A DNA stretch of 54,345 nucleotides, taken from a virus. Of this stretch, positions 1 through 54,345 are shown piece after piece; the first letter of the stretch is position 1, and each line of letters starts with the position of its first letter. The notes under the pieces are model-generated. The model made no database searches, had not been told where the DNA came from, and was given only the letters and a program-made list of their open reading frames with translations. The stretch covers positions 1 through 54,345 of IMG/VR virus record IMGVR_UViG_3300036893_000014; one strand, 5' to 3'. A program made the position numbers and the translations under genes.

Positions 1-1872
1 TGTGTCGTCAAGGAACGCACTCCCGGTTGCGTTCGGTGTAGATCCCACGTAAACGAGTGCCGCTAAAGAAGGATCGAATCGCTGGATATCAATGGTATCT
101 ACCTGTGGGTCCGTCGATGCCGTCACGCCCACAGCAATCTGCTGGCGAAGAGGGTACAGATCGTACCGGCATCCGGGAGAGGGGACTGAGCGGGCACCCG
201 TGCGCGAGTCCCGATACCTGTACTGGTACGTGATTCCGACCGGAGATCCGCTTTGTACATCGGGTCCATAACTTCCGGCCACCCACCACGCCGAAAAATC
301 CATTATGGTAGTGTCGGTAACGGTCAATTCAACACGAATCGCAGCCACATTCGCAAGGTCAACTGCCTGGTTAGTTCCCACCCTAACGAGGTCAGAATAG
401 TTGATGAACAGTTCTGTCCACTGGGCCGTTCCTGTATCAAGTTGGAGGCTTGTCGTTCCTGTATCGGGGGCCTGCGTATCGATGGACTGATTCTGAATCG
501 CGGTCTGGATTGCTACCACAGATGTCAGCGTTCCGCTTGCTGCCGATTGCAGGTCGGACTGGCGAAACTCTTTATAATAAAAGTTCTGTGTGAAGTCGTT
601 AGTAACGGGGTCAACGTCGAGCAGGATGCGGCCAGAAGAAATGTTGCTGGGCACATCGAATCGTAAACTGATGTGCATGTAATCGTCAGGCTGAAGGGGT
701 CGATTTGCACCATTTACAAATGCAAACTGACTAAGATCGAGTGCAACGGTTTTCGTGGCATATCCGACGCCTGCCGTAACCTGGGTTTCAAGCGCATTCC
801 CGGTGATCGTGGTTGATGATGTCGGAACGCCGACGCCACTCGAAGGAATCGAAATCGTCGTGTATACCCGGAAGGTAACGATGCTGCGCACCGCGTCCCC
901 GGCGACGTGAGTATGGGGGTCATTGCAGCGGAAAGAATACAGTCCGTCAGGTCCGACCGTGACACTGAGGACTCTCACAATCGAAGTGGAGGAAAGCAGG
1001 ATCAGGGAGTTACGCGCAAGCGTAGGGGTTTGAATCCCGAGCGATATGGAGCACAGTCCACTGCTACCGGAATCGTAGATGATCGCCGCGATAGTGGTCT
1101 GAGGAATTTCCCCGTGAACCTCCTGCACCGTTACTGTTTCAGCGCCACCGGAACCTGTGATTATCAACCGGCATCCTGACTGAAGGAACTCGTAGGAGCC
1201 AATCGAGTTCTGCGGACTCATAGAGCACCAGCCGTTCGACCCGGTATCGTACAGGATGTCTGAAACGATGGTCGAGGCGGGAACTCTGGTGTTCACGGCA
1301 GGAGCCGAGGCTGTACCTGTTCCACCCCAGCCAGTATTGGAGTTGCCATCGTCCACGATGCCGTTATTAGTGACACCGTTGAGGCCCCCAATAGACGCAA
1401 TATCCGGGGTCGGTGCTACGGCCGGCGGAGCAATCCCAACATTCCTCACCGTCTGTTCGCAATTCGCCTTGACCATCTTATTTTGGTCCGCGATGTAGAT
1501 CCACGATTCAGGCGACTGATCGGGACGGAAAACTACCGAACTGAGCGGGTTTCCGCTGAACCCTGTTGCGATTGAAGAGAATGGGCCGTTGTAAGCGCCA
1601 GCGTAAAGCGCAGTTCCGGTCCCGAGAAATAACTGATTCGGCGTGCCTCCGGGGATCAGATTATTGACCCGTCGAATCGTGTGAAGCGGAGCACCGCTAT
1701 TGATCTGCGCTCCGACTGCCACATAACCAGGACGAACCTCAACCGTTCCCGCAACAACACTGCGGCAATTTCGGACGAAAGGATAGTATCCGTCCGGCAT
1801 CATGTCCACAGGATGCGCCAAATCGACGCCCATGCAGTTGAACTTCGATGGCTTGCGATTGAGTTCAGGCAT
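1..1872 (-). CDS. Phage tail/connector structural protein (partial, runs off left edge)
   Basis: An uninterrupted minus-strand frame starts at ATG 1872 and stays open to position 1, so the C-terminus is missing; about 624 residues are visible. It begins MPELNRKPSKFNCMGVDLA, followed by a segment with VEVRPGY near residue 45, and is then Gly/Thr/Ser-rich beta-type sequence with several Val-Thr-Val stretches. An early 'RPG' turn followed by beta repeats is seen in head-completion and tail-hub proteins of podoviruses (P22 gp10-like, T7 gp12-like); that family placement is inference. The start overlaps the stop of the upstream 83-residue gene by 8 bp, the same overlap as the next junction upstream, so translation is probably coupled. 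It is the last visible gene of the head-tail operon. Confidence 0.75.
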   Translation of the reverse strand, partial: MPELNRKPSKFNCMGVDLAHPVDMMPDGYYPFVRNCRSVVAGTVEVRPGYVAVGAQINSGAPLHTIRRVNNLIPGGTPNQLFLGTGTALYAGAYNGPFSSIATGFSGNPLSSVVFRPDQSPESWIYIADQNKMVKANCEQTVRNVGIAPPAVAPTPDIASIGGLNGVTNNGIVDDGNSNTGWGGTGTASAPAVNTRVPASTIVSDILYDTGSNGWCSMSPQNSIGSYEFLQSGCRLIITGSGGAETVTVQEVHGEIPQTTIAAIIYDSGSSGLCSISLGIQTPTLARNSLILLSSTSIVRVLSVTVGPDGLYSFRCNDPHTHVAGDAVRSIVTFRVYTTISIPSSGVGVPTSSTTITGNALETQVTAGVGYATKTVALDLSQFAFVNGANRPLQPDDYMHISLRFDVPSNISSGRILLDVDPVTNDFTQNFYYKEFRQSDLQSAASGTLTSVVAIQTAIQNQSIDTQAPDTGTTSLQLDTGTAQWTELFINYSDLVRVGTNQAVDLANVAAIRVELTVTDTTIMDFSAWWVAGSYGPDVQSGSPVGITYQYRYRDSRTGARSVPSPGCRYDLYPLRQQIAVGVTASTDPQVDTIDIQRFDPSLAALVYVGSTPNATGSAFLDDT

Positions 1873-2116
1873 AGTCGGATGTAACTTTCTCAGCGAACCG
1901 CTGCGCTGACTCCAGACTTATAAATCTAAATTCTTTGTCTTTTTCGTCGAGATTTGTTTTGACAAAAAACGCTACCTCGTACTGGTATTCTATTGGATCT
2001 GTCGGCTGGTATACCTTGGCAATAATCCTTCCGCTTGCGTGGAACAAAACGGCATGATTGTACCTTTCTCCCTCTCGGTCGCGACCTTCGTGAAACTGCC
2101 AGTCGATATCAGGCAT
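1865..2116 (-). CDS. Small hypothetical protein in tail/connector operon
   Basis: An 83-residue protein starting MPDIDWQFHEGRDREG. The ATG at 2116 overlaps the upstream stop codon by 8 bp, which is why it is chosen over a longer frame extending to 2149. The sequence is charged, with alternating hydrophobic residues that suggest a small beta-sheet domain and an amphipathic C-terminal helix around EFRFISLESAQRFAEKV. No family is recognised. Its position between two large connector/tail proteins suggests an assembly or structural accessory role, which is inference. Confidence 0.6.
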   Translation of the reverse strand: MPDIDWQFHEGRDREGERYNHAVLFHASGRIIAKVYQPTDPIEYQYEVAFFVKTNLDEKDKEFRFISLESAQRFAEKVTSDYA

Positions 2117-3476
2117 AGCGGTTAGCCGTCGAGCTTGCGGCGGCGGCATCCTCCGGCTTGACGTTCATCGTACTCGCGCCCATCTGTGCGTCATTCTCGC
2201 GCCCCGGCATTCCGTACAGCGGACCCATAAACTTGATCTGCTTCGATTGGATCGCGTTTCGGTCCTTCGCGCTGGACATGAAATTATCGTACAGGCTCAT
2301 GTTTGAGAAGAACTCTACGCCGGCGAGCTTGAATCCGAGGTAGTGCTGCGCGTAATCGATAATCGTCGGAATCATCTCACGCCCAATCTGGATAAACTCG
2401 TCATCTGATGCCGGAATCGGGGCGCTCGCTAAAACGTCAACCGTGCAGCCATATCCGCTATCGGGAACTTTCGAGAAGCAGAGCAAGTCGAGATCGCACC
2501 CTGAGTTGTACGGTTTTCCGCTCGTCATGCGCCAATACGGGAAAGCAGCGTTCAGTTGAGTAATCGTGCTCAATCCGATAGGGACATTGTTGATTTGAAC
2601 GCGCGCTGCCGATTTATGGTCTTTGGCAACTGCTACGGTCTGCTGATAGCGTCGGTCGCAGTAGTCGGCGCGGTAGGGATCAAAAGATTCTCCGTCCATC
2701 GTGAACAGGTCGGAAAGCGCCGCGTACTTGATGGCGTGCGAGAACTCGTCAGGGACGCCCAGAAGCGTTGTGGGCGTGACCGGCTGCGTGTAGTTGTCGC
2801 TCAAGGCCGTTACCCACTCAATAGCGCCGTCATTGAGCGGCGGCGGGAATAACTGAACCTGCGTCGGCTGCGTCACGCTTTGCGAGAAAGCGAATGGCAC
2901 CCTCGGTTCGAGAGTCCACTGCGGATTATAACTATCCTGCGCCCAGGCATCGGTCGGACGAAGCACCGTCCATGCGCCGGAAACCTGATCCTGCCAGTAC
3001 CCATGACGCAGGTAAACGTAACTCTCATCGACCGTGATAACAGCATCAGGAGAGGCGGTGACAGGCTGCGGAGCGGATACATTCAAGGGAAGCGCCGCGT
3101 CCATCACAAGGCGGTTGCGCCCACGGATTACGGAGTTGATGATTTGGGTGATGTTGAACTGAGAAGATAGTCCAGTTCCAGCGACCCCACCAGGCAACTC
3201 GAAGCAGTGGAAGTCGATTTCGGTGACGATATCGTTGAAGGTAACCGTTCGAGGACGAAGCGCCGGGAGTTGAACAGATAGATCGTACCAGGGAACCGTG
3301 GGACTAAGCGAGAATTCTCCTTTGGCTCGCCAGTAGGAAGTGAGGCACCCCCAATATCTGAGAGCTTCGATGATGGCGTATCTGGTTTCAGCATAGGTCC
3401 ATTGGATAAAATTCGGGTCATCATTCAGCGCGGCAACCTGCGCGACAAGGGACGCCATTGTGTATTGCGAATACAA
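2109..3476 (-). CDS. Phage structural protein, connector/neck type, 455 aa
   Basis: A 455-residue protein. The TTG at 3476 is preceded about 9 nt upstream by AAAGGGG; an internal ATG at 3458 is a less well supported alternative. The N-terminus (residues about 8-50) is helical and aromatic (PNFIQWTYAETRYAIIEALRYW), followed by beta-rich sequence with Pro/Tyr-rich segments and a Met/Ala-rich C-terminus. It lies between head-tail connector genes and a large tail protein, so a neck or tail structural role is likely. No conserved family is identified with confidence and no enzymatic motif is seen. Confidence 0.7.
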   Translation of the reverse strand: MYSQYTMASLVAQVAALNDDPNFIQWTYAETRYAIIEALRYWGCLTSYWRAKGEFSLSPTVPWYDLSVQLPALRPRTVTFNDIVTEIDFHCFELPGGVAGTGLSSQFNITQIINSVIRGRNRLVMDAALPLNVSAPQPVTASPDAVITVDESYVYLRHGYWQDQVSGAWTVLRPTDAWAQDSYNPQWTLEPRVPFAFSQSVTQPTQVQLFPPPLNDGAIEWVTALSDNYTQPVTPTTLLGVPDEFSHAIKYAALSDLFTMDGESFDPYRADYCDRRYQQTVAVAKDHKSAARVQINNVPIGLSTITQLNAAFPYWRMTSGKPYNSGCDLDLLCFSKVPDSGYGCTVDVLASAPIPASDDEFIQIGREMIPTIIDYAQHYLGFKLAGVEFFSNMSLYDNFMSSAKDRNAIQSKQIKFMGPLYGMPGRENDAQMGASTMNVKPEDAAAASSTANRYA

Positions 3477-3494
3477 AGATAGCGCCCCTTTCCC

Positions 3495-3731
3495 TTACTT
3501 GCGAATGTCTTCGCCGAGGCCAGATTCCGCCGGCCCGCGGAGCATTCCGCCGCCGTTGAAGTTAGCTTTTCCGGGGTCCGCAAACCCCGCCGTCGCGTTT
3601 CCGTAGTCGAACACTTTCGGCATCCCGTCGCTCTGAATGGGCTTGCTGCCAGTCACCGTGTTATTGAACGGAGTCTGGAAGATCCCCGCTACGCTGCTGC
3701 CGGTTCCGTCGTCTGCTTTTCCGTTGGCCAT
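3495..3731 (-). CDS. Small Gly/Asn-rich hypothetical protein
   Basis: A 78-residue protein starting MANGKADDGTGSSVAG, rich in Gly, Ala and Asn and without predicted membrane segments. Its start lies inside the 3' end of the upstream DUF4177-like gene (43-bp overlap), and it ends 18 bp before the start of the 455-residue structural gene. Length and composition fit a minor virion or assembly protein. No family is recognised. Confidence 0.55.
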   Translation of the reverse strand: MANGKADDGTGSSVAGIFQTPFNNTVTGSKPIQSDGMPKVFDYGNATAGFADPGKANFNGGGMLRGPAESGLGEDIRK

Positions 3732-3889
3732 GTTGGCTCCTTTACGTCTATCTTAACCCGCTTGAAGTACCAGCGGGCGGCATACCCGACTTCCCGCACG
3801 TAGAACAGGAGTTCCCATCCTTCCGCACCGAGCGCGTTCAGGGCATCTTCGTTCAACTTGTCCAGAACTACCACTTTGTATTCAAACAT
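3689..3889 (-). CDS. DUF4177-like small protein
   Basis: A 66-residue protein with FEYKVVVLD near the N-terminus, LNALGAEGWELLFYVRE at about residues 18-34 and a Trp-Tyr-Phe-Lys strand after it. The pattern 'YKVV ... LN.LG.EGWEL' is the signature of the DUF4177 family of small proteins found in phages and bacteria; its function is unknown. The C-terminal tail is Thr/Glu/Ala-rich. It abuts the connector gene upstream (3890) and overlaps the 78-residue gene downstream, so it belongs to the same transcript. Confidence 0.75.
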   Translation of the reverse strand: MFEYKVVVLDKLNEDALNALGAEGWELLFYVREVGYAARWYFKRVKIDVKEPTWPTEKQTTEPAAA

Positions 3890-5164
3890 TTACCAACTCC
3901 CTGTCGGAATCGCGTGATCGCGAAGCCATGAGCCGTCCATGAAGGGCATCGGTGCCCAGGGCGTCTGATCCTGGTAGACCATATCGCGGATCGCCGTCGA
4001 ATCGTCCTTCAACTCCAGGTCCATCGCGTAGCGCTCGTACTGCGCGGAGTGTCGCGCCGCGAGCGCCAGCGAAAAATACGGGTTTGGCGCGTCAGCACTG
4101 ACCCCCGGATACATAGCGCACTTCTCCAACGCTTTTTCGAGGATCACATCCCGGCGCACGAACGGCGGCAACTGCGGATTATTCTCGTCAAACGGCGGAA
4201 TCTTCGCCACGTACAGAAACGGATAATAGTAAAGCTGCGTCATCGGGTGGGGCCACATCTCATAGCGCGGCGAAACTTGAGACTGCGTATAGTCCTGAGC
4301 ACAGTTCGACACAAAGACGTTGCCGACCACATAGGCCGTTAGTGCGGTCGGGAAATACACCTGCACGCCGTCAGACAGATTTATCGGGTTATTGTCGCCT
4401 ACCAGTTGCGGGGGAGAAACTGCCGTCCCCACGCCGTTGCTGCTGCGGAACCAGGTGAACGCCAGCGACCCGTCCCCCGGATTTCCTCCCGTCGAGATTG
4501 TGACCACATATGTCGCGCTGCCAGGGTACGAGTACCCGAATGTCGTCGTCGCGGTCGGAGCGGGGCCGCTGCCGGAAACCTGAAGAATCGCGCCCACATT
4601 GCCCTGCGATCCGTTTAGCCCGCCCCCGTAGTCGAGAAAGCTCACGCATCGCGGCGTCTGGTTCTGCGACCGTTGCGGGTCCCAAAAATCCAGTTGTGGC
4701 TGCATGATGTTCGTGTGGAGTTTGAAGTTGTTCTGGACATCCTTCAGCGTCAACCATTCGCGGAAGTCGGCAGGCGTCGGATAATATGCCTGGTAAATCA
4801 GGTACGACTGTGTAATCTGTTGCTGGCCGATCCACGGCTGATCGAGGACCAGGGATGTTGCCGAATTCACCGCTGAAATCGTGTAGATCGGCGTGTAAAT
4901 CCCGAAGCGGAACTGGCGACCGATGAGCGTCTGGTTCCAGTTCGTTCCGCTGCCGGTGACGTTTGCCGTATTTGGGGTCGCCGTCGCCGTCCCCGTGTTA
5001 ATGAGGTTCGGCGGCGCGAAAGTTGAATTACGAATCAGCCACGACCATTCCCGGCGTTCGGCGAACTCCTGGAAGGCATCCTTCACAAACGCCTGCGCCT
5101 GCGCCGGATCAACCGGCGCACGCAACAGGACGTTGTTCCAGACAGAACTGAAGTCGTTTGCCAT
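3890..5164 (-). CDS. Head-to-tail connector/adaptor protein
   Basis: A 424-residue protein. The N-terminal helix has AFVKDAFQEFAERREWSWLI at about residues 24-43, resembling the 'helix ... Gly/Glu-Trp' start of podoviral adaptor proteins (T7 gp11 / P22 gp4 type). After it comes a Gly/Thr-rich beta segment (TGSGTNWN, GRQFRFG) and later Tyr-rich strands (QLYYYPFLYVAKIPP). The C-terminal part is helical again (AALAARHSAQYERYAM). Together with its place downstream of the capsid gene this supports a connector role at the portal. The exact family assignment is inference. Confidence 0.7.
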   Translation of the reverse strand: MANDFSSVWNNVLLRAPVDPAQAQAFVKDAFQEFAERREWSWLIRNSTFAPPNLINTGTATATPNTANVTGSGTNWNQTLIGRQFRFGIYTPIYTISAVNSATSLVLDQPWIGQQQITQSYLIYQAYYPTPADFREWLTLKDVQNNFKLHTNIMQPQLDFWDPQRSQNQTPRCVSFLDYGGGLNGSQGNVGAILQVSGSGPAPTATTTFGYSYPGSATYVVTISTGGNPGDGSLAFTWFRSSNGVGTAVSPPQLVGDNNPINLSDGVQVYFPTALTAYVVGNVFVSNCAQDYTQSQVSPRYEMWPHPMTQLYYYPFLYVAKIPPFDENNPQLPPFVRRDVILEKALEKCAMYPGVSADAPNPYFSLALAARHSAQYERYAMDLELKDDSTAIRDMVYQDQTPWAPMPFMDGSWLRDHAIPTGSW

Positions 5165-5170
5165 TCACCG

Positions 5171-5431
5171 CTACCGACACCAGACCGAGACGACCTCGTT
5201 CATAGTATTGGATGAGTTAAAGGTGATGACAAGCGGCTGAGTTCCGGCGACCGATACGGAGGTCACAAGACTTCCCGGCCCAAGGTCCACCTTAATCAGG
5301 CTGGCGAAGTTGAGGCTCCAGGTTGATCCGGTAGGCCCCGCGATGTTCGCCGTAACCTTTTGCTGATCTCCCACCACGCTCTTGATGATGGAAGGGGCCG
5401 AATACGGCCCGGTGAGTGTAAGTGCCGCCAT
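5171..5431 (-). CDS. Small beta-rich structural protein
   Basis: An 86-residue protein starting MAALTLTGPYSAPSI, made almost entirely of alternating hydrophobic/polar beta-type sequence (VTANIAGPTGSTWSLNF). It overlaps the stop of the 192-residue upstream gene by 1 bp and is followed 6 bp later by the connector gene. It is likely a minor capsid or decoration component because of its place between capsid and connector genes. No family is recognised. Confidence 0.6.
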   Translation of the reverse strand: MAALTLTGPYSAPSIIKSVVGDQQKVTANIAGPTGSTWSLNFASLIKVDLGPGSLVTSVSVAGTQPLVITFNSSNTMNEVVSVWCR

Positions 5432-6009
5432 TAGTCCACGCTCGCAATATCGACATCGACCGTAACGGTGTACGGGCTGCTACCCGTGGGAACCGCTCGA
5501 ATGATGCCAACCGGGGGATAGGGAGGCGCCGTGCCGATGGCCGAAGCCGTGACGCTGGGAACCGTGGTCGAACTCGCCGGGATGGCGATCTGACCCACGG
5601 TGCCGCTGTTGTCGGAGTTGACCAAAACGCCGTTGCCCTTTTGGAGCACATCGACGTAATAGCCGGCCGTCGCAGCAACACGGAAGATCCCGGCCACCGC
5701 ATTGCGCTGGGCGACACCAGTGGAGCCAGCCACGTTCGGCGAACCAGCGAGAGCAAAGCGAGAATCGTTGGTTACGATCTTCTTGCTCTTGTCTACCCAG
5801 TAGGCCAGTTGCGTTGCGAGCACAGCGCCGGTTGGGGTGGCCGAAGTTGCGCCCGAATCGACCTGCACGCGCTGGTACTTGTTGCCGGAGTTGTAGAACT
5901 GCGCTCCGAGTTCGGCGGGTGCGTAGAGAGTCGCGACGTTCGTGGCGTCCGCGTTTGCGCCGTAGATATACGGGTTGATGCTGAATCCAACATTGGTTGT
6001 TTGTGCCAT
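5431..6009 (-). CDS. Probable capsid decoration/minor head protein
   Basis: A 192-residue protein starting MAQTTNVGFSINPYIYG. It is Ala/Gly/Thr/Val-rich with a C-terminal stretch of short beta strands (PVGIIRAVPTGSSPYTVTVDVD). It lies directly downstream of the major capsid gene, where many tailed phages place a head decoration or stabilisation protein. The role is inferred from position, size and composition; no catalytic motif is seen. A purine-rich ribosome binding site (GGAGAAA) lies just upstream of its ATG. Confidence 0.65.
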   Translation of the reverse strand: MAQTTNVGFSINPYIYGANADATNVATLYAPAELGAQFYNSGNKYQRVQVDSGATSATPTGAVLATQLAYWVDKSKKIVTNDSRFALAGSPNVAGSTGVAQRNAVAGIFRVAATAGYYVDVLQKGNGVLVNSDNSGTVGQIAIPASSTTVPSVTASAIGTAPPYPPVGIIRAVPTGSSPYTVTVDVDIASVD

Positions 6010-6036
6010 GATAGTTTCTCCTTTTCTCCCGTATTC

Positions 6037-7158
6037 TTAGGCGTTGAACCCGTAGACCCACTGGTGCAGGTAGGGAGTCGGAACCGTGAGGTTGACACCC
6101 ATCAGGCACAGGCCGGTCAGCACGGTCGAGTTGGCTTCGGGAATGAATTCGCGGAATCCGCCCTGATAAACACCGTCGCTGGAGATGTAGAGGTTCAACT
6201 TCTCCTTGCGGGCATTGAGGATCAGGATAGACTCCGAGGACGGAACCTGAAGCGTCGGATACGGTTGAAGTGCAGCATTTGGTCCCTGGCCGAGAGTTTC
6301 GGTCAGCACCTGAACGGCGACCTTGTTGGCGCGGGTTCCGGCGGTTGCGATATCGGAGCCGGGGACGTAGCGCGAAGCCATGACCACGGAGCCGTTGAAT
6401 TGCATACCAGTGAAGCCTGCGTCCAATTTGACGTTCTGGAAGCGCTGCTGCGTCTGGAAGCGATTCTGGATGATGCCGTAGCCTTTCGGCGTGGTCATCA
6501 GCGTGTTAGGCTCCCATTCTCCGGTGCCCTGATAGCAGTTGAAGTACTGCGAGTTCAGGACATCGTACTCGATGGTTCCGGGAGTTGAGCCGCTACCGAT
6601 ATTGTACGGAATCGAGTTCAGGGAAGATCCCACAACGCCGTTGCGAGTGTTCTGGCCGTAGAGAACATACGTGTTTCCGAATGGGCCTACCGTGGTTCCA
6701 TCGCTCAGCGCTTCGTCGAAGCCGTTGACGTTGGCCGCATAGGACGCCTGCCCGTTCAGGTAACTCATGATGCTCAGGAACGCGCCGATGGCCATCATGC
6801 CTTCAGCCACACGCGCCTTGATGAGTTTCGTGACCGCGAGCGGTCCACGGTTGAGAACCTGAATGTCTTCGGCGTACAGCGTTACCGCGACTTCGACGTA
6901 TTTCATGTCGAACCGGAGTTGCTGTTCCGTCTGCTTCTGGATGACGTTGAACTTCTTGCCCTTCTGGTAGAAGCCGCCAGGGAGCACGTCGTACAGGAAA
7001 TTTTCGTTGATGGACGAACCGCCGGCGAATTCCTTTTTGAAGGAATTCCGAAGCATGTACGTCAGGCCGTCGTGGTTGAAAAGGTTGTCGTAAATCTCCG
7101 GTTCTGTGGAGATCAGACGGCGAGTGAATACATTAATCTGATCTAAGCCGTCAGGCAT
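6037..7158 (-). CDS. Major capsid protein
   Basis: A 373-residue protein following the scaffold gene in the order portal-scaffold-capsid. It begins MPDGLDQINVFTRRLISTEP and contains KKEFAGGSSINENFLYDVLPGG, a central basic/aromatic strand-rich region (FDMKYVEVAVTLYAEDIQVLNRGP) and a C-terminal region with ILNARKEKLNLYISSDGVYQGG. Length and composition match HK97-fold capsid proteins that are not made as a long precursor. No protease gene or cleavable delta domain is visible. It forms the head shell with the decoration protein downstream. Identification rests on order and overall character rather than a short diagnostic motif. Confidence 0.85.
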   Translation of the reverse strand: MPDGLDQINVFTRRLISTEPEIYDNLFNHDGLTYMLRNSFKKEFAGGSSINENFLYDVLPGGFYQKGKKFNVIQKQTEQQLRFDMKYVEVAVTLYAEDIQVLNRGPLAVTKLIKARVAEGMMAIGAFLSIMSYLNGQASYAANVNGFDEALSDGTTVGPFGNTYVLYGQNTRNGVVGSSLNSIPYNIGSGSTPGTIEYDVLNSQYFNCYQGTGEWEPNTLMTTPKGYGIIQNRFQTQQRFQNVKLDAGFTGMQFNGSVVMASRYVPGSDIATAGTRANKVAVQVLTETLGQGPNAALQPYPTLQVPSSESILILNARKEKLNLYISSDGVYQGGFREFIPEANSTVLTGLCLMGVNLTVPTPYLHQWVYGFNA

Positions 7159-7262
7159 AGTAAGGGCGCTCCCGCGCTGGAGGCCATGCGCCCGGTTGAC
7201 GGAAAAATCAGATGAAAGCGAACGCCAGAAGTCTGGAGTGCGAAACGGTCAGGTTGGCGACG

Positions 7263-7284
7263 TAACGGATGAATGAATCCGTTA
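7263..7284 (-). terminator. Perfect hairpin between scaffold and capsid genes
   Basis: TAACGGAT at 7263-7270 and ATCCGTTA at 7277-7284 form an 8-bp perfect stem with a GAATGA loop, extended by a G-U and a C-G pair. On the minus-strand transcript it lies 5 nt after the scaffold stop codon and about 100 nt before the capsid start. There is no U-tract, so it could be a weak terminator, an RNA-processing site or an mRNA-stabilising hairpin that adjusts capsid versus scaffold expression. Confidence 0.45.
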
Positions 7285-7289
7285 TGGTG

Positions 7290-8096
7290 TTACGCCGCGC
7301 GAGACTTTGCGCCGGGGGCGCTATCGTTCCACATTGCCAGAAGTTCCTGATCACTCATTGACTTCTCTGCCACGCCGGTCTTTGGCCGATCGTAGAAACT
7401 GGGAGGAACTTCCTGATTACCCTGCACGGCATGGACCCCGGCGCGAGTGAGCGCGTCCCGGACCTTTTCGGCGGCGTAGTCTTCTTTTTCCTTCGTCAGT
7501 TTCTGCTGTTCCATTTCGCGAACTCGCGGGCCGACATGCTGCTCGTAGGCTCCCGCGTAGGTCACGCCCTTTTCGGCCATGATTCTGTTCATCGCCGTTA
7601 CGTCTTCGACGGTCAGCTTGAGGCCGCGAGTCTGAGCGTCGGCAAGAATCGCCATCTGCTCCGTGCTCATAGCCGAGAATCGCTTCCCTTGTTCGTCCAG
7701 CATGGCCTGGACCTGCTGCATGGTCATACCAGTCGCCGCTGCGGCATCCCGAACTTCAGTCCTGGTGGCATCGGCATCGAGAGCGCCGAAGCGTTCCTGA
7801 TACCTGGCAAGGGCAGTCTGCTGATCTATGTAAGCCTTGTAAGTTTTGGACCCAGCGCCTTGACCCGCATACTCCCCTTTCCCTTCCCACCAATCTTGCC
7901 ATCTCTTAGCCGTAGCCGCTTGCGGTTCAAGGTTGCGCACCTTGTCCAGTGCCGAGCTATATTCGGAATGGCGATTGTCGCGATTCTCGATCTCCTTCCA
8001 CTGCGGCTGAGAAAGCGCCACGTTGACCTGTTCATCAGTCAACCCTGCCCCCTTCGCCATCGCTTTGAAGAGATCAACTGCCTTGTCGTTCGTCAT
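7290..8096 (-). CDS. Head scaffolding protein
   Basis: A 268-residue, strongly charged and mostly helical protein. It starts MTNDKAVDLFKAMAKGAGLT, carries Glu/Lys/Arg/Gln-rich coiled-coil-like helices through residues about 35-220 (for example REMEQQKLTKEKEDYAAEKV), and ends with a short less charged tail. Low complexity, high charge and a position immediately upstream of the major capsid gene are hallmarks of phage scaffolding proteins. A strong GAGGAGG ribosome binding site lies about 9 nt before the ATG at 8096. Scaffolds guide capsid assembly and leave the procapsid before packaging. Confidence 0.75.
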   Translation of the reverse strand: MTNDKAVDLFKAMAKGAGLTDEQVNVALSQPQWKEIENRDNRHSEYSSALDKVRNLEPQAATAKRWQDWWEGKGEYAGQGAGSKTYKAYIDQQTALARYQERFGALDADATRTEVRDAAAATGMTMQQVQAMLDEQGKRFSAMSTEQMAILADAQTRGLKLTVEDVTAMNRIMAEKGVTYAGAYEQHVGPRVREMEQQKLTKEKEDYAAEKVRDALTRAGVHAVQGNQEVPPSFYDRPKTGVAEKSMSDQELLAMWNDSAPGAKSRAA

Positions 8097-8312
8097 TGAG
8101 TGCCAGCCCCTCCTCGGAGCCTACTCGTTCATAAAATTTTCCCTGGAACCGGACATTGAATGCCTGCGTGTCGGTGGACCTGGGAGTGCCGACACACCAT
8201 CAAAGCCTTAATCAGTCCCTGCGCACCTTTCGGATTGCCTCTATCTTCCAGGAAACTTGGATCGGCCCTATCTGGTTTCCCAGCCCCGGCGTCCCGGCTT
8301 CAGGCCACAACT
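8097..8312 (-). other. Untranslated interval upstream of scaffold gene
   Basis: No convincing gene was found in these 216 bases; the longest minus-strand frames are 23 and 11 codons. An inverted repeat, GTGTCGG (8168-8174) with CCGACAC (8189-8195), can form a 7-bp stem with a 14-nt loop but is not followed by a U-run. The interval may hold a promoter or processing element for the capsid genes; no clear -35/-10 pair was identified. Confidence 0.35.
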
Positions 8313-8693
8313 TTACCCCGGCGGCATCGGCGGAGCACCCACGCCCATACCTTGCGGTCCACCGCCAGCGCCACCCGCACCGGGCGCTCCACCGGGAGAA
8401 CCGGGAGCACTTCCGGGAGGAGGAGCGCCGGGGCCACCGCCAGCGGCCATAATCACGTTCGGAACCGCCTGCCCGAGTTGGCTCAAAAACTGAGCGATGA
8501 ACGGAGACAGCGGCGGCAATCCCGAAGCCAGCTTTTGCGCGGCTCCCTGCAAATCCTGCATCGCCTGCATTACACCGGGAAGCTGCGACGGATCAAACCC
8601 TCCCGGTCCAGCCTGCCCACCCGGCATCGGCGTCACCGGCCCAATCGGGGGCATCTGGTTAGCGCCTTGCGATGGCGGCGGCATCGGAGACAT
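8313..8693 (-). CDS. Pro/Gly-rich low-complexity head-region protein
   Basis: A 126-residue protein. The N-terminal third is Pro/Met/Gln-rich, the middle (residues about 40-75) is a helix with QAMQDLQGAAQKLASGLPPL, and the C-terminal third is almost all Gly, Ala and Pro. It lies between portal and scaffold genes in the same operon. The composition suggests a disordered protein with one short helix, perhaps a scaffold cofactor or head-assembly chaperone. No family is recognised and the function is unknown. Confidence 0.6.
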   Translation of the reverse strand: MSPMPPPSQGANQMPPIGPVTPMPGGQAGPGGFDPSQLPGVMQAMQDLQGAAQKLASGLPPLSPFIAQFLSQLGQAVPNVIMAAGGGPGAPPPGSAPGSPGGAPGAGGAGGGPQGMGVGAPPMPPG

Positions 8694-8697
8694 GAGA

Positions 8698-8997
8698 TTA
8701 CTTCATGCTCCCGCGAATATCCTTGCCCATTCCGGTAGGCCCCTTGATACCGGACTTCCCAGTGCCCATCGAAGCCTTTTTCGGGAAGCCGACGCCGTTT
8801 TTCGCGCCCATTCCCTTGCCCATCGATTTCTTTGCCATTCCGAGTCCTGTTCCGCCCGAACTGAGTCCAGGCACCATCGTTGAAATTGCCGGCGATCCAC
8901 TCGTCGCGGCAATCGAAGCCGGTTTCGACGGCACGATAGAAACGGAACTGCGTCCCTTATCGCGGACGGTATCGGCCAAAGATTCGCTGAGTGACAT
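8698..8997 (-). CDS. Lys/Gly/Met-rich small basic protein
   Basis: A 99-residue protein with a Ser/Ala/Pro-rich first half and a second half dominated by Gly, Lys and Met (GLGMAKKSMGKGMGAKN). It is strongly basic at the C-terminus, which could bind DNA or the acidic face of a partner. It sits directly downstream of the portal gene. Similar short basic proteins occur in phage head operons, but no named family is recognised here. Confidence 0.55.
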   Translation of the reverse strand: MSLSESLADTVRDKGRSSVSIVPSKPASIAATSGSPAISTMVPGLSSGGTGLGMAKKSMGKGMGAKNGVGFPKKASMGTGKSGIKGPTGMGKDIRGSMK

Positions 8998-9032
8998 CTG
9001 AAGAGAGTATACAACTTAACAAGTTGCGGGTG

Positions 9033-10979
9033 TCAACTCTCTTTAATTACCTGACGCGGAGCCTGCTGTCCTGATGCCTTCGCTCCGGCGGCGCTGACTG
9101 TCGGAACGATCCCGATTTGCGCCTGATACGCAAGGCGTTCGGGGATCGTTTTCACGTTATCCGGCAGCACACCAATGTTCGGAATACCCATCTTCTCCCA
9201 AAGGGTGAACACGTCGAGCACGCCCGCACGGAATAACTGGAACGCCATCATCTTGTCTTCGATTTGAGCGGCATTCAGGAAACTTCCCGGAGCGATCTTG
9301 AAGGTGAATCGGCGGAGGAATTCCTGAGCACGAGCGTACCTCGGGAGCGGCCCCCGCGCCAACGCTTCAGCCAGCGGCGAGCCGTGTGCATCGAGATCGG
9401 ACGTATGTGTGTACGCCGGGATAAGCGACTCTGGATCGTAATCGAAGTCTTCCTGCGTTACCGCCCCGGAGCCAGCGATTGTAGTTCGGATGTTCAGGGT
9501 ATAGTACTGGCTGAAATCGTAGGCCAGCATTGTTGCAAACTCGCGAATGAAGCACTCGATCACGCGGGATCGATAGCGATTGATCGGTGTCATGCCGTTC
9601 AGGATCGCGTCCACCGTAGAGTTCTCCGGCATCTGGTTCAGGTGCAGCATCTGGTTCAGATCGTTTACGCCGGATATCTCACGCATCTCTTTCTGAATCC
9701 AGTCGCGGTGCGCCGGAACCATTGCGTCCATCGGCGGCGGGTTGACGATCTGGATGCCCTTCCCGGCCAAGGGGTTCTGAAACGCTTTCCAGCCGGGGCG
9801 CCGAGTATCGAACTGGTCGAACGTTGCGCGCGAAACGCTGTTCTTGTCGAGGATAGATCCGGGATTGGCGACCTGCGCAACGTGATCGTCAATGACGCGG
9901 AGAACGGAGTTGAGCGAATCCTGAAGCGGCAGCAGATCCCAGATCGGCGCTTTGCCGAGATAACTCCACGGCCACGGACTGATGGTGAACTTCAGCACCG
10001 GGAACATGGCGTGCCAGTACTGGGAAGGCCCGTCATAAATCATCTGCTTCCCTACCCATGCGATCATGCGCTTATTCGGGTAGAGCGGTTGATTCGGGTT
10101 GACGATGTAGCTCCAGTTATTGAGCGGGTTGCGGGTTCCCTTCTCAAATTCGCCCATGCCGACATCGGATTGCGTCGGGTTTAAGCGGCGGTCATCGAGA
10201 TAGAGGATCTTCAGGCAGGAAACAGGAAAGCGGGGCGGCTTCGCTTTGTTCGTGTTGCCCTGTCCGAGCCACGACGCGATGCCGCCGATAAAGCCGGAGT
10301 CGTTCGCTACTTGCTCCGGGGCAGCGTCGGACTCTGCGGTAACGGTGAGTCCGAATCGGTCTTTGAAGTAGTTGACGGGATACCAGTGCTTGACGATGAC
10401 ACCGAGGCAGGATTGTATTGAGTCATAATCGCGCGGTCGGACGGGAAGGACATTACGGGGGTCCTCGGGAATGAGTTCGAGGTCTTCAATGTCGGGGTTC
10501 CAAACAAGATGGCCATAACCTGTACCTGCAACCAAGGCGTACTTGATGATAGCGGCCATTCGCTGGTCGATGTTTCGTTGGGTATACCACCAGGTACTGA
10601 GTTTTCCGTAGATTGCGGCATGCTGCTCCCATCTTTTGTTTGCCGTCTCGTAATCCCAAAACGGCTTCGTGTCGGTCAGGATCGCGGCGAGTTGTTCAGC
10701 AACGTCCGCGACTCGGTTTGTCTTAGTCTGACTGAGCGGCGATCTGGTCTGGATGATCGGCGACATCACGCCGATAATGGATTCGATGGCCGGCTCAATG
10801 CGGTCGTAGCCCTTCTGGGAGCCGATGAACGTGCCCGATTCCTGCTCGATTTCGTTACACCATCCGAGCGTCCGGTAGGCGTTCGAGCCGGGAAGGGAGT
10901 CAATGGGGATCTTCGTATCTCCGTAGGGATTTCGGTTAAACGGAGACGAGATCAGTTCAGGCTGTTCGAGTTCGGCCAT
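9033..10979 (-). CDS. Portal protein
   Basis: A 648-residue protein. It starts MAELEQPELISSPFNRNPYG and contains an N-terminal helical region (IEPAIESIIGVMSPIIQTRSP), a central wing/clip-like region with GTGYGHLVWNPDIEDLELIP, and the segment REISGVNDLNQMLHLNQMPE near residue 425-445, typical of long podoviral portals. The length fits the P22/T7-type portal range. It is the largest gene of the head operon, upstream of the scaffold and capsid genes. Portals form the dodecameric DNA gate that docks terminase and connector proteins. The C-terminus is basic and Gln/Ala-rich. Confidence 0.85.
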   Translation of the reverse strand: MAELEQPELISSPFNRNPYGDTKIPIDSLPGSNAYRTLGWCNEIEQESGTFIGSQKGYDRIEPAIESIIGVMSPIIQTRSPLSQTKTNRVADVAEQLAAILTDTKPFWDYETANKRWEQHAAIYGKLSTWWYTQRNIDQRMAAIIKYALVAGTGYGHLVWNPDIEDLELIPEDPRNVLPVRPRDYDSIQSCLGVIVKHWYPVNYFKDRFGLTVTAESDAAPEQVANDSGFIGGIASWLGQGNTNKAKPPRFPVSCLKILYLDDRRLNPTQSDVGMGEFEKGTRNPLNNWSYIVNPNQPLYPNKRMIAWVGKQMIYDGPSQYWHAMFPVLKFTISPWPWSYLGKAPIWDLLPLQDSLNSVLRVIDDHVAQVANPGSILDKNSVSRATFDQFDTRRPGWKAFQNPLAGKGIQIVNPPPMDAMVPAHRDWIQKEMREISGVNDLNQMLHLNQMPENSTVDAILNGMTPINRYRSRVIECFIREFATMLAYDFSQYYTLNIRTTIAGSGAVTQEDFDYDPESLIPAYTHTSDLDAHGSPLAEALARGPLPRYARAQEFLRRFTFKIAPGSFLNAAQIEDKMMAFQLFRAGVLDVFTLWEKMGIPNIGVLPDNVKTIPERLAYQAQIGIVPTVSAAGAKASGQQAPRQVIKES

Positions 10980-11001
10980 TTGTTAACAAGGATACCTTGT
11001 T

Positions 11002-11412
11002 TCAAAAGGCGTCGGGTTCGTTTAAGATTTGCTCCCAGTGCTTCGGTTTGACATCAAGGATGTCCTCGTGGATCAGCGGCATGTTCGCACCTTCTGAATT
11101 CCAGTTCGTCGCTTCATGAACGAGGCCGAGCGATTCGAGATGCTTCAGGGAGTGGCGACCGGCAATTGCCGATTCGACTTCTACTCGCTGGATACCCGCT
11201 GCAATCTGCTTCGGATGTAGCGGATGGTCGTTGCGTCCCGGAACCGAGATGGAGCCGTCGCGCCCTACATCGATCACGGTACGTTCTGATGATCGCACCA
11301 CGGCGTATCGCTCGTGGTGGAGTTGATCGCAACAACCACACCGGCGCACTTCAGCGGTGTTGCGCGTGCCTCGATTGCATACCCAGAAGTGATGAGTTTC
11401 GCGCCGAGGCAC
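11002..11412 (-). CDS. Hypothetical protein with N-terminal Cys cluster
   Basis: A 136-residue protein starting at GTG 11412, immediately after the upstream stop. The N-terminal 30 residues contain Cys12, then CGCC at about residues 25-28 with nearby His, a possible zinc site. The rest includes a basic helical part (HPKQIAAGIQRVEVESAIA) and an acidic C-terminus ending in the Trp-containing KHWEQILNEPDAF. It lies just upstream of the portal gene. No family is recognised; a role in head assembly or DNA packaging is possible. Confidence 0.6.
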   Translation of the reverse strand: MPRRETHHFWVCNRGTRNTAEVRRCGCCDQLHHERYAVVRSSERTVIDVGRDGSISVPGRNDHPLHPKQIAAGIQRVEVESAIAGRHSLKHLESLGLVHEATNWNSEGANMPLIHEDILDVKPKHWEQILNEPDAF

Positions 11413-11679
11413 CTATCCGCCCCCAAACGAAATCATCATGTCGCGCATTCTGGCGATAACCCATTCCTCAAACTTCGGACCTCTCCCGTAGCGACCACGG
11501 AGGCGGGAAACCTCGAATGGGCGCAAGGTTACAGATGCCTGTCCGGTCGGCCCGGTGATCTCGATCAGAAGTTCGTCGGTGGCCGGTTCGGAGGCTGGTT
11601 TCGGTTGAGCGACCTCTGCAACGTGCTTATCGACGGACTTCAACGCTTCGGCAATCCCGCCCGCTATTGATGGCTTCAT
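11413..11679 (-). CDS. Small hypothetical protein
   Basis: An 88-residue protein starting MKPSIAGGIAEALKSVDKHV. The N-terminal half is helical and Ala/Pro-rich; the C-terminal half has beta strands (DELLIEITGPTGQASVTLRP) and a basic helix (SRLRGRYGRGPKFEEW). Its ATG overlaps the stop of the upstream gene (ATGA), showing translational coupling. No family is recognised. Confidence 0.6.
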   Translation of the reverse strand: MKPSIAGGIAEALKSVDKHVAEVAQPKPASEPATDELLIEITGPTGQASVTLRPFEVSRLRGRYGRGPKFEEWVIARMRDMMISFGGG

Positions 11680-12050
11680 TTCGCTTCTCCTATCACTTCA
11701 AATTCGCACTGCACATACGGTTTCCCGCGCTCCATACTGGCCGCGATTACTTCACCCTTAACGCCGTGCTCCATGAGTTTGTCTTTGTTGACGGCGAGCT
11801 TTCCCGGCTTCTCGGTGGCGATGAAACAGAGTTTACCGTACCGAAAACCGGGGAGATGGTTTGAGAGTTGAATCTGACTCAGTTCCGCCTTGATTTCCTT
11901 CAGCCGCTTGTCGGCTTCCTCAATCGAGCGCCGAATGTGGTGGCCTTCTCGAATAAGCTGGATGACACGAGGATGACGAGGAGCGTCATCAAAATCTTCG
12001 TAGTTCAGGAGCGCGTATAGGAAGCCGTCGTTGCGCTTTTCGTATGCCAC
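11676..12050 (-). CDS. Hypothetical protein, first gene of the leftward head operon
   Basis: A 124-residue protein from the GTG at 12050, reading VAYEKRNDGFLYALLNYEDF. A longer frame from GTG 12104 would overlap the divergent recombinase start and run through the operator-like dyad, so the internal start is preferred. It has a central coiled-coil-like helix (IRRSIEEADKRLKEIKAELS) and a C-terminal beta region (LCFIATEKPGKLAVNKDKL). It is probably the promoter-proximal gene of the leftward operon. No family is recognised. Confidence 0.6.
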   Translation of the reverse strand: MAYEKRNDGFLYALLNYEDFDDAPRHPRVIQLIREGHHIRRSIEEADKRLKEIKAELSQIQLSNHLPGFRYGKLCFIATEKPGKLAVNKDKLMEHGVKGEVIAASMERGKPYVQCEFEVIGEAK

Positions 12051-12058
12051 AAAAAATA

Positions 12059-12089
12059 TCTTATCACAACAGGGTAATTTGTGGTAAGA
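12059..12089. promoter_or_regulatory. Operator-like dyad between divergent genes
   Basis: TCTTATCACAA (12059-12069) and TTGTGGTAAGA (12079-12089) form an inverted repeat matching at 10 of 11 positions around a 9-nt spacer. It fills the gap between the leftward head operon and the rightward recombinase gene, and its right arm ends 8 nt before the recombinase GTG. Such a site could bind a dimeric repressor, or the recombinase itself, and control both directions. The sequence symmetry is direct; the function is inference. Confidence 0.5.
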
Positions 12090-12096
12090 TTTTCTT

Positions 12097-12999
12097 GTGA
12101 GCACCGAATTAGTACCGATTGACGTTTCGATTCAAGAACTTGCAACGGCTTGTGTCGCTCGGCTTGCGCCGAACACTCAGCGGGCGTATTCCACCTACAT
12201 CTCCGAATACCTGCGAATGAAGATTCCTGTCACCCGCGAGGGGATCAGCGCATGGCTGGCAAAACGAAAGCAGTATGGGACCGGCGCGGTAACGATCAAT
12301 GTTGCACTTGCAGCGCTAAAGTTACTTGCGCGAGAGGCGTGGATTCGCGGCCTGATGGTCGGCGACTGCTACCACGCGATTGACGACGTAAAATCCGAAA
12401 AGGTTCTTGGGCAGCGGCTCGGCCAGTGGACGGACGAAACCGGAGTTGAGAGACTTCTGGAATCCTGTATCGACAACCGGGAGCGGGCAATAATCGCCAT
12501 CATGTGCGGCTGCGGTTTGCGCCGGTCGGAAGTATGCGCCCTGAAATGGGGCCAGTATCGGGAGGCGTCGGGGCGCATGGTGCTTGCCGACATCATCGGT
12601 AAAGGTGGCCGCATCCGAAGTCTCGGCGTTCCTGAATGGGCCGCACAGATGATCGAAGCGTATCGCGGCGACGAAGCGGACCCGAACGCGCCTGTTTTTC
12701 CGTCGAACGCTCGAATCGGCCAGATCGGCGCGAATAAGCACCTTACCCCGTTCGGACTCGTGACTATTATTCAGAAGATTTGTGACCGCGCCGGCGCTGA
12801 GCTTCAGAAGTTGCGGTGCCATGATTTGCGACGATCGTTCGCTGGCATGGCACAGTCCGGTGGTGCAGAAATTCAGATGATCAAACAGGCCCTCGGGCAT
12901 TCGAGCATCGTCACCACCGAACGGTATCTGAACCAGGTGCAGAACCTGAAGATGGGCAAGACGGCGGGAGATCACATCAAGGTAAAGGCGTGTGCCTAA
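12097..12999 (+). CDS. Tyrosine recombinase / integrase
   Basis: A 300-residue protein from GTG 12097 with a complete tyrosine-recombinase catalytic set: Arg142 in CGLRRSEVCAL, Lys169 in IGKGGRIR, His242-x-x-Arg245 in CHDLRRSF, His268 in LGHSS and the nucleophile Tyr277 in TTERYLNQ. Residues about 10-90 are a SAM-like core-binding domain (NTQRAYSTYISEYL). There is no extra arm-binding domain, so its size is like XerC/XerD and simple phage integrases. It may integrate the phage or resolve multimers of a plasmid-like prophage. It lies between head and terminase genes, not beside a repressor, which is unusual. A dyad overlaps its 5' flank. Confidence 0.93.
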   Translation: MSTELVPIDVSIQELATACVARLAPNTQRAYSTYISEYLRMKIPVTREGISAWLAKRKQYGTGAVTINVALAALKLLAREAWIRGLMVGDCYHAIDDVKSEKVLGQRLGQWTDETGVERLLESCIDNRERAIIAIMCGCGLRRSEVCALKWGQYREASGRMVLADIIGKGGRIRSLGVPEWAAQMIEAYRGDEADPNAPVFPSNARIGQIGANKHLTPFGLVTIIQKICDRAGAELQKLRCHDLRRSFAGMAQSGGAEIQMIKQALGHSSIVTTERYLNQVQNLKMGKTAGDHIKVKACA

Positions 13000-13870
13000 G
13001 CGCCGCGTGCCCTACGATGGGCTGACTATCACGAAGTTCCGCGTTCGTAACCGCAAGGACCTGGACGCGGCGCATGACCGGGGCGACACCGCAGAAGTCG
13101 AGCGTCTAAAGAAACTGCACCTGAAGGACACCGGAGAGCACATCGAGCCGATGGAACCGATTATGCGGACGATGAAAAACTACATGGCGAGGGTTCCGCT
13201 TGCGAACAACATGGACAAGAATGCCCCGAAGAATGTGCCGCCCGTACACATGGACCGCCCCTTTAACCACTTCCTTGAAGGCATTCCATTTGACGAACTC
13301 ATTCAGGCGCTGGCGACAACGCAGGGGACGAAGTACAAGCGGGCGTTTGCCACGCTGAACGCCGACGCGAAGTACCGCGAGGCTAACCCGAACAAGAAGA
13401 TCCGCTCTGTTGCAGGTGGACTGCGGGACTGCGGGATTACGCTTCAGGATTTGATGGAAACCTACGGGCGCTACCGTACCGCGTCAGCCGTCCGAATCGC
13501 GATGGACCGATCTCCCCAGATCATCGCTCACGCCGCCGACGACGCGCAGAACCGAAAGGTTTACTGCCCGCGCTGCGATGGACTTGGGGAGATTTCAGCC
13601 GATGACGGATTCCGTATCTGTCCCGAATGTAAGGGCGCGAAAGAGATCACCCAATCAGGCGATGGAGAGGCCCGCAAACTCGTTCTGGAAGTCGCCGGGA
13701 TCGCCGGGAAGAAAGGGCCTGTCGTTGATGCGCGGTCAGTTCACTATGGGCATGGCGTGTTTAGCGTGGAATCGTTGGTTAGGGGAATGGAGCAACTTGA
13801 AGCGCCGGAAGATTCCTCTATAATTGAAGCTGAAACTGAGGAGGTTGAAGGCGATGGCGACACCGATTGA
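12992..13870 (+). CDS. Hypothetical protein with DnaJ-like zinc knuckles
   Basis: A 292-residue protein from GTG 12992, overlapping the recombinase stop by 8 bp. The N-terminal 60 residues are strongly basic. Residues about 140-180 hold a helical segment (LQDLMETYGRYRTASAVRIAM). Residues about 190-214 contain CPRCDGLGEIS and CPECKGAKEI, two CxxCxGxG-like knuckles as in DnaJ central domains. The tail is acidic. It is upstream of the terminase and could be a packaging or small-terminase-like DNA-binding protein, but that is inference from position only. Confidence 0.7.
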   Translation: MPKRRVPYDGLTITKFRVRNRKDLDAAHDRGDTAEVERLKKLHLKDTGEHIEPMEPIMRTMKNYMARVPLANNMDKNAPKNVPPVHMDRPFNHFLEGIPFDELIQALATTQGTKYKRAFATLNADAKYREANPNKKIRSVAGGLRDCGITLQDLMETYGRYRTASAVRIAMDRSPQIIAHAADDAQNRKVYCPRCDGLGEISADDGFRICPECKGAKEITQSGDGEARKLVLEVAGIAGKKGPVVDARSVHYGHGVFSVESLVRGMEQLEAPEDSSIIEAETEEVEGDGDTD

Positions 13871-14036
13871 TCCTGAAATTACATCTTGCCTTCCGTGGTG
13901 GTATCGTGACGATCTTAAATTCGCGACGATTCCGGCCGGAACTTACCAGCGTGGGGATATTTTTATGGCGTCTCCGAAGCAAATTGAATTGGTCGTGCTG
14001 CACAGAAAGGTAATCGAAGATGGCGAAGACATTTGA
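13854..14036 (+). CDS. Small hypothetical protein
   Basis: A 60-residue protein starting MATPIDPEITSCLPWWYRDD. The ATG at 13854 is chosen because a strong GAGGAGG lies 9 nt upstream; an in-frame ATG at 13824 lacks this spacing. It overlaps the end of the preceding gene by 17 bp. It contains a Trp-Trp-Tyr cluster and a short beta-type C-terminus. No family is recognised. Confidence 0.6.
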   Translation: MATPIDPEITSCLPWWYRDDLKFATIPAGTYQRGDIFMASPKQIELVVLHRKVIEDGEDI

Positions 14037-14217
14037 CGGGAAATCCACGAGGCCCGGTGGTGGTGGCCGCTTTGCGAAGATGGTCAGCGGCCTTGAATCC
14101 AAAGGCAAGTCACCTGAAGCGGCGAAGGGAATCGCGGCAGCCGCGGGGCGCGCGAAGTACGGCGCGAAAAAGATGGGCAAGTGGAGCGCGGCGGGACGTG
14201 AGCGGGGGATGAAATGA
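14020..14217 (+). CDS. Small basic Gly/Ala/Lys-rich phage protein
   Basis: A 65-residue protein starting MAKTFDGKSTRPGGGGRFAK, with a central KGKSPEAAKGIAAAAGR and a C-terminal basic part (KKMGKWSAAGRERGMK). Short proteins with the 'SPEAAKAIAAAAGR(K)KYG' pattern recur in phage structural regions; their function is unknown. The gene overlaps the previous one by 17 bp and the next by ATGA, so it is part of one coupled operon. Confidence 0.65.
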   Translation: MAKTFDGKSTRPGGGGRFAKMVSGLESKGKSPEAAKGIAAAAGRAKYGAKKMGKWSAAGRERGMK

Positions 14218-14384
14218 GCGAGCCGAAGATCGAATTCATCGAACCGCCTCCGATGCCGGATGAATTTTTCAATTGGTGCGAGGAGCAGAGATTTAAAATG
14301 CTGATGGCTTCGGGAATACATCCGAACAACTTCACGCGCAGGGAAGTCTACACCGCGCAGCAATCTGTGCGGGATGATCGATGA
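14214..14384 (+). CDS. Small hypothetical protein (56 aa)
   Basis: A 56-residue protein starting MSEPKIEFIEPPPMPDEF, coupled to the upstream gene by an ATGA overlap (ATG 14214, TGA 14215-14217). It has an acidic, Pro-rich N-terminus and a helical basic C-terminus. No family is recognised. Its end coincides with the first copy of a 29-bp direct repeat. Confidence 0.5.
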   Translation: MSEPKIEFIEPPPMPDEFFNWCEEQRFKMLMASGIHPNNFTRREVYTAQQSVRDDR

Positions 14385-14412
14385 GGCCGTTATGGAGTTG
14401 ATGAACAAATGA
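14384..14412 (+). repeat. 29-bp direct repeat, copy 1
   Basis: The sequence from AGGCCGTTATGGAG to AACAAATGA recurs at 14547-14575 with one mismatch (T/G at the eighth base). Each copy ends in AAATGA, giving the start codon of the next small gene. The two copies bracket a 48-codon frame, which suggests a tandem duplication of an operon junction. Confidence 0.85.
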
Positions 14413-14555
14413 GAGCAACCCTAATCTCAGACAAGTTTGCCTTTGAGCATCCCATAGTCATGAATGCGTTCACAATGGTGCTACGCTCCCCTGTTTCTCG
14501 TACTGCTTACTACTGGTACACCCCATACATCCCATGCGAACCAAAAAGGCCGTGA
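14409..14555 (+). CDS. Short ORF between direct repeats (48 aa)
   Basis: A 48-residue frame starting MRATLISDKFAFEHPIVMN at ATG 14409, overlapping the end of the first repeat copy. It is Tyr/Pro-rich at the C-terminus and resembles no known family. It could be a real small gene, or sequence inserted when the 29-bp junction was duplicated. Confidence 0.35.
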   Translation: MRATLISDKFAFEHPIVMNAFTMVLRSPVSRTAYYWYTPYIPCEPKRP

Positions 14556-14575
14556 TGGAGTTGATGAACAAATGA
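14547..14575 (+). repeat. 29-bp direct repeat, copy 2
   Basis: Second copy of the repeat described at 14384-14412, 28 of 29 bases identical. It ends at the ATG (14572) of the 98-residue gene. Confidence 0.85.
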
Positions 14576-14868
14576 ACCTCCTTCGCATCCTGAAAGTCCT
14601 CTTGCGTGGCCTTCGGCCCATCAGCCACAGCCTTGACCGCATTGCCACGGACCTGCACACGTTGACGCGGATTCAGGTAATGCGCCTGCGCCTTGAGCAC
14701 CACGAGATGCTGACGGATGAAAAGGTGGCCGCGAAACCCGGCAAGGACGATTACACGGAGGTCAGTTGGGCCGTTAAGGAGCCGCCGATCAACCGGGAAA
14801 CTGGCAAGTCGGTTATCGAAGAGGATGATTTTCAGGTAGACTTCGGTTCGATATTTGGAGGAAGGTAA
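14572..14868 (+). CDS. Hypothetical helical protein (98 aa)
   Basis: A 98-residue protein starting MNLLRILKVLLRGLRPISH at ATG 14572 in the second repeat copy. The first 60 residues form amphipathic, heptad-like helices (LDRIATDLHTLTRIQVMRLR), suggesting a coiled coil; the rest is acidic. A longer in-frame start exists upstream but lies inside the repeat-bounded segment, so the repeat-borne ATG is preferred. The function is unknown. Confidence 0.6.
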   Translation: MNLLRILKVLLRGLRPISHSLDRIATDLHTLTRIQVMRLRLEHHEMLTDEKVAAKPGKDDYTEVSWAVKEPPINRETGKSVIEEDDFQVDFGSIFGGR

Positions 14869-15066
14869 ATGGCAAACGGTGCGATGACAATCGAAGACTG
14901 GGACCGGATGCGGGAACTTCTGATGCAAGGTCAGGACCCCGGTCCAGATACTATTAACGTTCACGCAGGATGGTCAGACAATCAGCTACGCTCCATCATG
15001 AAAAGCGGAGCGACTATCATGTGCGACAAGGCAACTTACGAAAGGTGCCTGCGTCTCCAGGGGTAA
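14869..15066 (+). CDS. Small hypothetical protein (65 aa)
   Basis: A 65-residue protein starting MANGAMTIEDWDRMRELL, directly adjacent to the upstream stop, with a GGAGGAAGG ribosome binding site inside the upstream gene end. It is helical with a Trp in each half. No family is recognised. Confidence 0.6.
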   Translation: MANGAMTIEDWDRMRELLMQGQDPGPDTINVHAGWSDNQLRSIMKSGATIMCDKATYERCLRLQG

Positions 15067-15069
15067 ACC

Positions 15070-15339
15070 ATGCGATTCAACGGCAGTAAGTATTCATCGA
15101 AGCACGAGGCAGAGGAGCCATCTAAATATCCCATCGTTACGCCTCTTCCTCTCATGTTCGATCCGCAGAGTGCTAGTTACAACACGATGATGATGGGGCT
15201 TCAGGATTTCGCTAAAAAACAGGCTCAACAGCAGGCATTTGAAAATTACCTCGGCGACCTAGGGAACCCGACTCCTTCTTCTCTTTACTACTGCACTGGA
15301 CTCGGGAACATTCTCGGCGGACTATTCGGGAAACTCTGA
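15070..15339 (+). CDS. Small hypothetical protein (89 aa)
   Basis: An 89-residue protein starting MRFNGSKYSSKHEAEEPSK. The middle is a Gln-rich helix (GLQDFAKKQAQQQAFENYL) and the C-terminus is Gly/Leu-rich (GLGNILGGLFGKL), like small virion proteins. It ends one base before the TTG start of the terminase ATPase cistron. No family is recognised. Confidence 0.55.
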   Translation: MRFNGSKYSSKHEAEEPSKYPIVTPLPLMFDPQSASYNTMMMGLQDFAKKQAQQQAFENYLGDLGNPTPSSLYYCTGLGNILGGLFGKL

Positions 15340-15340
15340 T

Positions 15341-16597
15341 TTGTACGATCAGTCGATCATCGAGCGTAACATCGCTCGCATCGCGGCGAAAGCACCTTTC
15401 AAGATCACGCGGCTGTCTTCTGCCGTTTCAATCCAGCGCACGAGGGACCTGGAATCAGCATGGGATGCCAAAGAAGGAAAGTTTACCCGTGACCTGACAG
15501 AGCAGGAAGCGGAGTTCGTTCAGTCTGAGATGGCGCTGTGTCGGTACGACTTCAGATATTTCGCGGAACGTTTTGCGACGATCCAATTAGACGCAAACGT
15601 AGGCGGCGGGATGGCCCCGCCGAAACTCTGGGCTACTCAAGAGCGGGCGTTGAAACTGCTGGCCGCTCGCGAGATCGAGATGTGGAAGCAGTACGAGGAA
15701 GACAAGTTCTGCGACGGGATTCTCGCCGCACTGCACAAGGCCCGCCAGCAGGGAATGACGGCCTTCTGGTGCCAGTTAAAAATGCACCGAATGGTCTTCT
15801 ACAAAAATACTCGCGCTCTCGGGGCAACGCTGGCGATGCCGAACGATTCCTCGAAACTGGAAATTTACAACCGCGATCAGATCATCCTGAATAACCTCCC
15901 GTTCTGGATGAAACCAAAGATCCTGTATGACGTGAAAGGCGAACAGGTTCAGTTCGACGGGCTTGGGTCGAAGATGATCTATACCGATTCCGAACAGCGT
16001 TCTGGAATCGGAACGGGCGCTCAGTGGGATGTTCACCAGATCACCGAATGCGGGCTTTGGGATAACCTGCTCAGACTCATGTTCGAGTTGATGCCCGGTG
16101 TCCCGAAGTCGCCGTATGTGCTTGGCGGATGGGAGTCCACGGCTAACGGGCGCGTCGGCCCCGGCGAAGACTGGATGATCCTGACTGAAAACATCCGCAA
16201 CAAGAGAAGGGGCTATGAACATTGGGTGTACTGCTTTATCCCGTGGTACCTGGAGCCGACGAAGTACCGCCGTCCTGCGCCAACGACATGGACCCCGGAT
16301 GCCATTACGCAGAAGCACGCCGAGATGGTTGAAAACACTTCCCCGGAGTTCAACGCGGGACTGACTTACCGGCTGACACGTCCACAGATGTACTGGTGGG
16401 AGTCGGAGCACGCCATGTATCAGGGGATGAATAAGCTGAATCAATTTTTGACTAATTATTGTGCCACCCCAGAGGAGAGCTTTCAAAATTCGCTGGCCGG
16501 AGCGCTCCCGTATGAAGTGCTCGAAGGGATGCGGCATAGCGCCTCGATGTGGGGAATGCCTTACGATTTGACGTACAAGGAACAGGTGAAGATATGA
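15341..16597 (+). CDS. Terminase large subunit, ATPase half
   Basis: A 418-residue protein from TTG 15341. It carries the terminase-type Walker A motif KARQQGMT at residues 133-140, with a C-terminal 'PEESFQNSLAGALPYE' segment near 376-392 like the end of terminase ATPase domains. A Walker-B/catalytic-acid segment is near TE at 235-236 (DVHQITECGLWDN). The nuclease domain is absent and is found in the separate gene at 16776. The stop TGA overlaps the next ATG (ATGA). The ATPase pumps DNA through the portal. The split from the nuclease is unusual. Confidence 0.88.
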   Translation: MYDQSIIERNIARIAAKAPFKITRLSSAVSIQRTRDLESAWDAKEGKFTRDLTEQEAEFVQSEMALCRYDFRYFAERFATIQLDANVGGGMAPPKLWATQERALKLLAAREIEMWKQYEEDKFCDGILAALHKARQQGMTAFWCQLKMHRMVFYKNTRALGATLAMPNDSSKLEIYNRDQIILNNLPFWMKPKILYDVKGEQVQFDGLGSKMIYTDSEQRSGIGTGAQWDVHQITECGLWDNLLRLMFELMPGVPKSPYVLGGWESTANGRVGPGEDWMILTENIRNKRRGYEHWVYCFIPWYLEPTKYRRPAPTTWTPDAITQKHAEMVENTSPEFNAGLTYRLTRPQMYWWESEHAMYQGMNKLNQFLTNYCATPEESFQNSLAGALPYEVLEGMRHSASMWGMPYDLTYKEQVKI

Positions 16598-16782
16598 CTC
16601 TACGCAACGGTATTGAGATTGTCGATTCGCCTTATATGGTCGCTGGGATGATCTGCGTCAAGGAGGTTGGCGGCTATCGAATCATCGACCTTAGAAATCC
16701 AAACGACATCACTACGTTTACGATCCCGCTTGGGACTTCGTTTGTGGTCCCGCTGAAGTACGGGGATGACAGCCGGTGGTGA
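16594..16782 (+). CDS. 62-aa cistron inserted between terminase halves
   Basis: A 62-residue protein starting MTLRNGIEIVDSPYMVAGM at ATG 16594, in a third reading frame, between terminase ATPase and nuclease cistrons. It overlaps both neighbours (ATGA at the left, GTGGTGA at the right). The sequence is beta-rich (GGYRIIDLRNPNDITTF, GTSFVVPLKY). It could be a small adaptor joining the halves, a regulator, or the remains of an inter-domain linker. No family is recognised. Confidence 0.65.
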   Translation: MTLRNGIEIVDSPYMVAGMICVKEVGGYRIIDLRNPNDITTFTIPLGTSFVVPLKYGDDSRW

Positions 16783-17678
16783 CCGCTTTCCCGCCCACCA
16801 TTGCCATCGGCCAGCGCGGCTCAATCAGGAAGTCGGAAGATTGCAATCTCGAAGAGGCCCGAAGAGATCCGCGCGGGATTCTCTGGATGTGGGAAGCGCC
16901 GGATAACCGAGAGCGCTACATCCTCGGAGTTGATCCCACTTTTGGGCGCACGGGATGGAATCGCTGGAGCCGCACGGAAGAGGACTTGACAACCGATAAC
17001 GGCGCTATCGTGGTGCTTCGTCGCGGAAAAGGCGCAAAGCCGGCCGCTCAGGTTGCGGAATTTGCCGCGCCAATCGATCCGTTTGAACTTGCGTATGTCG
17101 CGAATATCATCGGTCGCGTGTATGGTCAGGGCGACGAAGATACAGACCACCAGAGCCTGATTATCCACGAAGGGTTTCCTGGACCCGGCCCGAGTTTTAC
17201 ACGGCAGATCATGGACCTCGGGTACGGGAACCTGTGGCGATGGCAGTATTTTGCCGATCTGAACGTGAAGCCGACTCAGGCGGTGGGTTGGCAAGCTACG
17301 GATCGGACGAATCAGCAGCTTTGGGCAAAGTGCAGTCGGCACTTAATTAAACACGCGGCGCATTCGCAGTTGGTGCGGTCGCCAGCGCTTCAGGAGGAAT
17401 ACTGCGATGTCGTTATCCTTCCCGGCAAGCACTGGGCTGCTTCGGTATCCTCGCGTCGCCACGATGACCGCGTGCGGGCGCACTGTCTTGCGATGTGGGC
17501 AGAGCAGGGATGGGACGTGGACTTCGAGAGCACCGATGAACCCGTAATTGCCGATACGACTGGCGAGGGCGCTGTTGAATGGGCGCATACCGATATGACC
17601 GCAGCCGAGATTCACGACGCATGGAATGACCGCTTTGAGGCGATTATGCGAAGCGGGCAAACAAAATATCGTCAGTAG
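16776..17678 (+). CDS. Terminase large subunit, nuclease half
   Basis: A 300-residue protein from GTG 16776 (or GTG 16779, which overlaps the TGA at 16780). It has the RNase H-like terminase nuclease pattern: ILWMWEAPDNRERYILGVDPTFG with the first catalytic Asp at 53, IIHEGFPGPGPSF with Glu132, and HDDRVRAHCLAMWAE with Asp230/231. It lacks the ATPase half. It should cut concatemeric DNA at packaging start and end. The normal inter-domain linker region begins at its N-terminus, so the split lies at the domain boundary. Confidence 0.85.
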   Translation: MVTAFPPTIAIGQRGSIRKSEDCNLEEARRDPRGILWMWEAPDNRERYILGVDPTFGRTGWNRWSRTEEDLTTDNGAIVVLRRGKGAKPAAQVAEFAAPIDPFELAYVANIIGRVYGQGDEDTDHQSLIIHEGFPGPGPSFTRQIMDLGYGNLWRWQYFADLNVKPTQAVGWQATDRTNQQLWAKCSRHLIKHAAHSQLVRSPALQEEYCDVVILPGKHWAASVSSRRHDDRVRAHCLAMWAEQGWDVDFESTDEPVIADTTGEGAVEWAHTDMTAAEIHDAWNDRFEAIMRSGQTKYRQ

Positions 17679-17715
17679 TGTTGATTCGCAACCGTAGATC
17701 GGGTATGCTGAATCC

Positions 17716-17880
17716 GTGGCCAAATTCAAACTTCAGGCTTCGGTAAAGAAACCGGGACAGCGTTCTGGTAATCATCAGCCGTCCTGCACTCGCGAAGAGG
17801 CAAAGAAATTCGATACGCGGTGGATTCCCATTAATCCGCAGATGGCCAAGGCGCTCATGGAGAGCCTGAAGCGTGGCTAA
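17716..17880 (+). CDS. Small basic hypothetical protein (54 aa)
   Basis: A 54-residue protein from GTG 17716 starting MAKFKLQASVKKPGQRSG. It is basic at the N-terminus with a helical C-terminus (NPQMAKALMESLKRG). Its end overlaps the start of the next gene by 8 bp. No family is recognised. Confidence 0.5.
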   Translation: MAKFKLQASVKKPGQRSGNHQPSCTREEAKKFDTRWIPINPQMAKALMESLKRG

Positions 17881-18100
17881 GTGGTCAGACGCGGATCTCC
17901 GTCTGCGCCAGTGGGTATTGGAGCATCCCGGCGTATGCAAAGAGATATCAATGAAATGCACGGTAAGCGCCGAATACGTGCGCCTGGTGCTGTATGGGAA
18001 GCGCGGGAAGTCGAAGAACAAACGGGCGAAACTGGCCACGAGCGTAACTATGAGCAAAATCAAATCTATGTTGAGAGCAAAGGGAGCGCCGATTGCATGA
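17873..18100 (+). CDS. Small HTH-like basic protein (75 aa)
   Basis: A 75-residue protein from GTG 17873 starting MAKWSDADLRLRQWVLEHPG. Residues about 15-45 read as two or three short helices (VCKEISMKCTVSAEYVRLVL) consistent with a helix-turn-helix, followed by a very basic stretch (GKRGKSKNKRAKL). It may bind DNA. Coupled to the next gene by ATGA. Confidence 0.55.
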   Translation: MAKWSDADLRLRQWVLEHPGVCKEISMKCTVSAEYVRLVLYGKRGKSKNKRAKLATSVTMSKIKSMLRAKGAPIA

Positions 18101-18351
18101 GACTGCGGTGGCACAGATTAAGAATGCGGTTCGACCGCAAGTACAGAGAGCGCGTTCAGCTTTCAGTGGCGAGGCTTTCGCCCATGATCGAACATTTCTG
18201 TTTTCACGTCAAACCGGAACTCGTGAAGGAACTGAACCGACTTCAGAGCGAACTTCTGTTTTTGCATATCAAGAAGAACATGCGAGTTGTCGGGCCTGAA
18301 GGATTAAATGAGTCCGACTTCGATCCCGACAAGGAGTTCCCGATTGCATAA
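18097..18351 (+). CDS. Hypothetical protein (84 aa)
   Basis: An 84-residue protein from ATG 18097 starting MRLRWHRLRMRFDRKYRER. The N-terminus is strongly basic; the middle is a long helix (FCFHVKPELVKELNRLQSEL) and the C-terminus is acidic. A longer in-frame start upstream is less likely because ATGA coupling fits 18097. It ends inside the glycosyltransferase start region. No family is recognised. Confidence 0.55.
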   Translation: MRLRWHRLRMRFDRKYRERVQLSVARLSPMIEHFCFHVKPELVKELNRLQSELLFLHIKKNMRVVGPEGLNESDFDPDKEFPIA

Positions 18352-19546
18352 CCTTCTCGTCTACGGAGACGCCGTTGACGGACACAGCGGCCTCGGTCGC
18401 ATCGCCCGTGACCTGTCCCTGATCGCCAACACGATGCCGGAATTCAAGGTCGGCAGCTTCGGCCGCGGCGCTGTCGGCTCAGTGCGGCTTCCGTTCCCGC
18501 AGTATTCGTTTTCCGAAGCCGACCAGTGGGGCGAGAACCAAATCATGAAGGTTTGGCGCGACTTCACGCGGGGAAGCGGATTGGGCTCGATTATGACCGT
18601 TTGGGATGCCTCCCGGCTGCTGTGGTTCACTGGACTCGCAGCGACTGGCAATCAGGAGCTTGACGCCTTCCTCGGAAACCGCACGTTTAAGAAGTGGGGA
18701 TACTTCATGGTAGACGGAACTGGGCCGGATGGCCTGACGCTTCCGTTTGAATCCCGCGCTGTGATGTCGCAGTATGATCGTGCCCTGGTGGCTTCCGATT
18801 GGGGCGTGCAGGTGGCGCGGAGGTCGGGGATCGAGTGCGAGTGGATTCCGCATCCGATTGACGGGGAAAAGTTCGCCGGTAAGTTTGTCGGCTTCAGGAG
18901 CGACAACAAGGATTTATTTGAATGCGCGGATCGCATCGTGCTCGGTTGCGTGATGACCAACCAGGCCCGCAAGGACTGGCCGACTGCATTCGCTACCGCA
19001 GCACTACTGGCGAAAAAGTATCGCAGCAAGTTCCTGTTTTGGGTCCACACGGATTCGCCGGCTTTTACGCCGGGATCTTATTGGAACCTGCACGCGCTCG
19101 CAGTCGATTACGGGTTGCCACCTGAGTGCCTGCGGATCACGATTACCGGCACACACACGGATTCGATGATGGCCGCGTTCTACAACGCTTGCGACGTGAC
19201 GATGCTCGTGAGCGGCGGGGAGGGATTCGGCTACCCTGTGGCCGAATCCCTGTGCTGCGGGTGCCCTGTGGTGACCCAAGACTATGCGGCGGCGGCGGAA
19301 CTGATCCCCGATGCGTACTCAGATTGGCGGATTCCGGTAAATGCGTTCAAGCTCGAAACCAACCACAACATTCTGCGGGCCGTGCATTCGCCGTATCGGT
19401 GGGCGCAGAAGATTGAGGAACTGGTGGAGTTGGGCCGCGTCGAGGGAGATGAGTGGCGAGCGGAATTGGCCGACAGCATGAAGCATCTGCATATCGGGAA
19501 CCTGAAGGCGGTTTGGAAGAGATGGCTGGCGGAGGGGTTGCGATGA
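18344..19546 (+). CDS. Glycosyltransferase, GT4-like (GT-B fold)
   Basis: A 400-residue protein. TTG 18344 is chosen as start because AAGGAG lies 8 nt upstream; the protein begins LHNLLVYGDAVDGHSGLGRIARD, where 'GHSGLGRIARD' resembles the Gly-rich N-terminal loop of GT-B enzymes. The C-terminal half has GGEGFGYPVAESLCCGCPVV, the donor-binding E-x7-E pattern of family GT4. It would transfer a sugar from a nucleotide donor. It heads a cluster of three GT2-like enzymes and two methyltransferases. The acceptor (virion, DNA or host envelope) is unknown. Confidence 0.82.
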   Translation: MHNLLVYGDAVDGHSGLGRIARDLSLIANTMPEFKVGSFGRGAVGSVRLPFPQYSFSEADQWGENQIMKVWRDFTRGSGLGSIMTVWDASRLLWFTGLAATGNQELDAFLGNRTFKKWGYFMVDGTGPDGLTLPFESRAVMSQYDRALVASDWGVQVARRSGIECEWIPHPIDGEKFAGKFVGFRSDNKDLFECADRIVLGCVMTNQARKDWPTAFATAALLAKKYRSKFLFWVHTDSPAFTPGSYWNLHALAVDYGLPPECLRITITGTHTDSMMAAFYNACDVTMLVSGGEGFGYPVAESLCCGCPVVTQDYAAAAELIPDAYSDWRIPVNAFKLETNHNILRAVHSPYRWAQKIEELVELGRVEGDEWRAELADSMKHLHIGNLKAVWKRWLAEGLR

Positions 19547-19713
19547 CCTGCACTGAGCAACTTCTTATTGAAATTGTATCTGAGATCGAAAAACTTAAAT
19601 CTCGCGCATTGGTAGCGGAGGTCCTCCAGAAGGGGGCGGAGGATCGAGCGAAACTACTTATTGAAGCAAAAGATATGTGGATGCAGCGGGCCTTAGAGGC
19701 GGAAAAGCGATGA
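19543..19713 (+). CDS. Short coiled-coil protein (56 aa)
   Basis: A 56-residue protein from ATG 19543 starting MTCTEQLLIEIVSEIEKLK, coupled by ATGA to both neighbours. It is helical throughout with heptad-like spacing (VAEVLQKGAEDRAKLLIEA), so a coiled-coil oligomerisation or adaptor piece between glycosyltransferases is plausible. The function is unknown. Confidence 0.55.
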   Translation: MTCTEQLLIEIVSEIEKLKSRALVAEVLQKGAEDRAKLLIEAKDMWMQRALEAEKR

Positions 19714-20435
19714 CCTGCGACATCTACACCGTAAAATGTAAGGGACCGGGACTTGTCATTCCCAATACTTTCCCTATCACGGTAATTGACAACTCTGACA
19801 ATTCCCGAACCCCCTGCGAATGCTACCGAGATGCGCATCGAGATTCTGGATGGTATGAAGATAATCTCTTCATTAATCCAGATATTTTGGTCTACATCCA
19901 CGATGACGTTACGATCCACGATGCCGAATGGCTTGACCGAGTTATTTCCGTCTTTGAGGAGCATCCCGATTGCGCGGTTGTCGGACTCGGCGGCGCTACT
20001 GAACTGGGACGCGAGGGACTTTACAAGAGGCCGTACCGGATCACGGATATGGCACGCGGAGGGTATGCAAGTAATCAGACGGATTGGGCGGTTCACGGGG
20101 ATCTGCTCAGTGACGTGCGACGTGTTGCTGTTGTTGACGCCTTCTTCATGGCGGTTCGCACAGACTTTCTTACTGATATCGGCGGCTGGCCTGTTGGCAA
20201 GTTGTCTCATCACTGTCTTGATCTCTGGCTTGCTTGCGAGGCGGAGCGTCACGGCAAGACAACCTATGCGGTCCCGGTGAGTTGCACGCATCACGGCGGA
20301 GGAACTTCAACGAACAGGGTCTATACCGAAGCGAAGTGGCTTCAGGGAGAGAACGTGATTTCCGATCACCAGCGCCCCCATGTCTGGCTATACGAAAATT
20401 ACAGGGACGTGCTGCCGATCAAGGTGCGCGAATGA
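19710..20435 (+). CDS. Glycosyltransferase, GT2-like (GT-A fold)
   Basis: A 241-residue protein from ATG 19710 starting MTCDIYTVKCKGPGLVIP. It contains YIHDDVTIHD with a DD(V) metal-binding pattern at about residues 63-72, the loop TDIGGWPVGKLSHHCLDLWLA (GGW plus acidic/His pattern of GT2 acceptors) at about 160-180, and a C-terminal CTHHGGG. These are features of GT-A family 2 enzymes. It is coupled by ATGA on both sides to its neighbours in the glycan cluster. Confidence 0.78.
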   Translation: MTCDIYTVKCKGPGLVIPNTFPITVIDNSDNSRTPCECYRDAHRDSGWYEDNLFINPDILVYIHDDVTIHDAEWLDRVISVFEEHPDCAVVGLGGATELGREGLYKRPYRITDMARGGYASNQTDWAVHGDLLSDVRRVAVVDAFFMAVRTDFLTDIGGWPVGKLSHHCLDLWLACEAERHGKTTYAVPVSCTHHGGGTSTNRVYTEAKWLQGENVISDHQRPHVWLYENYRDVLPIKVRE

Positions 20436-20587
20436 AGCGGGCAATTTTTTGGTCTTTGGGACTTTGCGTGTCCAACTTTATCTATCAGGCGATTTCTGAG
20501 AGGCGCTGGGAAGTTGCATTTGAGAGATCATACTTTCAAACAGCAGCGCTTGTTATCTTCTCTCTTCCTACGGAGAGGCGTAAATGA
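20432..20587 (+). CDS. Small membrane-associated protein (51 aa)
   Basis: A 51-residue protein from ATG 20432 starting MKRAIFWSLGLCVSNFIYQA, with one hydrophobic segment at about residues 4-20 and a second short one near the C-terminus. Coupled by ATGA to the glycosyltransferases on both sides. It could anchor the enzymes at the membrane; that is inference. Confidence 0.5.
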   Translation: MKRAIFWSLGLCVSNFIYQAISERRWEVAFERSYFQTAALVIFSLPTERRK

Positions 20588-21285
20588 CGAACATCATCAT
20601 GCTAGTGGGTCCGGGGCGCTATAGGCTTACCCGGCAGGCGCTGGAAACGCTGGCATCCTGTACCGATCCGGCTACTTACAGCCTGACCATTGTAATGGAC
20701 GAAGGAGATTTTAGAACTCAAAGTCTGGTGATGCGTGGGGATTCGCCAATTGAAGCGCCTACTACCCTTCTACGGGTCAGTAACTCCGGCCATACCATCT
20801 CGCAACTGAAGAATCTCGGAGTGGCTTGGTCGGAGCAGCGGTTCGGTCGCGGCGACTGGCTTTACATTTCGGATTCTGATGTGGCGTTCACGCCGGGATG
20901 GCTGGAGAAGTTGACCGAGATGTCCACCCATACAGAAAATGGTCAGTATCGATTGTGGGGAGGTCAGGTCCATCCTTTTCATAAACCACGAATTGAAGAA
21001 GAATCTCCAGTTATGACTGAGCACTTGATTTTGGACGGCCCTTCCTGGCTGATGCGCTGGGGAACGTGGGATATGTGCGGGCCGTTTCCACGTACCACCG
21101 CTCCCGGCGTTTGCCAAAGCGAAGAGTACCCATTCTGTCAAGACTTGATCGGTAGATTATGGCGTATCGGAGTAATCCATCCGCACGTCGTCTACCACAC
21201 CGGACTGACCCATCTGGACGGCCACGACTGCGCAGGACGCAAGGAACGCGAAGCGATGATACCGAAAGGAATACTGGCCGAATGA
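20584..21285 (+). CDS. Glycosyltransferase, GT2-like
   Basis: A 233-residue protein from ATG 20584 starting MTNIIMLVGPGRYRLTRQAL, with a GT-A nucleotide-sugar fold start. It has WLYISDSDVAFTPGWLEKL with a D-x-D metal-binding pattern at about residues 92-110, and a later segment with GTWDMCGPF. Conserved His residues follow (HPHVVYHTGLTHLDGHD). The gene follows a small membrane protein and precedes a methyltransferase, all coupled by overlaps. Acceptor unknown. Confidence 0.75.
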   Translation: MTNIIMLVGPGRYRLTRQALETLASCTDPATYSLTIVMDEGDFRTQSLVMRGDSPIEAPTTLLRVSNSGHTISQLKNLGVAWSEQRFGRGDWLYISDSDVAFTPGWLEKLTEMSTHTENGQYRLWGGQVHPFHKPRIEEESPVMTEHLILDGPSWLMRWGTWDMCGPFPRTTAPGVCQSEEYPFCQDLIGRLWRIGVIHPHVVYHTGLTHLDGHDCAGRKEREAMIPKGILAE

Positions 21286-21851
21286 TTACTTTTGACGAAG
21301 CCTTTGAACTGACCCGCAACGTGTCATCCAACGCGGCTTTCTCCGATTTGGAGTGCCGCACGTTCTGGGATCTTCTGAACACGTTGCCCGCGTCGGCTAC
21401 CGTTGTCGAGATCGGTTGCCAACTTGGGCGCACCAGCAGTTTGATCCTTCAGGCGGCGAAGAATCGCGGGTTTGTTCCCGATTTCATCGACCCGTGGACC
21501 GAGCAGCCGGATTACTGCCGTCAGTGGATGGTGATGGCACACTCGGTCGGAGTCCCGTTTCGCCTGCACATGATGCGAACGGATCAGACGGAGCATATCG
21601 GAAAATACGGAATCGATTTCCTTCTGATAGACGGTGACCACACGGCGCAAGGAGTGAAGACCGACACGATAATGATGGGCCGCATGAACCGCGGCGGGAT
21701 CGTCTGCGTTCACGACTATGGGCGCGACTCGCTGCCGGATGTCTGGGAGCAGATCAACATCTATCTCGCGAACAGGTGGCAGAAGAATCTCTGGGAACCG
21801 ATGGTAATTGCGGACACGCTCGGCGTATGGCGGAGGTCACAGTTTGCTTAG
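21282..21851 (+). CDS. Class I SAM methyltransferase (Methyltransf_24-like)
   Basis: A 189-residue protein from ATG 21282. Motif I is VVEIGCQLGRTSSLIL at about residues 41-56, and the motif LLIDGDHTAQGVKTD at about 111-125 is typical of the sugar/peptide O-methyltransferase group Methyltransf_24. A later GGIVCVHDYG is the expected strand with Asp/His. It probably methylates a sugar or glycan made by the neighbouring enzymes. ATGA-coupled to the upstream gene. Confidence 0.82.
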   Translation: MITFDEAFELTRNVSSNAAFSDLECRTFWDLLNTLPASATVVEIGCQLGRTSSLILQAAKNRGFVPDFIDPWTEQPDYCRQWMVMAHSVGVPFRLHMMRTDQTEHIGKYGIDFLLIDGDHTAQGVKTDTIMMGRMNRGGIVCVHDYGRDSLPDVWEQINIYLANRWQKNLWEPMVIADTLGVWRRSQFA

Positions 21852-22344
21852 GCTGAACTGCGGGTCGGGGCAAAGACCGTTCGATAAACCGTGGATTAAC
21901 ATCGACACTCAGGAGCGGTGGAATCCTGACCTTCTCAGCGATATGTCCGCGCTCCCATATGACGATAACAGCGCGGAACTGATCGTCGGGCATCACGTAT
22001 TGGAGCATTTCGAGATTGGGAAGGCTGATGACCTGATTCGCGAATGGCATCGGGTTCTTGCGCCGGGAGGGTCGCTGCTGATCTTCGTGCCGGATTTGCG
22101 GGCGCTTTGCGAAGCGTGGCGAGACGGTAAGATTGACGACTATATTTTCTGCGTGAATCTCTACGGGGCGTACATGGGAGATATTGCCGATCGCCACGCA
22201 TGGAGTTATAAGTTCGAGACGCTGGCGGCGAAACTTCGCAAGGCGGCGCACTGGCGGGAAGTGAAGCGATTCGACTGGCAGAAAGTGGCGGGAGCAGATC
22301 TGGCTCAGGATTGGTGGGTCTTGGCTGTCGAGGCGGTGAAATGA
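21844..22344 (+). CDS. Class I SAM methyltransferase (Methyltransf_11-like)
   Basis: A 166-residue protein from TTG 21844, with GGAGG 7 nt upstream. It has LNCGSGQRPF (motif I) at the extreme N-terminus, IVGHHVLEHF (motif III region) and VLAPGGSLLIFVPD (motif VI region), the pattern of small Methyltransf_11 enzymes. Part of the glycan cluster; it may methylate a sugar. The start overlaps the stop of the upstream methyltransferase by 8 bp. Confidence 0.82.
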   Translation: MLRLNCGSGQRPFDKPWINIDTQERWNPDLLSDMSALPYDDNSAELIVGHHVLEHFEIGKADDLIREWHRVLAPGGSLLIFVPDLRALCEAWRDGKIDDYIFCVNLYGAYMGDIADRHAWSYKFETLAAKLRKAAHWREVKRFDWQKVAGADLAQDWWVLAVEAVK

Positions 22345-23033
22345 AAACTCTGATTTGTATTTTGGCCCACAACAATCTGGCACTGACCAAAGCCTGCGTA
22401 GCCAGCGCACTGAAGCAGGATGTTCCCTGTGACGTGTTAGTGCTCGACAACGCATCGAGCGATAATACTCCGCAATGGCTGGGAACGACAGGAACAGCCG
22501 TCATCGCCGTCAAAGATCGGATGTCCGTGGCTGAATGCTGGAACTTCGTTCTGGGGTGGGCGTTCGGGCGGGAGGATTACGATTCGGTTCTCATGCTCAA
22601 TAACGACACCGAGATCAGGACCGACACCGTTCGCTGGCTGTCTGCCGATCCGGCTCCGTTCGTGACGGCCATCAGCGTTCGGACGCGGGAGGAGATGAAC
22701 TACCCGAATCCGCCGACAACGAGACGCCCCCATCCAGACTTCTCCTGCTTTCTGATTAAGCGCGACTACTGGAAGCGGGTGGGGAGATTCGATGAGAGAT
22801 TCGAGGTCGCATTCTTTGAGGACAACGACTATCACGTTCGGGCGCACCGAGCGGGCGTCGAACTGATCGGTATCGATCTCCCCTTCCTGCACCACGGATC
22901 GCAAACGGTCAAACGAGCCGATCCAGCGGAAATGCGTATGATCCAGCGGGCGGCTGAAAGAAACCGCAAACTCTTCCGGTCGATCTACGGATGCGAGCCG
23001 GGAAGCAAGGATTATGAGAACCTGTTTGTATGA
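22341..23033 (+). CDS. Glycosyltransferase, GT2 family
   Basis: A 230-residue protein from ATG 22341 (ATGA overlap). It has VLVLDNASSDNTPQW and MLNNDTEIRTD, the N-terminal donor-binding and N-N-D/D-x-D-like motifs of GT2, and FDERFEVAFFEDNDYHVRAHRAG, the classic acceptor loop with E-D-x-D. This is the clearest GT2 member of the cluster. It probably transfers a single sugar to a glycan or protein acceptor. Confidence 0.88.
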   Translation: MKTLICILAHNNLALTKACVASALKQDVPCDVLVLDNASSDNTPQWLGTTGTAVIAVKDRMSVAECWNFVLGWAFGREDYDSVLMLNNDTEIRTDTVRWLSADPAPFVTAISVRTREEMNYPNPPTTRRPHPDFSCFLIKRDYWKRVGRFDERFEVAFFEDNDYHVRAHRAGVELIGIDLPFLHHGSQTVKRADPAEMRMIQRAAERNRKLFRSIYGCEPGSKDYENLFV

Positions 23034-23215
23034 AAGACGATTCCTTAATTCTCGAACCCTTGCCAGGTTCCACCCTGAGCATTCTGACTCTTCTCATCTG
23101 CATGATGCTCAGTTTCTCAATTGTCATGGCAATTAAATCGAGCCGAACCGTAACGCCATTCTGCGCTTGCCATCTCAGCGGTGGATGCAACTGCAAGCCG
23201 TGTAAGTGCCGTTAA
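23030..23215 (+). CDS. Small membrane protein with Cys-rich tail (61 aa)
   Basis: A 61-residue protein from ATG 23030, coupled by ATGA to the glycosyltransferase. A single transmembrane helix (STLSILTLLICMMLSFSIVM) at about residues 14-33 is followed by a short basic segment and a C-terminus with six Cys in the last 17 residues (CACHLSGGCNCKPCKCR). The tail could bind metal or be lipid-modified. Its stop overlaps the stop of the convergent minus-strand gene. No family recognised. Confidence 0.6.
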   Translation: MKDDSLILEPLPGSTLSILTLLICMMLSFSIVMAIKSSRTVTPFCACHLSGGCNCKPCKCR

Positions 23216-23610
23216 TCCTTCTCCCGATACCGGGCATTAAGAATCCGCATCGATTCGTCGTGCGCCTGACGGCCAATCTTCTTCGGACCCTGCGATACCC
23301 GATGAGCCATCCTGACGCCCGAAGCCGTGTGGAGAACGCGGGCGGCGCGGTGATCGTCCATACCGTTACCGTCGTGGAGAGCCTTCAGTTTTCCGCCGAA
23401 TCCTTCCGCGTCTTCGTTCAGGTGGTCGGTATCCTTTGCACCCAGGTGCTTCACGAAGTTGTCGAGTTCTTCGGCATGACCGTGGCCGAATAAACGGGTA
23501 CGATCCGACTTGTTCATTCCCTTCCAGACTTCTTTGATATCTTCCACGGGAAGATAGGTCATCAGTGTGACGATGTGCTTTCCTGATACGCGGTCTTCGA
23601 CTGGTTTCAT
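23212..23610 (-). CDS. Hypothetical protein with His/Asp-rich helices (132 aa)
   Basis: A 132-residue protein starting MKPVEDRVSGKHIVTLM. It is helical with many His, Asp and Lys residues (FGHGHAEELDNFVKHLGAKD, DDHRAARVLHTASGVRM). Its start overlaps the stop of the ParB-domain virion protein by ATGA. It ends convergent with the plus-strand cluster. No family is recognised; possibly a virion-associated protein. Confidence 0.6.
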   Translation of the reverse strand: MKPVEDRVSGKHIVTLMTYLPVEDIKEVWKGMNKSDRTRLFGHGHAEELDNFVKHLGAKDTDHLNEDAEGFGGKLKALHDGNGMDDHRAARVLHTASGVRMAHRVSQGPKKIGRQAHDESMRILNARYREKD

Positions 23611-25448
23611 TGTGGCGGTGGCTCCGGTGTCTGAGCGAGATCGGGCATTTTAGCCTGATTGATCTTCGACCTGATAGCACGAATCAGTTGCTGGTGCGTG
23701 CTGTCCTCGAAGTCCGGTTCATAATCGAGTCCCTTGTATCCGGTTTTCGGAACAGGGTTCCCGACTTGTTGACCGAACGATTTCGCATCATTCAGGTGCT
23801 GGCGAAGATCAGGGCCTTGGCCTTGAATCAGCCGATCCAGTTCGGGAAGCTGTATCCCTTTCGACTGGAAGTACTCCGCGAGATTCTTCACCTTGTTTTC
23901 GGTGCTGGTGAGATGCCCCTTCTGACTTGTGTTGCGTGCGGGGCCGGCGAGAGGCGGCTGTGTTGCATCCGTTTCGATAGGCGGAGTATCCGAAGCAATG
24001 GCCACGGGAAGATGCGTTGCTCCGGCCTGTTGGGCGGCGGCTACCCGGCGATCTCCACTCGTCAGACTGACACGGCCCGTTTCCGGGTCAAAATGCCCAA
24101 ACGCAGCGGGTGGTTCGCTGCCGGAGCGGAACATGTCCGCGTACCTGGAAATGTCGCCTGCTTTCGCCGGATCTGCCGTTGCATCGGCGCCAGCGTCGAT
24201 CTTTTCGAGCGGAACGCGGTACACTCCGAAGCCTGGGCCGACGCCGCCCCCGGTTCCTTCAGGGTTATCGCGGGCATCGGTGCGGCGAATGAATTCGTAT
24301 GGCGCTGTGGCGGGTGGCGCTTCTGCCGGGGACGGCGCGGGTGCGGGAATTAGTTCCGGTGAAGTTCTGGCCCCCTTCCCAAATGAAGAGGTTCCAGGAA
24401 CCTCCAGCATTGACGGCGGCGCGGGAGGCTTGCGGTTCCACGGTTCCACGAGAGGTCCTGACTTCGGAATCGCGGTGAACTTGTCGAAGTTTGGAACCTG
24501 CGCATCGGCAGGGATCATGTCGGGAGCGTTAACCCACGGAACGTCACCCGTGGAAGGCGGTGGAGAATATGGCGACGGGCGGCCCGAAGCGCTACCCGCG
24601 CCACTAGGGAATGTGCTCGTTTTTCCACGAACTGATGATGCGGTGCCACTGAACCCTGGCCCCGGTTCGGATGGGGCGGTAGCGGCCGGCGGAGGCGGAA
24701 TATCAGCGGGAGGAGTGAATGATCCGGTGCGCGGCTTAACGCCGGTTACGCCAGATGGTTTCTGTACTGGAACAGGCGCGGTGATCTGCTGCGCCATTTT
24801 CTTCGCCTGAAACAATTCCTCCTGAGATTGCGGAGGACGCCCCATACGTTCCTCGAAGAGTTTAGAGGGGTCCGCTTTGATTTGCTCGGTAAGCGCCCTT
24901 GATGCCGGATCGCTGCGCTTCGCAACGTATTGGGCAAAGTCCCAGAAGTTCTTGATCTTTCCTTCGGGCATCTCGCGGAGAATTTGCCCAATCTTATTCT
25001 CCCCGAATGCCGTGATTCCCCCGGCCAGTAGCCCTGCGACTCCTCCCAGAAACGGGCTTCCGCTGTACTTCGTTACCTCGTGATCGGTGATCGAACCGGC
25101 TGCAATACCACCCGCTGCCTTGAGAAGAAACGGGGTAAGTTTACCTGCTGAAATGGCGGCCCCTGCCTCGAATCCGGTAGCGGGAATACTGGCGACTAAA
25201 GCCTGTGACTGAGGGGAAGCAATCGCATCTCCGGTCTTCGGATTAACGAGCGGAGTCTGTCCGCCAACCGCTGAGTAAGCGTAGTCTGGATTATCGAAGA
25301 TCGACCCGGTAAACTCTCGCTGTTGTCCGGGGCGTGGAGGCCCTACCGCGACGGTGGGGGAAAGTGGCGCGGAGCCATGCTGTCTTTGCATGAGCAAATC
25401 GCGATAAACCTGAAGTTGTTCGTCGCTCAGTTTGCTAAGATCGGCCAT
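23607..25448 (-). CDS. Internal virion protein with ParB-like domain
   Basis: A 613-residue protein. The N-terminal half contains an Ala/Gly-rich hydrophobic stretch (AGGIAAGSITDHEV; FLGGVAGLLAGGITAFG) at about residues 110-150. Residues about 240-400 are Pro/Ser/Ala-rich and likely disordered. Residues about 408-490 read as a ParB N-terminal-like domain: VYRVPLEKIDAG, then GRVSLTSGDRRVAAAQQAG, where SGDRR corresponds to the ParB box 'GHRR'. The C-terminus is basic and helical. Location beside large ejection-type proteins suggests a virion protein delivered into the host; the domain could bind or cut DNA or bind CTP. Function inferred. Confidence 0.7.
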   Translation of the reverse strand: MADLSKLSDEQLQVYRDLLMQRQHGSAPLSPTVAVGPPRPGQQREFTGSIFDNPDYAYSAVGGQTPLVNPKTGDAIASPQSQALVASIPATGFEAGAAISAGKLTPFLLKAAGGIAAGSITDHEVTKYSGSPFLGGVAGLLAGGITAFGENKIGQILREMPEGKIKNFWDFAQYVAKRSDPASRALTEQIKADPSKLFEERMGRPPQSQEELFQAKKMAQQITAPVPVQKPSGVTGVKPRTGSFTPPADIPPPPAATAPSEPGPGFSGTASSVRGKTSTFPSGAGSASGRPSPYSPPPSTGDVPWVNAPDMIPADAQVPNFDKFTAIPKSGPLVEPWNRKPPAPPSMLEVPGTSSFGKGARTSPELIPAPAPSPAEAPPATAPYEFIRRTDARDNPEGTGGGVGPGFGVYRVPLEKIDAGADATADPAKAGDISRYADMFRSGSEPPAAFGHFDPETGRVSLTSGDRRVAAAQQAGATHLPVAIASDTPPIETDATQPPLAGPARNTSQKGHLTSTENKVKNLAEYFQSKGIQLPELDRLIQGQGPDLRQHLNDAKSFGQQVGNPVPKTGYKGLDYEPDFEDSTHQQLIRAIRSKINQAKMPDLAQTPEPPPQ

Positions 25449-25453
25449 TCAGC

Positions 25454-27676
25454 CTACTTGCCAGCCTTTCGGCGTGCGATCTCAGCGTTGATATCATCGA
25501 TTGTGATTCCGCCGGGAAGGGCATTCGAGTCGGATTGCGGAGGGCTGGCTGGTCCTCCGCCCGGTGCCCCTGTGAGCATCCCACTCTTTTTCTCGTCGCT
25601 CAGAATTGAGTTCTTTCCCTGTCGAAGAATCTTTTCCGCCTCGCGGAGTTTGTCGTACATTACCGCTGGGCTGTCAGGGAGTAAGCCACCAGCCCGGTCC
25701 AGATTCGGCGTGTGCTGAAGTGCCCGGTTGAGGATCGGTAAGGCACGCGAATTGGTTCCTTTAAGGGCCGCGGCGGCCGAGCGAAGCGCCTCGAAACTAA
25801 GTCCCGTAAACAGTCCGTCATCTGGTGTTGCAAGTCCAAGATTTTTGTACTTTTGGTAATTTTCAGTGAAGTGGAGCGGGTTCCCGTTGGCGTCCAGCCC
25901 CCTATCGTGCATTGTCTTCATGATGTCCTGAACCTGAGTAAGCACCGGGTCCAGCACACCGAGATCGGATTGCCCTTTTGCGCTGAGAGGATTAGGGGAC
26001 GAGATATTATTGTCCACCATGTACTTTGTCACGGCGGTTTCATACTTCGGGGGAACTTTAGGATTCAGTCCCGCAGCGCGGTCCTGCGCCCATCGCTGAA
26101 TTGCACTTTGGTTTCCAGATAATCCAGCACTTCCACCTGAAGGCTTCGGAGAAACAGCCGGCGTGGCAATGTTACCGGATGGTTTTGGAGGGGTCGTTTC
26201 CCCCTGTGGTTTTGCTGTTGTGGGAGGCGGTGGAATAACAACCCCGTGTGTAGAACTGGAATAACCTTCCGGGGTCTGGACGCCGCTTGATGTGTGTTCC
26301 AGCGTTCCGGTTTTCAGGCGTCGTAACGGAGATCCATCCGGCGCGGTAGCGGCAATCGTATTTCCGGCGCGGTCTTTGCGGACCCCGATTTCGTAATGCG
26401 GGTTTTGAGGGTCAATAACCCATGTGGTCGCTTGCGGAGCGAGAACAGTACTGGGGCCACCGCCTGGAGCGGTGAGTTTGCCGCCATTGGCGAGCGCGGT
26501 ATTCGTGCTTTCCTTACCCTGCTCTCCGGCGGTATTCGTGGTTGTCGTAGTTCCAGCCCATCCCTGGTAAGCGCCGGGAAGAATCTGCCCGGTTCGCGAG
26601 CGCAGCGCGGTCCACTTGCCGGTTGCGGAGGGTGGCAGTCCATATAACGCCTTCTGGTCGGGTGCCATATCTGTGGCGTCGATCTGCTCTTTTTGCGGAG
26701 TTCCGAAGACGGTATTTATCATCGCCGTCATGCCGGTAGCTCCGTTGCCGCCCTGAACCGTTTCCATGCGAATGATATTGGCGAACTGCGGATCTACAGT
26801 TTTCAGATATGGCTCGATAGCGGCGAGTTTACGCTGCGCAAACTGCAAGGCGGTTTCGTTTGTCGCCCGCTGTTCCGTCTGCGCGTCCTGAATGGCGCGG
26901 TTGATTGCGGCATCGTGAGTCAGCCCCCCGAGAGAGCCGTGAGTCTGGTCCCATGCCGGCGGCGGAGCGATAGCCGCAGCCTGTTGCGGGCTGGCGAGTT
27001 CGACTCCGTTCGGCGCGGGAGATCCCTGAGTTGGAGGAAGCGCCTGAAGCGCCTGGGCCTGCATATTCCCGGCCTGTTCGGCGGGAGCGGCCTGTTGCGG
27101 AGATTGCTGAACGCCGGGAGGCGGCGGAACACTGAGCGCACTCTGGCCACCGCCCTGCGCATTATTGGCGGGGGCCGAGGAGGGGTTTTGGGTAGGATTA
27201 AGCGACGGGAACTGAGAGGCATTTAATCCCCCGGCTATTCCGGTCGGAGGAGGCGGAATGCCGGGGGCGGCCTGCGCTGCGTTCCATGAGGGCATGACTG
27301 CCCCGTTGGGAGCGGGTCCAGCCTGCGACTGGCCGGGAGGCGGCGCGGGAATTTGGCCTTGCTGCCCAATACTGGCCGGGATAGGCGCTTGTCCACTGCG
27401 GCGCTGTTGTGCGAGCATGGCCCACTGAGACGGATCGAAAGGTCCACCCGGCTTCTGAATTTGTTTGTGCAGTTTCGCCGGGTCAGTCGCCGCTGCCTGA
27501 AGCATGGTGTTCGCGATCTGGTCGTGAACATCCTGCATCAGCGGGTCCTTGAGAAGCGACTGGTAGTTGTCGAGAAGATTTCGTTTTGCTTCGATCTGAT
27601 TTTGAATGCCGATCAACTGCTGCTGGTGGAAATGATCCCCCAGCGCTCCTGCTAATCCTGAAAAAAATCCGCCCAT
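25454..27676 (-). CDS. Large internal virion (ejection-type) protein
   Basis: A 740-residue protein starting MGGFFSGLAGALGDHFHQQQL. The N-terminal 90 residues are helical; residues about 90-220 are extremely Pro/Gln/Ala-rich (low complexity), and the C-terminal third has helices around KDRNAGN- and DRGLDANGNPLHF-like segments. Composition, size and position next to the tail genes fit podoviral internal core proteins that are ejected with DNA. No lysozyme or transglycosylase catalytic motif was recognised by eye. Confidence 0.65.
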   Translation of the reverse strand: MGGFFSGLAGALGDHFHQQQLIGIQNQIEAKRNLLDNYQSLLKDPLMQDVHDQIANTMLQAAATDPAKLHKQIQKPGGPFDPSQWAMLAQQRRSGQAPIPASIGQQGQIPAPPPGQSQAGPAPNGAVMPSWNAAQAAPGIPPPPTGIAGGLNASQFPSLNPTQNPSSAPANNAQGGGQSALSVPPPPGVQQSPQQAAPAEQAGNMQAQALQALPPTQGSPAPNGVELASPQQAAAIAPPPAWDQTHGSLGGLTHDAAINRAIQDAQTEQRATNETALQFAQRKLAAIEPYLKTVDPQFANIIRMETVQGGNGATGMTAMINTVFGTPQKEQIDATDMAPDQKALYGLPPSATGKWTALRSRTGQILPGAYQGWAGTTTTTNTAGEQGKESTNTALANGGKLTAPGGGPSTVLAPQATTWVIDPQNPHYEIGVRKDRAGNTIAATAPDGSPLRRLKTGTLEHTSSGVQTPEGYSSSTHGVVIPPPPTTAKPQGETTPPKPSGNIATPAVSPKPSGGSAGLSGNQSAIQRWAQDRAAGLNPKVPPKYETAVTKYMVDNNISSPNPLSAKGQSDLGVLDPVLTQVQDIMKTMHDRGLDANGNPLHFTENYQKYKNLGLATPDDGLFTGLSFEALRSAAAALKGTNSRALPILNRALQHTPNLDRAGGLLPDSPAVMYDKLREAEKILRQGKNSILSDEKKSGMLTGAPGGGPASPPQSDSNALPGGITIDDINAEIARRKAGK

Positions 27677-27685
27677 ATCGCTCCT

Positions 27686-28414
27686 TTAGGACCCGCCCAC
27701 TCCATCGAAACCGCCGGATGAACTATTCGATGAACTATTCGATAGGCTCTTACCAAGCGATGAGATACCGGAAGAAATCAGACCGCCGATACCGGGAATT
27801 GCTGCGCTGAGAATCGGCCCGAGTAACTTTCCGAACAGTCCGCCGTTCTGCTGTGCCTGCGTGTAACTCTGCTGCTGCTGGTTCAACCCGTAATTGAGCA
27901 GGTTGTTGTTCGCCTGGTTCCCGACCGAACCGAACTGCGCGCCCGCTCCCGCCGCCGATGCGCCGAGCGCTCCTTGTGCTGTCGCGGCTGACTGAAGACC
28001 GGCCGGAGCGCCCGCGCGGGCAGCGGCGTACTGAGATGCGATATCTTTTTGCGCCTCAAACGGGAGATCGAACAGGGTCGAACTTCGCCCCCCTCCGCGC
28101 GGTGCCAGGGTTGATCCGGTTTGAAGTGCGGTGTTCAATCCGCCCTCAGTCTGAGCGATCTGCGGTTGCATCTGGTTCAGGGTGGCTTGCTTATTGCCGT
28201 TCATGATCGTCTGAAACCAGTTGGCTACCGGAGCGAGATTATTCAGGCCGGAGTTCAGGCCCTGCGATCCGGTTTGCCCGTAACTGTTCATGAAGTTGGC
28301 GGCACTCGTTCCGGTCGATCCGAGGTTGCCCGTCGCAGCGTTCGTTTGAGCAGTGGTTGTTCCGGGAGGAACGCTGCCTCCACCTCCGCCGAACAGCGCT
28401 GTCAGAAAGCTCAT
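27686..28414 (-). CDS. Small internal virion protein, Gly/Gln/Ser-rich
   Basis: A 242-residue protein starting MSFLTALFGGGGGSVPPG. It has long Gly, Asn, Gln and Ser stretches, a middle helix with FEAQKDIASQYAAARAG, and a hydrophobic C-terminal segment (GKLLGPILSAAIPGIGGLISS) that could insert into a membrane. The pattern resembles podoviral DNA-transfer proteins (P22 gp7/gp20-like composition). It ends 9 bp before the 740-residue gene. Role inferred. Confidence 0.65.
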   Translation of the reverse strand: MSFLTALFGGGGGSVPPGTTTAQTNAATGNLGSTGTSAANFMNSYGQTGSQGLNSGLNNLAPVANWFQTIMNGNKQATLNQMQPQIAQTEGGLNTALQTGSTLAPRGGGRSSTLFDLPFEAQKDIASQYAAARAGAPAGLQSAATAQGALGASAAGAGAQFGSVGNQANNNLLNYGLNQQQQSYTQAQQNGGLFGKLLGPILSAAIPGIGGLISSGISSLGKSLSNSSSNSSSGGFDGVGGS

Positions 28415-28426
28415 GTGTGCATGTTC

Positions 28427-29722
28427 TCACATTCTAAAGTAGGTTATCGCCTGATAGTTCGCTACCGGATCTCCAGCCGCCAAACTGATCGTACCTGTTG
28501 GAGTGACGGAATTGCCGGTGAATGTCGGGGCGGAGACTGTCCCGGTCAACGTGGCGGGCGTCCCGCTGAAGCTCCCCACAAAAGGCGGGGTGCTTATCGA
28601 CCCTGACGGAGTGTATGAACTGGTCGATCCGGCTAGCGATGTCAGCGCAGGTGTCGCCAGAGCCGCCGGAGTAAATAGATTCGTCGTTAGCGCTGCTGGA
28701 GTTCCCGTGAATGTCGGCGTCCCTACTGCGCCAGTTACCGAACCCGCTGGGGTGTACGAGTTCATCGTCAACGTCGGCGCTGAGATGGTTCCGCCCGGAG
28801 TTATCGCGCCTATTGTTACGGTCGGGGTCGCCGCCGATGAGATAGTGGCGGAATAAGTCGATGCGCTTTTTCGGTACGCCGGCGTGCTTGCGGTGTTCGG
28901 GACGGTAATCGTCCCCGTCGTTCCGTCTGCCTTCAGGTACTTTATACCAGTTGACCCATCGCAGGCGTGCCAGCCGCTGCCGGTAGGAGCAATAGCGAAA
29001 TCCTGAAAATATCCGCTGCCTGACTCTCCCGGTCCCCACGTCCATGCCGACCCGCTCCACTGGAGGATGTGGGCGTAATCAGTCACGTTCACGAGAAGTC
29101 CGGTATCTGTGGTGGTAAGGGTTGCTGCGAGAGCCGCTAGTTGCGCCTGCGTTCTTGCGTACTCCCCGGAACACCAGACCCATTTATTGACGCTGCTGAC
29201 GATCTGGATGATGTAGAACAGAGTGGAATCTGTCTCGAAGAGGATGGTTCCGGGAACGTAGTTTGCTGGAGGATAGTTCGCGATCCGGTTTGCCCGCGTA
29301 TCGAATAAAACCGTGGCGACCGCTTCCTGTGGAAGCCACTGGCCTGGCTGCGGAGATCCGTTGAAGCGGTACAGTATCCCGTTGACGCTGATGAGCGAAC
29401 CGTTTTGCGATGCAGGGTCCTGAAGTGATGGAAGCGATGTGTACGCCGGGATGTAAGAGCGTTGCGCCTGGGCGAGGATTCCCAGGATCTGAGTCACGTT
29501 TGCCATCTGCGGAGTTGCGAGTGTTGCGGACGATCCGGACTGAATAATCGTCGTCGTTCCCGGCGCTCCCTGCGCACCCGTTGCTCCGGCTGCTCCCGGT
29601 TGCGGCTTGATCGCAGTGAGCGCATCCTGCGCATCGTAGAGCATATTCCGCAGAGTTCTAAACTCGTTTTGAACCGATCGGGAAACTTCGGGAATGATCG
29701 GGAAATTGCGCTCGGCTGTCAT
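28427..29722 (-). CDS. Tail fibre/collar protein with collagen-like and GTxx repeats
   Basis: A 431-residue protein. The N-terminus (1-40) is helical (RSVQNEFRTLRNMLYDAQD), a likely virion-attachment part. GATGAQGAPGT at about residues 47-57 is collagen-like. GSGWHACDGSTG near 248-259 is like the 'GW..CDG' start of phage tail-collar domains. The last 150 residues are a repeat of Thr/Pro/Gly strands (TPTFTGTPAALT, TPPFVGSFSGTPA). It is ATGA-coupled to the tail spike gene. Likely an adhesion fibre. Confidence 0.78.
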   Translation of the reverse strand: MTAERNFPIIPEVSRSVQNEFRTLRNMLYDAQDALTAIKPQPGAAGATGAQGAPGTTTIIQSGSSATLATPQMANVTQILGILAQAQRSYIPAYTSLPSLQDPASQNGSLISVNGILYRFNGSPQPGQWLPQEAVATVLFDTRANRIANYPPANYVPGTILFETDSTLFYIIQIVSSVNKWVWCSGEYARTQAQLAALAATLTTTDTGLLVNVTDYAHILQWSGSAWTWGPGESGSGYFQDFAIAPTGSGWHACDGSTGIKYLKADGTTGTITVPNTASTPAYRKSASTYSATISSAATPTVTIGAITPGGTISAPTLTMNSYTPAGSVTGAVGTPTFTGTPAALTTNLFTPAALATPALTSLAGSTSSYTPSGSISTPPFVGSFSGTPATLTGTVSAPTFTGNSVTPTGTISLAAGDPVANYQAITYFRM

Positions 29723-32163
29723 GGCGTCTGCGTCTGCCAGAATCCGCCTGAGTTGTACGTAACCGTCAAGATCTGCCCAGACGGGATTCCGGTCCCCAGG
29801 TTGGCTTGGTATACGCTGTATATCGGCAACGCGCTTCCTCCCTGATATGCCAATGTATTAGCCCCGGAGCGAAGGCTGAAGTTCATGCTGAGGTTGAGTG
29901 TTAGTCCTGCGCTTAGCGGAGGACCGACACCCGCCGCTGTGGTCAGGGCGTTATTGGTTCCGTTCGCAATAATTAAGTTGATTGGCCCAATATAGTTGGA
30001 AACATTACCCTCGGGGGCGCTTAGAACCCCGGATACCGTCAGCGTCCCGTTGATCGTGGTGTTCCCGAGCGTGGTTGTCCCCGCCGAAAGCGACGGGACC
30101 TGGAGCGTGCCGCCGTTGTATGCGAGCACATAGGCTGCGCTCGATGGGCTGGTTACGAGGTTCGCCAGGAGCGTGATGACTCCGGTCCCCGTGTTGATCG
30201 ACTGGATTCTGTAGGTGTGACCGCCGACAAATACGGACGAGTCGGTGCCGGGAGCGGATGTGCCCGCCATCGCCGCCGTCAAGGTTCCCCCTGAAATCGT
30301 CAAGGTGTTCATGCCTGACGTACCGGTTGCGGTGCCGGTCGAATACTTTATTCCCTGGCCACCGTTCGTTGTCGTCAAAATAGAGGAACCGCCGTTTCCT
30401 GCGGTGTTGTCGGCCCAGGTAAGATTATTGAAGCTCAAAAATGAATTCGTGACCGAGCCGGGGAAAAGTTTATCGGACATACTGGCATTGGGCGACTGAA
30501 TGTTCACGTTCTCAAATTCAAAGATACCGGGAGGTGCCGGCCCTACGTAGCCGGGAGTATGCACCATCGTAATCAACTCGTCGGAGCGGTACGGAAATAT
30601 TACAACTCCCTGAACCTTGGCGTTTCCACCCGCATTTGAGATTGCCAGAGTCGTAGTATTGCAGCAAACGATGCGCCCGCCTATGACCTGCCAATTCCCT
30701 GCATTTGAGATCAGAAAACTGCCCTGCGTCTCAGTGTCCACGTCATAGATTTCGTCGGTGAACGCCGACAGGCCATTCATGTAGAAATCGGAAGTTGAGT
30801 TCTGCATTCCCCCGCTTTGCCATACGAATGACGCCGCGAATCCCGGTGTTGTGCCTCCGCTTGCCGCCACTCCGTACTGCCCGGTCGATCCGCCATAGTA
30901 GCCGAGGCACTGGTTTGCAGTAAGTCGGTGAGAGTAAGACTCTCCACCTTGAAGGTCAAAGCAGGCGTAGTTGTATCCGGTGGCGAAGTTCTTTTCAAAC
31001 ATGCCGAAATCGTTGTTTGTGGCCCCGTTTCCATCGACTAAAATAAAGTCGTAGATCAGGTTATTGGCGGCGCTAAGGGTATTGTTGTAGACATGGAATC
31101 CAGTGCTTGTAACCGCTCCAGTCGTGAACTCCATTGCCGCAGCGCCGGCGCTGCTCATCGGGTAGGTGGCATTGGTCACAATGAACGTGCATCCGTGGAT
31201 TGAGGCATTACTTGTTCCTGTGAACTTGAAAAAGGGAACGTTCGATACCGTTGTCGAGGCCCAGTAGAATTTTGAGCCGGTAAGGCAGTTGACTTCCGCC
31301 CCATAGGTGGAATTGACCGCAATCGACCCGTTCGTGTAATAACTCCCGGCCGGCACAGTTAAGACGCCCGCTACCTGGCTTGGATCTCCACCCGTGGTTA
31401 TGATCGACGCCGCTGCCGCATTAAACGCCGCAGTTGTTGCCGTCGCCGTCCCGACTGTTCCCGTTGGGTCTGCTCCGAAGTTGATCGGCGTGACCGATGC
31501 GGGTGGGCGAACAAATGCGATCGTTCCGCCAGCCGAAATGTCATAGCATTGTTGCGTGGGCTGGCAATACGTGTCCTGTGATAGCGTCACCGTCTGCTCA
31601 CTGGCAGGTTGAAGATAACCGCTCAGGAAGTTTATCGCACACCCGGAATCGTTTTCGCTTGCCGCAATGACAATGGCCCCTGGTGCTGAAATTTGAAGCG
31701 TTTGGCCGAGCGAGGCGGCGAGCACACACTGCTCATGGAAAGTGTTCCCCGCACTCGGGTAGACGACCTGATTGACCGGCTCAATCCCCGGCACAGCGCC
31801 GATTGTGAACGGTGCTGCAATTCCGGCCCCTGAGAACGTCAGATCGACAACCGACCCGTTGGCCGCGTAGAAGCTGTAGTAACCGTTGAATGTCGAACAC
31901 GTCAGCGGATTTCCGAGCGGCGTTCCCGTATTTGTGGAATACAAAGTCGCCTTCGTCCCCGGCGATCCCGTTCCGGTCAGATACACCGTCAGGGTTGCGC
32001 CGGGATACGACTGCTGAACATTCGTGGTAGATTGCGCGGAGTTCGTGGCGACCTTTTGGCCGCCTTGCTCACAAAACCCCTCCCAGTGCGCGAGCGCCGA
32101 GGCTGTACCGGGAAATGACAAGAGTATGAAGAAGAGTACGGTTAAGCGGGCCATCAAGGACAT
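29719..32163 (-). CDS. Beta-helix tail spike-like protein with signal peptide
   Basis: An 814-residue protein from ATG 32163 (ATG 32154, in a TGATG overlap with the upstream stop, is also possible). The N-terminus MSLMARLTVLFFILLSFPG then TASA is a good Sec signal peptide with an apparent Ala-x-Ala cleavage site. After a beta-rich head, INFGADPTGTVG with nearby TTAAFNAAAAS near residues 225-255 matches the start of pectate-lyase-type right-handed beta-helices of tail spikes. The rest is Gly/Asn/Thr-rich beta sequence. It could recognise or degrade host polysaccharide. A secretion signal is rare for virion proteins. Confidence 0.72.
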   Translation of the reverse strand: MSLMARLTVLFFILLSFPGTASALAHWEGFCEQGGQKVATNSAQSTTNVQQSYPGATLTVYLTGTGSPGTKATLYSTNTGTPLGNPLTCSTFNGYYSFYAANGSVVDLTFSGAGIAAPFTIGAVPGIEPVNQVVYPSAGNTFHEQCVLAASLGQTLQISAPGAIVIAASENDSGCAINFLSGYLQPASEQTVTLSQDTYCQPTQQCYDISAGGTIAFVRPPASVTPINFGADPTGTVGTATATTAAFNAAAASIITTGGDPSQVAGVLTVPAGSYYTNGSIAVNSTYGAEVNCLTGSKFYWASTTVSNVPFFKFTGTSNASIHGCTFIVTNATYPMSSAGAAAMEFTTGAVTSTGFHVYNNTLSAANNLIYDFILVDGNGATNNDFGMFEKNFATGYNYACFDLQGGESYSHRLTANQCLGYYGGSTGQYGVAASGGTTPGFAASFVWQSGGMQNSTSDFYMNGLSAFTDEIYDVDTETQGSFLISNAGNWQVIGGRIVCCNTTTLAISNAGGNAKVQGVVIFPYRSDELITMVHTPGYVGPAPPGIFEFENVNIQSPNASMSDKLFPGSVTNSFLSFNNLTWADNTAGNGGSSILTTTNGGQGIKYSTGTATGTSGMNTLTISGGTLTAAMAGTSAPGTDSSVFVGGHTYRIQSINTGTGVITLLANLVTSPSSAAYVLAYNGGTLQVPSLSAGTTTLGNTTINGTLTVSGVLSAPEGNVSNYIGPINLIIANGTNNALTTAAGVGPPLSAGLTLNLSMNFSLRSGANTLAYQGGSALPIYSVYQANLGTGIPSGQILTVTYNSGGFWQTQTP

Positions 32164-32759
32164 TGTACGCCGACCGGAGCCGTGGGACTGGTGACGAATA
32201 CAAATGCCCACGCTCCGAAAGCGGCACAATCAAGCCCCGCGATGGCTCTCCCGAGGCCTGGACTGGACAGAAACTCACCACCGACCAGCATCAAAACCGC
32301 CGACAGGCAGAGGTAAGCGGACAGAATCGCGCAGAAAGCTCCCGGACGCGCTATAGTTGTTACCGCAGTTGCTAACCCCAGTGCCAGCAACATGAAGCCA
32401 GCGAAGGCCATCACTGGTTCAATCGGACTGCCGGGGTATCTGAGCGCGACCCAAAGAACTGCGGAAGTCACCGCAGCGAATATGAGAGAAATCCATACGA
32501 GGAAAAGCGCGGGCTTGACGCAATACCGGACCACGTAGCCGAGCAGGATGACCGAGCCGAGTTGCTGGAATACCCAGAGGCGCGTGTACCAAGTGCCGGA
32601 ATCTTGTGCGTAGGCGTCGAAGAGGGAGGCGTCCAGGCACTCCACGAACCCGGCCCAAATCAGCCACGATAGCGGAGATTTCCGCTTTCCGAAGATGATT
32701 GCAACTGCGCGAATAAGGAATGCGGCGATCCAGAGTTTAGTCAGCATTTCCGGGATCAT
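32154..32759 (-). CDS. Multi-pass membrane protein (about 201 aa)
   Basis: From ATG 32759 (or ATG 32747, which overlaps the upstream stop) the protein has five or six hydrophobic segments: LWIAAFLIRAVAIIF, FQQLGSVILLGYVV, ALFLVWISLIFAAVTSAVLW, MAFAGFMLLALGLATAV and AILSAYLCLSAVLMLV. A longer GTG start at 32819 would cover most of the preceding zinc-ribbon gene and is rejected. It lies in a group of membrane genes downstream of the early/late border. It may be a holin-like, exclusion or transport protein; no family recognised. Confidence 0.65.
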   Translation of the reverse strand: MIPEMLTKLWIAAFLIRAVAIIFGKRKSPLSWLIWAGFVECLDASLFDAYAQDSGTWYTRLWVFQQLGSVILLGYVVRYCVKPALFLVWISLIFAAVTSAVLWVALRYPGSPIEPVMAFAGFMLLALGLATAVTTIARPGAFCAILSAYLCLSAVLMLVGGEFLSSPGLGRAIAGLDCAAFGAWAFVFVTSPTAPVGVQCP

Positions 32760-32886
32760 CGGGAGGGAGTCCGGTCGAAGGGTCGGGCGGCGGGGCAGTT
32801 GCGGGTTTCCGCGACCCACAATACGGGCATGTCGGGTCCACTACTATCCCCTTACATTCAGGACAAACGTCTTTCTGTTCAGGCAT
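32737..32886 (-). CDS. Zinc-ribbon small protein (49 aa)
   Basis: A 49-residue protein from ATG 32886 starting MPEQKDVCPECKGIVVD, with a CPEC...CPYC zinc-ribbon (Cys at 8, 11, 20 and 23) and a Pro/Asp-rich tail. Its stop overlaps the start of the membrane protein downstream. A compact four-Cys motif in so short a frame makes chance occurrence unlikely. Confidence 0.6.
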   Translation of the reverse strand: MPEQKDVCPECKGIVVDPTCPYCGSRKPATAPPPDPSTGLPPDDPGNAD

Positions 32887-32932
32887 GGAATGAGTTTACC
32901 GCGACTGGCCCCCACCGTGCATGTACTGAATC

Positions 32933-33097
32933 ATGCTACTCCTGATTATTCTTTTGATCCTGCTGTTTGGCGGCGGCGGCGGATGGTATATGAACGGTCG
33001 CTATGGTCCAACAGGAGGATTCGGTGGCGGACTTGGAATTGTGGCGTTGCTGGTGATTCTACTGGTCCTGTTCGGGCGCGGGCGCTTGGGATTCTGA
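32933..33097 (+). CDS. DUF3309-like small membrane protein (54 aa)
   Basis: A plus-strand 54-residue frame starting MLLLIILLILLFGGGGGWYM. Two hydrophobic helices flank NGRYGPTGGFGGG, as in the DUF3309 family of tiny two-helix membrane proteins ('YGPSGGLG' between two Leu/Ile/Val helices). It is on the opposite strand to its neighbours, which suggests its own promoter. Function unknown; a holin-like or envelope role is possible. Confidence 0.6.
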   Translation: MLLLIILLILLFGGGGGWYMNGRYGPTGGFGGGLGIVALLVILLVLFGRGRLGF

Positions 33098-33122
33098 CGC
33101 CACGAACATCGCGACCAGCACG

Positions 33123-33392
33123 TCAAGACGGGTCGGCTTTCTCCGCCGCATGCCCCTCGAGGTTTCCGATGGCCCGCTGCGCATCGCCTGTGACTTTCAG
33201 TAATGCTTCTGTCTGGCCGTCAACGCCGCGCTTCACGTCTGACAATACCGCCTTAGTGTCTGCGTGCTGAGAGTCGCGTTCGCTTCGGTTGATGATAGTC
33301 ATTATGATCTGCACAATCCCAGTGAGGAATGTGCCGAGAACTCCGATAGCGGCAAGCCAAACTGCGGGCGAGTTGATCGCGGTTTCCTGCAT
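33123..33392 (-). CDS. Membrane-anchored coiled-coil protein (holin/spanin-like)
   Basis: An 89-residue protein starting MQETAINSPAVWLAAIGVLG. One transmembrane helix at about residues 9-35 is followed by a hydrophilic helix with heptad character (VLSDVKRGVDGQTEALLKV). Short proteins with one N-terminal helix and a periplasmic or cytoplasmic coiled coil occur among holins and inner-membrane spanins. No sequence family recognised; placed in a lysis-like membrane gene group. Confidence 0.55.
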   Translation of the reverse strand: MQETAINSPAVWLAAIGVLGTFLTGIVQIIMTIINRSERDSQHADTKAVLSDVKRGVDGQTEALLKVTGDAQRAIGNLEGHAAEKADPS

Positions 33393-33401
33393 TTCCTGAT
33401 G

Positions 33402-33536
33402 TTACCGCGACTTGCAGCGCCGGAACCAGCAGCGCGTTTTCCCGCTGACTACCGCGTTCACGATCCTCAGCAGCCCGACGAGTCCCCAGAATCCCCCGGC
33501 TACGACAGTCAGCGCTTTGGCCACGCGGTCCATCAT
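33402..33536 (-). CDS. Small one-helix membrane protein (44 aa)
   Basis: A 44-residue protein starting MMDRVAKALTVVAGGFWGLV, with one hydrophobic helix at about residues 7-29 and a very basic C-terminus (KTRCWFRRCKSR). It lies directly upstream of the 89-residue membrane protein gene. Size and charge resemble small holins or pinholins; this is inference. Confidence 0.5.
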   Translation of the reverse strand: MMDRVAKALTVVAGGFWGLVGLLRIVNAVVSGKTRCWFRRCKSR

Positions 33537-33603
33537 TAACGCATATCATATTTAGGAAATAAACGGAAGATAATGCGGACTTGTTCTGGAAATGATGCGG
33601 AAT

Positions 33604-33999
33604 TTAATCGCCGTAAACTCCGGGCTTGTCCACGCCCAGTTGATTCAGCCTGTCCAGAATTCTCTGCTGAATGTCTGAGATCGCCTGGAACTTCGGATCT
33701 CGATCTCGAAGTGTGGCCTTGATCTCGTCGGTGCTGATTACTATGCACTCGATCTTCGCTTCATTCTTCCCATGCCTGGTATTGTTCGCGGCCTTTTCTC
33801 TTTCGTCGTCGTCGATGTGTTTCGCGAAGAGTGCGGGAAGGGCGGCGATACTCGCCCTTTGCGCCTGATTCTCTTTCCAGATTAAATGCAGATATCGCCA
33901 AATCGCCGGAAGCGCAAGCCCTGCTATCGACGTAATCAGGTACTTGTACAGTTCCTCAAATCCCACTCCGAGGAGTGAGAATGTAGCGGGCGGCGGCAT
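33604..33999 (-). CDS. Membrane-anchored helical protein (131 aa)
   Basis: A 131-residue protein starting MPPPATFSLLGVGFEELYKY. A transmembrane segment (YLITSIAGLALPAIWRYLHL) at about 20-40 is followed by a long charged helical region with KHIDDDEREKAANNTRHGK. It resembles inner-membrane spanins or accessory holins in layout, but no conserved motif is recognised. Confidence 0.55.
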   Translation of the reverse strand: MPPPATFSLLGVGFEELYKYLITSIAGLALPAIWRYLHLIWKENQAQRASIAALPALFAKHIDDDEREKAANNTRHGKNEAKIECIVISTDEIKATLRDRDPKFQAISDIQQRILDRLNQLGVDKPGVYGD

Positions 34000-34008
34000 C
34001 TGTCGGGA

Positions 34009-34215
34009 TTATAGCGCACGGTTTGAGGAATTACGCATTCGTAGTTCCGCAATGCGATATTCCAGAACCGTCAACCGCGCCGAAACAACGGCCCGTAATG
34101 CGTCTTCCCTGCTTAATCTTCCGAGCGTCCAGGCGTACACGAGGATTTCTGCCGTCATGGAAATTATTGTTGCACTGAGAAACGTTATATGCAAGACTAT
34201 AAATCGTGACGCCAC
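34009..34215 (-). CDS. Small membrane protein (68 aa)
   Basis: A 68-residue protein from GTG 34215 starting MASRFIVLHITFLSATIISM, with one transmembrane helix and a basic amphipathic helix (RAVVSARLTVLEYRIAELRM). A shorter version from ATG 34158 would start inside the helix. Its start overlaps the start of the divergent plus-strand gene at 34206, so both promoters must overlap the coding ends. Part of the membrane group. Confidence 0.5.
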   Translation of the reverse strand: MASRFIVLHITFLSATIISMTAEILVYAWTLGRLSREDALRAVVSARLTVLEYRIAELRMRNSSNRAL

Positions 34216-34400
34216 AAGAAAGAAAAAAGCGTTTTGAGTCGCGGTTGAGATTGGCCCGGGCGGTTTTCTGCGGTTCGATAGAGCCGAGAATCGCCGCCGT
34301 TAAAGCGGGGTGCGCCCCCAGTAATGTTTACCAGGTTCTCGGAGCGGTCCTGATGCGGGCAGGGCGCGAAGGCATGCTCAGATTGGTGGATGAAAAATGA
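34206..34400 (+). CDS. Small HTH-like protein (64 aa), first early gene
   Basis: A 64-residue protein from GTG 34206 starting MTPQERKKRFESRLRLARAV. Residues about 25-50 (IEPRIAAVKAGCAPSNVYQVL) read as a helix-turn-helix. A TATAAA box at 34198-34203 lies only 2 nt before the GTG, so a leaderless transcript is possible. It could act as a regulator at the divergent border. No family recognised. Confidence 0.5.
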   Translation: MTPQERKKRFESRLRLARAVFCGSIEPRIAAVKAGCAPSNVYQVLGAVLMRAGREGMLRLVDEK

Positions 34401-34654
34401 AAGCCGAATGGAAAGACACGAGCTTTAACCGCTCGATTCAGTTCACAATGCAGGGGCTTCCTTCTGGCTTTGTGGTATGTGTCAGCTACTATGCAGGCAA
34501 AGGATGGAGGATTAATTTAGGCGGCGGCAAGGTTTACGAATCCGCAGATGCCGCGAAGGTTGCGGCATTGAAAGATGGCGTGAAGCGGGCGCGGCGTGCG
34601 TCTCGGATGTACGCGGAACTGGCGGAAGCGCTCAATGAAATGGAGGCAATATGA
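34397..34654 (+). CDS. Hypothetical protein (85 aa)
   Basis: An 85-residue protein starting MKAEWKDTSFNRSIQFTMQG, coupled to both neighbours by ATGA. It has a beta-rich N-terminus (FVVCVSYYAGKGWRINLGGG) and a helical basic C-terminus (DGVKRARRASRMYAELAEA). No family recognised. Confidence 0.55.
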   Translation: MKAEWKDTSFNRSIQFTMQGLPSGFVVCVSYYAGKGWRINLGGGKVYESADAAKVAALKDGVKRARRASRMYAELAEALNEMEAI

Positions 34655-34893
34655 CGGAACTGATTATGTGCGTTCTCGGCGTCGCGACCGTAGTTTCTTT
34701 TATCGCCCATGCCTTCGGGCCGTGCAAGCATTCCCGAACGACGTTTCCGCAGTCTGAGCGGTCGGCGCGGTACGCTTCGGTGACGTGTTTAGATTGCGGA
34801 CGAAAGTTTGGTTACGACTGGCGGGAGATGCGTATGATCGAGGAAATTACCGCGTGTGAGAATGCTGGCGAACGGACGGAGCGACTGATATGA
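34651..34893 (+). CDS. Membrane-anchored zinc-ribbon protein (80 aa)
   Basis: An 80-residue protein starting MTELIMCVLGVATVVSFIAH. One N-terminal hydrophobic helix is followed by CKHSRTTFPQSERSARYASV and TCLDCGRKFGYDWREM, with Cys/His spacing like the small phage 'CLDCG..F.YDW' proteins. It may bind zinc and dock at the membrane. Coupled by ATGA to both neighbours. Confidence 0.65.
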   Translation: MTELIMCVLGVATVVSFIAHAFGPCKHSRTTFPQSERSARYASVTCLDCGRKFGYDWREMRMIEEITACENAGERTERLI

Positions 34894-35087
34894 TCGACCA
34901 TCCGCGCAATCTTTCAGACCTTCTGGATAACGCATGGGAGCGGCATTGTGATCTGCGAAGGGATAAGGCGGATGAAATCGCGGAGTCGCGGTCGATGCAA
35001 CTGACGCCAAAAGATCCCAGAAAAGCGAAGCGGCAGACTGCGGCGGCGCGAAAGAATCGCGATTCGTGGGGAGATATTCGGATATGA
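34890..35087 (+). CDS. Small basic hypothetical protein (65 aa)
   Basis: A 65-residue protein starting MIDHPRNLSDLLDNAWERH. It is charged and helical, with a basic Lys/Ala/Arg-rich C-terminus. Overlaps the next gene by ATGA. No family recognised. Confidence 0.5.
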   Translation: MIDHPRNLSDLLDNAWERHCDLRRDKADEIAESRSMQLTPKDPRKAKRQTAAARKNRDSWGDIRI

Positions 35088-35446
35088 TGCACGGCACTTT
35101 ACGAACCGATTATTTCAACCCATACCGCGACGAACCTCGTCAGGTCGATTACGATCAGGTGGCCGCCGACTGGGAGCGGAGGTTTCGCCCCGATTCAGCA
35201 GTACGCGAGGTCGATACGAACGAATTGCCTGATGCCGAGCCGGAACCTCACTTCTCGCCCATTCAGTTCGTACCGAACAAACTGCGCGAGTGCTCCAGTC
35301 CGACCGGCCATGTTTGGACGCGACAAGGGAAGTGCGGCGTCCAGAAGCGGTATCGCGTGAAGTGCGGAATCTGCAAGGCAACGCGGTTCTCTACCGAGGC
35401 GGAGTATTTTGCGATCAATCACAAGATCGGGCCGAAGCCCAAGTGA
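35084..35446 (+). CDS. Hypothetical protein with Cys-rich C-terminal zinc motif (120 aa)
   Basis: A 120-residue protein from ATG 35084 starting MMHGTLRTDYFNPYRDEPRQ. The acidic N-terminal 75 residues are followed by four Cys (ECSSPTGHVWTRQGKCG, KCGICKATR) likely binding zinc. It directly precedes the CHC2 primase-domain gene and is GTGA-coupled to it. No family recognised. Confidence 0.6.
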   Translation: MMHGTLRTDYFNPYRDEPRQVDYDQVAADWERRFRPDSAVREVDTNELPDAEPEPHFSPIQFVPNKLRECSSPTGHVWTRQGKCGVQKRYRVKCGICKATRFSTEAEYFAINHKIGPKPK

Positions 35447-36015
35447 ATACCCGCGACCGCCAGATCCGGGAAGCAACCGACCTGCGGGCGCTAGTCGAAT
35501 CCTACGGCGTGAAGTTGCGGCGGTGCGCTCCGAACACAGTCATCGGTCGCTGCCCGTTCCACGCCGATAAGTCCCCTAGCCTGCGCGTCAACCTTCCAGG
35601 ACACGCATATCCTGAACGCTGGAAGTGCTGGGTTGGGTGTGGAAACGGCGATGCCATTGACTTCCTCATGAAGATTGAGGGCATCTCGAAGTTCGAGGCT
35701 GTTAAGCGTCTGGCCGCGATGGCGGGCATCTCTCTCGCCGAAGATGAAACGCCGGAGCAGCGCGAGGCACGTATCCGCAAACAGAAGCAGGATGCCATTG
35801 ACCGTCCGCACGCTCTCCGGTATTTCCGCGACAGGTGGAAGTACTGGCGGGGTGCGCTGAATCGGATTATGGCGGATGGACCGCCTGAGTGGGAGACTGC
35901 GGAGTTTCGGCGGGCGTCATGGGCCGGCGAAATGATGCGGCTTTGCCAGCGGTTGCAGGGTACGCCGGATGGGTTGCGGGTTTACAGGAGAGTATATGGA
36001 AAATTTGGACCTTGA
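35443..36015 (+). CDS. Stand-alone CHC2 primase zinc-binding protein
   Basis: A 190-residue protein from GTG 35443. It has the CHC2 zinc-binding pattern of DnaG-type primases: CPFHADKSPSLRVN (Cys-Pro-x-His) and KCWVGCGNGDAIDFLMK (Cys-x4-Cys), at about residues 33-72. After that comes a helical region, but the Toprim catalytic domain is absent, so it is not a complete DnaG primase. It may recognise primer templates for another catalytic subunit, for example the D5-type protein at 40232. Its 3' end overlaps the next gene. Confidence 0.85.
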   Translation: MNTRDRQIREATDLRALVESYGVKLRRCAPNTVIGRCPFHADKSPSLRVNLPGHAYPERWKCWVGCGNGDAIDFLMKIEGISKFEAVKRLAAMAGISLAEDETPEQREARIRKQKQDAIDRPHALRYFRDRWKYWRGALNRIMADGPPEWETAEFRRASWAGEMMRLCQRLQGTPDGLRVYRRVYGKFGP

Positions 36016-36193
36016 CGATTACGATGACGAATATCAAGGAGAACGTGGCTGCTATGAATGCGGCGGAAGGGGATATGTGGTCCGTTGCATTGACGATTTA
36101 TGCCACGGTCAAGATGAGTGCATTCATGGCGATCCGCCGACTCCATGCAGACTGTGTAACGCAAAGGGAGATCGAGAGGATGGCTACCTGTGA
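35996..36193 (+). CDS. Cys-rich DnaJ-like zinc protein (65 aa)
   Basis: A 65-residue protein from ATG 35996 (GGAG six nt upstream). It is very acidic at the N-terminus (MENLDLDDYDDEYQGERG), then has CYECGGRGYVVRC and CRLCNAKG, i.e. CxxCxGxG knuckles typical of DnaJ central domains. Likely a small zinc protein working with the replication genes. Overlaps the primase gene by 20 bp. Confidence 0.65.
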   Translation: MENLDLDDYDDEYQGERGCYECGGRGYVVRCIDDLCHGQDECIHGDPPTPCRLCNAKGDREDGYL

Positions 36194-36309
36194 ATCGTGA
36201 CTCCGTTAGCTGGTTTTTCTGTTCGTGCGGCTGGGGTGAGACTCCGCAGTGCGAGATTCCTGCTGACTGGCGAGAGCGGTTCGGGCCGGATAAGAGGAGG
36301 CGGATTTGA
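36190..36309 (+). CDS. Tiny Cys-containing protein (39 aa)
   Basis: A 39-residue protein from GTG 36190 starting MNRDSVSWFFCSCGWGETPQ. It has CSCGWGETPQC, a possible metal site, and a basic C-terminus. It overlaps the previous stop by GTGA and overlaps the TTG start of the methyltransferase at the next stop. Low-evidence but regularly coupled. Confidence 0.45.
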   Translation: MNRDSVSWFFCSCGWGETPQCEIPADWRERFGPDKRRRI

Positions 36310-37086
36310 CGTTCGGCTCACTTTTTAGCGGAATCGGTGGCCTCGATCTTGGGCTTGAACGCGCTGGGATGGAATGCCGTTGGCAGGTTGAGATTGAACC
36401 GTACTGCCAGAAAGTGTTAGCGAAGTACTGGCCTATTAAACGATATGGAGATATCAAACAAATCGGGGGGGGGCGAACTTGAGTATGTTGACCTTATCGC
36501 CGGAGGATTCCCCTGCCAAGATTTATCCGTCGCCGGACACATGCGCGGAATCGACGGAGAGCGTTCCGGTTTGTGGAGTGAGTATGCTCGAATCATTGGG
36601 GGAATTCGACCATCAATCGTACTCATTGAGAACGTCTCAGGCATCCTTGCTAACGGACCAATGCGGCGAGTACTTGGAGACCTTTCCGCGCTCAGGTACG
36701 ATGCTGAATGGGAGAGTATTCCAGCGGCCGCCGTTGGTGCCCCTCACATACGCGACAGGGTTTGGATACTTGCCCACGCCAGACAAGAGCATCGGGGCGT
36801 TGCGGGGTGGCGATATGATGCGGGCGGACGCCCAGACGTGTTTCGCCAAGGAATTTTACGGCGAGAGGCCGAGCGGGGCAAAGATTGGGAGCTCGTTACG
36901 CTGGTGCCCGGAGTTCATCCGGGAAGCGTTGCGGACTGGTGGCTACGTCAATCCTTCATGGCTCGCAGTATTAATGGGATTTCCCGAAGATTGGTGGATA
37001 GTGCCAATGGAGCATTTGGAAACGCAGTCGTACCCCAAGTCGCCGAATGGATCGGACGCCGAATAATGGAGGACGCACATGGCTGA
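36306..37086 (+). CDS. DNA cytosine-C5 methyltransferase, interrupted by poly-G frameshift
   Basis: The gene starts at TTG 36306 (TTGA overlap) with LFSGIGGLDLGLERAG, motif I. It hits a nine-G run at 36465-36473, after which the N-terminal frame ends at TGA 36480. The rest continues one frame away from 36445 to 37086: GGFPCQDLS (motif IV with catalytic Cys), IVLIENVSGIL (motif VI, ENV), HIRDRVWILAHA (motif VIII) and GNAVVPQVAEWIG (motif X). Eight G would give one continuous protein of about 259 residues. So this is either an assembly error, a decayed gene or a phase-variable (OFF) one. It would modify phage DNA against host restriction. Confidence 0.85.
36465..36473 (+). repeat. Poly-G(9) tract, frame switch in methyltransferase
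   Basis: Nine consecutive G. Eight G joins motif I to the rest of the methyltransferase; nine G gives a 58-codon truncated product; ten G joins the start to the overlapping open frame at 36479-37066. Homopolymeric tracts of this kind mark slipped-strand phase variation in other organisms; a simple sequencing or assembly error is the alternative. Confidence 0.8.
36479..37066 (+). CDS. Open frame overlapping methyltransferase (195 codons)
   Basis: A 195-codon frame from TTG 36479 that lies entirely within the methyltransferase in a different frame. It has recognisable family-like features: DSPAKIYPSPDTCAESTES at the start, SLRTSQASLLTD, ETFPRSGTMLNGRVFQRPPL, and a C-terminal NPSWLAVLMGFPEDWW. 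Proteins with this layout are frequently annotated beside phage cytosine methyltransferases. It may be a genuine overprinted gene or an echo of constraint on the methyltransferase frame. Translation is unproven. Confidence 0.4.
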   Translation: MSMLTLSPEDSPAKIYPSPDTCAESTESVPVCGVSMLESLGEFDHQSYSLRTSQASLLTDQCGEYLETFPRSGTMLNGRVFQRPPLVPLTYATGFGYLPTPDKSIGALRGGDMMRADAQTCFAKEFYGERPSGAKIGSSLRWCPEFIREALRTGGYVNPSWLAVLMGFPEDWWIVPMEHLETQSYPKSPNGSDAE

Positions 37087-37216
37087 TTACGCAGAACGAA
37101 CGCCGCTCCCGGATCACGATAAATGCGCGGCCTGCGGACACGTCCGCGCGGCGCATGGCTCTAACGGGATGGTTTGCGGGGCTTGTGAGTGCTTGCAGTT
37201 TGTGGAGGCGGAATGA
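37079..37216 (+). CDS. Zinc-ribbon small protein (45 aa)
   Basis: A 45-residue protein from ATG 37079 starting MADYAERTPLPDHDKCAACG. Four Cys in CAACG and CGACEC (about residues 16-38) form a zinc ribbon. It overlaps the methyltransferase stop by 8 bp and the next start by ATGA. Confidence 0.6.
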   Translation: MADYAERTPLPDHDKCAACGHVRAAHGSNGMVCGACECLQFVEAE

Positions 37217-37422
37217 TCGCAGCAATCTGCATCAGTAGCGTGTTTCTGGCCCTGTGCGGGCTTGTCGGTCTGGCGGCGTGCGTATTATCTGGACGCATCT
37301 CCGAGGCCGAGGACTCCCGCACAGTCGGCGATTATATGGCGGTCTATCGGGATGAGGCAGAGCGGCTGGAGTATGAGCGGGAGTATCGCCAGTTTTTGGT
37401 TGACAGCGAGTTTTTGGGATGA
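37213..37422 (+). CDS. Small membrane protein (69 aa)
   Basis: A 69-residue protein from ATG 37213 starting MIAAICISSVFLALCGLVGL, with one N-terminal transmembrane helix and a charged, Tyr/Glu-rich C-terminal helix (YRDEAERLEYEREYRQFLV). Coupled by ATGA on both sides. No family recognised. Confidence 0.6.
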   Translation: MIAAICISSVFLALCGLVGLAACVLSGRISEAEDSRTVGDYMAVYRDEAERLEYEREYRQFLVDSEFLG

Positions 37423-37865
37423 GGCTTATCATTGCCGGATCGCGCACGATGGAGCCGACTTCAATTCAGGTCATGTATACGATTCGGCGTCACCGGATTT
37501 CGATGCTGCGGGATGCGGGCGCGACCGATTCGGTTTATCTGGTTCTCTGCGGATGCGCGGATGGGGTGGACAGGTCAGGGTTTACTTGGGCGAGGATGAA
37601 CGGCATCGAGGTTGAGTTCTTCCCGGCGTGGCCATCACAACAGCAGTGGGCGCGGAAAGTTGCGCTTCCCGGAGAAAAGATACACCAGATTCCACTGGCA
37701 CACGGAAAGTCATCCGGGATGATTCGAAACGTGGCAATGGCGGAATTTGCTGACGCCTTGCTGGTGTTTTGGGATGGAAAAAGTCCAGGGACTGCCGGGA
37801 TGATAAAGGTGGCCGAACGCGGCGGGTTGAAAGTATTCGTGGAATGGACGATTCACGCCGCATGA
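37419..37865 (+). CDS. SLOG superfamily DUF2493-like protein
   Basis: A 148-residue protein from ATG 37419. It has MRLIIAGSRT at the start, VLCGCADGVDRSGFTWA at about residues 42-58, and a C-terminal SSGMIRNVAMAEFADALLVF followed by DGKSPGTAGMIK. This set ('AGSR', 'G.A.GVDR', 'RN..MA..AD', 'DG.S.GT') is diagnostic of the DUF2493 branch of the SLOG fold, nucleotide- or NAD-derivative-binding proteins related to DprA and YspA. Its biochemical role is unknown; it may sense or process a nucleotide signal during infection. Confidence 0.88.
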   Translation: MRLIIAGSRTMEPTSIQVMYTIRRHRISMLRDAGATDSVYLVLCGCADGVDRSGFTWARMNGIEVEFFPAWPSQQQWARKVALPGEKIHQIPLAHGKSSGMIRNVAMAEFADALLVFWDGKSPGTAGMIKVAERGGLKVFVEWTIHAA

Positions 37866-39412
37866 CCCTCCGCCCCGCCCAGGTAATCTTCCGCGACTCC
37901 CTCCGGCGGGAAGCGGCGCGAGTTCGCGCCGTGCTCGGGGTTGCGGCATGCGGATTTGGTAAGGGCGTAGTCATGCAGAACATCCTTGCCGGGGCGATGA
38001 CGAAAAACAAACACGCCTTGATGCTGGTGCATGGCCGGGATCGTGTCAATGATGCCCATGAGCGCGCGACGAAACTGGGCATCCCGCACGGAGTTCTCAT
38101 GGGCAGCAAGAAGCGCGAGCGCTGGCACTCGATTCAAATCGCGTCTTCAGATACCGTGCATCGGATGGAGCACAAGCCGAAAGCGGACCTAATAATCATC
38201 GATGAATGCCACTTGGGGCTGAGTCCGACATTTCGCGGCGTGCTCGACTGTTACCCGGATGCTAAGATCATCGGCCTCACGGCGACACCGATGCTCGGAA
38301 ATGGGAAGCCGCTCGGGCGCGCATCCGGTGGCATCTTCGACGCGATGGTGACCGGCCCATCGGTTAAGCAGTTGATCGCCGATGGATGCCTGGTGCGCTC
38401 GGAAGTGATCGCCACGCCGCCGCCGGCCGATCTGGGCGGGCTGCGGAAGATGAAGACGGGCGAGTTCGATGCCGAGCAGGGCCAGATTATTTGCGACACC
38501 CCGGCCATCCTGGGCGATATGGTTGAGCACTATCAGCGCCATGCTTCGCACCTGAAAGCCGTGTCGTTCGGATTCACCCAGAAGCACGCCTTCGATATCT
38601 GCGAGTCGTTCAACCGCGCCGGGGTCAACTGGGCCTACATCGACGCCAATACGCCGGATGGCGACATTCACACGCCGGGAACGCGCAAGTTTATCTTTCA
38701 CCAATACGATCACGGGGATTTGCGGGGGATATCCTCATGTCAGACGATCAGTATTGGATGGGATCATTCTGCGTGTAAGTGCCTCATCTTTGGGTCTAAG
38801 ACAGCCAGTTTTCCGCTATACCACCAGCGCCTCGGTCGCGGCTCCCGCCCGCATAAGGGCCACGATCATTTCCGCGTTCACGATCACACCGGGAACTGGC
38901 TGGAGTTCATCAAGAAAGGCCCGTTCTTCGAGTCCGATATCGAGTGGCAACTGGACGGTCCAGCGAAGTTTGACGAGAAAAAGATGAGCACCTGCGATGA
39001 GCCGGTTCCGGCCAGCGAACCGCACCCGATGTTCACGGGCGACTTCATCGACGGAATTATGTTTCCATGCCGCCGACCGTATGAGTCGGACCCGAAGCTG
39101 ACGAACTGCCCGCACTGCGGAATCCCGCTGCTTAAGGAAGTACGCGAAGCTGCGGAGCGCATGGAAGCCGAACGTGTTGCCGGGGAGTTGGTCAATCTAA
39201 CGGCGGAGTTGCGTGCGGAGATTGAGGCTCGGATTCGAGAGGAATCGGAGCGGAAGGCGGCGTATCTGGATTTACTGAAACTTCAAAAACGGAAAAATTA
39301 TCATCCGAAATACGCGGTTGCTAAATACAAAGAAAAATTTCAAGACTGGCCACCGCGCGCCTGGAATAAGGAATTGCAGTTTGCGGCGGGTCTGAGGGAG
39401 AGTTTGACATGA
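37862..39412 (+). CDS. SF2 DECH-box helicase
   Basis: A 516-residue protein from ATG 37862 (ATGA overlap). Motif I is GFGKG at residues 31-35, motif II is DECH at 114-117, motif III is TATP at 140-143, and motif VI is the downstream QRLGRGSRPHKG. The C-terminal third adds CPHCGIPL (Cys-x2-Cys) and a long helix with coiled-coil character (AELRAEIEARIREESERKAA). It resembles the SSL2/UvsW-like helicases common in phages and may act in replication, recombination or fork repair. Confidence 0.9.
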   Translation: MTLRPAQVIFRDSLRREAARVRAVLGVAACGFGKGVVMQNILAGAMTKNKHALMLVHGRDRVNDAHERATKLGIPHGVLMGSKKRERWHSIQIASSDTVHRMEHKPKADLIIIDECHLGLSPTFRGVLDCYPDAKIIGLTATPMLGNGKPLGRASGGIFDAMVTGPSVKQLIADGCLVRSEVIATPPPADLGGLRKMKTGEFDAEQGQIICDTPAILGDMVEHYQRHASHLKAVSFGFTQKHAFDICESFNRAGVNWAYIDANTPDGDIHTPGTRKFIFHQYDHGDLRGISSCQTISIGWDHSACKCLIFGSKTASFPLYHQRLGRGSRPHKGHDHFRVHDHTGNWLEFIKKGPFFESDIEWQLDGPAKFDEKKMSTCDEPVPASEPHPMFTGDFIDGIMFPCRRPYESDPKLTNCPHCGIPLLKEVREAAERMEAERVAGELVNLTAELRAEIEARIREESERKAAYLDLLKLQKRKNYHPKYAVAKYKEKFQDWPPRAWNKELQFAAGLRESLT

Positions 39413-39576
39413 GCGACGGATTGTGGGAGAGTTACGATCCTGAAGCCACGGGTCCGTGCTCGCTTCATGGCCGCATGAACTGCGCGGATTGTGAGAACTT
39501 CGACCTCGACGATGCGGAGTCTATGTTCTGCTCCTGTGGCGCTGGCCCTGGCGAACCTTGCGAGTGTGAGGGATGA
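39409..39576 (+). CDS. Cys-rich small protein (55 aa)
   Basis: A 55-residue protein from ATG 39409 starting MSDGLWESYDPEATGPCSLH. It has seven Cys, including CSLHGRMNCADC and CSCGAGPGEPCEC, possible zinc sites, and is highly acidic. ATGA-coupled to both neighbours, the helicase and the VRR-NUC nuclease. Confidence 0.6.
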   Translation: MSDGLWESYDPEATGPCSLHGRMNCADCENFDLDDAESMFCSCGAGPGEPCECEG

Positions 39577-39944
39577 CCGCCAACGACCTCACCCGCGACT
39601 TCCTGATCGAAGCCGCAAAGCGATTCCCGGACGCCTTCATGTGGAGAAATAACCGGCTGTCGGGATGGGTCATCAAGCCAGGTAAAAAGAAGACGTGGAT
39701 CGACGCCGGGATCGACGGACAGGGCGACATCCGCGCCACGGTCCCGGTCACGGTCAACGGCCATAAGATCGGCGTTAGTTTCGAGATCGAGATCAAGGCC
39801 GGTAAGGACAGGCAACGCCTCACGCAAAAGACGTTCGCCGCGGCGCATGGGCGGGCTGGCGGCGTGTATCTGATCGTGCGGGATGTTGAGCAGGGTCTGG
39901 CTGACCTGGCGCGGGCGATTGCGGAGTTGGAATCTGTGGCATAA
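39573..39944 (+). CDS. VRR-NUC domain nuclease
   Basis: A 123-residue protein from ATG 39573. It has GIDGQGDIRATVP, then SFEIEIKAGKDRQRLTQKTF, the PD-(D/E)xK-like 'D ... E-x-E-x-K ... Q' pattern of stand-alone VRR-NUC proteins, and GGVYLIVRDVEQGL after it. Catalytic residues visible are Asp near 51, Glu near 71 and Lys near 75, plus Gln near 84. VRR-NUC enzymes cut structured or damaged DNA in replication and repair. It is close to the helicase gene. Confidence 0.9.
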   Translation: MTANDLTRDFLIEAAKRFPDAFMWRNNRLSGWVIKPGKKKTWIDAGIDGQGDIRATVPVTVNGHKIGVSFEIEIKAGKDRQRLTQKTFAAAHGRAGGVYLIVRDVEQGLADLARAIAELESVA

Positions 39945-39984
39945 TGAGTTTGCGGCTGATCCCCGCGCGTGGAAAGGCTTCCCA

Positions 39985-40014
39985 CCCTGCTGTCGCCGTC
40001 ATCCGGCAGCAGGG
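39985..40014 (+). terminator. Strong hairpin downstream of VRR-NUC gene
   Basis: CCCTGCTG (39985-39992) pairs with CAGCAGGG (40007-40014) in an 8-bp perfect stem, with an inner GCCG/CGGC that lengthens it. It lies in a 105-base gap before the next gene; no U-run follows. It may be a processing or attenuation hairpin. A 55-codon frame (39944-40111) also crosses it but overlaps the next gene. Confidence 0.4.
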
Positions 40015-40049
40015 GCCTCCTCCTCGAACACAGATGACGGAGATGACAC

Positions 40050-40235
40050 ATGCCGGAACCCGACGAAGCACGTATCTATTGCGAAGATTGCCGTTTTTAC
40101 CAGCCAAGTGAGAATTCTGGTTTCTGCCATATCTTCCCTCCTCGAGTTTTGTATATCAACGCCACGGAGGACCTGTTAACTGCGTGGCCTGAAGTTGATC
40201 TGGCAGACTGGTGCGGGGCCGCGAAGGCCAAGTGA
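40050..40235 (+). CDS. Small Cys/Trp-containing protein (61 aa)
   Basis: A 61-residue protein from ATG 40050 (GGAG upstream), starting MPEPDEARIYCEDCRFYQPS. It has CEDCRFYQPSENSGFC and a C-terminal WPEVDLADWCGA, a Cys pattern like small phage zinc proteins. It ends with a GTGA overlap into the D5-type helicase gene. Confidence 0.6.
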   Translation: MPEPDEARIYCEDCRFYQPSENSGFCHIFPPRVLYINATEDLLTAWPEVDLADWCGAAKAK

Positions 40236-41977
40236 CATCGCAGCCCGATAACGTATCCGATCCACTCGAATTCCTCGCCGCGCAGGCGCTCGCTGATATT
40301 ACGTCAGCATACAAACTGGAGTTCGCCCTTGAACTTGCGCGCGCCAAAGTTTCCGAAGATCCAGTCCGCATTGCCGCCGCGAATGAAGTAATCAGAAAAC
40401 TCCGGTTGAAGCACGATTCGTTCAGGGTAACCGACCTGAACGACCTGATTAAATCCCAGCGGGTCCGCGCGCTCTCCGAGAAGGCGGACGCCGATAATAA
40501 GACGCGTCCGCCAATCGACGTATCAACCTGTCCGCTGATCTTTTTCGGACTAAACGACGATGGAAACGCCGAGCGCCTACTTGCCCTGCATCGCGACAAA
40601 ATGCGTTACTGCCCGGAGTTCAAGGCGTGGCTTATCTGGGATGGAAGGCGATGGGAGCAGGACAAGTTTGGGAAGGCGCAGGAGTTGGCGGTGGACGCGA
40701 TGCGTAAGTTCCTCTCGCAAGTCCGAGACGATGGGAAAATATACGAATTCGCTTTGAAGTCCGTGAACCTGAAGGGCGTCACAAACTGCCTGGCTTTGGC
40801 GGCTCCGCGCGTGGCTGTCTCCGCCGGGAAACTGGACTCATCTCCGTGGTTGTTCAACTTCCGCAACGGCACCGTGGATCTTCGGACAGGGGCGATGAAG
40901 CCGCACGACCCGGCAGACTTGATAACAAAACTGGCCGATCACGATTACAACCTGAAAGCTGAATGCCCGCGATGGCGCGAGTTCGTGAACTGGACGATGG
41001 GTGGTGGATCTGAGTCCGATGCGGATCGAGTCGGAAGATTTACAGAATACCTCCAGCGTGCTCTCGGTTACTCGATCACCGGCAGCACGTCCGAGAAGGC
41101 GCTATTCATCCCGTGGGGAGAGAAGGGAAATAACGGCAAGACGACAATGCTTGTCGTGGTCGGTCGCCTGATTCCCGAGTACTCGGGAATGCTGGACGTG
41201 GAAACCCTAATGACACGCAGCCGCTCATCCTCAAACGCCAGCGCCGACATCGCAGACCTGCGCGGCGTCCGATTCGTTCGCACCAGCGAAGCCGAAACGA
41301 CGCAGCGTTTAGCCCAAGGATTAGTGAAGAAGCTGACCGAGGGGCAAGGAGAAGTTAAAGCCATCAAGAAGTACGAGAACTGGGTATCGTTCGCCGCTAC
41401 ACACAAAATCTGGATGGACACAAACGGCCGGCCAAGTTTCGAGGCTGAAGACAACGCCATGATGAACCGGATGCACCTGATCCCGTTCCCGGCGAGCCTT
41501 GCGGAGTCGGATGTAGACCGAACCTTACCCGATGCACTCGTGAGAGACGAAGCCTGCGGGATACTCGCGTGGCTGGTGCGCGGCGCGGTGAAGTGGTACA
41601 AAGACCGGCTCCGCCGACCGGATGAGGCTGTAGCGGCGCGCGATCAGTGGCGCGATCAGATGGAAGTTGACGATCCCTGGATGACGGTGATCTCCGACTG
41701 GATCGTAGCCGAGGAAATGAAGTTCATGGAAACATCCCGATCATTCGGAGCGGACTCGTTTTTTGATTTCACGGTCGCCGAGATCCTGAGCGGCCCCCTG
41801 AAGATTCCCCCGAAGGACCAGGACGGACACGGAAAGGCCGACACCATGCGCGTAGGTAAGATCCTCGGAAGATTCAAGAGCGCCGACGACAAGCCACAGT
41901 TCGAGCGTTACCGGCGACCAGCGGCCCCGCGACCGTGGGCATACCGCCGAATTAACCAAGCCCCTGATTCCGCTTGA
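40232..41977 (+). CDS. D5-type SF3 helicase / primase-helicase
   Basis: A 581-residue protein from GTG 40232. The N-terminal 100 residues are helical. A D5_N-like domain covers about residues 120-280, with the motif LFNFRNGTVDLRTGAM near 207-222. The SF3 core has Walker A GEKGNNGKTT at 296-305, a Walker-B-like segment ending RTSEAE near 350, and the sensor-like KIWMDTNGRP near 392. These belong to the poxvirus-D5/phage-P4-alpha-like helicase family that opens an origin. It lies immediately before the iteron-rich region, so it probably binds and unwinds there. Confidence 0.9.
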   Translation: MTSQPDNVSDPLEFLAAQALADITSAYKLEFALELARAKVSEDPVRIAAANEVIRKLRLKHDSFRVTDLNDLIKSQRVRALSEKADADNKTRPPIDVSTCPLIFFGLNDDGNAERLLALHRDKMRYCPEFKAWLIWDGRRWEQDKFGKAQELAVDAMRKFLSQVRDDGKIYEFALKSVNLKGVTNCLALAAPRVAVSAGKLDSSPWLFNFRNGTVDLRTGAMKPHDPADLITKLADHDYNLKAECPRWREFVNWTMGGGSESDADRVGRFTEYLQRALGYSITGSTSEKALFIPWGEKGNNGKTTMLVVVGRLIPEYSGMLDVETLMTRSRSSSNASADIADLRGVRFVRTSEAETTQRLAQGLVKKLTEGQGEVKAIKKYENWVSFAATHKIWMDTNGRPSFEAEDNAMMNRMHLIPFPASLAESDVDRTLPDALVRDEACGILAWLVRGAVKWYKDRLRRPDEAVAARDQWRDQMEVDDPWMTVISDWIVAEEMKFMETSRSFGADSFFDFTVAEILSGPLKIPPKDQDGHGKADTMRVGKILGRFKSADDKPQFERYRRPAAPRPWAYRRINQAPDSA

Positions 41978-42025
41978 CGAACGCGCCGACAAGTCGTACA
42001 CTCGAATTTCCTATCGCGCCGCTGC

Positions 42026-42347
42026 GTCCCACAAGGACCGGCGGCGTTTCTGCTTTCAAACGGCTCTGTCCCACTTAAATCGAAGCCGTCCCACTTTTTG
42101 TCCCACTTTCTGTCCCACTTTAACTCCTTTGTTTTGTAGGTTGTCCCACTTGTCCCACCAAAAACTGTCCAGACTTTTCTATAGGGGCTACATACAGCCC
42201 CAGTATCTGTCTGGATGTCTCTCTTTTTCCCTATAGAATACTTTTACTTCTTTTAAGTGGGACAAGTGGGACAAGTAGGATTCTAAAGAACTTATAGTGG
42301 GACAAAAAGTGGGACGTGTAGTGGGACAGAGGCTCAAAAGGTGGGAC
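42026..42347. other. Candidate replication origin: mirrored iterons
   Basis: The left arm has GTCCCACTT-type copies at 42026 (GTCCCAC), 42068, 42088, 42100, 42112, 42143 and 42152; three are exactly 12 bp apart. The right arm has the complement, AAGTGGGAC-type copies at 42255, 42264, 42296, 42307, 42320 and 42339. Between them is an AT-richer centre with a perfect 10-bp inverted repeat (TTCTATAGGG 42177-42186, CCCTATAGAA 42229-42238) and a GGGGCT/AGCCCC hairpin (42184-42201). Directly repeated iterons plus a dyad, next to a D5 helicase, is the layout of a phage/plasmid origin. Confidence 0.7.
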
Positions 42348-42694
42348 AGGCTCCGACCAGCCCCGAAACCACCCAAAACCGCCACAATCGCCCCACAACG
42401 AATTCCGGGGTCCACTGCATCCTCCGACTGCCTGGAAATCGCGTACAGCCAGCCCTGACGCGAAATACGGGCATTCTATAATCTCCAGCCTGGCCAGATG
42501 TTGCCTTTCAACTGCCCCGGGTTTTTTGAGTGGGATGGGTGGGGACAGCGGCCCTCCTCCACCCCCGCCGGCACCCCCTGGACAATCAAACCGCAATGAT
42601 AATGAGCATTAGCGCAAGTGGAATTTGGGCGAGAGATAGCGGTCTGGGGCGAGCTTCGGGCGAGATAGCGGGCCGGCTGATTGCCAACTGATAA
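42348..42694. other. Non-coding stretch right of iterons
   Basis: No frame with credible protein features was found. The sequence is C-rich on the plus strand, with CCCGGGTTTTTT at about 42518-42529, a short palindrome followed by a T-run that could act as a weak rightward terminator. Nothing else was recognised. Confidence 0.3.
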
Positions 42695-42967
42695 TTACGT
42701 GTGCCGGCCATTGCGGCTCGGTGGGAGATCCCGATCCAAGTCCAACTCGGTCGGACAGTACAGCCCGTACTTCCGCTGATACCGCGCCGCTCTATCACTC
42801 CGACCGATCCTATGATGCCGAGCGAGTTGCACCGAGCGTATGTGGGCCGCTGCTTCCTCTGTGGCGCCCGGTGTGTGTGTCGCCGGCATTGTGTGGCACA
42901 CAGAGCAGGACCTAACACGCTGGCCTTGCCCTACGGTGCCGCACTGCTGACAGGTCCAGTGGATCAT
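42695..42967 (-). CDS. Zinc-ribbon protein, lone minus-strand gene (90 aa)
   Basis: A 90-residue protein from ATG 42967 starting MIHWTCQQCGTVGQGQRVRS, followed by CSVCHTMPATH. Four Cys in CxxC pairs with aromatic residues give a zinc ribbon; the rest is basic and helical. It is the only minus-strand gene in the right third of the window. An AAGGTAG lies 12 nt upstream, and a perfect 10-bp dyad lies 23 bases further upstream (42990-43023), suggesting regulated expression. The function is unknown. Confidence 0.5.
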   Translation of the reverse strand: MIHWTCQQCGTVGQGQRVRSCSVCHTMPATHTPGATEEAAAHIRSVQLARHHRIGRSDRAARYQRKYGLYCPTELDLDRDLPPSRNGRHT

Positions 42968-42989
42968 ACGGATATTCTACCTTGTAGAA

Positions 42990-43023
42990 GTCGTCCGAAT
43001 TGGCCTAGTCCGTTTCGGACGAC
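42990..43023. promoter_or_regulatory. Perfect 10-bp inverted repeat (operator-like)
   Basis: GTCGTCCGAA (42990-42999) and TTCGGACGAC (43014-43023) match perfectly around a 14-nt spacer. A nested GTCCG-TTT-CGGAC (43008-43020) adds a third half-site. It lies between the minus-strand zinc-ribbon gene and the AT-rich start of the plus-strand region, as expected for an operator controlling one or both directions. Confidence 0.55.
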
Positions 43024-43081
43024 TATAAGCAAAACCGCGACCAAGTATAAATATTACTCATTTGACCACTTGTGATAATGT

Positions 43082-43165
43082 ATGAGAAACTGTGGTTGTA
43101 AGCAGGCAGGGCACAAACACTGCGGTTCCGAGCTTAGGCCGGCCAGTAGGAAACGCGAGTCCTGA
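43082..43165 (+). CDS. Very short Cys/His-rich frame (27 codons)
   Basis: ATG 43082 opens a 27-codon frame starting MRNCGCKQAGHKHCGSE. The Cys/His content recalls the many small zinc proteins of this phage, but there is no good ribosome binding site and the frame is very short, so it may be fortuitous. Confidence 0.25.
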   Translation: MRNCGCKQAGHKHCGSELRPASRKRES

Positions 43166-43198
43166 TTACATGGCATAACCAATGCCGAGGAGAAAAAG

Positions 43199-43513
43199 AT
43201 GAATAACGAACATGACCTATACCGAAATGCTCGCCGGTCGCGGCATGAAGCCGGAGGTGGCACGATGAAGCGCTGGAAGCGGATTATGGCGATGTCCTAC
43301 GGGACACCTGAGCAGATGGAAGCGGCTGACGAATGGATGGAACGATTCCAGGCGATCCGCCGGGAGATCATGCGCCGAGATGACGAACTAGCCGGTTATC
43401 CCGATTGGCTGGCATGTGCGATCCGTCCGGTATGGGAACGGGTAACACGGTCGGATGTTGGATGTCTGGCGGCGCGACGGCTGCACTGGCGGAATCAGGA
43501 GCGTGCCGCATGA
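43199..43513 (+). CDS. Hypothetical helical protein (104 aa)
   Basis: A 104-residue protein starting MNNEHDLYRNARRSRHEAGG. GAGGAG lies 6 nt before the ATG at 43199; an alternative start is ATG 43265 (MKRWKRIMAMSYGTPEQ), coupled to an 18-codon frame. The body is helical and Arg/Trp-rich (ADEWMERFQAIRREIMRRDD). First gene of the accessory region. No family recognised. Confidence 0.6.
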   Translation: MNNEHDLYRNARRSRHEAGGGTMKRWKRIMAMSYGTPEQMEAADEWMERFQAIRREIMRRDDELAGYPDWLACAIRPVWERVTRSDVGCLAARRLHWRNQERAA

Positions 43514-43698
43514 GCAAACACCAAGAACTCAACCACGAAGGCGAACTATCGGCTTGGGAACTCCACTGCCGGCGGCAGGCCCATCGGCACCGGATGCGCG
43601 AAATCCGCACAGCCGCGGGGATTATTCTGGCCAGCCTCGCTACGGCGGCGATTGTGAGTTTGGCGATTGTCTGGTGCGATTCGATGGGGTGGTTGTGA
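43510..43698 (+). CDS. Small membrane protein (62 aa)
   Basis: A 62-residue protein from ATG 43510 starting MSKHQELNHEGELSAWELH. A charged N-terminus is followed by one transmembrane helix (GIILASLATAAIVSLAIVW) at about 37-55. ATGA-coupled to the upstream gene. No family recognised. Confidence 0.6.
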   Translation: MSKHQELNHEGELSAWELHCRRQAHRHRMREIRTAAGIILASLATAAIVSLAIVWCDSMGWL

Positions 43699-43730
43699 AG
43701 GGAGGGTAGCATATGAAACGCTAACGATAA

Positions 43731-43755
43731 GCCGGGAGCATCGGAGCTTCCCGGC
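43731..43755 (+). promoter_or_regulatory. Leader hairpin before the 179-aa gene
   Basis: GCCGGGA (43731-43737) pairs with TCCCGGC (43749-43755), and the inner GC/GC lengthens the stem with one bulge. It is preceded by a GGAGGG and a three-codon frame (ATGAAACGCTAA at 43712-43723), which together look like a small leader. Attenuation is possible but unproven. Confidence 0.4.
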
Positions 43756-43849
43756 ATGGAACCATACAGGCGGCGTCCTCGTCGCGGTTCCGGGTAATGC
43801 TGACAGCCTGTAGAAAGCGGCGACACCATCGCCGGGAGGATGAAGTGCA

Positions 43850-44389
43850 ATGGCAGACGAGCGCACTCGCGACGACGAATACACGCTGACCGCGCTGCTT
43901 TTCAAAGCGGAAGCACTCGGCAAACACGCCTGCAATTATTTGCGCCAGGCAAAACTTCCAGGTATCCGACTGAACCCCTGGGAGCGCGATATCGCGGTGG
44001 GCCAAGCTAGGGGAGCGGCCACGTTTGGACGCTTGTACCTGGACCTGCTGGAGCGCACGCAGGATAACACGAATCGACACACATGCACGCTCAAGGCTCC
44101 ACATAGCAGTGTGATTGCCACCGATGTGCCATGTATCGGATGCCTAATCGAAAAGGAGCGCGCCGGGATACTGGACCATGCGGATACCTTTAAAATGTTT
44201 ACGCGGCGCTCGAATACCATTGAAACCCTGTATGCGGCGGCAATTGAGAATGAACGCATGCGACCACCTGATCCGATCCATATCGTAACTCAGGGCGATC
44301 CCGTAATCCGTTGTTCTCGCTGTAATGGCGCGGTGGTCTGGAAGCGAACAGTCGAAGGATTCGAGGTTATCCACGGCCCTTGCGCGTAA
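43850..44389 (+). CDS. Hypothetical protein with C-terminal CxxC (179 aa)
   Basis: A 179-residue protein from ATG 43850 (GGGAGG 10 nt upstream), starting MADERTRDDEYTLTALLFKA. The N-terminal half is helical, the middle has CTLKAPHSSVIATDVPCIGC, and the C-terminal part has IRCSRCNGAVVWKRTVEG, so one or two zinc sites are possible. No family recognised. Confidence 0.6.
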   Translation: MADERTRDDEYTLTALLFKAEALGKHACNYLRQAKLPGIRLNPWERDIAVGQARGAATFGRLYLDLLERTQDNTNRHTCTLKAPHSSVIATDVPCIGCLIEKERAGILDHADTFKMFTRRSNTIETLYAAAIENERMRPPDPIHIVTQGDPVIRCSRCNGAVVWKRTVEGFEVIHGPCA

Positions 44390-44399
44390 CCAGTGCTTA

Positions 44400-44446
44400 G
44401 ACATTCAGCGGGGTACAACGGCCATCGCCGCACTCGCCCCGCGAAT
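44400..44446 (+). repeat. 47-bp direct repeat, copy 1 (structured)
   Basis: An identical 47-base segment occurs at 45302-45348. It contains GCGGGG and CCCCGC at its ends plus an internal CGGC/GCCG, so it can fold as a nested hairpin. It lies in the leader between genes. Confidence 0.85.
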
Positions 44447-44450
44447 AGTT

Positions 44451-44498
44451 CCCAGGGTGTGGTAACCCTGGGCAAGCCGAGTGACTTCACGACTCGGC
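44451..44498 (+). terminator. Two consecutive strong hairpins
   Basis: CCCAGGGT/ACCCTGGG (44451-44458 and 44465-44472, loop of 6) and GCCGAGT/ACTCGGC (44476-44482 and 44492-44498, loop of 9) are both perfect stems. They lie directly before the 191-bp repeat. There is no U-run; they may terminate or insulate transcripts, or structure the leader. Confidence 0.5.
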
Positions 44499-44689
44499 AT
44501 CCGTATAAATCCTATGCGTTTCTCAGGGTTTCCCTGATTCACAAACACGCGGCGAACAGCGAAAATAGGACTTGATCGGGGCATCACAGAGCGAGCCGAG
44601 TTGGTACCGCGATTCATACTCGCGAGACACGCGCAAACTCCGGCGGGATTCGACCCCGATCAAAAACAGAGGCCCGGTATACCGGGAGA
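44499..44689 (+). repeat. 191-bp structured leader repeat, copy 1
   Basis: This segment recurs at 46096-46286 with 188 of 191 bases identical; the three differences lie within the first 45 bases. Inside are TTGATCGGGG (44572-44581) and CCCCGATCAA (44654-44663), a perfect 10-bp closure of a 92-nt unit that also holds a CGCGA-TTCATAC-TCGCG hairpin. It ends in CCCGGTATACCGGG (44673-44686) followed by a ribosome binding site and the ATG at 44705. It looks like a conserved 5' leader RNA or a regulatory cassette. Confidence 0.85.
44673..44686 (+). promoter_or_regulatory. GGTATACC palindrome next to ribosome binding site
   Basis: CCCGGTATACCGGG is a 14-bp perfect palindrome followed by GAGAAAAGAGGA and the ATG at 44705. 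The same core is found before three other genes (46270, 46488 and 46729), so it is a recurrent translation or transcription control module. Confidence 0.6.
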
Positions 44690-44704
44690 AAAGAGGAACA
44701 TAAA

Positions 44705-44980
44705 ATGGAACGAACGAGAATCAGCAGAGCGCAGGGTGCGAAGGCCGAGGCGATCAACCACATTCTGAGCCACGGCGATGATGTGAAGATTGGCGATACC
44801 ATCCGATACGCAGCGGCGGACGGCCGCGACTCGTGGACCGATTCCGCGACGATAATTACAGCTCACGATTTGCGCGATGCTTCAATGCTGCGGGCGGGTA
44901 CTGCCGTGGCACCGGCCGGGGCGTATCAGGGAAAGACCGCAATCGTTGTGAATCGCGCGGAACGCGCGGAGGTGGCCTGA
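44705..44980 (+). CDS. Hypothetical protein (91 aa)
   Basis: A 91-residue protein starting MERTRISRAQGAKAEAINHI, behind leader copy 1 and the GGTATACC module. It is a mixed helix/strand protein (VKIGDTIRYAAADGRDSW, GKTAIVVNRAERAEV). Coupled to the next gene by TGATG. No family recognised. Confidence 0.6.
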   Translation: MERTRISRAQGAKAEAINHILSHGDDVKIGDTIRYAAADGRDSWTDSATIITAHDLRDASMLRAGTAVAPAGAYQGKTAIVVNRAERAEVA

Positions 44981-45222
44981 TGCGATTCCACACCCCGCCC
45001 GCCAACCAAGGCCAGATCGTTGAGGTATCGTATGCGTGCTCTGAGGGCTACGTGATCCGGCGGCGATACGATCAGTCGGATCGGACAACCGATTACGCTA
45101 TAGCCAAGTGCCTCAATGACGATGATGGCGACTACTGGAACGGCGCACCGGCCAACAAGCGATGGTCCGCACTCACTGGCGCGAAATTGGAGCGTTGGTT
45201 GCGCGACGAGGATGCCGCGTAA
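44980..45222 (+). CDS. Hypothetical protein (80 aa)
   Basis: An 80-residue protein starting MRFHTPPANQGQIVEVSYAC. It is Asp/Arg-rich with a Tyr/Trp C-terminus (DYWNGAPANKRWSALTG). Coupled to the upstream gene. No family recognised. Confidence 0.6.
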   Translation: MRFHTPPANQGQIVEVSYACSEGYVIRRRYDQSDRTTDYAIAKCLNDDDGDYWNGAPANKRWSALTGAKLERWLRDEDAA

Positions 45223-45473
45223 TGAGCTGCGAAGCGAAGCCATCATTGCCCCATTCGATTTGAAAGGAGGGTCGTACCCGCGCTCGCGGGAATCGCCCAC
45301 TGACATTCAGCGGGGTACAACGGCCATCGCCGCACTCGCCCCGCGAATCGCACTGGCGGCGTGGTACCCGTCAGCAGGCCCGAGGGCGTAACGCTCGGGC
45401 AACGGCGCTAATGGATCACCTGCCCGTGGTGGCGCTGCTGGAGTTTACAGACGATCCAACAAGGAGAGAAAGA
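45223..45473 (+). other. Structured untranslated leader before DUF6948-like gene
   Basis: No gene longer than 13 codons is convincing here. It contains CCCGCG/CGCGGG (45277-45290), the second copy of the 47-bp repeat (45302-45348) and CCCGAG/CTCGGG (45379-45399). It ends with AAGGAG 8 nt before the ATG at 45474. A conserved leader RNA regulating the downstream gene is plausible. Confidence 0.5.
45302..45348 (+). repeat. 47-bp direct repeat, copy 2
   Basis: Identical to 44400-44446. Confidence 0.85.
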
Positions 45474-45802
45474 ATGAATATCGAAGACCTGACGATAAAG
45501 CAGGCGCGGGAACTGGCCGCGCTTTTCGGCGGCAGTACGGCGCCGTCTCAGCACCCGGCTGTCGGCAAATACTGCGTGGTGCGCACCTACAGCGCTGGCG
45601 TCCACGCTGGAATCTTACAGAGCGCGAACGGAACGGCGGTTACACTGGCCGATTCCCGGCGCATCTGGAACTGGACGGGCGCATTGTCGTGCTCTGAGAT
45701 CGCCGTCTCGGGAATCGCTGGCGGCAAGGTGGCGGTATCTGTACCGACGCAATACCTGACCGAGGCAATCGAGATCATCCCGGCGACGGCGGAGGCCGAA
45801 AA

Positions 45803-45821
<19 letters not shown>
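45474..45821 (+). CDS. DUF6948-like phage protein
   Basis: A 115-residue protein from ATG 45474 (AAGGAG upstream), starting MNIEDLTIKQARELAALFGG. It has HPAVGKYCVVRTYSAGVHAG and ILQSANGTAVTLADSRRIW, which I recognise as the layout of the small phage DUF6948 proteins ('LTI.QARELAALFG', 'YCVVRTYSAGVH.G'). The function is unknown. In other phages this gene is followed by a Gly/Asp/Tyr/Ser repeat gene, as here. A frame that reads through from 45411 is less likely. Confidence 0.75.
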
Positions 45822-46095
<274 letters not shown>

Positions 46096-46096
<1 letters not shown>

Positions 46097-46286
46097 TCCG
46101 TATAAATCCTATGCGTTTCTCAGGATTTACTTGATTCACAAACACGCGGCGAACAGCGAAAATAGGACTTGATCGGGGCATCACAGAGCGAGCCGAGTTG
46201 GTACCGCGATTCATACTCGCGAGACACGCGCAAACTCCGGCGGGATTCGACCCCGATCAAAAACAGAGGCCCGGTATACCGGGAGA
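46096..46286 (+). repeat. 191-bp structured leader repeat, copy 2
   Basis: Matches 44499-44689 at 188 of 191 bases. It begins at the stop codon of the dipeptide-repeat gene and ends with CCCGGTATACCGGG (46270-46283), GGAGAGGAG and the ATG at 46295. Confidence 0.85.
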
Positions 46287-46294
46287 GGAGAAAG

Positions 46295-46474
46295 ATGACA
46301 CAGATTGAGCAAGCCATAGACGACAGCATCATGCAGGACCGAATCGTAGACGTAGAGGCAACGCCCGCCAACCTGGATGAACTCCGCGCCGAGTGTGACG
46401 ACGATTGCGACGGGACTGGCGGCGATTATTGGGGCGACCGTGACGGCTCCGCTTGGCGCATCTCCGCGCGGTGA
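46295..46474 (+). CDS. Small acidic protein (59 aa)
   Basis: A 59-residue protein starting MTQIEQAIDDSIMQDRIVDV, behind leader copy 2. It is very acidic and has a DECDDDCDGTGGDYWGD-like stretch with two Cys. A GCGCGGT/ACCGCGC hairpin (46466-46484) overlaps its stop codon. No family recognised. Confidence 0.6.
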   Translation: MTQIEQAIDDSIMQDRIVDVEATPANLDELRAECDDDCDGTGGDYWGDRDGSAWRISAR

Positions 46475-46484
46475 GTGACCGCGC
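46466..46484 (+). terminator. 7-bp hairpin at gene end
   Basis: GCGCGGT (46466-46472) and ACCGCGC (46478-46484) form a perfect stem with a GAGTG loop overlapping the stop codon at 46472-46474, followed by TTAGGTATACC. No U-run, so it is a weak terminator or processing site. Confidence 0.45.
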
Positions 46485-46487
46485 TTA

Positions 46488-46500
46488 GGTATACCGGGAG
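46488..46500 (+). promoter_or_regulatory. GGTATACC plus GGGAG module
   Basis: TTAGGTATACCGGGAGAGGAG precedes the 68-residue gene at 46523. It is the third copy of the palindrome/ribosome-binding module. Confidence 0.6.
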
Positions 46501-46522
46501 AGGAGATAAAGGGAAAAGACTT

Positions 46523-46729
46523 ATGAACGCTAATCAGACCATATCCAAAGCAATCGTAATGGAAATGCGGCTAAAAGAGTCCAATAATCTGGACTTAGCC
46601 CGCACCCTGGAGCACGAGCGGATGGTTCTCCAGAGCACGCTCACCGGATCGGTACAGGCCGATGCGGTAGGACGACAGATGCGCGAGACCCAGCGCGTGA
46701 TGGAGATGTACGCGCCCTACGTGGCTTAG
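46523..46729 (+). CDS. Helical hypothetical protein (68 aa)
   Basis: A 68-residue protein starting MNANQTISKAIVMEMRLKES. Almost entirely helical with amphipathic spacing (LARTLEHERMVLQSTLTGS). It stops at TTAGGTATACC, the next module. No family recognised. Confidence 0.6.
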   Translation: MNANQTISKAIVMEMRLKESNNLDLARTLEHERMVLQSTLTGSVQADAVGRQMRETQRVMEMYAPYVA

Positions 46730-46741
46730 GTATACCGGGAG
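46729..46741 (+). promoter_or_regulatory. GGTATACC plus GGGAG module
   Basis: TTAGGTATACCGGGAGAAAAG precedes the ATG at 46758, fourth copy of the module; its TTAG begins at the preceding stop codon. Confidence 0.6.
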
Positions 46742-46757
46742 AAAAGAGGAAACGAAG

Positions 46758-47351
46758 ATGACACAGACGACACACGAAACACGGGATGTTACGAAAGCGG
46801 TAGCGACCATGGGTTCAATTGCATTGCCTTTAGAGGCGCTGAATTCGCGTGCAACGCGCATCATCGCAACGTCGCGGCAAAAGCAGCGGCGGGCCGAGAG
46901 GATGGCCGTGTCTGCGCGGGTCCGCAGCCTGTCAGTGTCTTACGCGGAAACGCTGCCTGACTTGTTTATTTTAGGTAGACAGATCCGCTCCTTAGCCGAT
47001 GATCTGAATAGAGACTCCGAATCCCTGCATGGGGCCAGTTTCGACGAGATCAAGACGCTCGCTCATCAGTTAAACCAGGTGGCGCAGAAGGTCGCAAGCA
47101 TTCTCCGAAGATATGAGTCCATCGGTATTTCAGATGTATGGATCTCCAGATACATACTCAACCCTCTTCGGGATAGCAACGGTCGATTGGAGTGCATTGT
47201 CGAGGGGCTCCATATGTCCATCAGTGAGGACTTCGGAGAGATGGTAGCGCATGCCGCGAAGGAACTTAGTGCCGCGCTTTTTGAACTCAGAAGCATTAGC
47301 CCGGATATTGACCCGACACCGATGCTACACGAGGTCATGTATGGGGATTGA
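46758..47351 (+). CDS. Helical hypothetical protein (197 aa)
   Basis: A 197-residue protein starting MTQTTHETRDVTKAVATMGS. Long amphipathic helices (RIIATSRQKQRRAERMAVS, EIKTLAHQLNQVAQKVASIL) dominate; no membrane segment and no catalytic motif. It follows the fourth GGTATACC module. No family recognised. Confidence 0.6.
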   Translation: MTQTTHETRDVTKAVATMGSIALPLEALNSRATRIIATSRQKQRRAERMAVSARVRSLSVSYAETLPDLFILGRQIRSLADDLNRDSESLHGASFDEIKTLAHQLNQVAQKVASILRRYESIGISDVWISRYILNPLRDSNGRLECIVEGLHMSISEDFGEMVAHAAKELSAALFELRSISPDIDPTPMLHEVMYGD

Positions 47352-47468
47352 GGCGCGAACTCGAAGAGCACGGCGCAATGGAACTCGATTTTCTTTTCGG
47401 TCGGAGCTTCTTCAACGTTTGCGGTGTTGCCGGCGGTTGTGCATAACTTCAGGGAGATGGGGAAATAA

Positions 47469-47813
47469 ATGAAAACAGCTTTACTTGTCGCGCTGCTGGC
47501 CGGGAGCCTGCGCGCCGAAACACTAATTACGCCGGCGCCCATCGATCCTTACGACGCGCTGTACATTACCGCCTTCAATCCGGACTACAGCCTTGGGCCG
47601 TCGATCTACAGCGGAACGGAACTCTGGAGCGTATGGGAGTCGCGCGGCACTCCTGAAGCGCTGGCGGCATCACAGGCGGCGCACTTCATCGCGGGCTATC
47701 AGTTCATCGAGATCCCCGCACCCGTATCCGAATCTCCTGAGCCGGGTACGTTCGCAATCGCATCTATCGGGATTCTCGCGCTCTATGCGGTCAGAGGAAG
47801 GCGGGGACGATGA
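47469..47813 (+). CDS. PEP-CTERM sorting-signal protein
   Basis: A 114-residue protein from ATG 47469 (GGGAGATGGGG upstream). The N-terminus MKTALLVALLAGSLRAE is a Sec signal peptide. The C-terminus has PEPGT at residues 90-94, a hydrophobic helix (FAIASIGILALYAV) at 95-108, and RGRRGR, the full PEP-CTERM tripartite signal read by bacterial exosortases. The middle is a small Tyr/Pro/Ser-rich domain without Cys. It should be exported and anchored or sorted at the host surface by host machinery, perhaps for superinfection exclusion or surface change; that role is inference. Confidence 0.88.
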   Translation: MKTALLVALLAGSLRAETLITPAPIDPYDALYITAFNPDYSLGPSIYSGTELWSVWESRGTPEALAASQAAHFIAGYQFIEIPAPVSESPEPGTFAIASIGILALYAVRGRRGR

Positions 47814-47971
47814 AAACCAAAACCGAACGCAGGCAAGCGGCAAACGAACTGTACCTGTTCTGGTACAAACTGGAGCAGGAGTCGCTCCGGGAGTATTGCC
47901 CAAATCGGAAATTTATCGTGCGCGCGGCTGCGGCCATGAGATGGAAGAATCAGACACTGCGGGAAAAATAA
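47810..47971 (+). CDS. Small basic helical protein (53 aa)
   Basis: A 53-residue protein starting MKTKTERRQAANELYLFWYK, coupled by ATGA to the PEP-CTERM gene. It is highly charged and helical, with Trp/Tyr residues. No family recognised. Confidence 0.55.
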   Translation: MKTKTERRQAANELYLFWYKLEQESLREYCPNRKFIVRAAAAMRWKNQTLREK

Positions 47972-48009
47972 TTATTGCGAAATTATCCGCCGTGTTTTAT
48001 CCTGACTGC

Positions 48010-48183
48010 ATGGCGAAAGATAAACCAGAATCACGAATCAACTTCCCGGCTCCTCGGCAACTCCGCAAGCGCCTGAACGATTACGCGGCGCAGCACAACA
48101 CGCACCGGAACGTTTTGCTGGTGCGCTTTATGCGGGCGATTGTCGGGAGCGGGAAGAACCCGGACGATTATTTTAAGGAGTAA
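48010..48183 (+). CDS. Ribbon-helix-helix-like small regulator (57 aa)
   Basis: A 57-residue protein from ATG 48010 starting MAKDKPESRINFPAPRQLRK. The segment RINFPAPRQLRKRLNDYAAQ then HNTHRNVLLVRFMRAIV has the beta-helix-helix spacing of Arc/MetJ-type proteins. An upstream TTGCGA-17 nt-TATCCT pair lies so close to the ATG that only a near-leaderless transcript would fit. Likely a transcription regulator. Confidence 0.5.
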   Translation: MAKDKPESRINFPAPRQLRKRLNDYAAQHNTHRNVLLVRFMRAIVGSGKNPDDYFKE

Positions 48184-48186
48184 TTT

Positions 48187-48501
48187 ATGAGCATAACTAT
48201 CGGATTGCATTACCACGATGAGCCAAACCCGGAGTGCCGATTTTCATGGGCGCAAGCGCTTGACGGAGGACGGCCGGTATCAGCTATCCAACTTCAGGGG
48301 GTTACGATCTTTTTCGAGAAGACCGACCAGATCGATGCGCTGGGCGCTGTGCTTGCCGAGGCGCGGAATGGATTGGTTGCGTTGTCGAAACCCCAGCCCG
48401 TCGCGCAGATTCTGGAAGAGGTGGAGGACCTGATCGAGCGCGACGAACCGGCTGGCCCCGCTGCCTATCAGGGCGATGGCGTGTTTGCGGAGAATCACTG
48501 A
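48187..48501 (+). CDS. Hypothetical protein (104 aa)
   Basis: A 104-residue protein starting MSITIGLHYHDEPNPECRFS, with TAAGGAG just before it. It has a beta-rich start (IQLQGVTIFFEKTDQID) and an acidic helical C-terminus (AQILEEVEDLIERDE). No family recognised. Confidence 0.6.
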   Translation: MSITIGLHYHDEPNPECRFSWAQALDGGRPVSAIQLQGVTIFFEKTDQIDALGAVLAEARNGLVALSKPQPVAQILEEVEDLIERDEPAGPAAYQGDGVFAENH

Positions 48502-48767
48502 TGAGTATCCCGTCAGACGTAAACTTTTCGGTTATGTGTCTGGTGCGCGGGAATTCTTTCCCGGTCGCCTTGAGTCGCAATCTGTCGATGGCCGATGCGT
48601 TGAGAGAAGTAGCCGATTACCGCGACAAGCAGAAGTCAGCCGGGTTTCGCGTGCGACAGCATAAGGCTACAGGCACCGTCAACCTCGAACGGCGCGGATG
48701 GATCGATATCATCAACCCTCACGGCGGAAAAACTGAAGCGGAATACTGGGCGGAGCCGACCGTATGA
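48501..48767 (+). CDS. Hypothetical protein (88 aa)
   Basis: An 88-residue protein starting MSIPSDVNFSVMCLVRGNSF. Beta/alpha sequence with ADALREVADYRDKQKSAG and GTVNLERRGWIDIINPHGG. Overlaps the upstream stop by TGATG and the next gene by ATGA. No family recognised. Confidence 0.6.
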   Translation: MSIPSDVNFSVMCLVRGNSFPVALSRNLSMADALREVADYRDKQKSAGFRVRQHKATGTVNLERRGWIDIINPHGGKTEAEYWAEPTV

Positions 48768-48913
48768 GCCGCGCCGACACATTCCGTATCGCCGACAAGC
48801 TCTTCCAGATCAGCCCAAGGGCCGACAAGTTTGCCGAATTACTCCGCGAACTTGGAGAGAACGGCGAATTGTGGGAAGTTGACGAAATTATGAGCAGGCT
48901 GGGAGGCCACTGA
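48764..48913 (+). CDS. Small helical protein (49 aa)
   Basis: A 49-residue protein from ATG 48764 starting MSRADTFRIADKLFQISPRA. It is helical and acidic. Coupled by ATGA and TGATG to the genes on both sides; the recombination nuclease follows. No family recognised. Confidence 0.55.
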   Translation: MSRADTFRIADKLFQISPRADKFAELLRELGENGELWEVDEIMSRLGGH

Positions 48914-49893
48914 TGAGCAACCTACCCGCCCGCCAGGAGCGCATCATCTACGATCTTCCCGCCTCCGAATACCACGCCACGCCGGGACTCAGCCACAGCG
49001 CCATGAAGGATCTGATTATCTCCCCGATGCGCTTCTGGCATAACCACGTTCGCCCTGACCGTGAGCCGCAGGAAGAAACCGATTTCATGATCTTCGGTCG
49101 CGCCCTGCATTCGGCGGTGCTGGATACGCCGGAAGTCTTCGACGCGCAATTCTGCTGTGAGTACATCCCGCCGTCGGATGCGCTGGACAAGTCAGACGAT
49201 ATCAAACAGTGGATCAAAGACAACGGCGGGAAGCCAACTGGAACCGTCAAAAGCGCGCCGGGAGGATGGATCGATCAGGCACTGGCAATTGATCCGCATG
49301 TTGTGATCCTTGAGAGAGAGCAGCGCCGCCACTTCGCCAAGAACGAAGGCAAACACATCCTGAAGTCCGAGGACTGGAGCCGCCTCGCGGGATGCGCGAA
49401 GGCACTCGTCGTCGAGCCGGAATTTCAGCGACTTCGATCTGTTGGCCGTTCCGAGGTTTCGTATTTCGTGACCGATCCCGATACCGGCGTACCCCTCAAG
49501 GCCCGCATGGATTTCGTCGCGCCGAAGTGGACGCTGGACCCGAAGACTTTCAGCCAGAAGGGCAAACCGATTGACCGGACAGTAGCGGACGCGATTTACT
49601 TTGAGGGATATTACCGGCAGGCGTACCTGTACACGACGATTCGCGAGATCGCCGGCGAAGGCAAGACGGATTTCATTAACCCGTTCGTGGAATCCGAGGA
49701 ACCGCACGAAGTCCGCATCCGCCGCCACAATCAGACAAGTTTGCTGTGGGAAGTCGGGCGCAGCGAAGTAATCCGCCTGATTCGCCTGTACGCGACATTG
49801 ATGGACAGGTTCGGCACTGACAGGCCGTGGCGCACGAATGCGACGGTTGACGATTTGATGGACGAGGAGATTAAGGGGCTGGCATGGACGTAG
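48913..49893 (+). CDS. PD-(D/E)XK exonuclease (RecE/YqaJ-like, DUF3799)
   Basis: A 326-residue protein from ATG 48913. It has LSHSAMKDLIISPMRFWHNH (the RecE/YqaJ N-terminal 'S.S..K.....P..Y' pattern), FGRALHSAVLDTPE (the 'G..lH..ll...' helix), and a catalytic set with PLKARMDFVAPKWTLDPKTF (Asp, then the D-x-K-like strand) followed by YYRQAYLY (Q-x-x-x-Y). This is the nuclease half of a phage recombination pair. It would make 3' single-strand tails at double-strand ends. It overlaps the AAA ATPase gene. Confidence 0.9.
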   Translation: MSNLPARQERIIYDLPASEYHATPGLSHSAMKDLIISPMRFWHNHVRPDREPQEETDFMIFGRALHSAVLDTPEVFDAQFCCEYIPPSDALDKSDDIKQWIKDNGGKPTGTVKSAPGGWIDQALAIDPHVVILEREQRRHFAKNEGKHILKSEDWSRLAGCAKALVVEPEFQRLRSVGRSEVSYFVTDPDTGVPLKARMDFVAPKWTLDPKTFSQKGKPIDRTVADAIYFEGYYRQAYLYTTIREIAGEGKTDFINPFVESEEPHEVRIRRHNQTSLLWEVGRSEVIRLIRLYATLMDRFGTDRPWRTNATVDDLMDEEIKGLAWT

Positions 49894-50840
49894 ACGAGTT
49901 TGAAGTAATCAAAGCCGAGCGCATCTCGGTCCCTCTGCTGATCTCACTTTCCGGCACTAGTGGGAGCGGTAAGACGTTCTCCGGCCTGCTGCTGGCGGGA
50001 GGAATCGCGGGCGCAGATGGGCAGGTCGGTATGATCGACGCCGAGAACGGCCGCGGCTCTCTCTATGCCGACGATCCCGACATCATGAAGGCGATTCCGA
50101 AGGGATATCTTCGGACTGCGATCTCCGCGCCGTACAGTCCACAGCGTTACATCAAGGCGATCAAGGCGCAGGAAGCGGCCGGCGTCACGGTATGTCTGAT
50201 CGATTCCACCACCCATGAATGGGAAGGTGAGGGCGGCTGTACGGACATCGCCGAGAACAACAAGCTGAAGGGGATGCCTAACTGGGCGATGGCGAAGCGC
50301 GAGCATAAGCGATTCCTCGCCTACTGCCTGTCTTCCCGGATGCACATAATTTTCTGCCTCCGAGCGCGCGACAAGGTGAAGATCACGCCGGATAACAAGG
50401 TCATCCCGATTGGAATTCAGCCGATCGCAGAGAAAAATTTCGTTTTCGAGATGCTGATCTCGCTGATGTTCGATGAGGCCACGCACCAGTACTCGTGCCT
50501 GAAGGTGCCGAAGATGCTGACTGCTACGTTTCCCGGCGGAAAGCTCATTACGAGAGAGCACGGCTTACTGATTCGCCAGTGGAGCGACGGAGGACGCGCA
50601 GAAGATCCGATGGAGTCCGTCCAGAAGCGAGCCAGGTCCGCTGCTGAGTTGGGTATGGAGGAGTACCAGGCGCTGTTCTCCGGGCTTACGAAGACCGAAC
50701 AGAAAGCGCTGGCATCGACCACGCACGCGGCAAATAAAAAGATTGCGGAAGACTTCGACAAGGCGGCAAAACTGGCCGCTGAGGCGGAAGAATCCGAAGC
50801 CGCCGAACTGAAGCGCCGGGGCGTGATCCCGGAGGAGTAG
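49884..50840 (+). CDS. AAA_24-type P-loop ATPase (phage recombinase-like)
   Basis: A 318-residue protein from ATG 49884. Walker A GTSGSGKT at residues 24-31, and a Walker-B-like VTVCLIDSTTHEW near 100-112. Central conserved parts include RDKVKITPDNKVIPIG and a C-terminal acidic coiled-coil tail. This is the AAA_24/Sak4-like family often found with a RecE-like nuclease; it promotes annealing or strand exchange. A GCATGGACG junction overlaps the nuclease stop. Confidence 0.85.
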   Translation: MDVDEFEVIKAERISVPLLISLSGTSGSGKTFSGLLLAGGIAGADGQVGMIDAENGRGSLYADDPDIMKAIPKGYLRTAISAPYSPQRYIKAIKAQEAAGVTVCLIDSTTHEWEGEGGCTDIAENNKLKGMPNWAMAKREHKRFLAYCLSSRMHIIFCLRARDKVKITPDNKVIPIGIQPIAEKNFVFEMLISLMFDEATHQYSCLKVPKMLTATFPGGKLITREHGLLIRQWSDGGRAEDPMESVQKRARSAAELGMEEYQALFSGLTKTEQKALASTTHAANKKIAEDFDKAAKLAAEAEESEAAELKRRGVIPEE

Positions 50841-50870
50841 TAACTAATCTCAAAGGAGCAATATGGAGTC

Positions 50871-51386
50871 ATGAGCACGCAACCGGCAAGTCAAAGACCA
50901 ACCACGGGCAAGGAAGCGCTTCTCAAACCGCATCTGCTATCCACCATCGAGAGGCTAAAGAAGTTGATTGAGATGGATGCACCTGCCGTCATCATCGGAC
51001 ATGATGCCTTTGCTGTCTTTGCGACGGCACTGGCGGTTTACGGCGATTCGGCTGGCAACGGACTGATTTCCCTACTTCGGGAATCTAATCTGCACGGTCG
51101 CGGCGTTTGCGATCACGAAGACTGCACGAACTACGTGGAGCGCCCGCCGTCTGGTACTTGCAATCCATGCCTGACGAAAATGGGCGTGAACTGCTTGACG
51201 GCGGAAGACTGGAAAGAAGTCGCGGCCATCCACTCGCCAGCGAAGCGCAAACTGATCGTCTGGCAGGTGAACGAACGCGGCTTCGTCGTGATCGACCCGG
51301 TAGCGCGGATGGAGATTTCAGAGATTTTTGAAACCCGAGAAGAGGCGGAAGCAGAGATGGACCGCGATTTTGAAGACGAGGAATAA
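50871..51386 (+). CDS. Hypothetical protein with Cys-rich segment (171 aa)
   Basis: A 171-residue protein from ATG 50871 starting MSTQPASQRPTTGKEALLKP. A helical first half is followed by GRGVCDHEDCTNYVERPP and GTCNPCLTKMGVNC, giving about five Cys that could bind zinc, and an acidic C-terminus. It follows the recombination pair. No family recognised. Confidence 0.6.
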   Translation: MSTQPASQRPTTGKEALLKPHLLSTIERLKKLIEMDAPAVIIGHDAFAVFATALAVYGDSAGNGLISLLRESNLHGRGVCDHEDCTNYVERPPSGTCNPCLTKMGVNCLTAEDWKEVAAIHSPAKRKLIVWQVNERGFVVIDPVARMEISEIFETREEAEAEMDRDFEDEE

Positions 51387-51395
51387 AGGAGCACT

Positions 51396-51755
51396 ATGTC
51401 AAAACGAAAGCACACCGAAGCGCCGGAACCGCCGGCAAAAGAAACGCCCGAACTTTCCATTTCGGAGATTATGGAGTTAGCCGATGCGCACCCAATCGCA
51501 GGAGATCCGCCGGCGATAGCTCCTCCGCCTTTGATAGTTCCGCCGCCTTTGGCTACACAGGAAGAGCCGGCGTCCGAAACCCGCAAGCCACGCACCCGCC
51601 TGACACCGGCCGAGAAGATGGCGAAGTTGCAGTCCGAGATCGCCACCCAAAAACAGAGGCTCGCCGACAACGTGACTGAAAAGCGGAAGGCCGTCGATGC
51701 GGCCCAGGCAGCGCTCGATCAGGCGAAGACGGAGTACGAAAGGCTGACGGCCTAG
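51396..51755 (+). CDS. Pro-rich protein with coiled-coil tail (119 aa)
   Basis: A 119-residue protein from ATG 51396 starting MSKRKHTEAPEPPAKETPEL. Residues about 40-65 are Pro-rich; residues about 72-118 form a charged helix with heptad spacing (LQSEIATQKQRLADNVTEK). Possibly a phage scaffold-like or host-takeover protein. No family recognised. Confidence 0.6.
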   Translation: MSKRKHTEAPEPPAKETPELSISEIMELADAHPIAGDPPAIAPPPLIVPPPLATQEEPASETRKPRTRLTPAEKMAKLQSEIATQKQRLADNVTEKRKAVDAAQAALDQAKTEYERLTA

Positions 51756-51760
51756 ACTTT

Positions 51761-51836
51761 CCCCGCGAAATCCAAACCGAATCCGGCAAAGCGGGCACGC
51801 TTGACCTCGGGGGAGGAACCGGGTTCGGTCGCGGGG
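51761..51836 (+). promoter_or_regulatory. Structured 76-nt leader
   Basis: CCCCGCGA (51761-51768) closes with TCGCGGGG (51829-51836). An inner ACCGAATCCGG (51776-51786) pairs with CCGGGTTCGGT (51819-51829) with one G-U. The leader ends 8 nt before AGGAGAAG and the ATG at 51853, like the leaders at 44572 and 46170. A cis-acting RNA control is plausible. Confidence 0.5.
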
Positions 51837-51852
51837 ATAAAGGAGAAGCGAA

Positions 51853-51966
51853 ATGAAATGGATTAGCGTTGAAGAGGCACTACCAGGACTCGGCGTTTTT
51901 ATATGGACGGTTGGGATGGAAGTTTTGCGCCGTGCAAGGCGAAGGGAGAAGCGAAGTGATGGGTGA
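51853..51966 (+). CDS. Truncated DUF551-like small protein (37 aa)
   Basis: A 37-residue protein from ATG 51853 (AGGAGAAG upstream) starting MKWISVEEALPGLGVFIWTV. 'WISVEE.LP' is the start of the DUF551 family seen in phages; the rest of the domain is missing, so it may be a remnant. Ends overlapping the next start. Confidence 0.45.
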   Translation: MKWISVEEALPGLGVFIWTVGMEVLRRARRREKRSDG

Positions 51967-52369
51967 CAAGCGAACGGTGCCCGAACTTCAGAGGACTATC
52001 GAGGATCTGGAGCGTGTAATCTGCCGAGCAAAGGCCGCCAATAACACGCCCACGGTCGCGGAATGCCGCAAGGCGATAAGATCCCTGAAGGCACACATCA
52101 AGAGCGCTAAAAAGCGTGAGGACAATCTTCCTAATTCCTGCTTCGGAGCGCCGGCATACACCGTTACAGCGTCAAATCTTGACATTTCATCTGGGGTGCC
52201 ATTGTCGCCGATGCCCTCATATACCATCTCAAGCACGGTTCCGCAAGCCGCTGCGCCCTCTCCGGCGGAGCACGAAGATCCGGGCTTCGGGACTCATGTT
52301 CGGGAAGCTGTCGAGATCGTAAAAGACTGGATGGGCAAGCCAGATCTGGCGAGGGGAGAGGCAAAGTGA
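51959..52369 (+). CDS. Hypothetical protein (136 aa)
   Basis: A 136-residue protein from ATG 51959 starting MGDKRTVPELQRTIEDLERV. An N-terminal coiled-coil-like helix with basic residues is followed by a Ser/Pro/Thr-rich linker and a C-terminal helix (EAVEIVKDWMGKPDLARGE). A frame starting upstream at 51869 is less likely. No family recognised. Confidence 0.55.
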   Translation: MGDKRTVPELQRTIEDLERVICRAKAANNTPTVAECRKAIRSLKAHIKSAKKREDNLPNSCFGAPAYTVTASNLDISSGVPLSPMPSYTISSTVPQAAAPSPAEHEDPGFGTHVREAVEIVKDWMGKPDLARGEAK

Positions 52370-52440
52370 TTGAATCGGGGCGTGCCCACAATGCAATGCC
52401 TGAACGTGACCCAAAGACCTGGCCGGTAGCAGGGGAATAA
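52366..52440 (+). CDS. Very short frame, possible leader peptide (24 aa)
   Basis: GTG 52366 (GTGA overlap) opens a 24-residue frame ending AMPERDPKTWPVAGE. It could be a small gene or a leader; its overlap with the previous stop is the only support. Confidence 0.3.
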   Translation: MIESGRAHNAMPERDPKTWPVAGE

Positions 52441-52456
52441 AAGTAAGCGGGAGCAA

Positions 52457-52771
52457 ATGAGCGAACAAAAACCAAAGTGTGAGCACTGCGGCGAGGAAGT
52501 CGAAGACGGACTAGTTGAAATCAAGGTCGGCCAAATCTGGCGCGATAAAGACAAGCGACGAGAGCAGAACGGCAACGTGCGAACGTTCACGGTGCATTTT
52601 GGGTCTGATAACGTGACTGGCCCATCCTTTAGGGGTGGGCCAGTCACGAAACAAAGGAACGGCATGCACCAATTAAGGGAGGCCAAAACTACGGCTTCTA
52701 CTCATGCACGATCCGGTTTACTCCCCGCTACAGAGTCCATTTCACTTTACCGCTCTTTAGCCGGGGAGTAA
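52457..52771 (+). CDS. Hypothetical protein with zinc knuckle, broken by palindromes (104 aa)
   Basis: A 104-residue protein from ATG 52457 (GCGGGAG upstream) starting MSEQKPKCEHCGEEVEDGLV. CEHC at residues 8-11 and KVGQIWRDKDKRREQNGNVR resemble a phage 'GQ.WRD.D.R' domain. After about residue 52 the sequence becomes atypical because a 12-bp inverted repeat (52613-52647) and an 11-bp inverted repeat (52717-52772) lie in it; insertion or a frameshift is possible. Confidence 0.5.
   Translation: MSEQKPKCEHCGEEVEDGLVEIKVGQIWRDKDKRREQNGNVRTFTVHFGSDNVTGPSFRGGPVTKQRNGMHQLREAKTTASTHARSGLLPATESISLYRSLAGE
52613..52647 (+). repeat. 12-bp perfect inverted repeat
   Basis: GTGACTGGCCCA (52613-52624) and TGGGCCAGTCAC (52636-52647) with an 11-nt spacer form a very stable hairpin inside the 104-residue frame. 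Confidence 0.8.
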
Positions 52772-52772
52772 A
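52717..52772 (+). repeat. 11-bp perfect inverted repeat overlapping a stop codon
   Basis: TTTACTCCCCG (52717-52727) and CGGGGAGTAAA (52762-52772), 34-nt spacer. It overlaps the stop TAA of the 104-residue frame and lies before the 123-residue gene; it may be a terminator-like or protein-binding site. Confidence 0.75.
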
Positions 52773-52828
52773 GCGCCCGCTCTCGCCCTGATCGGCGCAG
52801 CCCTGAAACCGAAAGCGGAGGAACAGTC

Positions 52829-53200
52829 ATGACAGCACTTGAGAAGATCCAGCGAGAAGCGTGCGAGTGGTGCGGTAAGGGGATGCCGATTGATGTCCGG
52901 CGCTATGAACGAACTCGCGAAGGAGAGTTCCAACAGCGGGCGCTCGACCTTCGCAGGTGCGGCGAGAAGATCGGTGAGCCGCCCATGCACATCACAGGAA
53001 TGACAGATTACAGCACGTTCAACGTACCGAACAAATGGGTTCCCTGTACCGCCCCCTCCGCCGAAACCCTAGTCGAGCAACAGGACGTCCGCATCAAGAC
53101 CTTGGAGGCGGAACTGGCCCGATGCGAAGCCGCGCTGGAGGCTACAGGAGGGTACTCTATTCCATCCCCACCCGCGCAAACGCCCGAACCAGAAGCGTAG
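52829..53200 (+). CDS. Hypothetical protein with coiled coil (123 aa)
   Basis: A 123-residue protein from ATG 52829 (GGAGGAA upstream) starting MTALEKIQREACEWCGKGMP. The N-terminal half has CEWC and a further Cys with Pro/Arg-rich sequence; the C-terminal half has a helix (VEQQDVRIKTLEAELARCEA). No family recognised. Confidence 0.55.
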   Translation: MTALEKIQREACEWCGKGMPIDVRRYERTREGEFQQRALDLRRCGEKIGEPPMHITGMTDYSTFNVPNKWVPCTAPSAETLVEQQDVRIKTLEAELARCEAALEATGGYSIPSPPAQTPEPEA

Positions 53201-53238
53201 GGAGCCAGAGGATTGCACGGAGATACCAGGGAGCGATC

Positions 53239-53736
53239 ATGACTAAAGATAACGCATTGACGAACAATCACCGATTCACGCTGAGCCGCTCGTGGATGGG
53301 AACTGGCGGTCTGGTTAACTGGATAATGTTGAATCCGAGTACGGCCACGGACACCGCCGACGATCCGACCATCAGAAAGTGCATTGGGTTCTCGAAGAGA
53401 TGGGGCTACGGTTCGCTGGTGGTAACGAACCTTTTTGCGTTTCGGGCGACGAATCCGAAAGATTTGATACGCTGTGTGGAAGCCAACTTTGAGCGGGCCG
53501 TGGGGAAAGACAATCTGGAGATCCTTAAGGCTATATCTGACCGTTCGGATTTAGTTGTGGCCGCGTGGGGAGCGAACTTAAACCATATTCGCCTGCGTGG
53601 AACAGATAACGCAGTTATGAAGTTTCTCGATAAACCTCTGCACTGTATCGGCCTAACAAAAGACGGCCACCCGCTACACCCTTGCATGGCAGCTTATACG
53701 GACTCGCCAATACCATTTACCAGGGAGCGGTCATAG
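53239..53736 (+). CDS. DUF1643 domain protein
   Basis: A 165-residue protein from ATG 53239 starting MTKDNALTNNHRFTLSRSWM. It has FTLSRSWMGTGGLVNWIMLN followed by PSTATDTADDPTIRKCIGFS and VVTNLFAFRATNPKDL, the conserved pattern of DUF1643 proteins ('LNPSTA...DPT..RC..FA..WGY...V.NLFA.RAT.P'). Their role is unknown; they are frequent in phages and mobile elements. GGGAG lies 8 nt before the start. Confidence 0.9.
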   Translation: MTKDNALTNNHRFTLSRSWMGTGGLVNWIMLNPSTATDTADDPTIRKCIGFSKRWGYGSLVVTNLFAFRATNPKDLIRCVEANFERAVGKDNLEILKAISDRSDLVVAAWGANLNHIRLRGTDNAVMKFLDKPLHCIGLTKDGHPLHPCMAAYTDSPIPFTRERS

Positions 53737-53758
53737 AGTGAGTGTACAGGAGATAAAA

Positions 53759-53959
53759 ATGAGTGAAAAAGTGAAGGTCATCATTGCGTGCAAGCCGTGT
53801 GGACACGTCGAAGTAGTTTGCGGCATGGAAGCCGAAAAAAACGAGATTCTCGACTGGCTCGAACGCGGACTGACTGTTCGGGCAATTCCGCTTGAAGAAT
53901 TTCAGGCTACGCACGCTGCGACTATGCTCTGCGATTGTAAAGAGGCGGTCCCCGCTTGA
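53759..53959 (+). CDS. Small Cys-containing protein (66 aa)
   Basis: A 66-residue protein from ATG 53759 (AGGAG 7 nt upstream; a longer GTG start at 53738 is less likely). It starts MSEKVKVIIACKPCGHVEVV and has CKPCGH then CDCKEAVPA, so a zinc site is possible. No family recognised. Confidence 0.6.
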   Translation: MSEKVKVIIACKPCGHVEVVCGMEAEKNEILDWLERGLTVRAIPLEEFQATHAATMLCDCKEAVPA

Positions 53960-53973
53960 GTTAAGGAGAGAAG

Positions 53974-54345
53974 ATGAGAGTCGGCACAAAGTCAGTTCTG
54001 TTTGGGGCGCACTGCTTCTTCCTGCATCCATGTTTCGTCGCGGCTGCATGGTGGAAGCTGTTCGGGTTTCCGTGGGACCCGCGCCTGTGGGCCGCATTCT
54101 TTGCTCACGACATCGGATATATCGGCTTGCCGAACATGGACGGAGAAGAAGGAGAGTGGCACCCGGCGACTGGCGCTGCATTGATGGCGCCATTTGACCA
54201 GCATGAGCCGTACTGTTTTCTTTCCCGGTGGAAATGGATCGCCCGCGTCGTATCTCCGATCTGCAATTCACTGTGGGGCTTTAACCCTCAAGGGATGACT
54301 TGGTATTGCTTCTGCTTCTACCATAGTAGGTTCCTCGCAAAGCGC
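53974..54345 (+). CDS. Conserved phage protein, HD-like pattern (partial, cut by right edge)
   Basis: From ATG 53974 (GGAGAGAAG upstream) the frame runs to the window end; the C-terminus is missing, with 124 codons visible. It starts MRVGTKSVLFGAHCFFLHPC and contains FPWDPRLWAAFFAHDIGYIG and then GEEGEWHPATGAALM, with HD and a later His as in HD-type metal sites. It ends with FYHSRFLAKR. I recognise the layout as a conserved phage protein ('LFGAH....HP..VA.AWWKL.GFP.DPRLW.AFF.HD.GY.G.PNMDG'). Enzymatic activity is not shown. Confidence 0.7.
   Translation, partial: MRVGTKSVLFGAHCFFLHPCFVAAAWWKLFGFPWDPRLWAAFFAHDIGYIGLPNMDGEEGEWHPATGAALMAPFDQHEPYCFLSRWKWIARVVSPICNSLWGFNPQGMTWYCFCFYHSRFLAKR

Follow-up and report, generated by a model that had tools for sequence, protein, structure and literature searches.

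The viral DNA record IMGVR_UViG_3300036893_000014 (positions 1 to 54,345, analyzed at its full length of 54,345 nucleotides and referred to here as the window) carries a large terminase subunit (TerL) that is divided between an ATPase gene and a nuclease gene, with a 62-codon gene, ORF62, in the slot between them (Table 1). The same division recurs in most relatives, and the best explanation of the compared sequences is an ancient split that has for the most part persisted across a large clade of uncultured phages. Taken as a whole, the locus is very probably a two-gene TerL whose halves are made by coupled translation and assemble in trans, with an intergenic slot that holds cargo.

Table 1. 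Terminase locus and associated genes in the window.
Feature	Position	Strand	Description	Basis
Portal protein gene	9033–10979	-	partner of the motor	phrog_156, E 6e-13
Integrase gene	12097–12999			PHROG, E 6e-33
TerL ATPase gene	15341–16597	+	418 aa, TTG start	sequence
ORF62	16594–16782	+	62 aa, ATG start; between TerL ATPase and nuclease genes	
ATGA stop-start overlap, ATPase/ORF62	16594–16597	+	also in L001	sequence
TerL nuclease gene	16776–17678	+	300 aa counted from GTG 16776	
GTGGTGA stop-start overlap, ORF62/nuclease	16776–16782	+	also in L001	sequence

Anatomy and identity of the two terminase genes

The ATPase gene begins one base past the upstream stop codon and encodes a Walker A motif (KARQQGMT), a catalytic glutamate within QITE, and a motif III (ESTANG). 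The ATPase, ORF62, and nuclease ORFs lie in three frames, each successive one shifted by -1, and a Shine-Dalgarno-like AGGTGA, read directly from the sequence, stands just 5' of the ORF62 ATG. A second GTG is present at 16779; a nuclease start at this codon would give a 4-bp GTGA overlap with ORF62, which is the geometry seen in 17 relatives with an overlap of exactly 4 bp. The motifs of the nuclease and ATPase ORFs (YILGVDPTFG, KARQQGMT, and HDDRVRAHCLAMWA) were all found at the locus. The anatomy described in an earlier sequence-only reading, namely three overlapping cistrons with their positions, frames, and motifs, was thereby confirmed in every detail. Upstream, at 14869–15339, the window has two small ORFs between the preceding gene and the ATPase gene that are missing from the related contig L001, marking a second nearby insertion site.

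L001 comes from a separate record (62,870 bp, ∼97% DNA identity to the window) and keeps all three ORFs as well as both overlaps. Of 2337 codon bases, 78 differ between the two contigs: 38 lie in the ATPase gene, 35 in the nuclease gene, and 5 in ORF62, and those in the ATPase and nuclease genes fall mostly at third positions. The resulting pN/pS ratios of 0.07 for the ATPase and 0.04 for the nuclease indicate strong purifying selection, while the ratio for ORF62 (0.20) is drawn from only five differences and carries little weight by itself. In the ATPase frame of L001, no ATG, GTG, or TTG precedes codon 5190; translation probably starts at a CTG at 5001 following GGAGGAAGGTAA, and the window has a TTG at the matching position, 15341.

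Since indels can occur in single metagenomic contigs, the split might have been made by an error of sequencing or assembly. However, L001 displays an identical layout, and the split is repeated in independent groups of contigs, such as L014/L015/L016 and L012/L013. Together these contigs rule out sequencing error, an explanation whose probability we regard as negligible, and they bear out the earlier view that the division is not a random sequencing error.

The ATPase matches phrog_5989, a terminase large subunit family (E = 1.5e-10), and its family profile matches the T4 gp17 structures 3ezk, 2o0h, and 3cpe in the PDB (E ∼ 1e-5). Residues K133, R135, Q136, and E236 are invariant among 52–58 relatives, so that the protein has the ASCE ATPase with a deviant Walker A and catalytic glutamate of a gp17-like TerL. 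The window nuclease itself has no Pfam or PHROG match; among the 58 members of its family, 19 match phrog_24361, annotated “terminase.” Because a profile search of the PDB by sequence gave no match for the nuclease, we turned to a structure model, built with AlphaFold2 from the 58 family members (pLDDT 82.9). The model superposes on the nuclease domain of T4 gp17 (3cpe, residues 376–557) with a Z score of 19.8 and an rmsd of 2.3 Å over 179 residues; it also superposes on the nucleases of other terminases. Asp53, Glu132, and Asp231 are invariant in all 58 sequences, as would be expected of a two-metal site, and the model predicts an RNase H-fold nuclease with the corresponding carboxylate triad. 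The likeness to gp17 thus extends over both halves. The exception is that ATPase and nuclease do not share one polypeptide in the window, in L001, or in most relatives, which makes the locus a split TerL rather than an ordinary one, although it probably works like one.

The presence of an integrase gene means that the phage is probably temperate, and a prophage state makes it conceivable that the split is a terminase decaying in a defective prophage. We consider this very unlikely, as pN/pS is 0.04–0.07 in the two genes, the catalytic residues are invariant, and the split has been maintained across dozens of divergent phage contigs.

Split and fused relatives and the history of the division

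Relatives were collected by scanning viral contigs with the two TerL halves, and all counts are lower bounds. At least 73 distinct loci have both halves, at least 62 of them split and at least 11 fused, with the split point at the ATPase/nuclease linker. The genes overlap in 27 split loci (by exactly 4 bp in 17 of these, among the matches listed), abut in 5, and are separated by at least 60 nt in 29, with the remaining locus cut by a contig end. L040 is counted among the 29, but its gap is overestimated because a break near residue 284 divides the ATPase itself between two frames (3271–4538), in addition to the HNH gene in its slot. The fused proteins measure 672–741 aa. Most relatives are therefore split, contrary to the outcome that the sequence-only reading had named as fatal to its view, in which close relatives would all have a single intact gene. 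No relative was confirmed among prophages in bacterial genomes, and isolated phages yielded only distant fused TerLs.

In three relatives the ATPase ORF is lengthened to about 670 aa (L044, 1413–3428; L045, 1478–3490; L046, 2987–4993) by an intein of about 260 aa with a LAGLIDADG-like part, which sits inside Walker A (HKARQLGA/C...SHN/TALSR). The nuclease remains a separate gene in all three.

We considered whether the separate ORFs might still yield one protein. The sequence-only reading had offered, as an alternative, two successive programmed -1 frameshifts joining the three ORFs into a single TerL polypeptide, and the window frames do differ successively by -1. However, neither window junction has a slippery heptamer, which is present in just 2 of the 62 split loci. 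The frame relation also varies among loci, the ATPase and nuclease frames do not overlap at all in 33 of the 62, ATPase genes end in TGA, TAA, or TAG, and the inserts include whole unrelated genes of up to 3 kb. Frameshifting is accordingly a highly improbable account. Readthrough of the stop under an alternative genetic code is ruled out, since the frames differ and all three stop codons terminate ATPase genes.

We view splicing, in which an intron or a split intein would rejoin the halves at the RNA or protein level, with the same strong doubt. Group I introns do split terL in Jug phages, where splicing restores one protein (PMC12363816), and the three relatives described above carry an intein inside the ATPase. 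Against this, no Rfam intron was detected at the window junction (14400–18400, none at E 1) or in 14 relatives that have an insert in the slot (none at the gathering score), and the window proteins have no Hint or intein match. Most ATPase tails are too short for an intein half, as they extend only 4–14 residues beyond the last domain motif, and many junctions are 4-bp overlaps that leave no space for such an element. The Jug phage genes thus resemble the present ones in that terL lies in fragments, and differ in that we found no intron here.

In a tree of 68 rows, every split locus falls in one clade (SH-aLRT 97) and the outgroups are fused, while four fused loci (L002, L029, L133, and L120) branch from within split groups. 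In a more careful tree of 65 rows, the window belongs to a group of 13 rows (bootstrap/SH-aLRT 98/88), and fused L002 sits next to split L043 (99/88). Fused L097 and L100 lie outside the split clade in the 68-row tree and inside it, with weak support (86/86), in the 65-row tree. An AU test rejects a clade made up of split loci only (p = 0.03). Furthermore, the linker of the fused L002 protein ends in ...SSSSNFP, which lines up with MSNFP, the start in split relatives, and this is the trace that a re-fusion would leave. The simplest history has a single ancient fission followed by about three re-fusions; additional fissions may have occurred, and the number of either event is uncertain.

The slot between the genes and ORF62

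The slot holds different genes in different relatives. HNH endonuclease genes occupy it in L018, L040, L062, and L119, an N6/N4 methyltransferase gene in L049, and glycosyltransferase/methyltransferase genes in L083, L086, and L089, with an additional endonuclease ORF in L086. Small unique ORFs are present in L012 (81 aa) and L028 (67 aa), and other relatives have further genes there. These genes are unrelated to one another, and the inserts reach 1–3 kb. The best reading of this pattern is that small genes have entered and left the slot again and again. The interval between the nuclease and portal genes of relatives is likewise variable (0.56–3 kb), so gene turnover in this region is not restricted to the slot. 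The window itself has a glycosyltransferase gene directly downstream of the terminase (18308–19546), the kind of gene also found in the slots of L083, L086, and L089.

ORF62 is conserved in L001 at 97% amino acid identity and has no other relative among the matches listed. It matches nothing in Pfam or PHROG, and its AlphaFold2 model is of low confidence (pLDDT 62), with three predicted β strands. The sequence-only reading took this protein for a new small linker subunit of the packaging motor. Its place exactly in the slot, and its retention in two genomes with a tight overlap on each side, would suit a third subunit of the motor, one that in this genus would connect the ATPase with the nuclease. 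That role is nonetheless unlikely: ORF62 is restricted to the window and L001, it is absent where the ATPase and nuclease genes of 27 relatives overlap directly, unrelated genes take its place in other relatives, and the fused L002 protein has merely a linker of about 30 aa at this point. For these reasons the proposal of a linker subunit is unsupported, and ORF62 is probably accessory cargo of the slot rather than a part of the motor.

Essential phage enzymes encoded in pieces are known from homing-endonuclease systems, including Aeh1 nrdA/mobE, the T4 topoisomerase gene 60/mobA, and gene 43A/43B; Aeh1 nrdA/mobE is a documented fission by a homing endonuclease (PMC2988022). The split terminases resemble these systems in that an essential enzyme is made as separate polypeptides, in that the slot contains an HNH gene in four relatives, and in that an intact gene exists in relatives, here both the fused outgroups and the fused members nested in the clade. 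They differ in that the fission is old and sometimes re-fused and the cargo varies, and in that the middle gene of the window has no endonuclease match in Pfam or PHROG. A homing endonuclease may have caused the original fission of terL.

A probable packaging motor in two parts

Distances among the ATPases and among the nucleases are closely correlated across 53 loci (Mantel r = 0.91, compared with 0.11 for the best of 1000 permutations). In each of 16 contigs of 54–68 kb, the sole TerL-like matches are one ATPase gene and one nuclease gene. No second TerL was found in these contigs with the fused L002 protein, PF03237, and PF04466 as queries, the silence of the latter two models being weak evidence because both also miss the known pair. 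Since the halves co-diverge and each contig holds one of each, the ATPase and nuclease most likely serve together as the working terminase. Of the heteromeric motor proposed in the sequence-only reading, the separate ATPase and nuclease polypeptides are thus retained as most likely, and the small linker subunit is dropped.

We propose that one gene would provide a gp17-type translocase ATPase and the other an RNase H-type nuclease for cutting the DNA once packaged. The gene layout suggests separate translation of the halves, in which each protein would have its own start codon and the stop-start overlaps would couple their translation. The two proteins would then join in trans at the portal to form a functional motor that packages and cuts DNA. 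Fission at the interdomain linker would have left the intergenic slot, which in the window holds the 62-codon gene. In relatives whose contigs reach far enough, the portal gene is nearly always on the same strand as the terminase, 0.6–3 kb downstream of the nuclease; its opposite orientation in the window marks a rearrangement local to this genome.

According to the T4 model, each stroke draws the nuclease domain 7 Å toward the ATPase, and splitting gp17 at the linker preserves ATPase and nuclease activity while translocation is abolished (PMC3012670). The T4 protein is one polypeptide. Because gp17 cut at its linker loses translocation, a split motor needs some compensation; presumably this lineage has a stronger non-covalent interface, or requires the nuclease for cutting only.

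Earlier reports of split terminases concern single phages, and the authors describing one such isolate suspected a problem of codon table or assembly (PMC10773633). That isolate is a single case, whereas here the split is clade-wide and fused relatives are available for comparison. We found no paper on this clade in the open-licence literature, nor any report there of a clade-wide, stable split with changing cargo.

These phages have practical and mechanistic implications. TerL-based phage classification sees only half a marker in them, because the window nuclease lacks a Pfam or PHROG match of its own. As the linker split is natural and stable, the need for a tether between nuclease and motor becomes directly testable, and a single tree offers natural pairs for comparison, such as fused L002 and split L043. 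On balance, we think it likely that in this lineage of tailed phages the ATPase and nuclease are permanently separate, that the covalent hinge is dispensable or has been replaced non-covalently, and that cargo genes have landed repeatedly in the slot between the two genes.
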